Assembly (NCBI GenBank): GCA_027382625.1
Contig: JAJKFJ010022713.1
Location: forward strand, 62,001 to 126,000
Length of the DNA stretch: 64,000 nt
From: Tetmemena sp. SeJ-2015
Taxonomy: Eukaryota > Ciliophora > Spirotrichea > Sporadotrichida > Oxytrichidae
Direction: 5' to 3'
The notes beneath the pieces are model-generated. The model was given only the letters and a program-made list of their open reading frames with translations, did no database searches and had not been told where the DNA came from. Shown here in pieces: positions 1 through 64,000 of the stretch; within the stretch, counting starts at the first letter, position 1; each line of letters starts with the position of its first letter. Position numbers and translations under genes: made by a program.

Positions 1-1
1 A

Positions 2-1120
2 AAGGCTAGAAAGATGTTCGAGATGCTCAATCTATAAACAAAGGTAAGTCTAGCATTCTCAATCAGAAGATTTCTTGAAATTGATATTTTGCAACTGATA
101 TTTATTTATCAACTTATAGGTTGTGAGCAAATATTTCACAGACGATGAGGCGAGGGAAACATTGGCTGGTATTTTCAAGCCTAAGCAAAAGCTGAGCACC
201 AAAACTCACAAGTACAAGAATGGAGCAGTCTATAATGGAGAGTGGCTCGGAGGATTCAGACATGGCAGAGGAGTTATGAAGTGGCCAGATGGTGCAGTTT
301 ACGAGGGCAACTGGAGCTTTGGACATGCTTTCGGAGATGGGAAGTTTCACCATGTTGATGGCGATGAATACGAAGGTCAGTGGTCGAACAATAAAGCAAA
401 TGGATATGGCTTCTACACTAATTATACTATGCTTTTTTAATCAGAAAGGAGCAAGATATGAAGGATACATACTCAAGCGCAAACATTTTTTATTTGTTGG
501 ATATTGGAAAGATGACCAACAGCACGGCAAGGGATTAGAGACATGGAACGAGGGCTCAAACTTACCAGGGCGACTATTTCTAGGGCAAGAAGCAAGGCCA
601 GGGTAAATATCAGTGGGCAGACGGTTCAATCTACGAGGGAGAATGGCAAGATAATCGCATTAACGGTAGAGGAGTTTACTTGTGGAAAGATGGAAGGAAG
701 TACTATGGAGAATGGGCCAATAACGACATGCAGGGATACGGAATCTACTACTGGGCTGATGGGCGTATATTCGAAGGCCAGTACTAGAACGATAAAAAGA
801 CTGGCTATGGAGTTTACTACTGGACAGATGGCCGCAAATACGAGGGCTGGTGGTACAGAGGCAAACAGCACGGACTTGGCACCTATGTAGATCCAGCCAA
901 GGGAAAGCTAAAGTATGGGCTTTGGGAAAACGGAAAGCGCGTAAGTTGGTTTGAAGAGCAGACTATCAAGTAGATTAGCTAAAGGATTTTCGACTACACT
1001 ACTTTGTTTAACGATCAAAACTCTGCAAACTAAGTAGTCCCAAACAGCACCTTTTCTAAGCCTGATGAGTTTGACTTCCAAATCAATAAAATCAAGAAGG
1101 AGTTCAAGATCAAGCCATGA
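2..1120 (+). CDS. MORN-repeat protein, 5' end outside the window
   Basis: The protein is a chain of MORN repeats (pattern G..Y.G.W..G...G.G). Such repeats usually act as membrane or scaffold contacts in basal bodies and cilia; the role here is inferred from the family only. A GT-AG intron spans 44-119 and joins a short first segment to the repeats. Two pointer-bounded inserts (419-441, 463-503) interrupt repeats and their removal restores the MORN spacing. A third break near 560 needs a one-base change to restore a perfect repeat. TAG codons (for example at 616 and 785) fall where the repeat needs an ordinary residue and read well as Gln. The C-terminal tail ends at TGA 1118-1120. The frame is open to the window edge, so the true start is unknown. 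Confidence 0.85.
419..441. other. IES, 19 bp, pointer TAAT
   Basis: TAAT at 419-422 is repeated at 438-441. Deleting one copy plus the 15 bp between joins GFYTN to QKGARYEG in one MORN frame. The insert has no GT-AG ends, so it is not an intron. Confidence 0.85.
463..503. other. IES, 36 bp, pointer GGATA
   Basis: GGATA at 463-467 and 499-503. Removal turns EGY-insert-GYWKDD into EGYWKDD, the normal MORN spacing. The insert is in frame, so it would add 12 residues if kept. Confidence 0.88.
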
Positions 1121-1330
1121 ACAAGCATCCAGTTTTGAAACTTAACTTAACTCCACTTATCAAAATAGTGCAAATTAGAAAAGCATCTTGTATTTTTATT
1201 TTATTCCTCAGCTTTAACAAAATTCCGCATCTTAGATGAAATAATGTATTATGAGCTACAGGATTCTGGGTTGCTAAGTTTGAATTGGATTATAATAATC
1301 TTAGAATAAATAAATTTGCATATTGAGAAC

Positions 1331-4300
1331 ATGACTGATAATTTTATGCACAACTTGAACACCAAGATGCTTAAGGAGAACAGCGCCACCACTACTCATG
1401 TTCCGCACATCATCGCATCCGCCAATCAACCCATTCTTAAAAGAGCTTTCATTTCCCCCATCAACAATAAAGATAAAAAAAATTCTTATACTCTCATTCT
1501 AATTTAATTTCTTTGATAACTCAGTGCTAGGGGATAAGGGATCTAATTTCAAGGTTTAAAAGTCCCCACAGGCAAGCCAAGAGCAGCAGACTCTTTAATT
1601 ACTTCAAAACTAGTAGTCCTATATAAACACTTCTTCTTATAATAATCAAGTCCCTCTAATTCAAGTAACCAGTCAATCCCCTAAAAAAAGAGACCTCAGT
1701 ACAATATTCCCTAGCAACTCTGCAGCCAATAAAGCCAATCAGTAAGAGTCGAAGTTGATGCTTCAGTAAGAGAGTTTAGTGCCTAGGAGTAACGGTAGGG
1801 ATTATAAACCCATCAAAAATTCTCAAGTACCAAATGGTGTCAATCCAAATTTCTCAGAATCTGCTCTTGCTTCAGAAAATGTTAACCATCTTAAACTATA
1901 ACTAATTTATTTTAATCTTTTGGAGTAGGCCCATACTATCTAAATAATTGTTGACTAGCCGAGTGCGAGAGGCGGCGCCGGAGTTTCTAATATAGTTAGC
2001 AGCGATACCTTACTAGGTGTAAGTCAAAAGAATAAAAGTTTTAAGCAGGGTCATTTTTTTAAGCAAATATTTTTCCCTTTAATAGTTTTGTAAATTTGAT
2101 TTTCTCTTTTTTATTTAATATATGTTTCCTGTTGAACATATATAAAAGATATTAAGGTTTATCAACAATTTTCTCAATTTAAATCTATTAGACTTACCCC
2201 ATATTAGGTTAACTACCTATTTTGATATAATGATATGGGAGCAAAAATTTATAATATTTTTAAATTGCAAGATATATATCGCTTTCATGTATTAGCGAAG
2301 TATGATTAAACCATATATTTTTTAAAAATATAAATGACAATGAATAACTCCCTCCAAAGTTTAGTGAACGGTTCAGGAGTTTCTGCATTAGCAGGATCTT
2401 AAATCTAGCAGAAGAAATTAAAATCCCTACAAACAAGTGGGGAGGGATATTGTCTCACCTTCCCAAGGTGCTAGAAAATACCTCCAGAATAAGTTTCAAC
2501 AATCACCTTAAAGATTTCATATTCTTTTAAGATCTAGACATCATCCCTCAGCCACTCACTCTCGATGTTTCATCCTACCAATTTCAGAAGATCAACTTAC
2601 AACAGCAAAATTATAATCCTACTCAAAATAATTTCAATGGGCTCATCAATCGTTCCGCCAGAGACATGGTTATAGAGAACTCTCACAGCTTCAGCCAGTA
2701 ACAGAAATCTCACTCACACAGAGGTGGCCAACTCTAGAATCCCTACTCAAATCTCAACAATAATGTCTTTTAAAAAGTATTATTGTTTATGCATAGCAGC
2801 AAGATATGGGACAGAGTCTAGAAGATGAAATGGACGCAAATGAAAATAGTTTACTCTCCTCCTAAAACAATTTCATGGTTTCCTAACCGCCAGGGTTCTC
2901 TAAGAAGAAACCATCATCATTCATAATCTTAAATTAATTTAAATTTTAGACAGGCTGATTAAAAGGCCAAGAAGAGTTAAAAGCAGCAGCTGATTGGAAG
3001 AGCGCAAGTGCAGCAGCACTTCAATCATGTGATATCGCAGCATCTTGGCTCTACTTAATTTCAAGCAGGGGCTCACAGTTAATCTTTCAGTACCTCAGTT
3101 CCCACTTCTAAACAAGCTAATGATTAAATATTAAATTTATCTTTATATATATAAGCGCAAAACCAACTCTATCTGTCTTCTAAGCAGGCTCAAGAGGCAG
3201 CTAAATTTTAATTTACATGCTGCTATATTGGGAGCCTAAATAATCCTAAACCAATACATGAAACTGCAGCAGAAATCACATCAGCAAGCAATCATAGGTT
3301 GAAAGTGCAACGAACAATCAAATCTCAAGCTCTCTACAAATTAACTAAGAAATGCCAAGTGAAGCCTATGGACTGGATTTAAATACTGTTTTCAACAAGG
3401 CAATTGAGAAAGCAGGCTAGAATTAAAGCAATCTAGGAGTAACCTAAAATAATAATGAGAGATTTGCCAAGGGTTAATGAAGCAGCTAAGGGAATTAGAG
3501 TATAGGGAGGAAGATTCAAAAGAGAGATATGGCCATGAAGAAAAAGAAAACTATAGAGAGAGTTAAGGAGCACATCATTCAGCAAGTTCTTAACCCCTAA
3601 ACTGAGAGAATCATGTCATCTGAATCCCTTGACACAAATTCACAGTTTTTTCCTGAGATACAGCTAAAAGTATATATATTAAGCATAGGCACATTTCCAA
3701 CCATAAGGCTCTGTAGAATAGTAAATCGCATGTCAGCTCATAGCCACCTTCTTAGCCAGCGATTTAGTCAGCAACTAACTCAAACTCAAATACTGCAGCT
3801 GCTATGTTTATCAATGGGGGTGGTTTCAAAGGAACACCTCAGCAAAGTTAAAAATCCCACGAAAAAAAGAAGTCTTTCTCAACAAATGACACAGAGCTGC
3901 TAATAAAGAATTTCAATCGTAACACTCACAGGAATTTAATGACCTTCATTGAGGAGCAGAAACGTCATGCCTTAAGATCTGATGGTGAACATGTCAAGTA
4001 ACCCACATCACCATTAGCTTTCATAACAGCATTCCTTAATAAATAGCTATCTCATTTCTCATATCCTAGTAGTTGCAGTAGATAAATAACGGAGTGATGA
4101 GCAACATATTTGAAAGAATCCCTCACTAGAAAGCCTAGGAGAGTCATCACTTTAAGCATGCCAGATCTTTTGTAGGCGATTAAGATAACTAAATCTCCCA
4201 AGAGATGGAGTATAATATGAGTATAGTTATTTGTTTGTGTGAAATAGTATATGGTGAAGCTTAAAAAGAGGTAGAGTAGAGCTGGTCCTCATCCGCTTAT

Positions 4301-7300
4301 CAGTAACGAGTCTTCCAATTTGTTGTAGGGAGCAAATTTTCTACAACTCAGAAGCTTGGAGAATCCTCAACTTATGATGACTAGCACAAAGTATCAACAA
4401 GAATAATACCCTAATCACGAATCCACTAGCAACAGTGATTATAATTAGCTGCCTTCTTAATAAGAAGCAAATAAGAACGGATTTAGCTTGCCCTCCATAA
4501 TCAAGACATCTATAAATAACAACGAATATAGTGAGAATGAGTTTTATAAAATAAATTTCAACTATTTACTTTTGAAATATTTATTCTTTCATTAAAAAAT
4601 GATCAAGCTAAATATATATTCTCTAGTCATCATTTTAGTAATATTCTGAACTGCCCACTCATAGAAAAATTTCAGTATTCTCAGACTAATAAAACCCTTC
4701 ATTTAAATAGCAATAGCAACAGAGTTCTCACAAAAACAAACAAGCGAGGAATCAGAATTTGTAAGAGTTGAACTACAACCATCTCTCCTTCAATCAAATG
4801 CAAAAACTTACTCTTGACTAATTGCATGAGGGTTCAGTCTCGTATACAGCAGCTGGAGGAGGTCCTGCCTTCTTTGTTTTCCCAGAGACTTCACTTTCGA
4901 GCAAGGCCAACAAGCAAACTATAGACAATCCAAATTTCTAGAAGAAAAGAAAATCACTAAACCAAGAAAAGCGAATAACCGAGGTGGGAGGAAACAAAAA
5001 GAATGGCTCTAATAACAAACCTGAAACAGTCGAGCAGCTGATCTACTTCTCTAATTTTATGTTTGATATAAATTCATAGAAGGTATTCAGATAAACAGTC
5101 AGTATCCATCCCTCGTTAGAAATATCGAGCAAAATAGATCTTCATAGAGCCAGCTTAAACCCTTGATACAAGCTCACTAAGAGCTCTAAAGTCTCAGCCC
5201 AAATAAGAAAGTAAAAATCAACCACACTTAAATAATAAGTAAGTGTACTCTGTTTTTAAATTTAAATGGATGAAGTCAAAAAGCAAATAGCCATGAATGA
5301 AGAGCAAAAGAAATTTGCAGATGCTAAGCTTCTCAATCCATGCACATTATTATTGCATATTAATCCGATGCTAAAGTTAGTAAACCAGGAGCAGATTTCA
5401 AATGACTCAGAAGATACTACAACTCAAATCAGCTGACTAAAGAAGAACATATTCAAAATCTAATGAAGATTACCAACATCCAAAAGGATAGATCTTTAAT
5501 TACAATTCTAATTTAAGCATGTGCAGCACATCAAACAGATAGATGAAGGAGTTATAGATCCAAGTAACTAGTTCTCACAATAGAGGCAGAAGGATTTGCA
5601 ACTCAACGAGGATAAGAAAAATGTCATTAGATACAATAACAACATGAAAAGCATAGATCCTACTAGGAATTCTCAAGCCAGTCTATTTTTATTATTCAGT
5701 TTGATATCTGGATTCTTGAAGAAGAGAACTAATTTTTAGTCTCCAAAATATGATGATAAGCAACTTGGCTAAATTTCAATACTCGACTCCATAATTATTT
5801 TTAGCATATATGGATAATAAATTTAATTTTTTATAATGGTGCAGTCATTAGCTATTACAAATTAGTAGTCTTAGCTTCTAGCATATAAGAACTCAGTAGT
5901 GCAAAAGTTTTGTTCTTGCAATTAGGCTAATCTAAATAACGAATCTCTTATTGTCATCCAGGACTAAGATGGCACAACTTTGAATGAAGATCTGCCAACA
6001 GGCTCTACAAACGATATACAACTCAATCTCTAAGCTAAACCTACTCATCCCAAGACAAAGCTGAGTCACTGTATCCTTCAAATATATGCTAATTCTAATT
6101 CTAACTTTAATATAATTTAGCAATAAAGTTTGTATGGGCTAAATAAAATCAATCAGGTCCACTCTTGGGCTTTACTCCTTGGACTTGACCAATAAAAAGC
6201 ACAGACTACAGCAACTTCTAAACAAGAAGCCTTCTGCCTTTTCGATTTCTATGATAAGAGAGTGGAAGGATTAAATCAGATAGCTCTTTGCTAAGACTAA
6301 GAAACTACCTGCTTCGACTCCTCAGAAGTTTGGTTAGACCATGAGAATCAGTTTCTGTAGAAGGGAAAATATGGACAACAAGCCCTTGATTGTATTGATT
6401 TTTCAAGACTTCATGGGCCTATATGAGAGCTAGTATGAACTTGTTCCGGTCTAAGGAGGTCTAAATGGAGCCATGACAATCGATCGGAAGAGCATAGTGC
6501 AGAAGATATTTATCAAGAAGGGAACTTATATTTTAATAACGGTGCAAATGTTGAGACAACTCTTAGAGAACTTCCAAGTCGCTCTCTTTGTGGACGTATA
6601 TGGAAAAGACAAATTCACTGCCATCAAGGATGTCTTGCTAGTAAAAGAGGAGCTGGCTTTCGATGCCATTTATACTTTCAATACTGACAAAGCCTGCTAA
6701 AGCACCGTAGTCAACTTTCATAATGAAATTCTAGTATTTTTTGACTTGAATCAGGTAGCTTAGGATTTTCAAGTTGTAGATTAGCAGCTGAATCTGAACT
6801 ATCTATACGAAGCTGAAAAGATCTGTGTGGTCTAAGGGATCAAATTTGATCACTAACCTCAAGATCAAGTTAGTGATAAGGACCCCAAAGATGAGCAAAG
6901 GCATTTTATCAAGTAAATGAGGCTCTCCTAGAATCAACCATATGTCAGTTCAGTCCACATTCAAAATATCATCATAGGCTAGAGTCCTTACAATTTGGAA
7001 ACTTTGATTACACTCTTGTAAGAAGAGTCAGAAAAAGTTCTATTTCAATTTTTAGAGTCGTCTATAATAAGCTACAAGAACATCAAGCTTCTCAAAGAAA
7101 ACTTCTCACTGAGATAGAACACTCTCAATCTCAAAGCCTACTACAAGCAATAAAACTAAATCATTGAGGTTATGGAATACCAGAATAAAGTCAAAGTGGA
7201 AAGTGCTTCTCCAGATCTTAAGATCGCTGGCCTTCTCGCTAGTCTGAAGACTTAAAATAACGCTACTGCTTTTGAAAGTATTTTATTAAATATGCAAATG

Positions 7301-7551
7301 ACATGAGGAAATACTTTAATCAATATAGGTAGAAGTACAGGCCAGTAGAGGAAGTTTACAAGTGTTTGAGCTTGCCACCTTCTCAGATGAATTCTAGAGA
7401 AGTCTCCAGCTACCTTATAGGATATTAAAAGCTTAACAAGTTTTCTCAAGTCCAGACTAAAGCAATCAACACTCTCATCAATTCCACTGAATACCACAGC
7501 TTAAACTCATTCATTTAAAGAATCTTAATTGCTTTTATAAAAAAATTTTGA
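1331..7551 (+). CDS. Long Gln/Ser/Asn-rich protein(s), function unknown
   Basis: An ATG at 1331 opens a frame (MTDNFMHNLNTK) that continues with TAA/TAG read as Gln through Ser/Gln/Asn-rich sequence, interrupted by several IES-like or intron-like inserts. Only the GATAA insert at 1472 is firmly placed. Better conserved-looking stretches occur near 2480-2760, 3460-3620 (a Lys-rich helix, MAMKKKKTIERVKEH) and 6360-7500. The last is mixed alpha/beta then helical, ending KYANDMRKYFNQY through TGA 7549-7551. I do not recognise a family. The span could hold two genes, since I could not trace one unbroken frame across 1.9-2.4 kb and 4.5-6.1 kb. Confidence 0.45.
1472..1519. other. IES, 43 bp, pointer GATAA
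   Basis: GATAA at 1472-1476 and 1515-1519. Removal joins SPINNKD to NSVLGDKGSNF and extends the frame for more than 100 codons with no TGA. Confidence 0.7.
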
Positions 7552-7670
7552 GACTTTAAAAAAAAAGATTAAATGAGTTGAGAATTTAAAATTCTTAAAA
7601 TTTATCTAGCAGTTTTCTCCCCAAATTTACTTTTTTTATTTGAGTTCAAATTTTCTTATTTTTGAACTTG

Positions 7671-10600
7671 AGTGCAAGAGGACTTCGTAAAAATATAGAC
7701 CTGGATGAAGATGGTGATGATGAAAATGCTAATCAAAGCTAACATAAAAGTAAAAAGTCTAGTGTAAGAGTGTCTCAATAGGTTAAAAAGAACTGCTCAG
7801 ATGATGATGATTTGTCCTAAAAGGATGAGAGGCAATACCCTGAGGTCTTTGTTTAAATGGAAGGAGAGATTGAGCTCTCTGGATCTCGACCACATACTCA
7901 GAATTAATAGTTGGCCTCTAAAATATCCATTCAGAGTTAAAATTAAAAAGGCCTCTCTACTTCCTCTTTTCAACAAGCCAACTCAAATTAGAATGAAGAA
8001 GACTTTAATGAAAAAGCCAAGAGCCATAGTAATTCAAGAACAAGAAGAGAATAAGAAGAGGAGTAGTCTTCAAAAGAGGGGCAAATCAACCAAACTATTC
8101 TAATCGGCTATAGAAATAATAACATTATAGAGGACTATAACTTAGTAGATACTAAAATCATCAAAAATACTTGCATTAGTGTTCTAGATTGGCTTTGTAA
8201 AAAATGAACTTTAGAAATATAGTTATAAGCACTCTTATATTTTGACTTTATAATTGTCAGTATAGAATTAGCCTGAAAATTATTTACCCTTTATGAAGAA
8301 CCAGTCAATAGTTGAGTTCCAAACTGACACAGTGATTGAAGAATGCTCTCAAAAGTCTAAGAGTTTGTGTGAAAGGTTAAAGTAGATTGTGTTGGGGAAT
8401 CTGTTTATGTAGATCAATAAACCCCTATTAAAAGAATTGCTAGAATCCTCTAAGAATAATAAAGACAGCTATGAATAAGTCTTTTAGCAAATACCCTCAG
8501 AAATCAGACTCATTGTTAGTCAGAAGTTAGAGCTAAGAAGTAAGGATAAGCCACCTGTTCTATCAGGCTCGTCTTTTTAATTTATAATTAAACTTTTTAA
8601 TTCTTCAGCAAGTGACTTAAAAATGAGATAGCCTCTCGGAAACTTGCAAACAAGCTCTGCAAATATGAAACAGCAAAGCTAATAGAACTTCCTCATTCAA
8701 TCGAAGCAGCTCGCTTCTAAGCTCAGCTACGATTCACCACTCTAGAAAAATGAAACCACCCACAAACTTTAGTACACTTTTCAAAATGAAAAGGTATTTG
8801 TTTAACTTATAAATTGAGTTTACTATCCATCAATGAGTGACTTGACTGTGAGTGCAGCAAACGAGAATTTGCGACCACTAGTCCTCAAAGACTTGATGAG
8901 TCAGGGAGAAATAGAAAGCAGTCAAAATATTCCTCGCGCCTAGTAGATTCAAATGGTTAAGGCAGAGCAAATTTCTTCTTCTCAGACTAATCAAAAGGGA
9001 GAGGAGTATACAGTGGCTAATCAAAATTTCAACATCTTCCAGCCCAGACATCGCTCTCTATACTTGATTTTATTTATCTCAAAACCCAAGCATGAATTTA
9101 TCCGAATCTCCAAGTGAAAATCCTTACATCAATTCAGATGAAGAGTCTCCAGTCCCTTACGATAAATTATGAAATTTTAAATGTCTTAAATTGCTGATCA
9201 ATCATCAGAAGGGTTTGCAGACAGATGCCAGACGAATTGTTGACTCTTCACAGTCTATGGTAAGCTCTAGTGAGGTTTCAAACAATACCAAAAATTAGCA
9301 GGAGTTTTTCGAGGTACTTAACTAGAGAGTCAAATCTTCAGAACTTACTTACAAGTAGAATTAGAACAAGAATATTATGGAATATTAGGAGAAGAATCGA
9401 AATGAAAAAGTAAATGAAAGAACAGACCAACCGCCCTCAGTTAGCTAATTTGTTACCACTTAACTGAGAATGAACTATTCAGCTTATAAATATAAAGTTT
9501 TTACAAGTGAGAGTTTATATTAGCTTCTTAGGAGAGCTTAACTACGGAATATGAAAAGCTTTACTCTGATCTCCACTCTTCTTTAAAAAAAGTCTTATGA
9601 GAGAAACCTCCTCGAGCTAGAGAGTAGAATATAATCTCAACTTCTATAAACACTGAGAAACTGCAGGCCTACTACAAAGAGCACTCTAAGAGCTGTGATT
9701 AGGTGACTCGCCATGAGAAAAGAATAAATGAGCTTGCTGATAAGTTTGAAGAAGTGTAACTTAATGTGCAGTATCTAACAAGCAAGCAAGAAGAGCAGTT
9801 TAAGTAGTTGGGTGGCTATTAAGGATAGCTTGACTAACTCAAAACTAGACCTTCATCCATCGATAGTAGAAGATCCGTATCTGCTGTTCAAATAATATTT
9901 TATCTTTCTCTCTATTCAAATTAGTAAGGGAAATACAAGTAAGAAGGATGAGACTGATTTAAGAGCTAAAGTGTGAACAGCTTATCCAAGAGACTAGAAA
10001 TCAACTTCAAAGCTTGCAATAGCAGACTGATGTGTCTCAGCTAATGACTTCCATAAATTCCTTGAATGAGCAATTCAGCCACCTGCATGATGATGTAAAT
10101 AAGAAGCTGATGGATTTCTCTTAAACCTTCTCTAAAGACCACCATTAGAATCACCTACAAGGGAGGCTATCAATATCTCAATTTTAAAATTAAATATGTT
10201 GAAAGACAAAGTGCAGTAGCAAGATGAAAGAGTTGGATAATGTGAGAAAATAATAAAAGAGATTCATGTGGCTGTGCAAAGATACAGAAATAAAAACCTT
10301 GAGAAACAGATCAGCGATAAATTTGAAACTCTTGCAAAAGATAATGCAGCTTTTAGGAGAAGGTGCAACAAAAGATTTTGGACATTAACAATCTCATAGA
10401 GTAGAAATGTAAGAAAATAGTGGCTCAAGCTTATGATACGAGACTCTTGAAATTGGAGAATGAACTAAAGTCATCAGTTATAGATTAGATCCAGAATCAA
10501 ATGAGGGATCAATCTCCTGACACTGGTATGAGAAAGAATATATTTATTTATTTAAGAGCAGTAATTCAAGAGAGAATTAGACATCTTATGGCCAAAAGAA

Positions 10601-11546
10601 CGAAAACAAAGCTCTTTATACTAAAATAGATGACCTCTACAAAATATTTGACAAATCTAAACTTCAGCAGCTCAATCTGAAGAATGAAGTGAAATCTATA
10701 AAGGACAAGCTCACTTCTCTTGAAGGAAAAGTGGAAGAAGAACTAGCCTAGTATAATAAGTAGCTGAATCCCTTTGAGACTGAATATAAAAGCCCAATCA
10801 AGAGTGTGAATGTTTTGGATGTTTCATCTCCAATCTCTCATCTTACTTTAAGTCCAGCAAGAAAGCCTTAAAATCCAACCTCTGTTGAAAATAGACATAA
10901 GCCAACTCGCCCATAGATAGATGAGGAATCTAAATAGCGCATGTCAAAAATCCTCAAGCCTTCGATTGATGTTCAAAGCTAAGATTAGTCTACGCTAAAC
11001 TACAATCCAGTATAATCAGGAATAAGCCCTGTGGGAAATTTCAAGAGCTTCATTAGAAATCAACTCTATCAATCTTATGATCCTTAAAACCCTTAGGCCT
11101 AACTGAGTACTCATCCTAGGTAGTAGGTCAACTCTTCAACTTCTGATTTTAATGCTTACCAGAACTAATCCCATTTCAACACTTAAGATAGGCCTATGCA
11201 GCCTGGTCTTTATGAGAGGGCATTTACCTTTTCACAGTTGAATGGAATTTAAAACCATCATGCTTCAGTCCAAGCGTCTCAAAATCTCTCACCTTAGAAA
11301 TATTAAGCTACTCAAAATGAAAATAGATAACCCTCTATAAATGGAATAAACTTCGCAGAATAGTTGACATCTAGATACAGCAGATAATAGGATCAGATAT
11401 TCCATAAATCATATGATAGGAACGAGTCCTCTCTAGAAAGATAAGTTCACAGCAAATAAAGTACTGCTTAGAGAGTCTCAGAGCCGTCAGATGAACTTAG
11501 ATAATCGTTAATGCAGAGAGGGCTTTTGAATATCCTTAATAAATGA
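7671..11546 (+). CDS. Coiled-coil protein with Ser/Gln-rich tail
   Basis: An acidic start (NIDLDEDGDDENANQ) is followed by Ser/Gln-rich linkers. Long heptad-like helical stretches follow near 9.4-9.85 kb (RINELADKFEEVQLNVQYL), 9.95-10.15 kb and 10.2-10.75 kb. The C-terminal 260 residues are Pro/Ser/Gln-rich and end LLNILNK at TGA 11544-11546. Many TAA/TAG codons read as Gln. Frame changes near 9.55, 9.87, 10.2 and 10.53 kb mark further IESs or introns that I could not place exactly. A structural, cytoskeletal role is possible but inferred. The start is not resolved, and it may continue from the gene upstream. Confidence 0.55.
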
Positions 11547-11651
11547 AGTAACCTATTATTCTTTATTCAAAGTAAATATTCTTGATATACAAAATTGTAA
11601 GAATTTTCTTTAAATTCAAAATTTAACGATATAAATTCAAACTTGAATATA

Positions 11652-12715
11652 ATGGAAGATAACCTTGAGAAGATAACAGCTTTCTTCGTAAAATAATTTC
11701 CTCTTAATAATTCTAGGATTAATGCGAGCAAAGGCATATTGAAATTCCTTTGGATGTGAAAGATGCTTTGAAAAATGAATAGAGCTGTCTTTCTTTTAAG
11801 CACTCTTAGATGATTTAGCTCAAAGAAAATATGGTAAGAGTGTTTAAGTGTAACCATTTTAGGTTGCAGACTTTAGCATTTGTATCCTTCATTTTATTTA
11901 AAGTTAATTTTTTTTTAATTTTTATCGCAGTTCTCCTCCAATAGAACTTACATTTTCTAAAATCTTTGGAGCTCCACGGAATAAGACTGACTAACCAAGC
12001 TATAAATACTCTTTCAGTAGCTCTTAAAGTAACTACTCTATTTGCATCCATAATCTAATATAGAAAAATTAAGTTCTTGAAAACTTAACTCTAAGTGACG
12101 TTAGCTTGAATGATGAAGGAGTCCTCTCTTTATCGATAGGATTGTAGTCCAATAGCTCCATCAAGTCTCTTTGCCTCCCACACAATCAAATTTCAAGCTA
12201 TGGGCTTGAAAATCTCTAGACTGCTTGGAAGTTAACTCAAACATCTAATCTATCGACTTATTGCATAGTGAAAAATTATTTATAGTTAGGTATGTTTAAC
12301 TTTTAAATTATAACTGGCAACTAGATTTGTGAGATCCCTGTCTCTCTAGGAGAACTTTCTTCGTAGCCCAAACTGCTAACTCAATTCACTATAACTCAGT
12401 TATAATACTCTCAATCAACTTAACTTAGCGAAGCTCTTTGCATGCTTGAGATCAAACCTCTCGCTCACACAAGTCCTCGTATCAGTAAGCTAAAGCATTA
12501 ATGTTACAATATGTTTTAGGGATACAATTTTAGAGACAAAGCACATGAAAAATTTTGTGAGTTCATTGCTAAAACAAAGACTCTCCAAAAGTTAGCTTTT
12601 GATATCGATGATCAGCCAAACTAACCTGAAGAAGCTAATGATAACCTGGAAAATGCTTTTATGAAAATTAATTAACGAATCAAGGAATTTAGAGAATGTA
12701 CTTATTCATAAATCT
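11652..12715 (+). CDS. Leucine-rich repeat protein
   Basis: Starts MEDNLEKITAFF at ATG 11652. After the two IESs are removed the protein shows ribonuclease-inhibitor-type LRRs: LQTLAVLLQQNLHFLKSLEL, then LENLTLSDVSLNDEGVLSL, then SIKSLCLPHNQISSYGLENL and TGNQICEIPVSLGEL. Such repeats normally mediate protein binding; the partner is unknown. A frame step near 11748 fits one missing A in an A run. Another IES or intron lies at about 12255-12320, with ambiguous ends. The 3' end is convergent with, and close to or overlapping, the BSD gene. I could not fix its TGA. Confidence 0.7.
11876..11929. other. IES, 51 bp, pointer GCA
   Basis: GCA at 11876-11878 and 11927-11929. Removal gives the LRR string LQTLAVLLQQNLHFLKSLEL. 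The insert also begins near GT and ends near AG, but GT-AG splicing would shift the frame while pointer deletion does not. Confidence 0.75.
12027..12074. other. IES, 44 bp, pointer AAGT
   Basis: AAGT at 12027-12030 and 12071-12074. Removal joins SVALK to VLENLTLSDVSLNDEG in frame and restores one LRR. Confidence 0.82.
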
Positions 12716-13880
12716 ATATTGAATTTAGACTCATCATCTTCATCATCATCGTCAATCAGGGCAAGAGCTTCATCTATTTCCTTTTCGAGTTAATCTATAT
12801 CATTCTATTAGTTTATCTCTGATCTTTGGTCATTAGCAGTTGTGTCATTTTTACTTTTACTTTCTTGTTATGGTATTTCTTCATCCTATTGCAATGAGTT
12901 AAATTATAACAAGATTTTAACTTTTATATCAAAGATTATAAAAAATTATCTATATATAAATATGTTTATTTTATGCTAAAAGATAATTAAGAGTTCGTAT
13001 CTTGTTGAATATTAGAGGTATTTTCCTCCTAAGGAATGATATTTTCAGTTGATGCTTATTATTCTTGTTAGGGAGGCTCTTATTATACTTATTCCTTCTA
13101 TTGGGTAAGTGTATCCTATTTAATTTGCGCTTATCCTAATTTATTGACCAATCCTAGCTCTTAATATGACATTAAACATCATATTTTTAATTAAAAAACT
13201 TAAGCTCTGCCTTAATGATTTCAATCTGATAGAAGTATATTTAAATAATTTACTCTTATTTTAAAGTAGTTCCTCCAGAAGTCGTCTTCCTCAATTAGAT
13301 CAGGCACGATTTCCTGCCTCATTTTAGCAAGACTTTTATCTATCTTTAACATAATTTAAGCCACGTACAGGTATCTATCGTATTCAAAATCATACTCAAA
13401 CTCAAGATTTTAGACTGTCAATCTAGAAACATCAACATAAAAATACTCTTCTTAATCACAAAATTTTATATATCAAGGGACAGCTAAAAGATTTCAGCCT
13501 TTACTATTTGCTCAATTCCAATACGGTGGTTTTAGAAATCTAAGCCCCACCAAGGCAAGATTAGCAATCTTTTTTGTAAAATATTCTCAGCTGCATCTTC
13601 CTTCGCCTGAACTTGCTCAGTTAAAAGCTTAAAAGCATTTTCAATCAGCTCAGAATCATTCACATCTTCTCTTATTTGCTCACTTCGTTAAATCTTTTCC
13701 AAGAACTCATCTACAAACATTAAAGTGTTTATATGACTTGCCTATTAAATTTTCAGCTTCAATTTGCTCGTGCTCTTTCTGAAGTTTAGAAGCTTCAACT
13801 TAGATGAACTCCTTTACTTCGTTTATTTTTTGATCTACTGTTGATTTTAAAGTGGCTGCAAACTTTGTGAGGTAGTTCAT
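12706..13880 (-). CDS. BSD-domain protein
   Basis: N-terminus MNYLTKFAATLKSTVDQ, then a helical acidic region, then a BSD domain. Its signature, LAKMRQEIVPDLIEEDDFWR followed by NYFYQIEIIKAEL, appears only after a 31-bp IES is removed. BSD domains occur in TFIIH p62 and in DOS2/SYAP1-type proteins. The domain near the C-terminus plus a Glu/Asp-rich tail resembles the latter, but that is inference. The tail ends LIDDDDEDDESKFNIDL at TGA (complement 12706-12708). An additional insert near 13.7 kb breaks the N-terminal helix, possibly an intron. Confidence 0.8.
13233..13268. other. IES, 31 bp, pointer AAGTA
   Basis: AAGTA at 13233-13237 and 13264-13268 (TACTT on the coding strand). Removal restores the FWRNYFYQIEII core of the BSD domain. 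Confidence 0.9.
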
Positions 13881-13941
13881 TTTAAATTGTAATTATAAAT
13901 TATCTAGAATAATTAAGTGCATCAAACAGAAGAAGAAGATT

Positions 13942-14774
13942 ATGGGATTCTATAGTATAAACTACTTCAAAATATTCCTTCTCTGTTCTCTCTTAAGCTA
14001 AACCAAAGCTTAGTACAAATATAGAAACTTAACTATCCCTGGAACTGAAAAATACATAATATAGCATTTATAAATGCGGAATAAATGCAATGTGCTACAA
14101 GGACGCAGCCCTTAGTTTATTTATGTCAGCTGTAGTTTTGCCTACTCTCATCATAGCAGTTTTCATAATTGTGGCTATATGTGCTAGAAAGTAAATCATG
14201 ATTGAGAATTATGAAGCATCTTAAAAACTGAAGCAAGTCAGAGCAGTGTTTCTTAAAAAATATTAAGTTTTATTTTTTGTTTGACAGCAAATATGAACCA
14301 TAGATGAGCGAGGATTAGATAAAATATTTTAATTAGTTTATTAATGAGGAAGCTATAAATTCAGCAGCCATCGCATATCTAAATGAAGTTAGAGTGCAGA
14401 CCTTCCCAGAAACCACAACTATATTTTTTTTATTACTAGTTTATCTATATCCTCATTGAAATTGGGGAGCTTTAAGAAAAAGAGAGCTGAAATTTAAGAT
14501 AAAGCAGACAACGATATAGACTTGATGAATCCTCATATGCCTGAACATGCACTCACTAAGTAGGGAATTCAAATAGATGAACTGATGTTCGATGCACATA
14601 AGTATGAATTTAAAGAGAAGTTTAAAAATATACTCTATTATAATTAATATTTTAAAGTTAAGAGCTAAAATTCTTTCTGAGAGGCAAGCCACGAAAGAAG
14701 CAATCAAAGAAATGCTAGAGAAAAAACAGTAAAGAAAGAAACTCAAAAAGAAAATGCAACAGGAAGAATCGTGA
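13942..14774 (+). CDS. Single-pass membrane protein with cytoplasmic coiled coil
   Basis: MGFYSINYFKIFLLCSLL looks like a signal peptide, with possible cleavage near SQTKAQ. A short lumenal part follows, then one strong membrane segment (LPTLIIAVFIIVAICA), then a charged cytoplasmic domain with helices (IMIENYEASQKLKQVRAVFL; ATKEAIKEMLEKKQQRKKLK). Three IESs with pointers TGC, AAATAT and AAGTT restore the frame; a further insert lies near 14425-14462. TGA is at 14772-14774. The family is not recognised. The topology suggests a type I membrane protein. Confidence 0.65.
14086..14095. other. Possible mini-IES, 7 bp, pointer TGC
   Basis: TGC at 14086-14088 and 14093-14095. Deleting 7 bp joins RNKC to YKDAALSLFM and connects the signal-peptide frame to the membrane-segment frame. 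Confidence 0.55.
14258..14294. other. IES, 31 bp, pointer AAATAT
   Basis: AAATAT at 14258-14263 and 14289-14294. Removal joins VFLKKY to EPQMSEDQIKYF in frame. Confidence 0.75.
14618..14659. other. IES, 37 bp, pointer AAGTT
   Basis: AAGTT at 14618-14622 and 14655-14659. Removal joins HKYEFKEK to LRAKILSERQATKEA in frame. Confidence 0.78.
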
Positions 14775-15428
14775 AAGCTGGAAATTAATCAAACTAGAAC
14801 TTCAATGAATTAAACAAATAGAAATGACATATTAATAGTAATAACATTTTAATGCAGATATTTTATTCATTATTTAAAACAAATAAAATGTACTAAAAAA
14901 AGTTGTAATGATTTTTAAATAAAGAACTTGCAACCAGATCAATATTAGAAGAATAATTTGATGGAGTAGTAATTCAGTAAATCTAACTAGCTTGCCGAAT
15001 ACAGAGGATCAATCGGATATCATTATCCTTATAGCAAATTTGAGTCATTCAAGTCCTAGTACCTTTTCATCGAACGAATCTAGCAAAGGATCAAAGCGCT
15101 CCTTCTAATGCTTTTGATAGTGGCCAGAACTCAAACTCACTCACTTACTATTTAATATATTTAATTTATCTTAGAGAAAAGGACAAATAGATTATCATTA
15201 TGTAAATATAGCTATTTTAAATAGATCATGGCGATGCCTTTTCAAAATATAGGCAATTTTTAAAAGGGTAATTTAATTCAAGTCAAATCCTAATACCTTG
15301 AGAAATAGACGAAGATGATTTATGATATCTCTATCACCCTCCCTTTCTATAATCCTTTCTATTATTATCTATCTTGATCATAAAATTAAAAATAATAATT
15401 TATCAGTGAAAACAATTTGATCTAAACT
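14775..15428. other. AT-rich spacer with one possible small coding piece
   Basis: Mostly AT-rich. About 14925-15150 (+) can be read, with TAA/TAG as Gln, as NLQPDQYQKNNLMEQQ then AEYRGSIGYHYPYSKFES. That is more protein-like than its surroundings, but it has no clear start, stop or homolog. It may be a small gene or a piece of a neighbour. Confidence 0.3.
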
Positions 15429-16156
15429 ATGATGATGAAACAAATGAACTCTGAAGAAAAGAGACTTCTAATTTTAAAATTCTTCTCTTTACTTGCAGTC
15501 ACTTCGCTACTTATAGCTTGTAAGAATATATCCCATGTTTATCATTTTTACAGCTATACTTCAACTAATTGAGGGCACGAAGTTTACGATATAAGAATTA
15601 GTGATGGTCTATAATATGTAAGAATTTTAGAAATAAGATGATGAATGTATGTTAGAGTATTTTCTGTCAGTATGGTGGTGACTGAGGTGAATCAGTACTA
15701 TTTTGAGAATTTCGTAGTAGAATTCCTGCCTTTTCTTAAGCTGAGATACGGGAAGCCTGCCTTTTATTTCATGTAAGCCTTGCAAATTTGGAATTGGCTT
15801 ATTCTTTTTGTCTTATCTAAAATGCTTGATATAGAGTTGGAAGCTTTTGTTTTGAGCCTGAGACTGACGTAATGGGTCACTGTATGTTCTATATCGGCAT
15901 AATTTTGATGGCTTTGAGCATGCTCTGGAGTCTGTACTACTATCAGAGGTCGCTCGTGAGCCCCACAGACTACAGAGGATTTAGCTACCCTCAAACAGAC
16001 TTTGCTAAGATAGTAAGCAGTAAGGCAATCAGTCAGTAGATGAGGAGGGATGAGTTTGAGCTGGAGAGAGAGGCTTACAGGGGTATAGACATACAATAAA
16101 TAGCAGATCAAAATAATAAAACTAAGAATGCAAACTACATTTAAAATAAGGACTGA
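15429..16156 (+). CDS. Four-helix membrane protein, COPI-associated/TVP15-like
   Basis: Starts MMMKQMNSEEKRLL and has hydrophobic segments FFSLLAVTSLLIA, then (after a GT-AG intron at about 15520-15553) ILQLIEGTKFTIQELVMVYN. After an IES comes FSVSMVVTEV, then EFLPFLKLRYGKPAFYF and MFYIGIILMALSMLW. The order of four membrane segments, and a loop of the form F.FL...GKP.FYF, resemble small Golgi tetraspan proteins of the COPI-associated/TVP15 group. This is family resemblance, not proof. The cytoplasmic tail is charged (MRRDEFELEREAYRGIDI) and ends at TGA 16154-16156. A further insert at about 15775-15855 is needed to link FYFM to SFCFEPETD; its pointer is not resolved. Confidence 0.6.
15616..15649. 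other. IES, 29 bp, pointer ATGTA
   Basis: ATGTA at 15616-15620 and 15645-15649. Removal gives VMVYNMYVRVFSVSMVV, a continuous membrane segment. Confidence 0.78.
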
Positions 16157-16385
16157 ACAAGAAAACTAAAATACAATCAACCCATGAGTAGTGCAGTTGA
16201 TAATCTGAATCTTATTTATTCATAAATTTACTCCAATTTTAATTTCTAAAATCTAAAAACATACTCTACTTTCATAATCGAAGATCTTTGTAAATATATA
16301 ATTTCTGTCTGTGAAATATTTCAAATTTTAACTGATAGAGAAATAAATGCATCGTCATAGTGCACTTTGATTTTATTAAAAGTAA

Positions 16386-18411
16386 ATGGCAGAATTTTAG
16401 CTCGTTATAAACCCTCTTACTGAAAGCAACTTGAATGCTCTATAGTAAAGTCTACTTGATGACGTAAGATAAAAATAATTAAGAATCTCCTTTAGAAAGA
16501 TAGGAACTATGCACAATAAAAGCAGTCGAGGAAGAAATACTTGAATGAAGAGGATGTATTTGATAGAGTTGGCGCATTAGGTAAGCTTTTCTTAGATTAT
16601 GAACAACTCTTTAGGGTTGTTTTAATTCGCAGCTTTACCAGTGACCTTCATAGCTTTCATATTTGAGGGTTATATACTCTACCCTCTCTGCCTTCTAGCA
16701 TTGATGCCTGACTACGTCTGCTTCGACTATAATGATGCTACAGAGACAGGCAGCCCCTCTCAAGGTCCTTCTTTCTTCCATTGCTCAAATGAAGATACTT
16801 GCAGACCATAGTACAATTTTGAAGTTTAATAGCTCACAAATGGAAACGAAGATTTCCTAAGGTGAAGCGGTTTTTTCATAAATTGGGAAAACTAGACAAG
16901 TATACACAACTGGGTTGAGCCTCTTGGCTTAAGGTGCTCTCCAGAGTGGCAAATTGGTTTCCTCGGGGCCATTTATTTTATAGGAAATGTGGTTGGGAGT
17001 AGTCACCTCTCAAAGTATGGTGACACCCATGGAAGAATAAAGTTGTTAAGATTAGCGATGAGTGTATTTATAATTTAAGTGCCTCTGTTGTGATGCTAGC
17101 CACCATGATGTACTTGGTGCATTATAAGCCAGTAGTTTTCTTTCTACTATTTGCACTTGGCTACCTCTCGTGCATAAGAATGAACTTCAGCTTCATCTAT
17201 GGCTCTGAGATAATAAAGACCTCGCACTCTACAGTAATCTGTAGCTTTTACAATACATTAGATGGTCTGACAATGATTCAGGCAGCCATTTACTTCAAAT
17301 ACATATCAAAAGACTGGCTCACGCTCTATTGGTACTTCCTCATGATTTCTATTTAAATCCAATTTAATGTCAATAATTGAAAGATAGAGTTAAAATTAAA
17401 TTGTCGGCACCCTTGCAAGTTTTGTGATGCCTGAGTCTCCTAGGTATCTAATAAGCATTGGCGATTTCAAGAGAGCAAGAGAGTCCTTCAATTTCATAGC
17501 TAGAATGAACGGGAAAAAGCCACTAGACCCCAACACAGAATATAATTAGCTACTTTTAAAAAGAACGATTCGTTGAAGAGCTAGAGTACCAAAGCCATAA
17601 GAATTAGCATTCAGGATTCTTCGGAAGAGAGGAAGTTAAACTAGACACAGAGGAAAAATATCGCAAAGGTTAAGATGACGATAATGAAGAGCATGATGGG
17701 CTAACAACGATTTCCTCCAAGTCTGACTTTTGGAGTCTCTTTACAATAAAGCTCTATGTAATCAACTTGATCATGATGAATATTGCTTGGTGTGCCTCGT
17801 GCTTTACTTACTACATGGTAGGCTTTTATATCAAGTATATACCAGGTGATGTCTTTCAAAACGTCATAATATCTTCATCTCAGAATCAATGGCATGCTCT
17901 AATTTATAACCAAATGTATTTTAAGATGCTTGATATCAGGATTCATCGCTCTGGTAATCGGCACTAAGAATACTCTGATTATGTGCTTTACTATTGGAGG
18001 AGTGTTTGGCTTAGCTCTTGCCTTCATAGATCCCAAGTATGATTATTTGATTCTGCTTTGCTTGCTTTTGTCAAAGTTTGGAGTCTCCAGCTCTCTGAGT
18101 CTTTGCTTCCTCGTGACCTCAGAGTATTTCCCTATTATCTCATTTCAAATTATAAGCTTAAAATTTGTATCTACAGTGCCTCTGTGTTCGGAGCCTGTAG
18201 CTTATTCGCAAGAGTGGTGTCTATCTTTGCTCCTCTGATAGCAGAGATCAACCCTCCCCTCCCTATGATAATCTACGGAGTGTTTTGCTTCATGAGTGTT
18301 CTAGGAACTACCTTCCTGGCTAAGGACAAGAAAGCACAAGCAGCTATTGATGAGGCCCTACTACAAGCTAGTCCGTTAAACAAGACAGCCACTAATCGCA
18401 ACTAAAACTGA
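16386..18411 (+). CDS. Major facilitator transporter A (SV2/organic-solute type)
   Basis: First of three tandem paralogs. Features shared with B and D: an N-terminal DRVG.LG.F element, an LMPDY motif after the first membrane helix, the MFS loop motif GDTHGRIKLLRLAM between helices 2 and 3, the central FVMPESPRYLIS motif typical of sugar/organic-ion and SV2-like carriers, and YYMVGFYIKYIPGD after a long cytoplasmic loop. The substrate is unknown. A 32-nt GT-AG intron follows LLDD and a second follows GAL. IESs at 17061, 17351, 17894 and 18136 are supported by homology; an in-frame TGA lies at 16863. Frame steps near 17555 and 17870 are unresolved. It ends at TGA 18409-18411. Confidence 0.85.
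16859..16867. other. Possible mini-IES, 6 bp, pointer AAG, carrying an in-frame TGA
   Basis: AAG at 16859-16861 and 16865-16867 flank TGA 16863-16865. Deleting 6 bp gives EDFLSGFFINWEN and removes the only stop in this stretch. Paralog B keeps the frame open at the matching place. Confidence 0.45.
17061..17081. other. IES, 17 bp, pointer AGTG
   Basis: AGTG at 17061-17064 and 17078-17081. Removal gives LRLAMSASVVMLATMM, a continuous transmembrane helix. Confidence 0.85.
17351..17402. other. IES, 49 bp, pointer ATT
   Basis: ATT at 17351-17353 and 17400-17402. Removal gives YFLMISIVGTLASFVMPES in frame. Confidence 0.85.
17894..17930. other. IES, 32 bp, pointer ATGCT
   Basis: ATGCT at 17894-17898 and 17926-17930. 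Removal gives ESMACLISGFIALVIGTK, matching LFACLISG in paralog B. Confidence 0.85.
18136..18171. other. IES, 32 bp, pointer TATC
   Basis: TATC at 18136-18139 and 18168-18171. Removal gives SEYFPIIYSASVFGAC, aligned with EYFPTAYSSTVFGAC in paralog B. Confidence 0.88.
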
Positions 18412-18534
18412 TTTGAGGAGAGAGATATAATCGCTTTCTTTTTTGTGAATTAATCTGAAATATTAAGGATTTAAATTTCGTAAATTAACAGCTCTTAAAT
18501 TAAATATCAACTTTATATAAATAGCCGGTAAAAT

Positions 18535-20656
18535 ATGAACCGCAAAAATTAATCTTCTCACAACTTGCTTGACAAAGATTTCAGATTCACTCTTATCGAG
18601 TCTCAAGATGTTTAGTCACTTAAAGATCATCTTTTGGAAAAAGATCAATAACTTATTGAAGGAAGAGACCCTGATAATGAAGAAATATTTTAGAATTAGA
18701 GAGATGCTCTTGCTGCAGATGAGGATGAAATGGTAAATCGAAAAGAGGTCAAGATCTATGATTATGAGCAACTCCTAGATAGAGTTGGTGGATTTGGTAA
18801 GCTATAAGTTTTAAGTATCAGGTTTAATGAGTTGTTGTAGGAAAATTCTAGTTCAAAGCAATATTCATGACTGTAGTGTCTTTTATAACTGAGGGCTGTC
18901 TAGTCTACTCTTTCTCTTTCCTAACTCTGATGCCAGATTACATGTGTAATGATGGTGAAGGTGAAGGAGTCTATCATTGCAACAGGATGTAGACTTGTGA
19001 TTATGTAAATCAAGAGATGCTCATAGATCAAGAAATCTAAAGTTAATAAGGATGGTCAATAAACTGGCAGAATTAAACAAGCTTATTCAACTTAGTTGAA
19101 GAGTTAAATCTTAGATGCGCTGAAAACTGGGAGATAGGATTCTTGGGATCCCTAATAATTTTATACTCGTTGATTTTTATATCAAAATTAGGATCATGCT
19201 ATTTTATGGGAGCAGTTTTTGGAAATCTGTTCTTATCGCGTTTAGGAGATACGATAGGAAGAATTCAAATGATGAGAATCGGAGTGACACTATTCACTCC
19301 TGCTCTATACTTTCTTCCTCTTTGTAAGCACTAGCATTTATGTGAACTACATACTTATGTTGCTGTTTGGGAGTCTCACCAGCTTCCGAGTTAGCATAAG
19401 TTATCTGTATGGACAGGAGATTGTGAAATCTACTCAATCGAACTTAATTGGAAGCCTCTACAATATTATTGACTCCCTCTCAATCAATACATTTTAAACT
19501 TATTGTAATTAAACTAAAATTAAGTTATAAAATGATCATAGCCTCTCTTTACTACAAATTCATCTCTAACAATTACATCGGTATCCACATGTTTTTCTTC
19601 TTCCTAATCCTTGCTTCAACTATGATTAGTTACTCTCTCCCTGAATCACCCAAGTTTCTGATCTCAACCAAGAAATACAAGTAGGCAAGATCAGCGTTAA
19701 ATAAAATAGCACTTACTAACGGGCGTAAGATGCTTGATGGCTAATGCGAATTATTAAAAGACGAAGTTCTAATGAATAAGAAGAGAAGACTCAGATAAAT
19801 CTAAGTTTAAAACCTAAGGAAGATGTCTTAGCAGCTTTCTATTGATCATGTAAATAGAACTCTAGATTCTCTTCAATCTCAATATCCAGGCTAACACTCG
19901 ATCTTACAATCTGATACAGAATAGAGTGTACTTACTCAACTTGGTTTTAATGAGCATCACTTGGGCTTCTTCAACCTTCACTTACTACATGGTGGGTTTT
20001 TACATAAAGTATATCCCTGGAGATATTTTCAACATGGTTATTGTGTCATGCCTAGCTGAATTATTTGCGTGCCTGATTAGTGGCATACTTTCAAGCAGAT
20101 TAGGAACAAAGAAATGCCTCTTCAGCTCTTTCTTATTGGGAGGACTCTTTTTGGGATATCGATCATCTTTATTTCTCCTCAAAATGGAGGGTTCTTATCT
20201 CTTTATGCCTTCTGCTCACTAAGTTTGGAGTTTCAAGTGCCTTCAATCTAATCATAAAATGTAAATAATGTAATCTATGTTTCTTAGTTACTGCAGAATA
20301 CTTCCCAACTGCTTATTCTTCTACAGTTTTCGGAGCATGCAATTATAAATATAGATTCCGCTCATATGAATTGACATTAAGCTAATTATGAATGTGTTTG
20401 CCCGAATAATGTCAATATTTGCTCCTTTGATTGCAGAGGTGCCAGCCCCAGTTCCAATGATTGTATATGCATGCTTTTGCTTCATGAGTATGCTTGGAAC
20501 CACACTCTTAGTGAAACATGAAGATGCAGATAATAAGATTGACGATATAAATATATCAGATACCATCTTTTAAATTTTATTTTATTTTATATTTTACTTA
20601 GCAAGAGCTCTTATCCAAATAAGAGGGAAAGAGACTTCGACTATGAATTTGACTGA
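18535..20656 (+). CDS. Major facilitator transporter B
   Basis: Second tandem paralog, starting MNRKNQSSHNLLDKDF. A GT-AG intron follows VGGFG (about 18796-18841). Motifs: TLMPDY, RLGDTIGRIQMMRIG, SLPESPKFLIS and YYMVGFYIKYIPGD. IESs at 19146, 19483, 20245 and 20341 and possible short ones at 19310 and 19905 restore continuity. Two further frame steps near 20150 and 20210 fit one- or two-base differences in T runs. The last recognised helix is PVPMIVYACFCFMSMLGTTL. The exact stop is uncertain: the frame after SDTIF has no near TGA, and a small insert would lead to the acidic end RDFDYEFD and TGA 20654-20656. Confidence 0.82.
19146..19195. other. IES, 45 bp, pointer GGATC
   Basis: GGATC at 19146-19150 and 19191-19195. 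Removal gives IGFLGSCYFMGAVFGN in frame. The insert itself has no stop, so it would add 15 residues to a membrane helix. Confidence 0.85.
19310..19323. other. Possible mini-IES, 10 bp, pointer CTTT
   Basis: CTTT at 19310-19313 and 19320-19323. Removing 10 bp gives TPALYFVSTSIYVNY, close in length to the same helix in A. A one-base T-run error is the alternative. Confidence 0.45.
19483..19538. other. IES, 52 bp, pointer ATCA
   Basis: ATCA at 19483-19486 and 19535-19538. Removal gives DSLSIIASLYYKFISN, aligned with the IYFKYISK region of the paralogs. Confidence 0.75.
19905..19917. other. Possible mini-IES, 10 bp, pointer TAC
   Basis: TAC at 19905-19907 and 19915-19917. Deletion joins the loop frame (HSILQ) to NRVYLLNLVLMSITW. 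Confidence 0.45.
20245..20277. other. IES, 27 bp, pointer AATCTA
   Basis: AATCTA at 20245-20250 and 20272-20277. Removal gives SSAFNLCFLVTAEYFP, matching SLSLCFLVTSEYFP in A. Confidence 0.9.
20341..20393. other. IES, 50 bp, pointer AAT
   Basis: AAT at 20341-20343 and 20391-20393. Removal gives VFGACNVFARIMSIFAPL, matching GACSLFARVVSIFAPL in A. Confidence 0.88.
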
Positions 20657-20775
20657 TGAATCTATAGCCTAAAATCTATATTTCATTTTGCATCTATTCA
20701 CTTCACTATTCTTCTTCTTAACTTTTAAGATTTAAATTTAATGTTAATAGTAATTTTATTATAAAATATTTTAAT

Positions 20776-21312
20776 TTTATTTCAAGTATATTTCAAAGGA
20801 GTGGCTGTATCTGTACTACTTTTTCCTGACTATTGCATTTATGCCCTTCGTGATAAGTTTGTTCATGCCCGAGTCTCCCAAATTCCTAATCCAAAAAAGA
20901 AGGATCCTCTTAGCGAGATAGTCCTTCATATATTTATTTTTACTTCAACTAGATAGCAAGGATAAATGGAGTGGAGCAATTCAATTATATACACATATTG
21001 ATTAATTGAGAGAAAACGAGAGACTGCTTCAAGAAAGGTACAGTTACAGCTTTAGCTAATCAAACCTGGAATCTACAGCACACAAATTATTTACTGTAAA
21101 GATGTGGGCAAGCAAAATCAATCAGTCAACTAAATTAACTTGGTCGCATCTCCAAACTATTCATTATAGAATTAGGATGTAGTTTGTTGAGCGTACTCAG
21201 ACAGAAAAAGTACACTATCAACTATGTTACTCTACTGCTTGCATGGTCTGCTAGCTCTTACGCCTACTACATGATTGGTTTCTATCTTAAATACATTCCA
21301 GGAGACATTTAC
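20776..21312 (+). CDS. Transporter D, middle segment (scrambled, second in final order)
   Basis: This piece has no start and no first half. It opens inside a 14-bp pointer (20776-20789) and reads FKYISKEWLYLYYFFL, then LFMPESPKFLIQ, then the cytoplasmic loop and AYYMIGFYLKYIPGDIY. It stops at an 11-bp pointer (21302-21312). Both pointers recur exactly in the transporter downstream (22979-22992 and 23073-23083), which lacks precisely this part. One IES (20924) lies inside. A one-base step near 21190 fits a short T run (needed: DVVLLSVLRQ). The piece is the central third of gene D placed ahead of its first third. Confidence 0.9.
20924..20947. other. IES, 19 bp, pointer CTTCA
   Basis: CTTCA at 20924-20928 and 20943-20947. 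Removal gives RQSFNQIARINGVEQ, aligned with RESFNFIARMNGKKP in A. Confidence 0.88.
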
Positions 21313-22063
21313 TTTTCAAATTTAATATCATTAAACATAAAAATATCATTTATAGTGTTAATTTGAAAATCAATAAAATATAATTATATTAGGTAACAAT
21401 CACTTAAATTATCTATAGATTAAAATAATTTACAAGGAACTATAAAAATGATCGCAATTAAAAATATCGATTCTCTCTTAGCTTAATTGACTATTCAATC
21501 CAGATTTAAATAGGATTCCTCAAATAAATTATATTTTTAATAAATTCTCTGCTATTTTATATGAAATATATTTGAATGAATGAGTAAGATAGATAGGGTG
21601 TTAATTGAATAAGAGATTTCTGCTCAATACATATTAAAGAAGTGAAATTAAACAGCGAGGGCATTTAAATCAATGGAGCTAGAGGGCAATAATCTTAATG
21701 AAGGGCTCATCAAGAATCAGCCACCCAATCCAGAACTTATTGATGAAGGCTAAAATATTCAATTTTACTTTGGAGAAAATAAATATAGAGAATCCGTTTA
21801 CAAATAATTTCTTAAGTTTAATTTTTTTAAAAAAAAACTCTTAAATTAAACTCTTTAAAATAAAATTTAAGTGGGCTATAGAGGGACAAGAGCATATTCA
21901 AATGGAAGAGTAATTAAAAATAAATTTGGAAAACATTTCTGTGTATGTTCTCGCTCTACTTACTTTTAAATTTATTTTATCAAATGTTTTATAGCATTAG
22001 AGCACAATATTTTAATTATTATCATCTCCAAACTTTAAACCAGAAGCATAAGGAACGAATAGT
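21313..22063. other. AT-rich spacer between scrambled segments, with one short open frame
   Basis: Largely AT-rich. An ATG at 21673 opens MELEGNNLNEGLIKNQPPNP then ELIDEGQNIQFYFGENKY. The hydrophilic composition resembles the variable N-termini of transporters A, B and D. It could be an unused or alternative first segment, or unrelated. The rest shows nothing recognisable. Confidence 0.35.
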
Positions 22064-22992
22064 ATGGCTGATGAGACTTTTATCTCCAGAAATAACCTAT
22101 CAGTCCAGAACTTAAATAACACCAGTTTGTTGAGCCTTTATATATAGAAGAAGAGTAAGCTGAAAAATGATGCTAAATATTTTGTTTATAGACAAGGTAT
22201 ATGGGATTTGAGGAGGCTTTGGACCGAGTAAAATCATTAGGTAATCATATTTTAAACTGATTAGACATAGGTAAATTAAATAACTAATCTATCTTTTTAT
22301 TTTTATAATTTCACGTGCTGACTGCAATCATGTGTGTTCTTGCATATTCTATGGACGGCTACACTGTGTATGGATTATTTTCATACTCTACTTACTTTGA
22401 TGCCTGATTACTACTGCGTCGATGAGAATAGTTCTCACTAGTGTATCGCAGCCAAGACGTGTGAGAGCAAATATAATAATCAGCTCCAGCAATATATTTT
22501 AATTTAAAATCATTAGATAACTAGTGGGTTCACTAAAATTAAACCGGATATTACATAGATTGGCAATCTCCAACAAGCCTCTCAAATTGGGTCTAGACTT
22601 TAGATCTCAGATGCGCATCACCTACACAAATCGGATTCTTTGGTTCTGTAATTTTCATCGGTCTTGGACTTGGGACTTTAGCCTGGCTCGATTTGGTGAT
22701 GAATATGGCAGAATTAGGACACTTAGAGTTGGACTATTTAATAAAATGCTGTAAATTTAAATGGCTATTTCTGAGTTTGATAGTCTTTTTGCTGCTAGTA
22801 TTTTTATAAACTAGCATAGAACTAACCTATTTCTTCCTGTTTGCTTTGGGATTCCTCTCTACAATAAGATTAAATGTGAGTTTCATTTATGGCTCGGAGG
22901 TTTTCAAGGAAAAGCATGGGTCGATAATGGGTTCTTTAACTCTTGGTATGGACTCATTGACTATGGTGATAGCTAGCATTTATTTCAAGTAT
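22064..22992 (+). CDS. Transporter D, first segment (first in final order)
   Basis: Starts MADETFISRNNLSVQN. It carries the paralog elements ALDRVKSLGKF, LLTLMPDYYC, ALARFGDEYGRIRTLRVG and SIYGSE-like FIYGSEVF. It ends in SLTMVIASIYFKY at the 14-bp pointer 22979-22992, after which the downstream sequence loses homology. A 30-nt GT-AG intron spans 22241-22270. IESs at 22178, 22274, 22369, 22492 and 22734 restore the frame. Near 22673 one C appears to be missing (ALARFG). The last codons continue exactly in the segment at 20776. Confidence 0.88.
22178..22200. other. IES, 20 bp, pointer TAT
   Basis: TAT at 22178-22180 and 22198-22200. Removal gives NDAKYMGFEEALDRVKSLG. Confidence 0.7.
22274..22310. 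other. IES, 33 bp, pointer AATT
   Basis: AATT at 22274-22277 and 22307-22310, directly after the GT-AG intron. Removal gives SLGKFHVLTAIM, aligned with GFGKFQFKAIFM in B. Confidence 0.75.
22369..22378. other. Mini-IES, 7 bp, pointer TAT
   Basis: TAT at 22369-22371 and 22376-22378. Deleting 7 bp gives TVYFHTLLTLMPDY, equal in length to LVYSFSFLTLMPDY (B) and ILYPLCLLALMPDY (A). A one-base correction would leave two extra residues. Confidence 0.65.
22492..22551. other. IES, 56 bp, pointer ATAT
   Basis: ATAT at 22492-22495 and 22548-22551. Removal gives QQYYIDWQSPTSLSNW, aligned with the SINWQNQTSLFN region of B. Confidence 0.8.
22734..22770. other. IES, 31 bp, pointer CTATTT
   Basis: CTATTT at 22734-22739 and 22765-22770. 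Removal gives LRVGLFLSLIVFLLLVFL, a clean transmembrane helix. Confidence 0.9.
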
Positions 22993-23072
22993 GATATAAT
23001 AATCTACAGCTGTTGACACTTCTATTCAAGGAACCAAAGATGTGGGAATATTATAGTGAAGATATAATTATA

Positions 23073-23737
23073 GAGACATTTACGTCAATTTCATTGTCTC
23101 ATCTGTAACAGAAGCAATTATAATAAATAATTTACTTAAACTTTTGTATAATTGCTTGCTAGATTTCTGGCCCCTTAGCGAATAGATATGGAAGTTCAGA
23201 GACACTGACAGTTTCCTTCATAATTGCGGGAGTATTTGGAATTCTAATGAACCTTATTCATCAGTCCTAGCAAGTGCTTATCATAATTACTCTTCTCTTC
23301 CTGAAGCTTGGTGTTTAAAATAGTATTTTAACTAAATTTCGATCGCAATCAGCTTATGCTACCTGATAACAACTTCCTATTTCCCTGTACTTAACTCCTC
23401 AGCAGTGTTTTCCTATATATGCGCGAAGGCCAAGTTCTTCGCTATGTTAGCGCCTTTGATGGCTGAGGTTAAAGGCTGGGTGCCACTAACATCCATGAGT
23501 ATCGCTTGCTTCTTTAGTGCAGCCACAGCTTTCCTCCTCAAGAAGCATGTGGATGAAGATCCTATTCAGGGCTGTGAGCACGAGGGAGAGGCTTTTGGAT
23601 TCATAGAAAAGAACGATCGTGATTAAGGCCCAGAAGAAGAGACAATCACATTCTCATGCCAAAGGTAGAAAGCCAAACTGATTAGTTTGAATTATTCTAA
23701 TACAATTTTAATGCGTCAACATTTTTTTCAAGCTTGA
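23073..23737 (+). CDS. Transporter D, last segment (third in final order)
   Basis: Begins at the 11-bp pointer 23073-23083 and reads DIYVNFIVSSVTEAIIIACQ, then ISGPLANRYGSSETLTVS, SYFPVLNSSAVFSYI and LAPLMAEVKGWVPLTSM. It ends in a charged tail to TGA 23735-23737. No start is present; its N-terminal continuation is the segment ending at 21312. IESs lie at 23119 and 23314. Between 22993 and 23072 there is 80 bp of non-coding sequence separating the first and last segments. Confidence 0.9.
23119..23152. other. IES, 28 bp, pointer TATAAT
   Basis: TATAAT at 23119-23124 and 23147-23152. Removal gives TEAIIIACQISGPLANRYG, aligned with ACLISG in A and B. Confidence 0.88.
23314..23339. other. IES, 23 bp, pointer TTT
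   Basis: TTT at 23314-23316 and 23337-23339. Removal gives LFLKLGVSIAISLCYLITTS, aligned with SKFGVSSSLSLCFLVTS in A. Confidence 0.78.
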
Positions 23738-23864
23738 ATATAGGATTGAAACGAAAGCTTAAGATATAGGTAAACGCAAAATTATCATTACTAGGTGTCC
23801 ATGTTAAGTTTCTAAATGATTCTTGCAGCATACTTAATGATATATTATATTTATATAAAAAAAA

Positions 23865-26800
23865 TCAAATGACCTGTGGATCGTTATTAGGGGCTTATTG
23901 AGTAAATGGCTCTATTATAGTCCTAATCCCCATCTTTTCAAACTCAGCTCTGCATTCTTTATAGACACACAAATTACCGATCGAAAAAAGAGCTATCCTG
24001 CGAGGACTTTAAGAGGGGCCTTTATCGAAAGCGACAACATCTTTTAATTATTTAATCTAGTAGTTACCTTAGTGCTCCATGCTTTATCAAATCCTTGCAA
24101 AGGCATTTGAATTCCTGACAAAGTTACCTAAAGCTCCTGCTGCGTTAGCTCTTGTCTTCTCCTCAGGATCTTTAAGTAGATCTACTAAAGTGGCACGCAA
24201 GGCTTTAAATGCTCGTACAGTACATCATTGTGGAATCTGAGATGAAATATATATTTTATATTTTTATCCTGCATTTCCCACTGCAAAGCATGCGAACTTC
24301 CTAGTATTTCTGTCAGGGTCTCTGCAGCACTCAATTGCAGCAGATATCAAACCGAACTTAAGTAGCTTTTCGTAGAAGAAGCCAGTGTGGCGACATAGGT
24401 TTCCAATCAAGTTGCACACTTTAGCTCTAATTGAGGCATCTTTGTGTAGTATCAAGGCCTTCAAATCTAAGTATTTATTTATTAATCTTTTAAATTAATC
24501 ATTGTAGATATCTGAGTTGTGGATATTCTCATAAAAATCTTTGGAAATTCTAGCTAATTAACTTATCAGTGATAAAGTGTCCACAATGAGTGCGCTAGAA
24601 TTATCCTCAGCAAGTAGCTTATACTTCTTAATGTTGCCCAAGCCTCCACCTTGAACAAATTACTGAGCAAATGTTTTTGAAGACTCCGCATTAAACACAA
24701 GTCTAGAAATGAGAGCCACTGCGATGCTAATATTCTCCTTGCTGATAAAATTAAAAACAAATGCTGATGTACTTGAGTGAGTTGAGAGTGAGATATATTA
24801 TGTCGGCTTTAGCTAGATCAGTAGAAATCTAGTCTATTTCTTTGTCATAAATTGGCAGGTTGAAGGGGATATTGAAGATCTTTAGAATTTGAGTGGTGAT
24901 CATGGCAGATGCGGATGGACCACCTCCAGCAAAGATAGGCCACTCCTGAACTGCTAACAGTTAGTCATCTCTCATCATTAAAAAATAAAATCAGTGAGCA
25001 CTTGAGCTTGAGGCAGTTCTTGAACATCTTTTACATGAAGGGCTTCTACTCGTTTTAAACCATATCATGTATGAAGTTCAAAGTGGCTATGAATCCTCTA
25101 GGAGACAAGTCAGTCTTTGAAGACAAGTTCAATAAGAAATTCATAACTGTGTCACCCATATAAATTAGCAAAATTAATTGATATTGATGGAGTTGATAGA
25201 TTAGACCAAATCATTTGGAAGTTTCTTATCCTTGTTTGCAGGGTTCTTTTGATCTATCTACCACTTCACTAACAGTTTTTATAAAAGGGCTAGGGGCTAA
25301 TCATAGAAACCCAAGTATGGAATACCGAAGTTAGTGCCATCTATCTTTTTAATATCGCTCTTAGATTTATTGATATCTAGCAATTGCTACAGAAGTGATA
25401 GTGAATTAACTGTTGATAACTTTGCCTGCACTTATTGCGACTATTGATTTTCAAGAGAGAGGATATCTGACAAAACTTAAAAATATACCTTTATAAGTTT
25501 TGATTAAACTCCGCAAGCTGTGACAGAGACAAGGCTCTCTCCAGTTGCAGATACATTCTTTTCAAACAAGTCGATAAACTTAGCGGCATCAAGTCTGAGA
25601 ATTAGGATAGGATCTTTCTTCAGTTGCATTACATACTTTTGGAGAAGACCATAAATTTGAATTGAGCAAGCTTAAATTAGGCCATCCTTAGAGTTGAAGA
25701 TGCTGTTATTCAAGTATTGCATAGTTGATTGATGTGAGATTATCATCTCAGAAACCACATCTGATGATTCCTTTTTATTATCAATACTTATGAATCAATT
25801 CCTAAATTAAAATTTGTAATCATTCAATAAGTCTTAACAGCTGTGTAAGAATTCTGAGCACTGCAACCTTGGTAACCACGTATTGATTTTCATCCTCTGA
25901 ATTATAAACGTTGACTAGCTTTTAAAGGAAGTCAAACTCCTATAGAGCTGAGAAAGAGACAGCTCTTACCAACTCAAACTAAGAGCTTGCTTCAGTGTAT
26001 TCATTCAGATTATCATGAGGTCCTCTTTTCCATGGGAAAGAATAAGTCTCACCATAGATAGGGTTGATCATTTAAATTCATTATATGACATCTATTTTTA
26101 AGATGTTGATAATGACTGAGAGAACTTAAACTGCTACTTTTTAAAGAGGTGTTGCTACTGATCCCACTGATGCAACGATGCTTATCACATCTTGAAGAAT
26201 CTTATTTTCAATGATATCCCTGTAGAATGACTGCATTCTAATTGGTATCATGCTTGCTTGAGTTGCAAAAGTACCGAAAGCTTTCAGTGAACTCAATTGA
26301 AGCTGAGGGCTTGAACTATCCTTAATCAGGAAAGGAAGTGTTGGAATAAAAACTTTCATGACTATAGTCTCGATTCCTATCTGTTTGTTGAAGTTCGATT
26401 TGCTAATAAGAGCAACATTCTTTACTAGATCGGACAGCAAGTCTGGCATTTTAAATTCACTCTTTACAAGATTCTTCACTAACTGAATCAAGAGAGTAGG
26501 TAATGAAGAGCTTTTAGTTATATCCTAATTGGGATCCTCTGAATTTCCTCTAATGAGGATATTTGCTAGGACTTTAAGTCCTACTTGGAGCTGAGACTTC
26601 TTATCCTTTTATTTCAATTCAATTGGAGTCATTTAGAACACTGTGATAATTCTGTCAAGCAGATGAGATTCATGCCTCAAATTAGTAGCACCCATTTCAT
26701 CCTGAGATTATTTCTCATACTTTTGCCAAGTGTCATCTACTATTCTTGGAGAGAAGCCTCCATCATCGTCATCACTAGAGACTGTTGGATAGTTATCAAA

Positions 26801-27808
26801 GTCAAAGCTTGGAAGATGCTTATCATTGAGGAATGACTTTTCTTTAGTGGCACCTCCCTTATCACCTGTGCTCGAAGATGGAATATCGTCTATTTCAAAG
26901 ATCTCAGCCTTTAACTATTTCCCACCTGAGTGATGAACTGAAGAGGCCCATTGATTATAGAACTCAGTCCTATTCTTCCTTTCCTTCTTTTCTTGGTCAG
27001 TTTCTCTAACAAATGGATGCTATAAGAGCTCGGGCCAAGATAACCTCTCACTTGGAGTTTTATTTAGAAGTCCTTGTAGGAAGGACTTGAACTCTGGGCT
27101 CATATTTTCAGGAAACTTGACAGGATCCTTTACTATCAAATGAATAAGTGTGTATATGGAGTTAGTGTAGAAGGGAGGAGTTCCCACGAACAGTTCGTAT
27201 ATGATCACTCCAAGTGACCATAAATCGACAGTATGGTTGTAGGGAAGCTCTTGCACCAATTCAGGAGCCATGTAAAGAGGAGTACCCTTAATTGAAGTGA
27301 GAACTATCGTGTTAGTGGACATAGAACGAGCAAAACCAAAATCACACAACTTTACGATTCCATTAGCTGAGATAAGGATATTCTAGGGCTTCATATCTCT
27401 ATGGATAACTCTATGTGAGTGCAAGTAGTACAAGGCATGAACCAATTGCTGAGCAATCTTTCTCACCTCTGCCTCGGGCAAACTCCTATCATCTTCCAAG
27501 ATTTCAAAGAGCTCACCTTGAGCGAATTCTGTTACCACACAAAATTCATGAGAGGTTTCAAAAGAGTCAAGCAGCAGAATGATGTGCTCGTGATAGAGGC
27601 CTTTCAAAATTTCAATTTCCTGTCTCAAATTATTCAGCTCTTTCTCAGTCTTGCCTCTAAATAAAGAATAATAAAACTAATAAAGACAACAATACCTTTT
27701 AGTGATAAACTTGAGAGCGACTATTTGACCTGAACCCTTCTTACGACCTTTGAAGACCTTTCCAAAAGAACCTTCTCCGATAGGGTGAAGAACGTGATAC
27801 TAGTCCAT
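23865..27808 (-). CDS. Fused/STK36-type protein kinase with armadillo/HEAT repeats
   Basis: An N-terminal Ser/Thr kinase starts [20 protein letters not shown]. The VALKF lysine is present. A 39-nt GT-AG intron then splits the domain, followed by [20 protein letters not shown] and [12 protein letters not shown], so all catalytic residues are intact. After an acidic linker the C-terminal two thirds are helical ARM/HEAT-like repeats ([35 protein letters not shown] units). This order is that of Fused/STK36, which acts in central-pair assembly of motile cilia in many eukaryotes and in Hedgehog signalling in animals; a ciliary role is the likelier one here. It ends at TGA (complement 23865-23867). 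Near 24118 one A seems missing from an A run. Confidence 0.85.
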
Positions 27809-27854
27809 TTTCAAATTTCAAAAGTATTAAATTATATTGAAATTCATCTTTCTA

Positions 27855-28878
27855 TCATCTTAAAATATTTTCTTTATGAAAGATTTTATCTTGATTTATT
27901 AAGGATTTCTCTTAAATAAAATTTCCATTTTTATTAACTCTATAACGGAATATCAAATATAATTAGGACTTTTAATTTTTACTGATTAGCGCAAGAGTTA
28001 TGAATGATGAAGCCCATTTTGTATAGATCTAAGTTTTCTTAATCCTATCCTATATTTCTTAATCAGTTTCTCTAATGAATGGATGTTACAATAGCTCTGG
28101 CCATTGCAACCTTTCATTTGGATTTTTATTCAAAAGTCCTTGAACGAAAGATTAGAATTCTGGGCATATATTTTCAGGAAACTTGACAGTACCCTTAACT
28201 ATCAAATGGACTAGACAGTAGAGTGTGGTTGATTCGAATGGAGGAGCACCTACAAATAGTTCGTAAATAATCACTCCAAGAGACCATAAATCAATAGTGT
28301 GATCATAAGCAAGCTCTTAAACCTGTTCGGAGCCATATAAAAAGGAGTGCCCTTAAGCTATAAGAGGATTAATGATTCCGTAGATATAGTAGGTGCGAAA
28401 CCAAAATCACACAATTTCAGAGTTCCATTTGATGAGATGAGGATATTTTATGGCTTCAAATCTCCATGTATTATTCTGTGAGAATGCAGGAAATTAAGGC
28501 ACTAACCAATTACTTAGCAATCTTTCTAACCTCCTCCTCTGATAAACTTATATCATCTTATCTAACTTAATAAAGCGATCCTTAAGCGTATTCAGTTATC
28601 AGACAAAATTCATTAGGTGTCTCGAAAGAATCCAAAACAAGAATGATATTCTCATGTTTGAGCGTTTTCAAAATTTCTATTTCTTGTCTCATATTATTCA
28701 AATCATTCTCTGTCTTCCCTCTAAATAAAGTATGAGACAGACATTTAAAATCTTGAAAATCATACCTCTTTGACATAAACTTAAGTGCAACTATCTGACC
28801 TGTACCCTTTTTACAAGCTTTAAAAACTTTTCCAAATGAATTCTCTCCAATAGGATGAAGAATGTGATACTAGTCCAT
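27855..28878 (-). pseudogene. Damaged kinase-only copy of the Fused-type kinase
   Basis: Clear tandem copy of the neighbouring kinase, with the same start context and a GT-AG intron at the same place (about 45 nt, ending TTTATTTAG). It keeps GENSFGKVFK, the DFG and the C-lobe, but lacks the ARM/HEAT region. The catalytic loop reads IIHGDLKPQN, so the HRD Arg has become Gly. The frame is shifted near 28500 (missing A) and near 28336 (missing G in APE). Past the kinase it runs into AT-rich sequence to TGA (complement 27855-27857). Loss of HRD plus two frame breaks favours a pseudogene; sequencing errors could explain the breaks but not HGD. Confidence 0.7.
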
Positions 28879-28986
28879 TTCTGACCAAAATATATTGTAT
28901 TATATTTATATCTTAAGATTTCAATATCTGAAAATCCATTTTAAAGAAATTTTATATGCGTATTAAGTTTTAAGAGAGAAATGAAA

Positions 28987-31900
28987 TCAAATGTCAATAT
29001 CATCATCTTCCCACCCACTGGCAGTTTATTCCTTTAAGCCGGTTTCTTGATTTTGATTGTTAACTTAGTTCTAATCATCTCTTTCCTCTATAAAGTCATC
29101 TTCATTAAATAACAATTTAAAAAGGCATCATCGATAGGAATATCATCCATATCGGCTGACCATCCTCTCTCCTTGACTTATACTTCTTTCTTCTCCTCTT
29201 GAGTTTGACTCTATACTTGTGGGACTGCAAAGCTCATAAAATCGTTCAAGATGTCAAGACTATTTTAAGCCTCATTATTAGGCTTTACTTAGTTGTCTAC
29301 TGATTGTAGAAGCATATCAAGAAATATTATAAGAATGTTTATTCCTTAATCTGAAGTTGTTTGAGCTTTGGGATGAGAAACCTGCTGCTGTGCTTGAGAA
29401 ATATCTCCTCCCCATTGATTTCCATCTTCCTCTATTTCTATATCATCATCTCCCCACCCTTTCTCAATGGTTACCTCTGGCACTAATACTTCTTCTTTAT
29501 CTACATTTTCAGGTTATTTCAAATAGTCCTCGTTCAGGTGTACTGATTAATTACCTAGCTGATTTTCATCAGCCTCAAAATTCATTTTTTCTTCGTCATC
29601 TTCCTACTCGTTGGCTGTAAATGTGATCACATTAATTTTTTGCTCTTCATTCTACGAAGAAATATCCGCGATAGCTGTTTATTGATAATGCTCAATTAAA
29701 AATATATTGGTTATTCTGTCACTTTATCTAGATTCATCTACTCCTTCATTGTGCTATCATCCTCATCCGAATTATCGGAATGAGCTTCTTCGATTTTTTA
29801 TTCTTCTTAGATAATTGTCTCCTGTTATATCACTTCATCTTGCCCAATAGCATCATCTATCAGTTCTTGATTTTATTCTACCCTCTGTTCGATTTCTACA
29901 TTTATTTCACCTTGCAAATGTTAATTAGGAATCGGACTTTGAACATTCTCTTCATTTGACTGATTCTGCTCTTGCGAGGAAGCAGGGTCTGATTATATTT
30001 CTTAGCTTTTTTACAGGTCCGAGCCAGCTGACTCCTCATCTTCTTAATCGCTTTCTTTGATACCCTCTCCTACCCAATCTAAAATCTGCACATTAACTCT
30101 TTGGTCAGAAATTCTTAAGAGATTCTCTCGTTCATCCTCCGAAACCAAATGTGCAAAGCCACTCTCTTACTATTCCTCTTCTTCTTGCTCATCTTCAATA
30201 ATTATTTCGGCATTAAATCCTTCAGGTTTTTCCTAGCCCCTCTCGTCTTCTTCAAATTCAAATATTCAGCAATCTTTATAATAAACATTTCTACTTCTTC
30301 ATTGATTTAGTCAACTTAATCTTATTCTAAGAAATCCTGAGAAAGGGGTGGTGGTTGGATGTCATCTGTAGTTTCAGAGAAATTCTCCTCCACATTGATA
30401 TGGTTACTGTCCTCTTCATTTAAGATTAAGTCATCCTCTCCCCATCCAGCTTCCTCTATGTTGGCCTGCATCTCAGCCTCTTCTAACTTTATGTCTAAGG
30501 AGTTCTAAGTGCCTCTGAGTTCAAGATTCTAGGGACTACTCTTACTCTGGTTACTAGAGTTGAAGTACCCATCGTTGATAAAACAAATACTAGAATTTTG
30601 AATGAGATAAGGAGATCTTGCTGCATATTCTCTTCTCTATGAGACTCTGAGGATAACTTAAGAATGTTTGGAGCTACCTCCTCTTGTATGTTCTGTTCAC
30701 TAGGAAGTAAAGGAGTAGGCTCTTGATTCTCCGCTATCAACTCGATATTATCAGGAGTGGACTCTTTCTCCTCTTCTTCCTCTAGGTTCTGTGAAACATC
30801 TATTTCCAAGTCTTCATCATTCCATCCGACAGCAACTGCTTCTTCTTGATCAACTGCTGCTATTGTCTTTTGCAAATTGCTAGTATTTTATTCTTGTTCG
30901 ATCGATTGAACTTATTGAGTGTCTGTGGGTTCATCTATTGCTAAATCAAGTTAATAATTCTAATAATTATAAATTTAGTTCACCCCATCCTTATTCACCT
31001 ATTTTCTCTTCATTAACTATGGAGATCTAATCTACAATAGGAGGTTCTTTCCTATTAAGCTCGTCAGTTTAAGCTTGAATTAGATCTTTGGTGGTTGGTA
31101 AATCCGATACTTGTTGACTAATTTAGGTAGGTTGCGAATCACTCTCAAAAACTAAATCTTCATTATCTCCCCATCCCTCTACAACATCTTGCTGTTTATT
31201 GGAAACATATCCAAAATTTATAGTTTCCTATTTGATTTAGGCTGTTGCCTATGGCTTCTCGAAATCAAAGTCTGCAACTTCTTGTTTAAGTATTGAAGTA
31301 TTATTTATAACTGACCCACAATTTAAGGCTTTGGATCTTATGGCGCCTTACTGACTTAGTTACCAATTATTCCCATAAACATGTCATCAAGGAAATCCAG
31401 GCCTCCAGATTTAGGTTTTTCCACTGCTGGATTCACAGTAACTGGCTTTTCTTGTTTATCTTTATTTTCAGTTAAGAAATCCAAGAAGTTTAAAGGATTA
31501 CTCTCCACTGCTTTAACTTCTTTCACAGTAGTTGACTTTTATGCTGAAGTATTTTTAGCTGGGATAGCAGCTTCTTTTGTAAAAGTTACTGGAGTAGGAA
31601 TTTCTTTTGCTGGAGCAGAGCCAAACCCAAACTGAATGGACTGCTAGTTTGTACTCTGTTTTTGATTGTCTTAAATTGGTTGACTCTCGAAGGCTTGAAT
31701 GAATTTATTGGGTTCCTATTGCTTTTTCTAGGTTAAACTAGAGGAGAAGTCTGAAAACATATCGTACTCATCATCATCATCAGTTCCAAATATATTTTTT
31801 GAAGCTTTCTAGTTTTACTACTATTGACTTGGCTTCTATTATTCCTTAGCTTGATTTACCTCGCTTACTGGCTTGGTCTAGCCCATAAATGCTGAACCGA

Positions 31901-34275
31901 GGTGGCCTATCAACCCCTACTCACTTTGAGAGACCTTATTCTCTTATTGTCTATTTGGCTAAGTCTGTTTTTGAGCCTGCTCTTCCTGCCCAAATAAACT
32001 AATCCATATCTAACTAATCTCATTGCTTAGTGCAATTTGTTTATCTACTTTTGGATTGAGCTAAAGAACCCTCCGAAGAAGTCACTCTCCTGAAGAGGAG
32101 TCTCCTTTTATTTCTAATTCTAACTTTGCTTACTCACACTCTGCGAATAGCCTTGAGAGTCCAGCTAATCCTCCAGTTCTTGGATCCTTCTCTTAAGTTC
32201 CATCTGCTCATTAGCCATATTGTTGATGGTTTTGTTCTTCTCATAGACTGCCTTCCTGGCTTCCTCCACCTCTTTAGATAATTATAATAAATATGTTCTC
32301 ATCCTTTATCCCCAGCCTCTCTCTCAGCAGTTTGTCGTACTAGCTCTTTATGTCAGCTGGCTAAGATGAACTAGCAGATGAACTCCCTTAAGACTTTTGC
32401 ATCTAAAAACAATAGAATTATTTGATCTAGCTGATCTTTTCTTCGAGCTCTCTATTCTTGTTGAACAAATCATTGATCTGCTTGTTCTTCTCGTACACTG
32501 CTTTCCTCGCCTCCTCTACTTCCTTAGCTACTTTCTCCTAATCCTGCACTCCTAGTTTTTCCTTCAGCATCTTAAAAATTAATCCTACCTATCTTATCAT
32601 AGTGGATCTTGTTTAGCTCTAACTCCTTCTCTTTGTACTTAGACTCTAGGTCTGTGAACCTTTTCTGCAGGTCATTCAACTCTTTATAATAAATATATGA
32701 TACTTCACTGGTTGCTGGGCTCGCTGATGGATTAAGAGTTTATGAAGTCGTAGTTTGTTTTTTGGAATCAGCAAGTTGAGATTATAGCTTATTGAGTTCC
32801 CTCTGAAGTATATTATACTCTTGCTCTAAGTAAATTAAATAAGAACATCATACATATATAAGTGCTGATTCTAGTTCCTGAGTTCGCTTATTTCGTACTA
32901 ACTCCCTGACTTGAACTGATCACTGTTCTTCTTAGTTTACTGCAGCTATTGTTCTAAGCCATTTACTTTTTCTGTTAGTCTAGAATGATCCTACTTTAGT
33001 TGTTAGTTCTCGTTAAACAAATCCCCAATCTACCTGTTCTTCTCATAAACAGCCTTCTAATTTACTTCTTACTGACTCAACTAAGCTTCTAAGCTCTCCA
33101 CTTGCTTTGTGAGTAGGTTGTTCTTGGAAAAGTAATCTCCGATCTATCTATTCTTATCATACACTGCTTTGTGAGCTTCTTGAAGTTTCGCCTTTTGGTT
33201 CGACTGATAGGAACTTATTGAACTTTGCAGAAGGTTTAGATTAGGCTCTAAGTATGAACACATTAAACAAAATGCATGAAATAGTGAGGTCCTTATTCTC
33301 ATACGCTTGCCCCTTCAGCACTTTGTAATCGTTCTTTAAGTTATTGAGCTTTGATTTGATACTCTAAATCTTTGAGAGCAGCCTATTATTCTTCTCAAGC
33401 AGAGCATCATTCTAAGCTGAAAGATTTGAGACTTGCTCTGTGTTCTATTGGCTAGTCTACTGCAATTGCTTCACCTCTCTCTTCAATCGCTTGTTCTCCA
33501 CAAATATCTTTGACTAACGCTATATTGATATGGCTCCTTCCTGGCTGTCTTGATCTCCTTCCTCTTATTACGTTTAAGAGCTTCTAACTTTAAAAAGATA
33601 CTCTGCCTGCTCAATGGCCTTTTTAGCAATCTGCTAGTAAAGCTTTTCTCTGTAGAATATATAAACTTGTTAGTCCTTCAGATAAAGACTAACTGCAATC
33701 TTAGTTTAGTCCTCCTAGTTCAGATCTATATTATGGAGATCATACAGTAGCTTCAGTTAGCCAAGGATAAATTTGGGATCAGATTTCTCATCATAGCTGT
33801 AAAATTCTGATGTATCCTAATGAACATCCTGACTAGTCAACTCTTATAATAGACTCTCACCCTCACTATTGCTTTTTAATGCTATTTTAAAAGCTGTGAT
33901 TTGAGTTTTAGCAGTTTTTAGCTCACTTTGCAAGTCCTTTTTAGCCTGTCTGAGTAAAAAAATAAAGAAAAATTGAATTCATCCAAGATCTTTATGTCGG
34001 ACAAATCTTCACCCTCAATTGCAGCTTAGCCCTCTAAGGAGAGTACTTTGTACTTCATCACTTCGTTTTCTTCAGAGGCTTCTTGTTCGAGGAAGGTCAG
34101 AGTATCTACTTTTTCTTTTAGCTCTTCAATCTATTAGCTCTAAGTATTCAGCTCACTCTTAAGCAACAATAAGATATATAAGCTGTCGATTCTCTGAAAG
34201 CAGAGTGTCTAAGATCTGCTAATCTAGGTTTCCAAAGAGATCATAAATGCTTTGTTTCGATTTAGAAGTAAACAT
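28987..34275 (-). CDS. Large coiled-coil protein with repeated Trp-acidic motifs
   Basis: Starts MFTSKSKQSIYDLFGNLDQQ. It has several heptad-rich coiled coils (about 34.1-32.1 kb on the minus strand, for example ELKEKVDTLTFLEQEASEEN), then a Lys/Ser/Phe region (32.0-31.3 kb), then a long acidic tail. The tail repeats a Trp-acidic unit: EGWGDNEDLV, VGWNDEDLEI, AGWGEDDLIL, KGWGDDDIE, GWSADMDDIP and, at the very end, SGWEDDDIDI just before TGA (complement 28987-28989). Trp-acidic motifs of this kind are used by some vesicle-coat adaptor ligands, so a golgin or trafficking role is a reasonable inference. Multiple unplaced inserts interrupt the frame (for example about 33.97, 33.3, 32.85, 32.6 and 32.4 kb). 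Confidence 0.55.
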
Positions 34276-34337
34276 TTCAAGAAAATAGCACTTATTACCA
34301 AATTAATTATTAGGTTATGTTGATTTGAGTTTTATAA

Positions 34338-34440
34338 TGAGGAGGAGCCTAGATTGGCAGCGGCAGTTTGGGCAGTGGACTTTACGATGTTGATAGCTGA
34401 CTGTGCTCCTCCCTTTACTATATCTACTCATTCTTTATGA
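34338..34440 (-). repeat. Partial copy 1 of a duplicated C-terminal coding element
   Basis: Encodes VKGGAQSAINIVKSTAQT then AAANLGSSS. It is nearly identical to part of the full gene at 37148-37630 but has no start or upstream exons. It is the first of three copies (others near 36045 and 37249). Confidence 0.7.
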
Positions 34441-34775
34441 AAACCTATATTTAAACTAATTCTATGAACTATATATAATCTTTGATAATCTTTTGATTAG
34501 ATAAAGCAAGCTTTTAAATTACCTATCTCTCAATTTTATATATCTAAATTTCAACTCTTAATTTTAAATGAGAGTATTCAAGAGAATAGAATAATCTAGA
34601 ATACAGAATTTAAATAAAATTAAAAATTAAAGATGTGGATAATGGTGGAAGGGACTTTATAAAAATACTCAGATTCTAAATATCTTTACGCAAAAGAACT
34701 GAAATTAAAATAATTTGAATATTGATTGCAACTACTTAATTGCTTAATTTTTTATTAATAACAAATATTTTAAAA
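34441..34775. other. AT-rich spacer
   Basis: No coding signal seen. The last ~60 bp before the Gly-rich gene resemble the sequence before its paralog at 36512, consistent with a duplicated promoter/5' region. Confidence 0.5.
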
Positions 34776-35270
34776 ATGTAAAGGAAGAGCGTCAATTTTA
34801 GAGGACTGAACTGTGCTGGAGGACCTGTCTAAGTCACATACCAGGGAGGAGAATAGGTGGCTCAAGTTGTGAACTGCAATCAGTACCAGTTCTTCATTAT
34901 GGATCCCGCAATAATGCTGTAGTACATGCAAGGTGCCGGAGGGCTGCAATCATTCTCAAATCAACAGCTCGCAGGACAAGTAAACTTCGGTGGAGTTGGT
35001 CCCTTTGGAGGTTACTTGGGAGGAGAAGGTCAATAGCCATTTGGAGCTATGGGAGGTCTCGGTGGTTCTGGCGGTAACCCTGTCTCAGGTCCCGGCCAAA
35101 CCCAGATCAGAGGTGATATCGCTGGACAAGAAGTAGCTGGTCAAGGCTCAAGAAACAGAGTTGAGAGGTCACAGAGCTCCTTTGTTCCTGAGCCTGTTGC
35201 TCTAGATGAGGAGCCGGAGAACAACAGCTCGTCTTCTCTCGCTTAGAATGAGGAAGCTGGCTAAAAATGA
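34776..35270 (+). CDS. Small Gly-rich protein, 164 aa
   Basis: One uninterrupted frame from ATG 34776 to TGA 35268-35270, with TAA/TAG as Gln: MQRKSVNFRGLNCAGGPVQ, a Gln/Tyr-rich middle, a Gly-rich centre (GGVGPFGGYLGGEGQ) and an acidic Ser-rich tail. It contains no IES and no intron, unusual for this window, and is richer in GC than its flanks. No family recognised. A degenerate paralog lies 1.7 kb downstream in the same orientation. The composition suggests an abundant structural or secreted protein, but there is no signal peptide. Confidence 0.75.
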
Positions 35271-36511
35271 CCAGACAATATAAAAATGGTTTATTGCTTT
35301 AATAGAGCATCTTACTTGAAGTTTATCTTAGTCTAATGAATCTCTATCTTTAATTTGAACTCAAAGCATATCTCATATTAAAAAATAATTATATAAAAAT
35401 TAAACTATCTTTCTCTTACAATTTCATTTTATTATTTTCAATGTTAAATCTATACAAATTAAAAGCCTATATCAGCCTTTAGGTTATTAATTTATTGCAA
35501 TTATTAGAAGAATTTAATTAGTGATAATATATCCATGATAATATTGAATTTAATATATCACAAGAATCTTCCTTCGTTTAAATAATCTCTATTCTCACTT
35601 CTCCATAATTAAATAACTAGTTAATTTATTAATCTTGAGTATCTTCACTACTTTCATTATCACTTGACACTTTCAAAAAATATCATGTCACAAGCTCATG
35701 ATTTTTCACTAAAAATTTGATTGTCTTTTCAAAATTCTAGGTCTTCAATTTTCAAATTTATCCTTACTGGCAATCTTTTGCATCTTCATCAAATTTCTTT
35801 ATCCATTACTGACTAATTAATATTTTGAATCAAGAAAAACATGTTTTTGAGAGTTAGAATATAAAGTGACTATTTTTTATTATTTATTAATATCTTTAAG
35901 TTGGGAGAAATAGAATTAAGTGCATAGTATGATCATATTTTGAAAATTATTTGACTGTCGTCTCAAAATTATGGAAATTGATTAAAATTTAGAATAATCT
36001 TCATTCTTTTAATATCTTTATTTGCATATGTTAATTTATGTAACAATCAGGAGGAGCTTAGATTTTGACATCAGCAGTATGGGCAATAAACTTTGCTATG
36101 TTTATAGATGACTGAGCACATCTATTTGCAGTTTGTAACTCGTTCTTTATGAGCTCTATTCAAAAAAAGTCATATTATTATAATTAAACCTTTATCTATT
36201 AGGAAAAAATGCTCTGATAAAAGATATCGCAAGACTCTAAATTTTTAATCTAAATTACAATCATTAATTGTGTTTAAGAAAGAGAATAAAAAAGAAAAGA
36301 AAAATCTATAACTCATAATTTAAATACAAATTTAAAATATATAGAAGTGGATAAATACAATAACAAAGACAAGATCATCAATTCAAATATGTAGAAAGTT
36401 TGAGGAGCCTAAATTAAAAAATACTTCTAATACATAGAAATTAAAATAATTTGAATATTAATTGCAACTTCTTAATTCATTGATTTTTACTTATAAGTTA
36501 TATTTAATAAA
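35271..36511. other. AT-rich spacer containing partial copy 2 of the duplicated element
   Basis: About 36045-36165 (minus) is a decayed copy reading IKNELQTANRCAQSSINIAK. The remainder is AT-rich and low complexity, with no gene recognised. The segment before 36512 resembles that before 34776. Confidence 0.6.
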
Positions 36512-36935
36512 ATGTATAAGAAGAGCATCAATTTTGAAGGAGAGAACATTGCTGGAGGAAACGTTTAATTCACGAATAAGGGACAGTAGGAGGCTCGAGT
36601 AGTTGATTACAATTTGTACCAATAACAATAATTTATCGACCCTACGATGATGGAACACTACTTGCTAGGTTTCATGAGTCTATAACCAGCTTTCCCAAAC
36701 TAGCAACTAGGAGTTGGACAAGCAAACTTTGATATAGCTTGTGATTTGGAGGTAAAATTGATGGGCTTGGTGCTTTTGGGAGCCAACCTTGGTATAGTGG
36801 AAATTCAGATCAGTTTGGAAATAGAGGCAATTCATTCCATGGTAGATATTCAGATTGCAGTTGAATTAGAGTAGACAGCCTTCTCAACTCAAGCCCTAGG
36901 CTTATTGAAAATAACTCTCTTCCACATTTAAAGAA
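36512..36935 (+). pseudogene. Diverged copy of the Gly-rich protein
   Basis: The start MYKKSINFEGENIAGGNVQF aligns with MQRKSVNFRGLNCAGGPVQV, and the next ~60 residues align further (QYQFFIDP-like QFIDPTMMEHYL). Beyond QANF the frame shifts: the Gly-rich part is in another frame (FGGKIDGLGAFGSQPW), and the acidic tail is lost. Either a decaying duplicate or a gene with an unplaced IES near 36745. Confidence 0.55.
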
Positions 36936-37147
36936 AAATTATATATATTTTTAAAATTAACAAATTTAATCTTTTAGAAGATTTATAAGATAAGGAGATT
37001 TTATTACCTTACTCCGACAAGTCATTTCTCATTTTACCTGAATTTGAACTGCAGATCTTAAATAAAATAATTCCGCAGTGATTATCTACTAAACAAAAGG
37101 TTGGCCTTGGGATATAAATTTATTGCGATTTTAATAAAGTCAAGAAT

Positions 37148-37630
37148 TCATTGAGTGATAAACTACTTTGAATTGTTCTAAAAATTATCACTTTCAAAAT
37201 TAACCCTGATTTATATTCCTGAATCATTTTTTAATATGTTAATATATAATGAGGAGGAGCCTAGATTGGCAGCAGCAGTTTGGGCGGTGAAGATGTTGAT
37301 AGCTGACTATGCTCCTCCCTTTACGATTTCGTCGTTGAATTCGTTCTTGAAGAAACTGCCTGCCAACTCCATTATGCTCTTCTGCTGGCTGTATTAATGG
37401 GAGTGAGCATTCTCTCCCGATAGTTTAGTTTATTTTCCCTATGCCACTCCCTCTCGCTTGACTTGCTGTGATAAAGGAGTATTGACTTGGGGATGAGAAG
37501 CAGCTAAGTCATCAAGAAAAGACATAGGGTCATTTTCGAAGTTAACATTCTATTGCGCTTTCTATTAGCTCTGTGAGTCCCCAGCACCTGAGGCTTTCAA
37601 AACTCTCTTTGCTATCTTTCCAAATATCAT
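37148..37630 (-). CDS. Small conserved-element protein (full copy of the triplicated unit)
   Basis: Starts MIFGKIAKRVLKASGAGDSQ, then a Gln-rich part with DPMSFLDDLAASHPQVN, then MELAGSFFKNEFNDEIVKGG and AQSAINIFTAQTAAANLGSS. Near the end it lacks nine bases relative to copy 1 (VKS). An in-frame TGA is at complement 37148-37150, though the last ~35 codons look like AT-rich read-through. No IES seen. Family not recognised. The amphipathic C-terminal helix is the part duplicated at 34338 and 36045. Confidence 0.6.
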
Positions 37631-37794
37631 ATTTAATATTTATAATAATCTTATTTTCTGACTCAATATTATTTTGTTTTTTTTTGCAAGTATGAGTATG
37701 AATATTAATCTTATGTTTAAATGATTTAAACAGAGCGTAAGAAATAATCTTGTTTGTTAATTAATTGTTATATTATCATCGAGAACTGCCTAAA

Positions 37795-41028
<3,234 letters not shown>

Positions 41029-41399
41029 AAATTGCAGTTAACCTTAATCAATTATAGTTTATTCCTCTTCTTCTTTCTGAGGTATATGAAGCTATAGATT
41101 TGAAACTGTTTGCAAAATTTAAAACGCATTACAATATTTTTCACATAGTAGCAAAATTCGTCTATGAGTTCCAATTTGCAATAAATTAAGATGAAAATTA
41201 AAGTTATCAAGATTTTGGGCAAATAAACTTGCCTCTCTTATATCAAGATTGATTTAAATTGATTATGCTTTATGTATTTTAGAAAAATCTTCTAGACAAG
41301 TCTGCTTGCAAAAACAAAGCGAGCAAGTCGAGCATTTTATGTCCCTGTAATTAGTCTTATTATATTCTCCAGATATTCCTCTAAAAATGTAAATTATAA

Positions 41400-42166
41400 A
41401 CTTTGCTCTGTCTATCTTAGACAAACAGATTGCACAATTACTCTGAGGTTACTTAAAAATTTTCTATTATATAGAAGCAACTTAGGCTTTTGGAAAAGAG
41501 TGATGTGCGTAATAGGATTAAGATTATCTTCCCAGCTGCTGTTTAGAAAAGTCAAGCCGATTCCGAGATGCTCATAGGTAATCCAAACTGGAATAGCTCC
41601 TCCGCCCTTTTGCACAGAATCTCCGAATCTCCTTACTATGTCCTGATTCTTCAAATCCCAAGTGAGAGTTAAAGGCAATTTGAGATCGCACTGTCTGTAA
41701 GCATCTACATCTTTATTGTAGAGGGTGATATATTCAATGACTTCCTCTCCCGGTTTAAACCCATCCTTGATAAATACTGATATTCCTTTGTCTCTTATAA
41801 AAAAATAAACACGCATTCATCTTAATATTCTCTGCAGTTCAGATAAATACCCTTTGAGGCTCCAGTTTTGAGTTCATAAACATCCACGTCTAGAGGGATT
41901 ATCTCGCTGCTGGAACTCTTAGCATCCTTCTTATTTTCCTTGGTTTTGTAAAAGCAAGAGCACTCAAACAATTCTTAAGGACTCACCCCCAAATACATTC
42001 TCAAGTCACTTCTTATTTCTCCTTAGGGCCTAGGACTCCTCACAAAGTTGAACTTGTTCTCTTCAACCTACAGATAAGTATTTTGTGACTGAATTAAGAA
42101 ACTTACTCTGCTAGCTTAAACGCTCTCTTTTAATTCCTCCTGTGCTGGTTTAGACCTTTCCACCAT
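41400..42166 (-). CDS. Conserved protein of unknown family
   Basis: Starts MVERSKPAQEELKESVQASR, then a GT-AG intron (about 42073-42111), then NKFNFVRSPRPQGEIRSDLR and YLGVSPQELFECSCFYKTKE. After the 38-bp IES it reads NCRDKGISVFIKDGFKPGEE, then LPLTLTWDLKNQDIVRRFGD and PVWITYEHLGIGLTFLNSSW, then NPITHITLFQKP. The ordered, well-packed second half looks like a beta-rich domain. It vaguely resembles PHAF1-type (UPF0183) domains, but I would not assign it. The end is uncertain: no TGA follows soon after LFQKPKLLLYNRKF, and the given limit is approximate. Confidence 0.55.
41791..41833. other. IES, 38 bp, pointer TCTCT (AGAGA on coding strand)
   Basis: TCTCT at 41791-41795 and 41829-41833. Removal joins GIYLNCR to DKGISVFIKDGF in frame. 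Confidence 0.85.
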
Positions 42167-42483
42167 TGAAATTTAATTTATAATCAATAATATTGAATAA
42201 AAATTGGAGAAATGAGACGAATTAAGTGGGTGCAGGATAATTGGAGATAATAAAAGTAAACGGATGGAAAGCTACTAATCAATATTTCCGCTACTTTTCT
42301 CATTGAAGCAAAGAGGGACTAGGACTTCCAATGAAATAAGATTATAGTGTAATAGCTCTAAAGCAAAGAGAGGAGAGGCTTTTTTTAATTAAGGTGTAAA
42401 TTAAAAAGAACAATGTAGGCTTTAATAAGTTTTTGATAGGAGGGGACTTTTCTAGGAACTACCGTTTAAATTGACTACCATCA

Positions 42484-42803
42484 TCATTTAGCGAGCTCAC
42501 CAACATAGTAAATTCAAAAGAGAAAGCAATTGATTTACATAGATGAATTATGCTATACTTCTTGAGCAACTCTCTTGCTCTTTTTGTGTGATCTGCATCA
42601 GCGTAAGCTTCTGAGGCGTCTTTACCATCTGCATTTTCGAGTAGGATGTCTTGCCCACCTGGATGCTTGGCCATGTAGGGGCTAACATCGTATACTTTGC
42701 CTTCTATAATGAGCCACAGGTCTCCATCTTTGTTGTGGACTGCCACATCTTCGCATGTGAAGTGCTTGATCTCAGGGGCTGAATCGGCTACTGCTACTTC
42801 CAT
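42484..42803 (-). CDS. Cytochrome b5, soluble, 89 aa after IES removal
   Basis: A cytochrome b5 heme domain: FTCEDVAVHNKDGDLWLIIE, KVYDVSPYMAKHPGG (first heme His in HPGG), then a second axial His candidate in DADHTKRARELL. In the germline order the frame runs on into AT-rich sequence. Removing a 50-bp IES gives the family's usual ending, KKYVGELAK then TGA (complement 42484-42486). There is no membrane anchor, so the product should be a soluble electron carrier. Starts MEVAVADSAPEIKH at 42803. Total length matches free cytochrome b5 domains. Confidence 0.92.
42505..42557. other. IES, 50 bp, pointer ATA (TAT on coding strand)
   Basis: ATA at 42505-42507 and 42555-42557. Removal changes a 30-residue nonsense extension into YVGELAK-stop, the expected cytochrome b5 terminus. 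Confidence 0.9.
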
Positions 42804-43029
42804 CTCTATATCACATTTAAGTTCCTTGAAAGTGAAGAGCGTATTGTGAAACAGATGTGATATTGTTGTTGTTAAACTTGAACTTACTTGTCTGCTGGTT
42901 TTTGGTTACTTGGTTTAAAGCGATTTTACTAAGCGATTAATTAAATTATTGAATTAAGTTTATTCTAGTTGCTTAAATACTCTGGTTAGTTGACTTATAG
43001 TATAATATTGAAATTGATTAGGGGTTAGA

Positions 43030-45052
43030 TCACAATATAATTCAGTCCATTACATTTACTCTGGAATATAGTTACAAATATATACTGCGATCCCTTCCTT
43101 GCGATATAGCAGGCCTCGTTTAGTTTCGCTTTCCAGCTGTCTAGGATATCAGTGCCTTTCATTATCTACTCCATCGCCTTCGATTTGTATAGCTCCATCT
43201 CTATAATCGGAGCCTCCACGTATTTTGGAACATCCTCGTAGCTGACCAAGATGAACTTTTGCGCCTCAAGCATGAACTCAACGTCGAGTTGCGCTGACTT
43301 TATCATGATTCTCGTTTCGTTTGAAATCCTGTTCCAGTCCTTGCCTTCAATTCCAGTGTACCTTGGATTATATTTTCTGCAGAATCTATAGGAGCGCTTC
43401 TTGTAGAGGTACTTTGCCTCCCTTTTATTTATATCATTGATCTGATGCAGCAGCTTCCTCAGGCTGAACACTGAGCACTCAATGTGAGTGATTCTACTCT
43501 GCGCTGCTTTGCTAAGAGATTTATTGAAGTCCTCCAGTGCTCCGAGGATCTTATCTGCGCCGCCTACAATGTTTACTAAATCACCAGCGCTACTCTCTAT
43601 CCGCTTCGCTAAGTCATCGAGATCCCCAGACTGTAAAAGAGCTTGCTGCTTAACTGAAACCTATCTCTCTTTGGGTTTCACCATCTTAGTGTTGACTCCT
43701 CCAAACGATCCCTCAAATATGAAAGTTCTTCCGCACCATGAATCTTAGCGGCGAGCCACGACGCTCTGTACTATCAGCTGTAGCAGGTAATTGCGCTTGC
43801 TATATACCTTCTTCGATATCGTCCTCAACTCCTTCTAAAGAGAAGTCAGTTCTGAGTGAAGGGGAGGGGGTGATATGTTTGACCTCTGTGTCAAAGTCTT
43901 AAATGTGCTCTTCAGCTTGGACTTTAGCTGAGTTGATCTGACATTGAATTCAACGCAGTCGCTGAAAGCAAAGCCAACGGCCATGGCTTCTCTGTATGTC
44001 AGTAAGGCTTCCGTTATTATTAGTGGCCCTTCTCCCCCAAAGCTGATATCTCGATCTGATTAGCAATCTTCATCAATGGCGTCTCGCAATTAGTCAAGGT
44101 ATTCGTGGATCGCCAAAGGTCTCAGCTCTTCACTCTGTGAGCTCTATTGATCTGTGATCTGCAAGGTTATTAGCTTTTAAGGCTTCCTGTCTCTTTCGCT
44201 AAAGCTCTTGTTCTTCCAGTCTTCATGAATCTTGTGTACGTGGTCGTGGAGCGCTTACATCCTTTTGGATCTCAGCGTTGGCAATAACTACACCTTCTAC
44301 TTTTCCTCAACTCTCAATACGGCCTCCATTTAATTCGTCAGCAATCCGTGGAAGCTTCTGGTTGTGAGGCGGAGCTCGTTCAATTCTCTGAGGGATTGAT
44401 GGGTGGAGTCAGGTAAATGGCAAAGCTGCGAGCACTTCCTTAATTCAATCGGCTCAAAGCCTGGGCGTCTGCTCAGCCCCTCACTGTGAGCGTAGCACCT
44501 ATGCGGCCGCGAGGTGTCCCTGAGGGTAGAAGGGTTTTAAGAATACACATACTGCATCACGTTCATCATCGCCAGCTCCATGACAGCCATCGCCTTCTGA
44601 GCATTGAAAACACTCTCCCGAAACTGAAGCAGCGTGTCAGTTGGACTTTTATGGAGTGCCGAGGTAGTTTCCAGTATCCGTGGGAGGCCGTCTATGAGCT
44701 GCCGGCGCTTGTTTTATTCAAAGGTAGGCCCATGGATTATAATATCATGCTTACTAAAGGGCTTGCTGTCATCCAAGACGAGAGTGGAGTGGTAGCGGTT
44801 AACTTGGAGCTGGACAATGGGGTCCCAAGGAATCATAAACTATGAGCCCTTCGCATTCTTGATTTGCGTATCAGTGGCTTTCCCAACTATACTTTCGGAG
44901 GCTAGGCTCCCACTAGACTGCGTCGATTGCTCGGACTACTCCACATTCCTACTCCTGTATTCCATGCGGAGAAGACTGAGCTTAGATTCCGGAAGCGGTG
45001 GTAAGTAATACAATGATTCGTGTGGCGGTTGGGGTGGCTTGGTGGTCAGCAT
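43030..45052 (-). CDS. Large protein of unknown family, GC-richer and without visible IESs
   Basis: From ATG at complement 45050-45052 (MLTTKPPQPPHESLYYL) the frame stays open for over 650 codons, with several TAA/TAG read as Gln and no frame break. Segments include IPWDPIVQLQVNRYHSTLVL, AQKAMAVMELAMMNVMQYVY, SFGGEGPLIITEALLTYREA, FSLRKLLHQINDINKREAKY and ISNETRIMIKSAQLDVEFML. It is largely helical, with many Arg/Gln/Ser. Base composition is clearly richer in GC than the neighbours. No family recognised. The stop is unclear: the frame passes ARKGSQYIFVTIFQSKCN at about 43060-43110 without a near TGA, so a small insert or intron probably lies there. It is head-to-head with the gene at 45327. 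Confidence 0.6.
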
Positions 45053-45326
45053 CTTTAATTGAAAAGTGATCGTTAATTATTTAAGAAGGGTGGGCGGTTA
45101 ATTAATCAAAGATTCGTATCAGGGTGGCTGGCGGCTGTGATTAAAAGTTGTCTGACTCGCTACTACTACTACTACTTCCTACGAGTCAGACAAATATTTT
45201 CAGGGTAAGTTCATGCTTCATTTGTATTTACTCCATTTACGCAATTAACCTCGATCTTATACTATTAGTTAATTAGGCAATGAGTGGGTGGGGCTGTGAG
45301 CTTTAATTTATTAAATCCAATAAAAT

Positions 45327-48300
45327 ATGATGATGATGCGTACAAACCTACATCAGAACAGCACCACAGCCAAAAACCAAGGTAATTTCACAATTCATGC
45401 AACTTCATTGTCTATGAGGAACTTATTCTTACTCTGATGATAACCAAGTATTTATAGCGTCATTAGGTTCCACTCAGCAAAAATAATCTAAATTCCAAGC
45501 ATAGAAGAAGAATGACTAACATGCACAAGATATTCAATTATTCTTTTTAGATCAGTAAGGATTAAAGGATCAAACTTTGCGACTTACTGAAACTTATAGA
45601 GACGAAGGCAGTCCCAGAGTTAAACTAAGCGACTCTTTTGTAGTATCTGACAAAGGAAACTCAAGCAAGCACTCTCAGAAGGCAAAAATGAGATCTCAAT
45701 CTCCAAAGACGCAGAAGTTCGGACACTCACAATACTATTCTCAGATGAGTGCAAACTAGCTTTCCAGGGCTCTTAGAGATACAAAGATTAGCATTAAAGA
45801 AATAATTATGTGATTAGTGAAAAGAATGCAGCAGGATATCAAACTGCAAAGTAGAGTAATGAGAATGCAGATCAGAGAAGACAGAAGGCAAACCAGAGTT
45901 AGAATGAATTAGGAATAGCCGATTTCTCAGCTTAGATGCAGGATGCTAAGCATGTTAATACCAAAGAGTTCAACAACTCTTGTTACTCCCCAGTGCAGTA
46001 TGACAGAAGACAGAAGAGATTCAGTGAGTATTTATTATAGTCAGTCTTAAATTGTATTGCGAGGAGGTGAATGAGATGATAAAGACGAGTGTGAATAAGG
46101 TAGCCACAATAATTGAAAGAGAGTAATCTAGAGATAGAAGGATGAGCGTATCAAGAAAGAGCAGAAGCAGATTAGATGTAGTTTAATAGCTTAATGCAAC
46201 AACAGTCCTTCTATCCCAGTAAAACCAGGGATATGATTTGAGATCAGACGAAGGTAAAGTAACAAGTCCCACTGATTTGCAACTCAAGAACCAAACTTAG
46301 AGATTGCTCGCTCTAAACAAAAAAGCTCTAGATGTTCAAAAGCAAAATGTAAGGAAGTCAAATTAAAGAGCTGAATCTTTTACTGAGAATTCAATAGACT
46401 CAGACCTGCCCATCCATATTACTTCTTCGTTCGCTCAAAAGGCCATTAAAGAGAGCATTAACAAGACTATTGTAAATAAATATATATTCATTTAATCACT
46501 ATAAAGAATCCTTATTTATGTATATTGATCATGCAAATACGGTAAAAAATCAAGCACCAAACGATGAAGATAGGTCTAGGTAAACTCTTTAGAAGAAAAG
46601 TTCTTAAAATACTTTTGGATTATGGAACATTAAATTCTAAGTTAATTGTTCCTAATAACCAGCTTCAAACTGCTTCTTCTTAATCGCCTGGAACTTAACC
46701 GAACATTAAGCAAGGGGAAATCTCTTTCAATAATTTAGGAGGCACCTAAGCGTTTCTCAGCTTCGGAACTGGAACAGAATTAGGGAATGAGTTTTGAGAA
46801 GCACTTCAGTCTGAATTCTATCAATCAGAAAAAGAACCACTACTTTATATTTAAATATGTTATATTGTACGAGAAGAATAAAGAGAAGATTGTTTTGCTG
46901 CAGAGGTTTATAAAGGGAAGCATGAAAAGAGTCAAGACGCAAAAGAAGAAGCTCTCTGATGTCTTAAGTGCAGTGCAAGCCGGATTAAAAGGTGAGACAG
47001 CTAATGGCGAGAGAGGATGTTAGAAGGATAAGAGCAGAAATTAGAGATCTTTCAAAGTTGATTGAGAGTATAAGCTCACACAAGAACAACAACCAGCAAG
47101 GGGTATTTAAACATAGAAACACATACTCAAGGAGAAAAAGATTAAACTCATATCTATAATCGATGCTGTCCTCAGAAGTGATCAAATGCATGCTTAAAAA
47201 ATACAAGTCAGACCAGCTTAAGACAAACCTTAGAGACTTAAAGATTTGATAATTATTTTGACATAGAGTAGTGGAGACTGAAGTAAAGCTAATTGATCAG
47301 TCAGTTAGCAGCATAGACGAGGATAATTTAGGCTTTGATGAGATGAGTGACGACAACGAAGATATCATTCAATCTAATGCAACTACCCAAAGAGGCAAAG
47401 ATGGGTAAATTAAGTCTTAAAAATCTTGTAAGGATGTTAGCCAGGCATTGAAGTTTTAGATATTTTAGTTGCTACCTATAAATAAAGCTTTCCAAGAAAA
47501 GCCAACTGACAGTCCTTAGAAGTAAGGAAAGGGAGTTCAAAGAAAAGAAATGAGCAGCAACCAACTCCTACTCAACTCTGGCGAGATATTTATCTTTTTT
47601 AAGAAGTCTAGATAGCTTGCTTCGAATATAGACATAGACAATCAAGTTTAAGGGAGAATTAAGTCGCAGTCTAACTACCAACCCAAATCAGTAAAGAGCA
47701 GCAGTAGATGAGCAAGTTCACTCACTAATCTCCCTAAAACCAATAGAAGAGATCAAACAGTCCGATGTAGAGCCAACCTTCAGCACCATCTCTAGTTGGC
47801 AGGTGCAAAGATAAGTACTAAAACACTAAGCACAAGAACTTCCTCAAGAAAAGAACTGGCCATGAGTATGATCCACTCAAGGCTGCAACCACAAGCTAAG
47901 GAAACTACTCTACTGTTCAATCCAAGATTCAAAAAGAGAGGAGTCGATCGTTTGAGAAAAGGCATCCCTCAGTAACTGAGGTCAACATTGATTCTGGTGA
48001 AATGGACTTGACATCTAAGATAAAGTTCGTGAGTTAGAAAATTAAGGAGGGGTAGACAGATGGCAAAGATCTCAAAGTTTAGACTGATTAATCTCTTATT
48101 TTGATTTGCTTAAGAAGAAGAACAGCCCCAACGATAAGCTTTCACCTTTGGAATAGAAAAGCTCTCCCAATCTTTCTAACTAAACACTCTCACCCTCAGA
48201 TCCAAAGGATCCTCAAGGCCAGATGAAATACTCCTTCATGAAACCTTCAAACCCTTAATCTTCAACTTCAGCGGTGAAGCAAAATTAGTTAGTGTCTAAG

Positions 48301-49648
48301 ATTGCATAATTCGACTTGCTTTAAAATCAGAGTAGCCCAGTGATATAAAATAGTTCTTTCTCAGGCCACCTAGGCGAAGGCTATAACTCAGTCACAAACT
48401 TAAACTCTAACTAGAAGCAGAAGCTTGCAGGCGTGAATCAAGCATTGAACTTCAACTCAGCTGCTTCTAACAGTGCCAATTAGCTTCCCAAGGCTAAGAC
48501 AGGGAACTCGTTTCATGTACTAGCAGCAGGTACCGAGGTTAGAAGTCAAAAGTCAAATTCCTAGTACCATCAGAACAGCAGCACCAACCACAGTTTGCAA
48601 ATTTAAGAGGCAAGGAAGCAGTCAGACAACAGCAGTGGTAGTAAATCTACTGCCTAGGGTTCAACAGTTATCTTGAATTTGAATGAGACTTCAGCTGGCA
48701 ATTCAAACGCTCAAAACTTATAAACTTATAATTTATTATTCAAGATTATAACTAGAAGTTAGCCCTTATGGAATTGAATATGAAGCTAACATCGCCTAAG
48801 ACTTCAAAGAATCAGACAACTAAACTATAACAAATAAGTAACCTTGCTTCCAAATAACCCCAGCAAGCTAAATAGAGTAGTTAACTCAATTAAATACCAC
48901 AGGTTACTTAAGAGAAGCTAGATAAACTTCAATAACTGTTTAAGCAAGCTCATGATAGCTAGTCCAAGCATTTTTCTCCAATCAATTAGACTATGGCAAC
49001 GAGTATGATGAACTAATTCTAGGTAAGTTATGAAATGTAATTTAAATAGTCTTTACTCTCATATAAATTAAATTTTTAACTCAAATAAAGTAATAGCCTT
49101 TAACCTAATATTGCAATTCATAATCAATTTTTGAATTAATGCAAGGAATATCAAATAGAAACTCTTTAAGATATTTACGAATTATTGTTATTTATGAAAT
49201 CTACTTTTTAAGTTAATTTTATAAATCTTAGCATATTAAATAAAAGTATTTAAAAATATGAATTATTTTTTATTTTTGATAATATTTGAATAGAAATTAG
49301 TGGATGAACTGGGTAAAGACTTCAAATAGTGTGTCTAAAGAGGCGGGAATGCTAAGAAATTATGAAAAACTCGTTAATCACTATGAAATTTCATAACGAT
49401 TAGAGGACGCGCAACTACAGTTTTACCAAATAAAATTGGAGATGAGTTAGATATTGACTTAATTTGCACTAATTTTATACCGATAGCGTTATATTTAGGC
49501 TTAAAATTGCCGTTTATAGTTTGAAAATTTTAAATTTCATTATAAGAGAGGGAAAGAGCTTTTTAAAAAGTTTAACAAATCAGGGGCTTCATTGAAGAGG
49601 CATAGTTTATAGTGCACAAAGGGAGAATAGGAGCAGCTGCTGAGGTGA
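45327..49648 (+). CDS. Long Gln/Ser/Asn-rich protein, function unknown
   Basis: Starts MMMMRTNLHQNSTTAKNQ, then an intron-like GTAA...TATAG segment (about 45381-45459). The frame continues with many TAA/TAG as Gln: TLRLTETYRDEGSPRVKLSD, SPKTQKFGHSQYYSQMSANQ, SNENADQRRQKANQSQNELG. Lysine-rich helical stretches follow at about 46800-47020 (FIKGSMKRVKTQKKKLSDVL), then low-complexity Ser/Gln/Asn to about 49030. After an AT-rich gap (49032-49290, probably an intron or IES) a last helix reads NYEKLVNHYEISQRLEDAQL and may end at TGA 49646-49648. No domain recognised. It could be two genes. Confidence 0.45.
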
Positions 49649-49776
49649 GCGTGAGCGCCATGGTTTTACCCACTTCGCCTGCCCACAAATTCTCAGCAGC
49701 TCTTCAGTCTGGTCGGTTTCGCTCAGCCGACTTCCACAGGCGTAGCTCTCAGGCTAGTGGCCTTCAGAGCTTGCGC

Positions 49777-50365
49777 TCATCGGTGGCCAAGAACCTTCTT
49801 GAGCTGGGTCATCTGTTCCTTCTCGTTGTAGTAGGGGAGAGAGTAGAAGACCTCGTCACCTGTCTTGGGCTGGAGATCTCTGTGGTCGTGGAATCGCTCT
49901 CCGCGGATTCTTCTGGCCAACTCAACGTCCTTCTTCATGATGGTTGATCTCTTGGCATGGACAGCGCACAAGTATAAATATAAGTTGGAGTCCTCGAAGA
50001 GTCCGACCAGGTACATTTCGGTGGCTTCTTGGATGGCCAAAAGTGCCTGAGACTGGAATCTGAGCTGGGAGTCGATGCCCTCGCAGATGGCTCTCACGAA
50101 TCTCTGGAATACAAATCAATGCACATATAAGTAGGAAGGGAGCTCTGGGAAGGAGCATGCGAGTTTCCTTCTGGTATCTCTTGATCTCTCTGAGAGCGAC
50201 GGTTCCTGGCTTGAATCTTCTCTTGATTCCTCCCTCGGCGGGGGCGGTCTTCTTCTTCATGGCGGCAGAGGACTTGGAAGACTTGGAGGTCTTGGAGCCA
50301 GTGGCAACTGACTGCTTGGAGGATGAAGCCTTGAGCTTCTTTCCGGCAACCTTGGGTCTGGGCAT
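49777..50365 (-). CDS. Divergent histone H3 variant with C-terminal extension
   Basis: After two IESs are removed the fold is unmistakable: [90 protein letters not shown]. The N-terminal tail ([20 protein letters not shown]) lacks the canonical ARTKQTARKS start and is longer and Ser/Lys-rich. The alpha-N/alpha-1 region differs from standard H3. About 35 residues follow RRIRGER ([19 protein letters not shown] and on), which canonical H3 lacks. Stop is TGA (complement 49777-49779). Codons are GC-rich. Such a variant could serve centromeric or development-specific chromatin; that is inference only. Confidence 0.93.
49970..49985. other. Mini-IES, 12 bp, pointer AAGT (ACTT on coding strand)
   Basis: AAGT at 49970-49973 and 49982-49985. 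Removal turns [17 protein letters not shown] into [13 protein letters not shown], exactly the spacing of FEDTNLCAIHAKR in H3. Confidence 0.85.
50106..50137. other. IES, 28 bp, pointer GGAA (TTCC on coding strand)
   Basis: GGAA at 50106-50109 and 50134-50137. Removal gives [13 protein letters not shown], the conserved H3 alpha-1 start. It has no GT-AG boundary. Confidence 0.93.
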
Positions 50366-50622
50366 GTTGGTAGTAGGTGTGGGTGAAGTTTGAAATTTAA
50401 ATTTTAAATTAATAATTCGGTCTGTATTTATATTATTGCAAAGTTAAGAGCCCCTTCAAATCCAGACAATGAGGGCCCCGTATAAGTGAGCTAGCCAATG
50501 CATTCTTTTAAATTTCAGTTTGAGAATCCAAATCTCATTTTGAGAGGAAATGATTAAATAGAAAGATAGTTATGAAATTATTTAAACTGCTGTCAAAATT
50601 TTATAATGCTATTCAAAAATTA
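50366..50622. promoter_or_regulatory. Spacer upstream of the H3 variant
   Basis: AT-rich with a short GC-richer patch at about 50450-50500. It should hold the H3 promoter, but no specific element is recognisable. Confidence 0.35.
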
Positions 50623-50930
50623 GAAAAATCATTCTATGATTATTGGCTGATAGTTTCAGCAATATCTTCCTCATCATTATCATTTTGAGAACTAGAGTCT
50701 CCATTTTAATCCGGAAGCCTAGGTTCCTCATCTATCTAATCACCTTCTTCTTCACTTAAGGGACCTGTTTCTTTCTATTTATTAATTTAATTTGAATCAT
50801 CTTCTTCTTCAGCTATTTCATCTTCACTTGAATCAATCCTCTTCTTATTCTGTTTCTCTGCTGATGATTTAGATTTACTGCTCTTCTTCCTTTATCTTTG
50901 CTACTTATTGCATAAATAAGCTTAAAAAAA
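50623..50930 (-). CDS. Acidic C-terminal coding fragment
   Basis: On the minus strand: KKSSKSKSSAEKQNKKRIDS then a Glu/Asp-rich tail (DEIAEEEDDSNQINKQKETG; DNDEEDIAETISQ), ending at TGA (complement 50623-50625). A basic cluster next to an acidic tail suggests a nuclear protein. No start is visible. It could be a short gene with an unplaced insert, or a displaced last segment of a neighbour. Confidence 0.45.
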
Positions 50931-51061
50931 CATTCATCCTTTCTTTTATTTGTGCTGTTCAAAATTATATCACTTTTTATTTTAGATCCAAAACTATATG
51001 CTAAAAATTTACGCTAATATAAATAAAGACAAGAATTTATAATAAAATCGATCATTATAAA

Positions 51062-54000
51062 TCATAAAGACTTTAATTAGAGAATTCTTTCAATAATAGT
51101 CTTCTATTTGTTCTTGAACTAGAATCCTGTTAGAAAATCATCGAAAGTGTAGACACTAGGAGGCTTGCTCTTTGCAATATTAGATTGGGATTTCTTAGAC
51201 TTAGAGGTGCTCTACTTTCTATTGTCTCTTTTGCGTTTCCTCCCTCTTGTAGTTTCTCTGATGTGGCTATTACTACCCTCCTAAGCCTATTAGTGCTCAA
51301 GAAAATCACTTGAGTTAATAGTCTCCAAAAAATGCTCTACCCCATCACTCATCTTCATATCATTTGGATTATTACCTTCCTAGGATTTGTCTTTGTTCAA
51401 CAGCATTTCATTGGCTTTCGCATTTATTTGCCACCCTTGCTCGATCAAGCTCAAGGGTAATTTATTTGAATTTTAGTTACTATCTGATTCCTTTATCATT
51501 GCCATTCCTAAACCCCAAGTAGCAAAGGTATCACTAACTCGCTAATCTTGCTCGGTCATCGGTTCAACAAAGGTTGCGTTTATGTCATCAAGCTCCCCCT
51601 TTAAAGGACTCTCACTGTATACTGATATTATCTCCTGATTTTTCTTCTTCTCCTTTACCTATTAGTCTTACAATTCATTGAGTCCTCTTCTATTTTTCTA
51701 TTTTCTAGTTAGGTGCCCATCATTCCTTACATTCGAGTATTTTTACAAGTTAGAGTAATTATAGTGGTTCTCACTTGACATCTCCTCTTCTAGGCATATA
51801 TTCAGCTCCTCAAGTTCTTACCTATCTTATATCTATTCATCAGGAAGGGCTCTAGGAAGTTTTTTATTAAGTGCTGATCCAAAGTCAAATATTTTATCTT
51901 AAGTATTTTGATTTATTTAGTTAGATTTTGTAGCCTTCTTCTTTTTCTTTGGAGGAGCTTTCTAGCTTTCAAAGAAGTTACTGTTGTTCTCAGCCAAGCT
52001 TGTGTGACTATTTTCCTCTATATCTGATTCGAATCCAGCTATCTAATCTTATTATGAGAGTTGATTGATGTTTTCGCTACTAATTGGAATAAACAAAGAT
52101 CTTTTTGTGATTCTTTCTATCTTCACATCCTCATCCTCTGAAACCACGCTCTCAGTTTTATCTTCATTTCTCTTGTCCAATTAGCTAAGCCTTTCTTAGT
52201 TGAGTGGTTATTATTAGTCAACTTATTCTGCAGGCTTTCCTCCGATTCTTGCTATTGACTAAGCTAGTTTGTTTTTACCACCGATACCTTTGAAAGTTGC
52301 TTTGAGTTTCTTAGAAGGCATCGCAAGTGCCAGCAAGGAATTTCTCTCTTGCTTCAAAGGCATGGAGTATTTGTTATTAGGAGACAAAGTTTTAAACTAT
52401 TCTTCATTAAGCTAGTTTTGCCTTAGTAAGTTGATTGAGTCCTCTTGATGTTACTGTAGAAGGTTATTACTCTGCTTGCTAATGAATTATGGTGCATCAT
52501 TATCGTTTATGTGGTTCAAAGACTCTCTGCAGCCTATGATCATTTGAATATGCTTTAACTTATTGTTCATTTCTCTGGAAGCTAAACAAGCTCAAGCTTT
52601 TTGAACTACTCAGCAAATTTAAGCTTCTTATCAGACTTTTGAATAGAAGTGAGATAGCTAGTGATGCAATTCAAGTAATAGAACTCTTCTGCTCCGTTCG
52701 AATCACTTGCTAAGTCTTGGTAATGCTTAATCTACTCTCCTATTTCACTATCTTTTAATACTGTGTTCGAAGAATCTGCTATTTAAATCTTTGACATGAA
52801 CTGAAAGTGTACTCCATCAAGCACTACCCTTTACTAATCTGCTGGAATAGTGCCTTTGATGAAGAAGTTTAGATCTTTGACTTTCAAGCAAATGATGTCC
52901 ATGTCGCTTGTGAGAATTAGTAAACTCTCTACACTTTCAGAGCCATCAGAATTGTATTTGTAGAAAGTTCGCACGATATAGCCAACGAAATTCAACTCAT
53001 TAATGTATTTGAAGTTGTTGAGTCTCTACAGCTCATAAGTTTTAGACACTTCTATTAATTTTCTAAGCAAGTCTTAAGGGCTCAAACTAATTTAAACTTT
53101 GCTTTTACCAAACTAATCCACTCTTTGTAGCTCCTCTTTATCTGCAGAAGAAAGAACCTACTTCTAAAACTTGACTATGTCTTCGAATTTCTCTCGCTTT
53201 GATCTTCTTTCAAACTTCAAGAACAGACATTCAATAAAAAATTTCAATTTTAATTTAATAAAAATTTATTTTATAAATTCTTGGTCTTTCCTCCTCTCTC
53301 CACCATAGAACATGTTATCAGGCTTAAGATTGTAGAATCTATACCTACATCCTTCTATGATACTTTCGAACATTCCTTGGTTGCTGGGAATGAATGATAT
53401 CACTGTTTGTTTTACATTTTGTGCTTAAGGTTATTATGTGTAGTAAGATATACTATCTACCACTTTAATTCTGAAGCATAGCCTAAATTTATCATCAATC
53501 TGCTATCTCTTCTCCATAAAATGAGTCTTGAATTCTTCATTCCATTTTTCTTGCTCCTCCTTAGTGAGATAGTAAAACTCCTTACTCTTAACTTTATTTT
53601 CATGCTCTATCCTAGCTTGATCCTCAAGTTAAATATGCTTGAGACTTTGGATTCTCTCCTTGCATGCTTGAGATCTAATCTTCTTCCTCTTCTTTACATC
53701 CTTGTGAGCATCATCTTTATCTGCTTCTTCTAAAAAGTAAGGCTGAAACTTCTTCGTCACTATAACATCTAGGCTCGGAATTTCTTTAGAGTTTTGGTTT
53801 ATCTAAGCTATCTATCGCAAAAAGTAAGGGTCATGTTTTTACTCTCCTAGGATAGTTTCATTCAAGGCTCTCTGGAAGCCGTTTATGTTTATTTTCAAGT
53901 GAAATTTGTGCCTGCTTGAAAGGTAATGATGCTCTGTTCTAATCAATTATTCTTGGTCAGCCTGCTCTTACAGTGACCTTGACATTAAATAGAGTCCAAA

Positions 54001-55240
54001 GAAGTGGAACTTATCACCACACTTCAGAGTATTGTTGTTTATCATTTCAATCAATATCTTATCGCAGTTAAATTATTCTATCTTTTCTGAGACTGGGCAT
54101 TTCATTACATAAGCACCATCACATAAATCCAAGATATAGGAATTAGGAGTCTCTGAAGACTTAGACCTTGATATATTTGCTACATAAAGTACGCAGTGGC
54201 TTCCAGTTAAAGATTCCTTCTGAATAACTTTCTGGAATAAAGATTTCTTCGCTTAGATGAATTCACGCTTAAGCCTAAATATTATTTAAGGAAGATATTT
54301 ACCTCAAGGTTAGTTATCTCAGAACGTTCAAAAGGGTGAAAGAATTTACTTGAAAGCTAGACTAGTAACCATGAAGTTTCCATATTACTTAGCCATAATG
54401 GTTTTCTGTCCAGTGCTATAATTTATAATTAAGGTAATTTAACTTACTTAATCGAACTCAGAGCACTTGATTAATTTGCTTAGGTTTTACTGTAAAATCT
54501 GATGAACTTCCTTGCTTCCAGAGTTTCTTATTGAGTTACAGATATCGCATTCTATAGTGAGGCTACTTGCTTCTCTGTTTTCCATTTTGATCTATACGCT
54601 CTTAATCTGACAAATGCAAGGCAATCTTATTTCCTTAGCTCTGTTTAGACTTCCCACATTAAGCTTTCTTTGTGAGTTAGCTGCTTCTAAAAATTATAGT
54701 TCCCCTTGTAAAGCTTTCTACTACTCTTAATTGATGTCAATATCAATTTGAGTGATTTTAGTTTCATCCAGTTCCTCTAAATTAAGTGCTTACTTGATTA
54801 GTGGGTCGTCAAATGTTACTTTTACTATCCTTGAGTACTACTGCTTGTAGAAATTATACATCTTTTAATATTCTTCCTCAAAACTGGATGGCTGCTCTAT
54901 GTACTAAAATGCAGTTATCCTCTCTTCTAATAGCTTGAGATTCTGCTACAGAAGTAAAGCTTGTGCCATCATTTTCTCTTTGTCAACGTAGAATCCCTAA
55001 GATGCCTCTTAACTTTCTTGAGAGGAGTAGAGCTAGGTAGATCTTTAAGAGCTTTCAAACCCTGTTTCTTAAGAGTCGACCAAGAATGTCTTTATTATCG
55101 TTTTAGCAATTTCTTTTTTACTCTCTCTCAGATTAAATAAAAATAAATAACATATTATATTTTTTTAGATTGATCTTAGCAAGATTCCTTTTCTCGCTTT
55201 GAGAGTGGGGGAGCGATAAAGACTGTTTAAGACGTTAAAA
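51062..55240 (-). CDS. BRCA2-like DNA-repair protein
   Basis: The order of elements matches the BRCA2 DNA-binding region. Helical domain: HWTENHYGQVIWKLHGYQSS, LRLKREFIQAKKSLFQKVIQ. OB1: GSHCVLYVANISRSK, NSYILDLCDGAYVMKCPVSE, NTLKCGDKFHFFGLYLM. Tower-like coiled coil: ARIEHENKVKSKEFYYLTKE, EEQEKWNEEFKTHFMEKRQQ. OB2: RLCFRIKVVDSISYYTQQ, SIIEGCRYRFYNLKPDNMFY. OB3-like: ESVESLLILTSDMDIICLKV. BRCA2 loads RAD51 on single-stranded DNA; ciliates use it in meiosis and repair. GT-AG introns lie at about 54418-54449 and 54276-54302. A long Ser/Gln-rich tail ends FDDFLTGFQFKNKQ... at TGA (complement 51062-51064). The N-terminus is unresolved; no BRC repeat was recognised. Confidence 0.8.
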
Positions 55241-55283
55241 TTCTTAATCAGAATTATTAGCATGAGAATTAATATCACACAAA

Positions 55284-57674
55284 TCAAATCCAAAAATTGT
55301 AGCTCATAATAACTTTAATTAATTGGTTCTCTATCAAATTAAATAGATTAAATTATTTTATCAAATACTGGTAACAGCTAACTAATTCTTCATTAGAAAC
55401 TTAAGATTTGTAAATAAAAAAACCTAACTTAAAATATTAGTTTCCTCCGATTTATTTAAAATCTAGGAATAACACAAAAAGCTCCATCAGGAGGTCTTTA
55501 AATCTATTTACAGTGCCTCGAACCATTGAAGCCTCTCTATGAGAATTTTTAGGTATTTACATCTTCAATATCACTCTAACTTGACTAGGAGCTTTGTTGT
55601 GTGAATTTTTAATTTACAAGATCGGATCAAAATTTCCTTTTTTGACTGTAAAGTTTCTCTTGCAGCTTGGTTTATTGAGCATTTTAGCTATTCCTTCTAT
55701 TATTGTCAAACTGAGCTTTAGAGTGGGAGAGAATTGCATCAGCGTCAAAGTCTACTGCATTTTACTAGTCACTATGCCTTTGATTTAAAGGATTGAGAAA
55801 ATCATGGCTAGGATTTAAATGAGTTTAATAACTCAATTAATTATCTTAGACCTATCCAATATCAAATCCTCCTAAGTTTCGTTCCTCACCTCTTGGTTAA
55901 GAGCTGTTTAATAGATTTTTATAAGTCTACTAAAAGGGAGCTGCAGCATAAAAATTCTACATTTAGCCGTTGGAGGAGGGATCAAATCCTTTAGGACTTG
56001 AATCTTGCATTAATTTATTATTGAAGTGAGAGGTAAATTTTAATTGTCTATCATCAGCTTCTTATTCCTCTCTATCATTCCAGTCTTATTCGAATGCTTT
56101 AGCATGGTTGACGTTTTGGCTTTGGCTCTACTGTAGCAAAAATAAAATTAAGTATAAAATAAAGCATCTTAGGTTCTTGATATTGTTCCTTCTGAAATGA
56201 AAGCGATCTTTTCTAACTCACAATTGGAATAGATTTGAATGGCTAGTTAAATCCCTAACTATGACTCTCTCATCTTGAATTAAAAGAGTATTTCCATCTT
56301 AAGATAGCTCTCTTAATTTTCTCTTTTTATTTTGGCCTTGCAAGCTAAATCCCAAAGCCTCCTCGATCTTCTGATCATCATTTTCAATTCCTAACCTCTA
56401 ACTCACTATTCTTTTGAGTTTAACATTCTCAGAATTCTTTTCGTCTATCATGGGTTATACAAGCTTGTGGATGGTTTAAAAGCAATTTATCAAGCTTTTA
56501 GAGACTTCAAGTTAGTTAGCACTCATCTCACAATTCCTATCAAATAGGTGCTTTATCATTTGCTGTTAGAAATTTTGCTGCTCCTGTTAGAGTTGAAACT
56601 GCATCTACTGATTCAGAGCATACTAGTTGTTGTTGGCTTATTTGTAATTAGGATTGTAGCCGTTAGTTCCATTGTTCTAAAATCCCCCAGTCTTAGGTTG
56701 GTTAGGCTAAAACGTATTGCCTTGGTTTGCTTGATAAGTAGAAGTATTTTAGGTATTAGGATTAAAAGTCTACTAGGCTTTAGGCTAGCCTTGATTGTAT
56801 TAAGCAGGATTAGAAGTATTAAATTGTTGAAAGCTTCCTTTTTACTGGAAATTTTATTAGTTAAACTAAGCTGGATTAAAGGAGTTGCCCAAAGGGTACG
56901 AGGGGTTTGGCCTTTGCTGAGTTTAATTTTAAGGTATGCTAGCATTTTGTGATAATTAGTTTTACTTGAAAATCTGAGCTCATTAAGAATTTGAAGGAGA
57001 TATTTTCTCAGGAATCTATGAAGATAGAGCATTCAAATTTCTAATTAGAGGTTCCTTTCCCACATACTAGAGATAGTCATTTTCATGCTAAGAGACTTAA
57101 GTCTGACTATGAGACTCATTCATTCTGCTATTTACCAGTTTTTCACTTTTTTAACCTTGATTAATAGCATTTTGAGAGAGTCTGGAGGGAATGATTTATG
57201 CTGGGGTAGTTGTTTTAGAGATAGAGTTTGACTGTGGATTTTTATTACTTATCGGAGACATCTCACTATCATACGAATTCTCATCTTCATTATTGTCATT
57301 AGGTTACTCTCAACTTGACTTTAGATTGGGGGAAATTCCTTCTTGGTCATCTTGGTAATCCTCCTCTTGTTCTTCATCTTTGTTATCACTCTCCACTTAG
57401 AACGAGAAGTTAGGTTGCTAGAATTTTTGCTGATTATTCATGTTTCTGGTTTGAAAATTTTGAGTTGAATTTTATTGATTCTAATTAAAGCTAACTGGAG
57501 ACTAAACTTCCATTCTTTTGTCTTAAAATTTAATTTATCAATAATTTAAAGTTAGTCTGGTTCTTGGAAATGGTTTTGACTTGCTCTTCCAGACGGCGAA
57601 ATATCATGGTTATTGTAGTCCTATCTATAAATGCGGTTGAAATGGCGATTACTGCTTTCTTGCTCTTCTTCCAT
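55284..57674 (-). CDS. Gln/Asn-rich protein, possibly continuing into the BRCA2-like gene
   Basis: Starts MEEEQESSNRHFNRIYRQDY at 57674. An acidic stretch (SDNKDEEQEEDYQDDQEGIS) follows, then prion-like Gln/Asn sequence (NQGNTFQPNQPKTGGFQNNG; NQQMQFQLQQEQQNFQQQMI), then a basic segment (KPSCKRNFTVKKGNFDPILQ). Several frame breaks mark unplaced inserts. A possible TGA is at complement 55284-55286. Because the BRCA2-like gene just downstream lacks a clear start, this could be its N-terminal region. I keep them separate. Confidence 0.45.
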
Positions 57675-58213
57675 TACCTAAATTTTAAAGTTAAAATGCA
57701 AATATTATTAAAATTATAAGTCAAAGATTTACTCAATGCAAATCATTTTTTACAGAAACTTATTCTAAACTTTGATCTAATTCTACAAAAGGACAACAAT
57801 TTAATTTTTATCTCAGCAGAAAAATTAACTCTTTTAAAAAATCATATTTAGCAAGATCTATCAAATAAGAGTATTAACTAAATTAAGATATAACTTATCC
57901 TTTTTAAATGACTTTTATTTTATAAACTATCTATATATTTATTCCCGTTAAAAGTTAGAACTGCAAATTAGCTGTTAATTTTATACTAAAATTTAGAATT
58001 CATTCAATAAAAAATGAAATTGACTTGCTTCTTTTTGGTTTGCTGTTCTAATGATCTTCGGTACGGCTGAATTTGTTTATAACTCTTAATTTAATTCTTT
58101 ATAAGTATTCTTCATTGAAGGGACTGTGGCAGTATGTGCTATGTTTAAATTTAAATTGATGATTGAAATATTAAAAATCAAAGAGAAATTCAAAATTAAT
58201 AAACGACTTAAAT
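57675..58213. other. AT-rich divergent intergenic region
   Basis: Lies between head-to-head starts at 57674 (minus) and 58214 (plus). Strongly AT-rich, no coding signal. It should contain both 5' regions and, by analogy with hypotrichs, macronuclear chromosome ends. Confidence 0.5.
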
Positions 58214-61200
58214 ATGAAAACTGAGGACTAAGCGTTGAAAAATAATGCTCTTCCTATTTTTTAACCCATCAAGTCAAATCAAAACTTAGAAGAAAATTGT
58301 GCAGCTGCTAAACCCTCTTCGACTAAACAGTCATCTAACTTGCTTTAAACACTCTCAATCTTATTTGTTTTATTTTACTCTAAACCTTAATTACTAAGGA
58401 CAGGAAGAGCGTAGATAAAATAAAGACGGAGAGGACGATCACCACTCAACAAACTGAAGAAGTTTTAAAATTAAATAATAACGCTAGAAGCACTTACAAC
58501 TACAACATCCTTCAATAGAAATATTTTTCAAAAGCACTCTAAAATAAAGTCATCAGCAAAGGATAGCTAAATTCCTATTTTTAATTTTAGCGTTAGAAGA
58601 TGTGTGGAAACTCAACCATCTTAGACGAAAATCAATTGACTGGAATTTCATTTATATAATTTGATTCTTATTTTGTAAGAGTCGACAATCCACAACATGC
58701 AACTAGTGCCAAATAAACCTCATGAGAATGACGCCAATGAAAATATCTTACTCCGCCATAAGATCTTCATGGCTCAGTTTGGAGATCCTGCCTAAGATAA
58801 GGAGAATGACAAAGTAATTTAAATTTATTTATATTTTAAGCATAGAATCAATAATAGCAAAGAAAGACTCAAGAATAAGAGAAGATAGTCCATTAAAAAC
58901 AAGGAAAATGAAAAGGCCAAAGCAAATAGCTTAAGTTAGTCCTCCTATCAAAATAAGAAGCATCAATTACAACATCAAATAGATTTTGAAGTGGTAGATA
59001 AGTGCAAGGAGAACATGAAGAAACGCAGACAGCTCTTTCAAAGAGACAAAGCTTAAAAGAAAGACATAAACGATACTTCAATCAACAACACAATCATGGA
59101 CTAAGAGCAAGCCATTACATCTCTTTAGGGCTAGTATCAAATATAAGACATAAGTTTTCAAAATAATTTATTCAGACAGCAGAGTAACTCAAATTCAACA
59201 ATCTTGCTCCAGCCAGTAAAGTGCGACGAAGTAGCTGTTGAGCATATAGCATTAAACGATATTTCAGAGGAAGAATGTAAATAGTCAATCACTAAATTAA
59301 TGTTTATTTATGTGAGCAGGAAGACGATCCGAGAATAAACAATGAAAATATTCAAGTGTTGAGTAACAACTATCAAGTATTCTAGAGTCATTCCTCAAGC
59401 AACAGATCTTCAAGCATCGTAATTCACTTAACTTTTGCACTCTTATTTTAAGTGAGGTCTCTCAATCTTGGTTGTAAGATCCCGAATGGCACAGACTTTC
59501 TAGCAAACTAGAAAAGGCAGCAAAGTGGTAAAGCAAAGTTCAAAAGAATCTTGGCTTTGACCCTGTTGAGTATTTCGGAGGTTTGAGGGCAGATAAGTGG
59601 GAGAACTTATCCTATGCTGAAAAAGATCCTAGATTCAGTGAGATGTTTAAGAATAACAAAGAGGAAACTAAACAAACTGTAAATGTATTAGAGCTAGAGC
59701 AGTACAAAGATGTAATTGAATATCTTAGAAAAGCTCTAGGGAAAGACATAGAAGGCGTTTCTCAAGATGACTTAATCAAAATTATTCAAACCTAGTAGCT
59801 ACTCAGATCAGAATAAAGCTAAGGGTCAAACCCATAATCCATTCATTTCAACAAACAGGAATAATAAACATAAAATGAATGCAGGGATTCTAGTTCCACT
59901 TCAAGCAGCCATCACAACTCTAAAACGTAAGATCTATTGAATTAGAAAAAGCAACTAGTTATATAAAACTTCTATGCCAATTAACAGTAATCTAATGTTT
60001 AGTCTCAGCTGTAGACATCTATATCAAATTAATCATCAAGCAATCATATCAACTTTAAACTGTAAGTAAAAAATAATTTAATTTATATACAGTTTTAAAA
60101 GATAAATCATGATTATAATTTTATAATAAATTATTTACTTTTACCAAATTCTTAATCTATATTTGTTATGAGGTTTACAAAATCATTAAAAAGCCAAGCT
60201 AACTAGAACATAATTCATTCTTAAAAGTCTTTAACGAGGAAAACTAACTCTAGCAAGTCTAGATCGAACTCCAGAGAGACAGTGAAATCTACTTTTAGTG
60301 GTTAGAAGCCTCTTTTAAGCAATTCAAAACAATCCATGAGTTAATTGTCAGCCAGAAACTAAAAATCCCATGGAGCTCCCCCTTATCTCAATAGAAACTC
60401 ATCATCTTTAATCAAGGGCTCTAGCTTTACTCTATAAAGTATGGGAAGTAAGATCCCACTTTACAATTAGAGAAACACATCTAAAGGCAGAGACTTAAAG
60501 TCATTGGGCTCAGAACAGACTTTAAAAAGTGAAGCTTACTCAAAGTACGTCCCTCAAACTGATAGAGGAAGATATCAGTGCGGAGAAGCGAATGATGAAC
60601 CTTCTTAATTGCAGCACAGCACCATGCTCTCCTTTTCTTCTAATTGCCCTGCTTTCTTGAGAAATGGCAGCATCATAAATTAGTTTTTACTTTAAAGAAC
60701 GATTAGAGTTTGATGAGTAACTTATCAAAAGGAATGTACTCAGACTCCTTGAGGTCCTCTAAGAATCAAATAAATATCAAGCCACAACACAAGTTGCTTC
60801 TTAATATGGATTTGAAGGATCTGTCCTCAGGCCTTTAAAACTAAAAAGCAGTTAAAGGAAATAACTCTAGAGGCTCTAGTAGATCAAACACAGCTCCTAC
60901 TGATTGCATCGCTAAACAATGAAATTAATTTACAGATTATAATTATAAGATTAATTGATTTAAGTTCTATTAAAATGGATTATTTAAACAATCTTCAAAA
61001 TCAAGGTCACCTAATTAGAACCTAAAAATTAGCTCCTCAAAATCCTCAAACCAAAAGTTATCTGGATAATCTTTGAAGAATACTAATGTTAATGGATTTA
61101 TTCTGGCCAATAAAAAAACAGCAGAAGCATAAAAAGCAAGTGACAAAGTTTTCTAAAATTTACTGGTTTCCCAAACATCGTAAAGCTCCTTATCTAATTC

Positions 61201-62044
61201 GGCTAGAAACATGAATTTAAAAACAGTTTAATAAAATATTTTTATTTTCTTTTTCAGAGAATCTACAGTCATAAAAGAACTAGTATGGTCAAAAGATTGA
61301 ATTAAAGCATGTTGCATCATCAAACTTAAAAGCAAAATACTCCTCTAAGAATCAAAATTTACAAAGTCAAGAGCTTCTCGGCAGCAGTGAAAAGGGCTAC
61401 TGCTTTACTTTGACTAACGAAGATTAGTTTAATTAGGATCTTTTTGATTAGAATCTGTAATTTATCGATTCTCAAGGCCTTCAAACTGAGCATTTAAGAG
61501 TTTAATCGATCTTTATAGATTTTATTTAAGTTCAAAGGCCTGTCGAAATTTCATTTTCAAATGAGTCTAACATCCAAAGTTCCTTATTTTATTTTATGCA
61601 ATTTAAAATAGTTCCAAAGATTATTAAAAATCAGTGAAGTTTAAGAAATCTTAGAGCTCAAAATTCCTGAAACCTTCAAACCGAGCTCCCCATCAGTCAA
61701 CTTCTACAAATAGATTGAGTGACTAGAATTAGAGAGCAGATAAACCTCAAAAGATTTCTGACTTGCTTTACACAAACTACAATAACTCAGATTGGCAAAA
61801 TTAGTTCTAGCTTGGTGACCATAATTAAAACATAGATTTTGGGTCTTAGAGATTCTATTAGGATCAAAGGAATCTAAAATTTTAAAGATTTATTTTAATA
61901 TTATCTCGGAACAAACTAGGATATAAGCAGAGAGTAGATCAATACCAAGGCTAAAATATAAATAGACTTTAAATTAATCTAGAGAACCTTTATATGGGAA
62001 ACTTCTTTTAATTTTATCTTTGGAGTGGGCTCAACAGTTGCTGA
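58214..62044 (+). CDS. Long Ser/Gln/Asn-rich protein, function unknown
   Basis: Starts MKTEDQALKNNALPILQPIK. A basic region follows (LTKDRKSVDKIKTERTITTQ), then VRVDNPQHATSAK and ENILLRHKIFMAQFGDPAQD. The most ordered part is at about 59480-59800: EWHRLSSKLEKAAKWQSKVQ, NLGFDPVEYFGGLRADKWEN, LEQYKDVIEYLRKALGKDIE. The rest to about 62 kb is Ser/Asn/Gln-rich low complexity with several inserts. No family recognised. The stop given is a plausible TGA, not certain. Confidence 0.45.
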
Positions 62045-62594
62045 TGAAAACTTCGATTCAATTAATTATCTTAACTAGAACTTGATTTTTATTTCATTTT
62101 ATTAAACTTTAATTTGTTATATTAAAATTTATAATTTTTTGTTAATTATTAAAATGAATTTAATAAGAGTTTAAAATTTTATATTATAAAATTTTATAAA
62201 GCTTTAAACTTATTAAATAGAGATAATTATTTAATAAATTTAATGATTAATTTGCTAATTAATTTAAATGATGACATCTCCTCACTTTTCAACACTAGAC
62301 AGAAATGACAAGTGTTAATCTTAGTATTGATATTCGTAGTATATTCTAAAAAATAAATTATTCAATCTCTATAACCATATTTAGGAATTATAAGTCTGAA
62401 AATAAAATTTGAATAGCTGAACTTTCATATCGAGATAATTAATTATTTTTAAAACATTTTAGTAAATTAAAATAGGTCTTTGATAATTTTAAGACTATAT
62501 TTCTGATTTCATATCAAACTATAAAATTTTTTTAATATGTTTGATGAAATATTTTGTATATAAATAAAATAAAATCTGAATTAAGTTACAGAAG
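62045..62594. other. Very AT-rich intergenic region
   Basis: Low-complexity A/T sequence with runs of TTAAT and TTTAAA. No coding signal seen. Confidence 0.6.
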
Positions 62595-63700
62595 ATGTTT
62601 AATTTTTATCAATATGATAAACAAGAGAGGGATTTTGAGAACAGCCAGTCCTCCTTCACTCGAACTAGAAAAGAGTAGCTATCAATAAATGTACCCCTTC
62701 TTTAATTTCAAATTCATAGATAAAAGAGACCAGCTGGCTGAAAAATACAAAGAAAGGATTGCCAAATTCCTAAAAGAAGTAATTTAAAAAAGCCCTTTAA
62801 AAAGTATATTAGATGACACTAGATCCGATAGAGCATGAAGACCATTACAAATTAAATGAGAAAGAAGTAGAGGGGTAGTTTAGGCTCAAAGGCAAAGAGT
62901 ATTTTGTCTACACAAATTTAATTTAAATAACGCAAAGACCAGGACAGAATTATTAGTAATCAATTTACAACTCTCATTATTGATAGGACTCAATTATTTA
63001 TCAAATATTTTTTATATTCCTGATGCACTTGATCTCCATACCGCGCATGACAGCATTGACGAAGATTAAGCATGGAGACTATGAGGAGCCGCGTAGTAAA
63101 GAAAGAGATTTAGTGTTTTTAAAACATAAATTTAATTTAAATAACGCCAAAGAAGGAAGATTTATTCAATTATAAATTCTCATTATTATGACTCAATTAT
63201 TTGCATATATTTTTATTCGCAAAAATGAGCCGATATCAAGACAAGATAGAGAAGTTAGCATGGGCTATGAGACCGCGAAGTAAAGAAAGAGAATTAGGAC
63301 CTGACTTTAAGTTCAACCACAAAGTTTAGTTAGAGAGGCTTTATGACTAAATTCAACAGCGAAAGTCTCCAATCTTTGAGGACATAAATCTCACTCATCA
63401 CCAATTGCATTCACAGGTACGGTCTTTTGTAAAGACAGGGTAGGTGCAATCTACATCACGAAGGCATCAAAGTTTCAACAACAATTTCACCAACTCTTTC
63501 CAGAGGTAGTCAAAGCTAGGGCTCAACACTATCCTTGCCGATCCAACTCATCATTTAATTTAACAGATATAATGGGTGAGCTTCATAAGAAGTCTCATTT
63601 CAAAGGAGCCACTTCCTTACTAATTGGCTAGGAAAAGTCACTGGATGTCAAGCCATCTCAACTCAAGGATTTGTTTGTGTAAATTGCACAGAATCTAAAT
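62595..63700 (+). CDS. Small charged protein gene with internal partial duplication
   Basis: Starts MFNFYQYDKQERDFENSQSS. Another frame continues FIDKRDQLAEKYKERIAKFL, then DPIEHEDHYKLNEKEVEGQF. After a disturbed stretch comes LAWAMRPRSKERELGPDFKF, then QLERLYDQIQQRKSPIFEDI and LHSQVRSFVKTGQVQSTSRR. The stretch between (about 62900-63300) holds two similar blocks (see the repeat entry), so the locus may contain duplicated or scrambled segments. No family recognised; the 3' end is approximate. Confidence 0.4.
62912..63290 (+). repeat. Two imperfect direct copies of a ~180-bp block
   Basis: The first copy (about 62912-63112) and second (about 63125-63290) share AAATTTAATTTAAATAACGC near their starts, then CTCATTATT...GACTCAATTATTT, and AGTAAAGAAAGAGA at their ends. 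The shared peptide is PRSKER. The copies differ by small indels. Confidence 0.65.
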
Positions 63701-63898
63701 ACAAGAAAACAAATACTCTAATTATCTTTGTATAATAATTAAGTTAAAGAGTAAAGTACTTTTATTACAAATCTAAATTTTTATTGAATTATAAATGCTT
63801 CTTTCGATTACATTAATTTAAATAAATTAATTTTGTCTATTGATATTTTTGTATAATTATATTTTGTCTAAAGTTAAGCTGATTAGGATTCATAAACA

Positions 63899-64000
63899 AT
63901 GAGTATAAGAGGCAAGAGCGCAGAAACTGCTTTGAGAAGAAGACGGATTCTGCAAAGTCAGAAATAAGCATTCCTCCAACTGAATGATTAGAGTCCAATT
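63899..64000 (+). CDS. Possible 5' end of a gene running out of the window
   Basis: ATG 63899 opens MSIRGKSAETALRRRRILQS with TAA read as Gln and stays open to the edge. Short and without homology. Confidence 0.3.

What the first reader, a model, noticed from the sequence alone, without database searches (positions are those of the whole stretch)
20776..23737. Scrambled transporter gene with segment order 2-1-3
The segment 20776-21312 encodes exactly the part of a major facilitator protein missing from the gene 22064-23737. The junctions share exact repeats: 14 bp (20776-20789 = 22979-22992, within IYFKY) and 11 bp (21302-21312 = 23073-23083, within GDIY). Joining 22064-22992, 20776-21312 and 23073-23737 at these repeats gives a protein collinear with the neighbouring paralogs A and B. 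These pointers are longer than the 3-6 bp at simple IESs, as is known for scrambled genes.
Basis: seen in the sequence. Interest (0 to 1): 0.93.

Follow-up and report, generated by a model that had tools for sequence, protein, structure and literature searches.

The report
Scrambled transporter gene in ciliate germline
In this ciliate's germline DNA a membrane-transporter gene lies in three blocks in the order 2-1-3, with a 14-base and an 11-base exact repeat marking the two joins, so the cell likely cuts out and reorders the blocks when it builds its working nucleus, as is already known for many genes of related ciliates.

Summary
Block S2 (20776-21312) encodes the middle of an SLC22-like transporter, the part missing between S1 (ends 22992) and S3 (starts 23073). 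The 14-bp and 11-bp repeats are exact and maximal. Homologous proteins read S1-S2-S3, whereas the germline order is S2-S1-S3. The tested parts of all three blocks are closer to the same two homologs than to the neighbouring paralogs A and B, and the reading frame is the same on both sides of both joins. A second germline contig has S2 in the same place, 96.5% identical, with adjoining flanks at 84% and 88%; 7 of 8 changed codons in its two clear coding parts are silent. In the same genome a DNA polymerase alpha gene is split by an inversion with a 16-bp shared repeat, on two contigs. This is a canonical scrambled germline gene with ordinary pointer and IES sizes: a new member of a known kind. 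Not shown: the macronuclear DNA, a template RNA, the species, and any trace of a duplication-and-decay origin (tested, at chance). One in-frame TGA and some frame breaks in the gene stay unexplained.

The parts
20776..21312 (+). Block S2 (middle of the transporter; moved block), ends defined by the two scrambled pointers
   Evidence: tblastn with P0001, P0002, P0003; identity profile against contig C707
22064..22992 (+). Block S1 (first part of the transporter; start codon at 22064 is inferred)
   Evidence: tblastn; translation
23073..23737 (+). Block S3 (last part, to the TGA at 23735-23737)
   Evidence: tblastn; translation
20776..20789 (+). Scrambled pointer 1, copy at the start of S2 (14 bp)
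22979..22992 (+). Scrambled pointer 1, copy at the end of S1 (14 bp)
21302..21312 (+). Scrambled pointer 2, copy at the end of S2 (11 bp)
23073..23083 (+). Scrambled pointer 2, copy at the start of S3 (11 bp)
22993..23072 (+). 80-bp piece between S1 and S3, predicted to be discarded and replaced by S2; S1's frame meets TGA after 7 residues in it
21313..22063 (+). Interval between S2 and S1, predicted IES in its first part; holds a conserved stretch from about 21600 (see Noticed in passing)
20924..20942 (+). 19-bp simple IES inside S2, pointer CTTCA (second copy from 20943)
   Evidence: choice of pointer by comparison with P0001 and P0002
22187..22197 (+). Tentative 11-bp simple IES, pointer TATA (second copy from 22198)
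   Evidence: for the two copies; reading by eye
22238..22267 (+). 30-bp simple IES, pointer TAGGTAA (second copy from 22268)
22505..22533 (+). 29-bp simple IES, pointer TAAAAT (second copy from 22534)
22734..22764 (+). 31-bp simple IES, pointer CTATTT (second copy from 22765)
23119..23146 (+). 28-bp simple IES, pointer TATAAT (second copy from 23147)
23314..23336 (+). 23-bp simple IES, pointer TTT (second copy from 23337)
16387..18410 (+). Paralog A (unscrambled in the tblastn order)
   Evidence: closest to P0003
18537..20656 (+). Paralog B (unscrambled in the tblastn order; 3' end inferred)
   Evidence: translation

Best explanation
Gene C is a germline gene whose three blocks lie in the order 2-1-3 with exact 14-bp and 11-bp repeats at the joins, and the cell likely moves block S2 between S1 and S3, guided by these pointers, when a new macronucleus develops. 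The 80-bp piece now between S1 and S3 would be discarded, one copy of each pointer would be kept, and the tiny simple IESs inside the blocks would be removed as usual. The product would be one SLC22-like transporter reading S1-S2-S3. Shown here: block order, repeats, frame at the joins, similarity to homologs, conservation of S2 in a second contig. Inferred from related hypotrichs: removal and reordering during development, guidance by template RNA, and the cutting enzyme.
For: Exact maximal repeats, rare by chance. Protein order S1-S2-S3 against DNA order S2-S1-S3 with three query proteins. The tested parts of S1, S2 and S3 rank P0001 and P0002 above P0003, A and B. Same frame on both sides of both joins, while the unmoved S1 meets TGA 7 residues into the 80-bp piece. 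S2 in place on contig C707 at 96.5% identity against 84.3% and 87.9% for the adjoining stretches; 7 of 8 changed codons silent in the two clear parts, where about 21% would be expected. S2 DNA found in two places and gene C DNA in one place of the genome. A scrambled, inverted DNA polymerase alpha gene in the same genome. Pointer and IES sizes within published tables (PMC2394655 section 4).
Against: No macronuclear or RNA sequence of this species was available. C707 ends at window 21718, before gene C, so S1 and S3 rest on one contig. A TGA at 21007-21009 and frame breaks near 22390, near 22670 and in 21080-21180 remain. The P0002 match to S1 runs on as one weak alignment through the 80-bp piece to 23127. 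The 80-bp piece can be read as an in-frame GT-AG intron that would leave S2 out. No similarity between the 80-bp piece and S2, which the duplication-and-decay model of origin would predict for a young case.
Confidence: 0.93

Rival explanations
1. Gene C is a broken paralog that lost its middle by deletion, and S2 is a leftover fragment of another broken tandem copy.
For: The locus is a tandem array of paralogs, gene C has unexplained frame breaks and a TGA, and the neighbours share the motifs in which the pointers lie.
Against: S2 begins and ends exactly where S1 ends and S3 begins, with exact repeats at both ends; the tested parts of all three blocks rank the same homologs first; S2 changes between contigs are mostly silent; S1- and S3-type gene C sequence was found at this locus only (best candidates scored).
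Confidence: 0.04
2. The 80-bp piece is spliced from the RNA as an intron and gene C makes a shorter protein without S2; S2 belongs to something else.
For: An in-frame GT-AG reading exists at 22989-23073.
Against: Of 6 in-frame GT-AG pairs around the piece 3 give an open reading, so such a reading comes cheaply. The protein would lack P0001 residues of about 202-376, which P0001, P0002 and P0003 all have. S2 would have no gene, though it is conserved.
Confidence: 0.02
3. Assembly error: S2 was misplaced by the assembler.
For: One draft assembly and no reads to check.
Against: Contig C707 (95.1% over window 7292-21718) has S2 in the same place behind gene B with the same following sequence. A misjoin would not explain pointer repeats at both ends.
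Confidence: 0.01

Closest known systems
Scrambled germline genes of hypotrich ciliates (actin I and TEBP alpha in Stylonychia lemnae and Oxytricha trifallax)
   Same: Permuted blocks on germline DNA, pointers at the joins, tiny simple IESs inside the blocks. Published pointers are 3-19 bp and IESs 4-215 bp (PMC2394655 section 4 read); here pointers are 3-14 bp and the placed IESs 11-80 bp.
   Different: Another gene (transporter in a tandem array), a simple pattern with one moved block and no inversion, in a species I could not name; the macronuclear form was not seen.
Odd-even exchange of an MDS for an IES with identical pointers (PMC9797194 section 8 read)
   Same: S2 and the 80-bp IES are flanked by the same two pointers, and the gene has local paralogs, as described for scrambled genes there.
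   Different: The 80-bp IES does not resemble S2 (232 of 2000 shuffles as good; 120 and 99 of 1000) and is much shorter, so no trace of duplication and decay.
SLC22-type organic cation transporters (major facilitator superfamily)
   Same: Homolog P0001 matches Pfam MFS_1 and Sugar_tr and its solved relatives are SLC22 members; the source name of P0002 is 'organic cation'.
   Different: Substrate unknown; similarity to the solved proteins is distant.

Membership tests
Scrambled germline gene (spirotrich ciliates) | Block order on germline DNA differs from the order in the product | tested here: met
   against homologous proteins, not against this species' own macronuclear gene
Scrambled germline gene (spirotrich ciliates) | Same short repeat at the end of one block and the start of the next | tested here: met
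   14 bp and 11 bp, exact and maximal; chance estimate
Scrambled germline gene (spirotrich ciliates) | Keeping one pointer copy at each join keeps the frame | tested here: met
   (both joins; a TGA inside the S2 loop remains)
Scrambled germline gene (spirotrich ciliates) | Macronuclear chromosome carries the blocks in the joined order | not testable with these tools
   no macronuclear sequence of the species at hand; no joined copy among the matches
Scrambled germline gene (spirotrich ciliates) | Template RNA in the joined order during development | not testable with these tools
   known from Oxytricha (PMC5513065 abstract)
Scrambled germline gene (spirotrich ciliates) | Genome belongs to an organism that scrambles other genes too | tested here: met
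   DNA polymerase alpha parts on opposite strands about 4 kb apart on C4161 and C1943 with a shared 16-bp repeat; identity of two parts by solved structures
Origin by MDS duplication and decay (model of Gao et al. 2015 as told in PMC9797194) | The exchanged IES resembles the MDS that replaces it | tested here: not met
   similarity at chance level; this would be expected of an old case too
SLC22-like major facilitator transporter | Profile match to the superfamily and solved relatives in SLC22 | tested here: met
   for the homologs P0001 and P0002 (Pfam) and P0001 (PDB); an S2 peptide alone matches Sugar_tr

The most novel reading that the evidence does not exclude
One germline locus feeds two transporters: an unscrambled S1-S2-S3 gene and, when S2 is not inserted, a compact S1-S3 form in which the leftover 80-bp piece is spliced from the RNA as an in-frame GT-AG intron, so that DNA scrambling acts as a switch between isoforms.
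Probability: 0.03. Interest if true: 0.65.

Novelty: new member of a known kind. Interest (0 to 1): 0.3.

Why it matters
It is a clean extra case of a germline gene whose pieces must be reordered: one moved block, in a tandem array beside two unscrambled paralogs, with a second contig for comparison. That makes it a handy locus for dating a scrambling event. It does not change the accepted picture: in the two papers read here 4.2-29.2% of loci or somatic chromosomes of six spirotrichs are scrambled (PMC9797194 abstract; PMC10901763 section 19).

Tried and rejected
Duplication-and-decay trace: the 80-bp IES against S2 (232 of 2000 shuffles as good, and 159 of 1827 other stretches of the window; 120 and 99 of 1000); flanks of S2 against the start of S3 and the end of S1 (237, 120, 374 and 357 of 500); interval 21313-22063 against gene C (165 of 200). 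All at chance. The interval against A+B gave 0 of 100, but the alignment is an AT-rich run, so I do not count it. RNA splicing of the 80-bp piece: possible in frame, but 3 of 6 such readings are open. A third contig, C4138, matches window 10686-20404 at 95.9% in the part fetched, but ends there, before S2. Telomere repeats: none of five patterns in the window. Pointer ATA for the IES in S2 was dropped for CTTCA, which restores two residues present in the homologs. Species: not identified; the SSU rRNA search did not complete, and I saw no match for a 146.2-Mb assembly in the paper listings or in the size tables read.

Full report
What is there. The window is C3349:62001-126000 of an unnamed assembly of 146.2 Mb in 5213 contigs. 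The transporter genes read with TAA and TAG as glutamine. Three tandem genes lie on the plus strand: A (about 16387-18410), B (about 18537-20656) and C (22064-23737). Among 40,000 random pairs of 61-base stretches of the window 0.0125% share a 14-mer and 0.16% an 11-mer; inside the array 0.0175% and 0.43% (pairs closer than 200 bases were skipped but stay in the denominator).

Order. A search with a hand-joined gene C protein found 5 proteins at E <= 0.001 among 7996 scored candidates: P0001 (57%; labelled only with a source number, which I take from recall to be an Oxytricha trifallax record), P0002 (53%, named Stylonychia lemnae by its source), P0003 (38%) and two distant ones (25-26%). To avoid circularity I searched the raw window with P0001, P0002 and P0003. 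P0001 residues 1-201 lie on 22330-22992, 198-250 on 20778-20936 (68% identity), 342-390 on 21184-21330 (78%) and 377-543 on 23060-23641. P0002 gives 238-331 on 20778-21050, 342-391 on 21181-21330, 384-455 on 23130-23327 and 451-532 on 23336-23584; its S1 match (33-289 on 22309-23127) runs on through the 80-bp piece as one weak alignment, against the clean picture. P0003 gives the same order at lower identity. So the protein order is S1-S2-S3 and the DNA order S2-S1-S3. A and B are collinear with the proteins in the same search.

Which gene S2 belongs to. The two clear S2 parts are 69% and 84% identical to P0001, 61% and 75% to P0002, 50% and 55% to P0003, 52% and 50% to A, 39% and 41% to B. 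The tested parts of S1 and S3 put the same two homologs first (the A and B peptides there were typed by hand with IESs left out).

Frame. After joining the blocks at the repeats and removing the simple IESs, the frame is the same on both sides of both joins (IYFKY-ISKEW and PGDIY-VNF) and ends at the TGA 23735-23737. Unmoved, S1 meets TGA after 7 residues of the 80-bp piece. Simple IESs placed in gene C are 19-31 bp with pointers TAGGTAA, TAAAAT, CTATTT, TATAAT and TTT and CTTCA; an 11-bp one with TATA is tentative. Not solved: a TGA at 21007-21009 in the S2 loop, frame breaks near 22390 and near 22670, and the stretch 21080-21180, where C707 differs by two single-base indels.

Second contig. 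C707 (14,436 bases) matches window 7292-21718 at 95.1%. S2 is there in the same place: 96.5% over 536 aligned bases against 84.3% over 204 for 20560-20775 and 87.9% over 339 for 21313-21672. Both pointers are intact there and the identity falls right outside them. The flanks are not uniformly poor: 20601-20700 is at 95 matches per 100, probably the end of gene B, and 21601-21718 is identical. In the two clear coding parts of S2 8 codons differ, 7 silently, where about 21% would be silent at random; six stretches of A and B gave 31 silent and 7 changed, a like picture. The S2 loop was left out of that count. C707 ends at 21718, so it does not show gene C. DNA searches found S2 in these two places and gene C in one. 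A protein search gave 89 matches (79 of 125 candidates scored); the strongest S1- and S3-type ones (55% and 71%) are at this locus.

Is scrambling usual in this genome? A search with the family B polymerase profile gave 24 matches. On C4161 the parts for profile positions 3-85 and 98-171 lie on the minus strand and the part for 155-239 on the plus strand about 4 kb away; C1943 shows the mirror image (52-85, 98-171, then 160-239 on the other strand). A third contig, C5004, has the first two parts only. Two translated parts match solved DNA polymerase alpha subunits best, and the two sides share the 16-bp repeat CTAACAGTATGTATGG on both contigs. So an independent gene in this genome looks scrambled with an inversion.

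Comparison. Tables for actin I and TEBP alpha give pointers of 3-19 bp and IESs of 4-215 bp; of the three permuted joins of Stylonychia actin I two have pointers of 19 and 17 bp and one has 6 bp (PMC2394655, abstract and section 4 seen). [quoted passage not shown] Thousands of template RNAs are known from Oxytricha (PMC5513065, abstract seen). For PMC10901763 I saw the abstract and sections 15 and 19, for PMC1805493 passages. The locus fits this picture. The duplication-and-decay model predicts that the exchanged IES resembles the MDS; here similarity is at chance, so the move is old or arose in another way.

Verdict. The finding is right and well observed. It is an ordinary scrambled germline gene in an unidentified, hypotrich-like ciliate. 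That the blocks are reordered in the macronucleus remains inferred.

Noticed in passing
21600-21970: A stretch identical in C707 up to its end (21718) and open from an ATG at 21673 (MELEGNNLNEGLIKNQPPNPELIDEGQ...). It has no Pfam match and only C707 plus one weak match in the genome. It may be the 5' end of gene C's chromosome or an MDS of another gene.
   Followed up: partly
17061-17081 (paralog A): Read by eye: an apparent frameshift in paralog A vanishes if a 17-bp IES with pointer AGTG (17061-17064, 17078-17081) is removed; the result matches P0003. Some frame breaks in this genome may be very small IESs rather than sequencing errors.
   Followed up: no
20603-20656: Conserved piece behind an IES that reads KSSYPNKRERDFDYEFD and TGA, probably the last MDS of gene B, directly before S2.
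   Followed up: partly
L042 (C4161:8001-18000) and L043 (C1943:136001-145900): DNA polymerase alpha gene split over both strands with the shared 16-bp repeat CTAACAGTATGTATGG: a second scrambled gene, with an inversion.
   Followed up: yes
L036 (C4138) against window 10686-20404: Third contig over genes A and B, 95.9% identical to the window and 93.1% to C707: more than two divergent versions of this region are in the assembly.
   Followed up: partly
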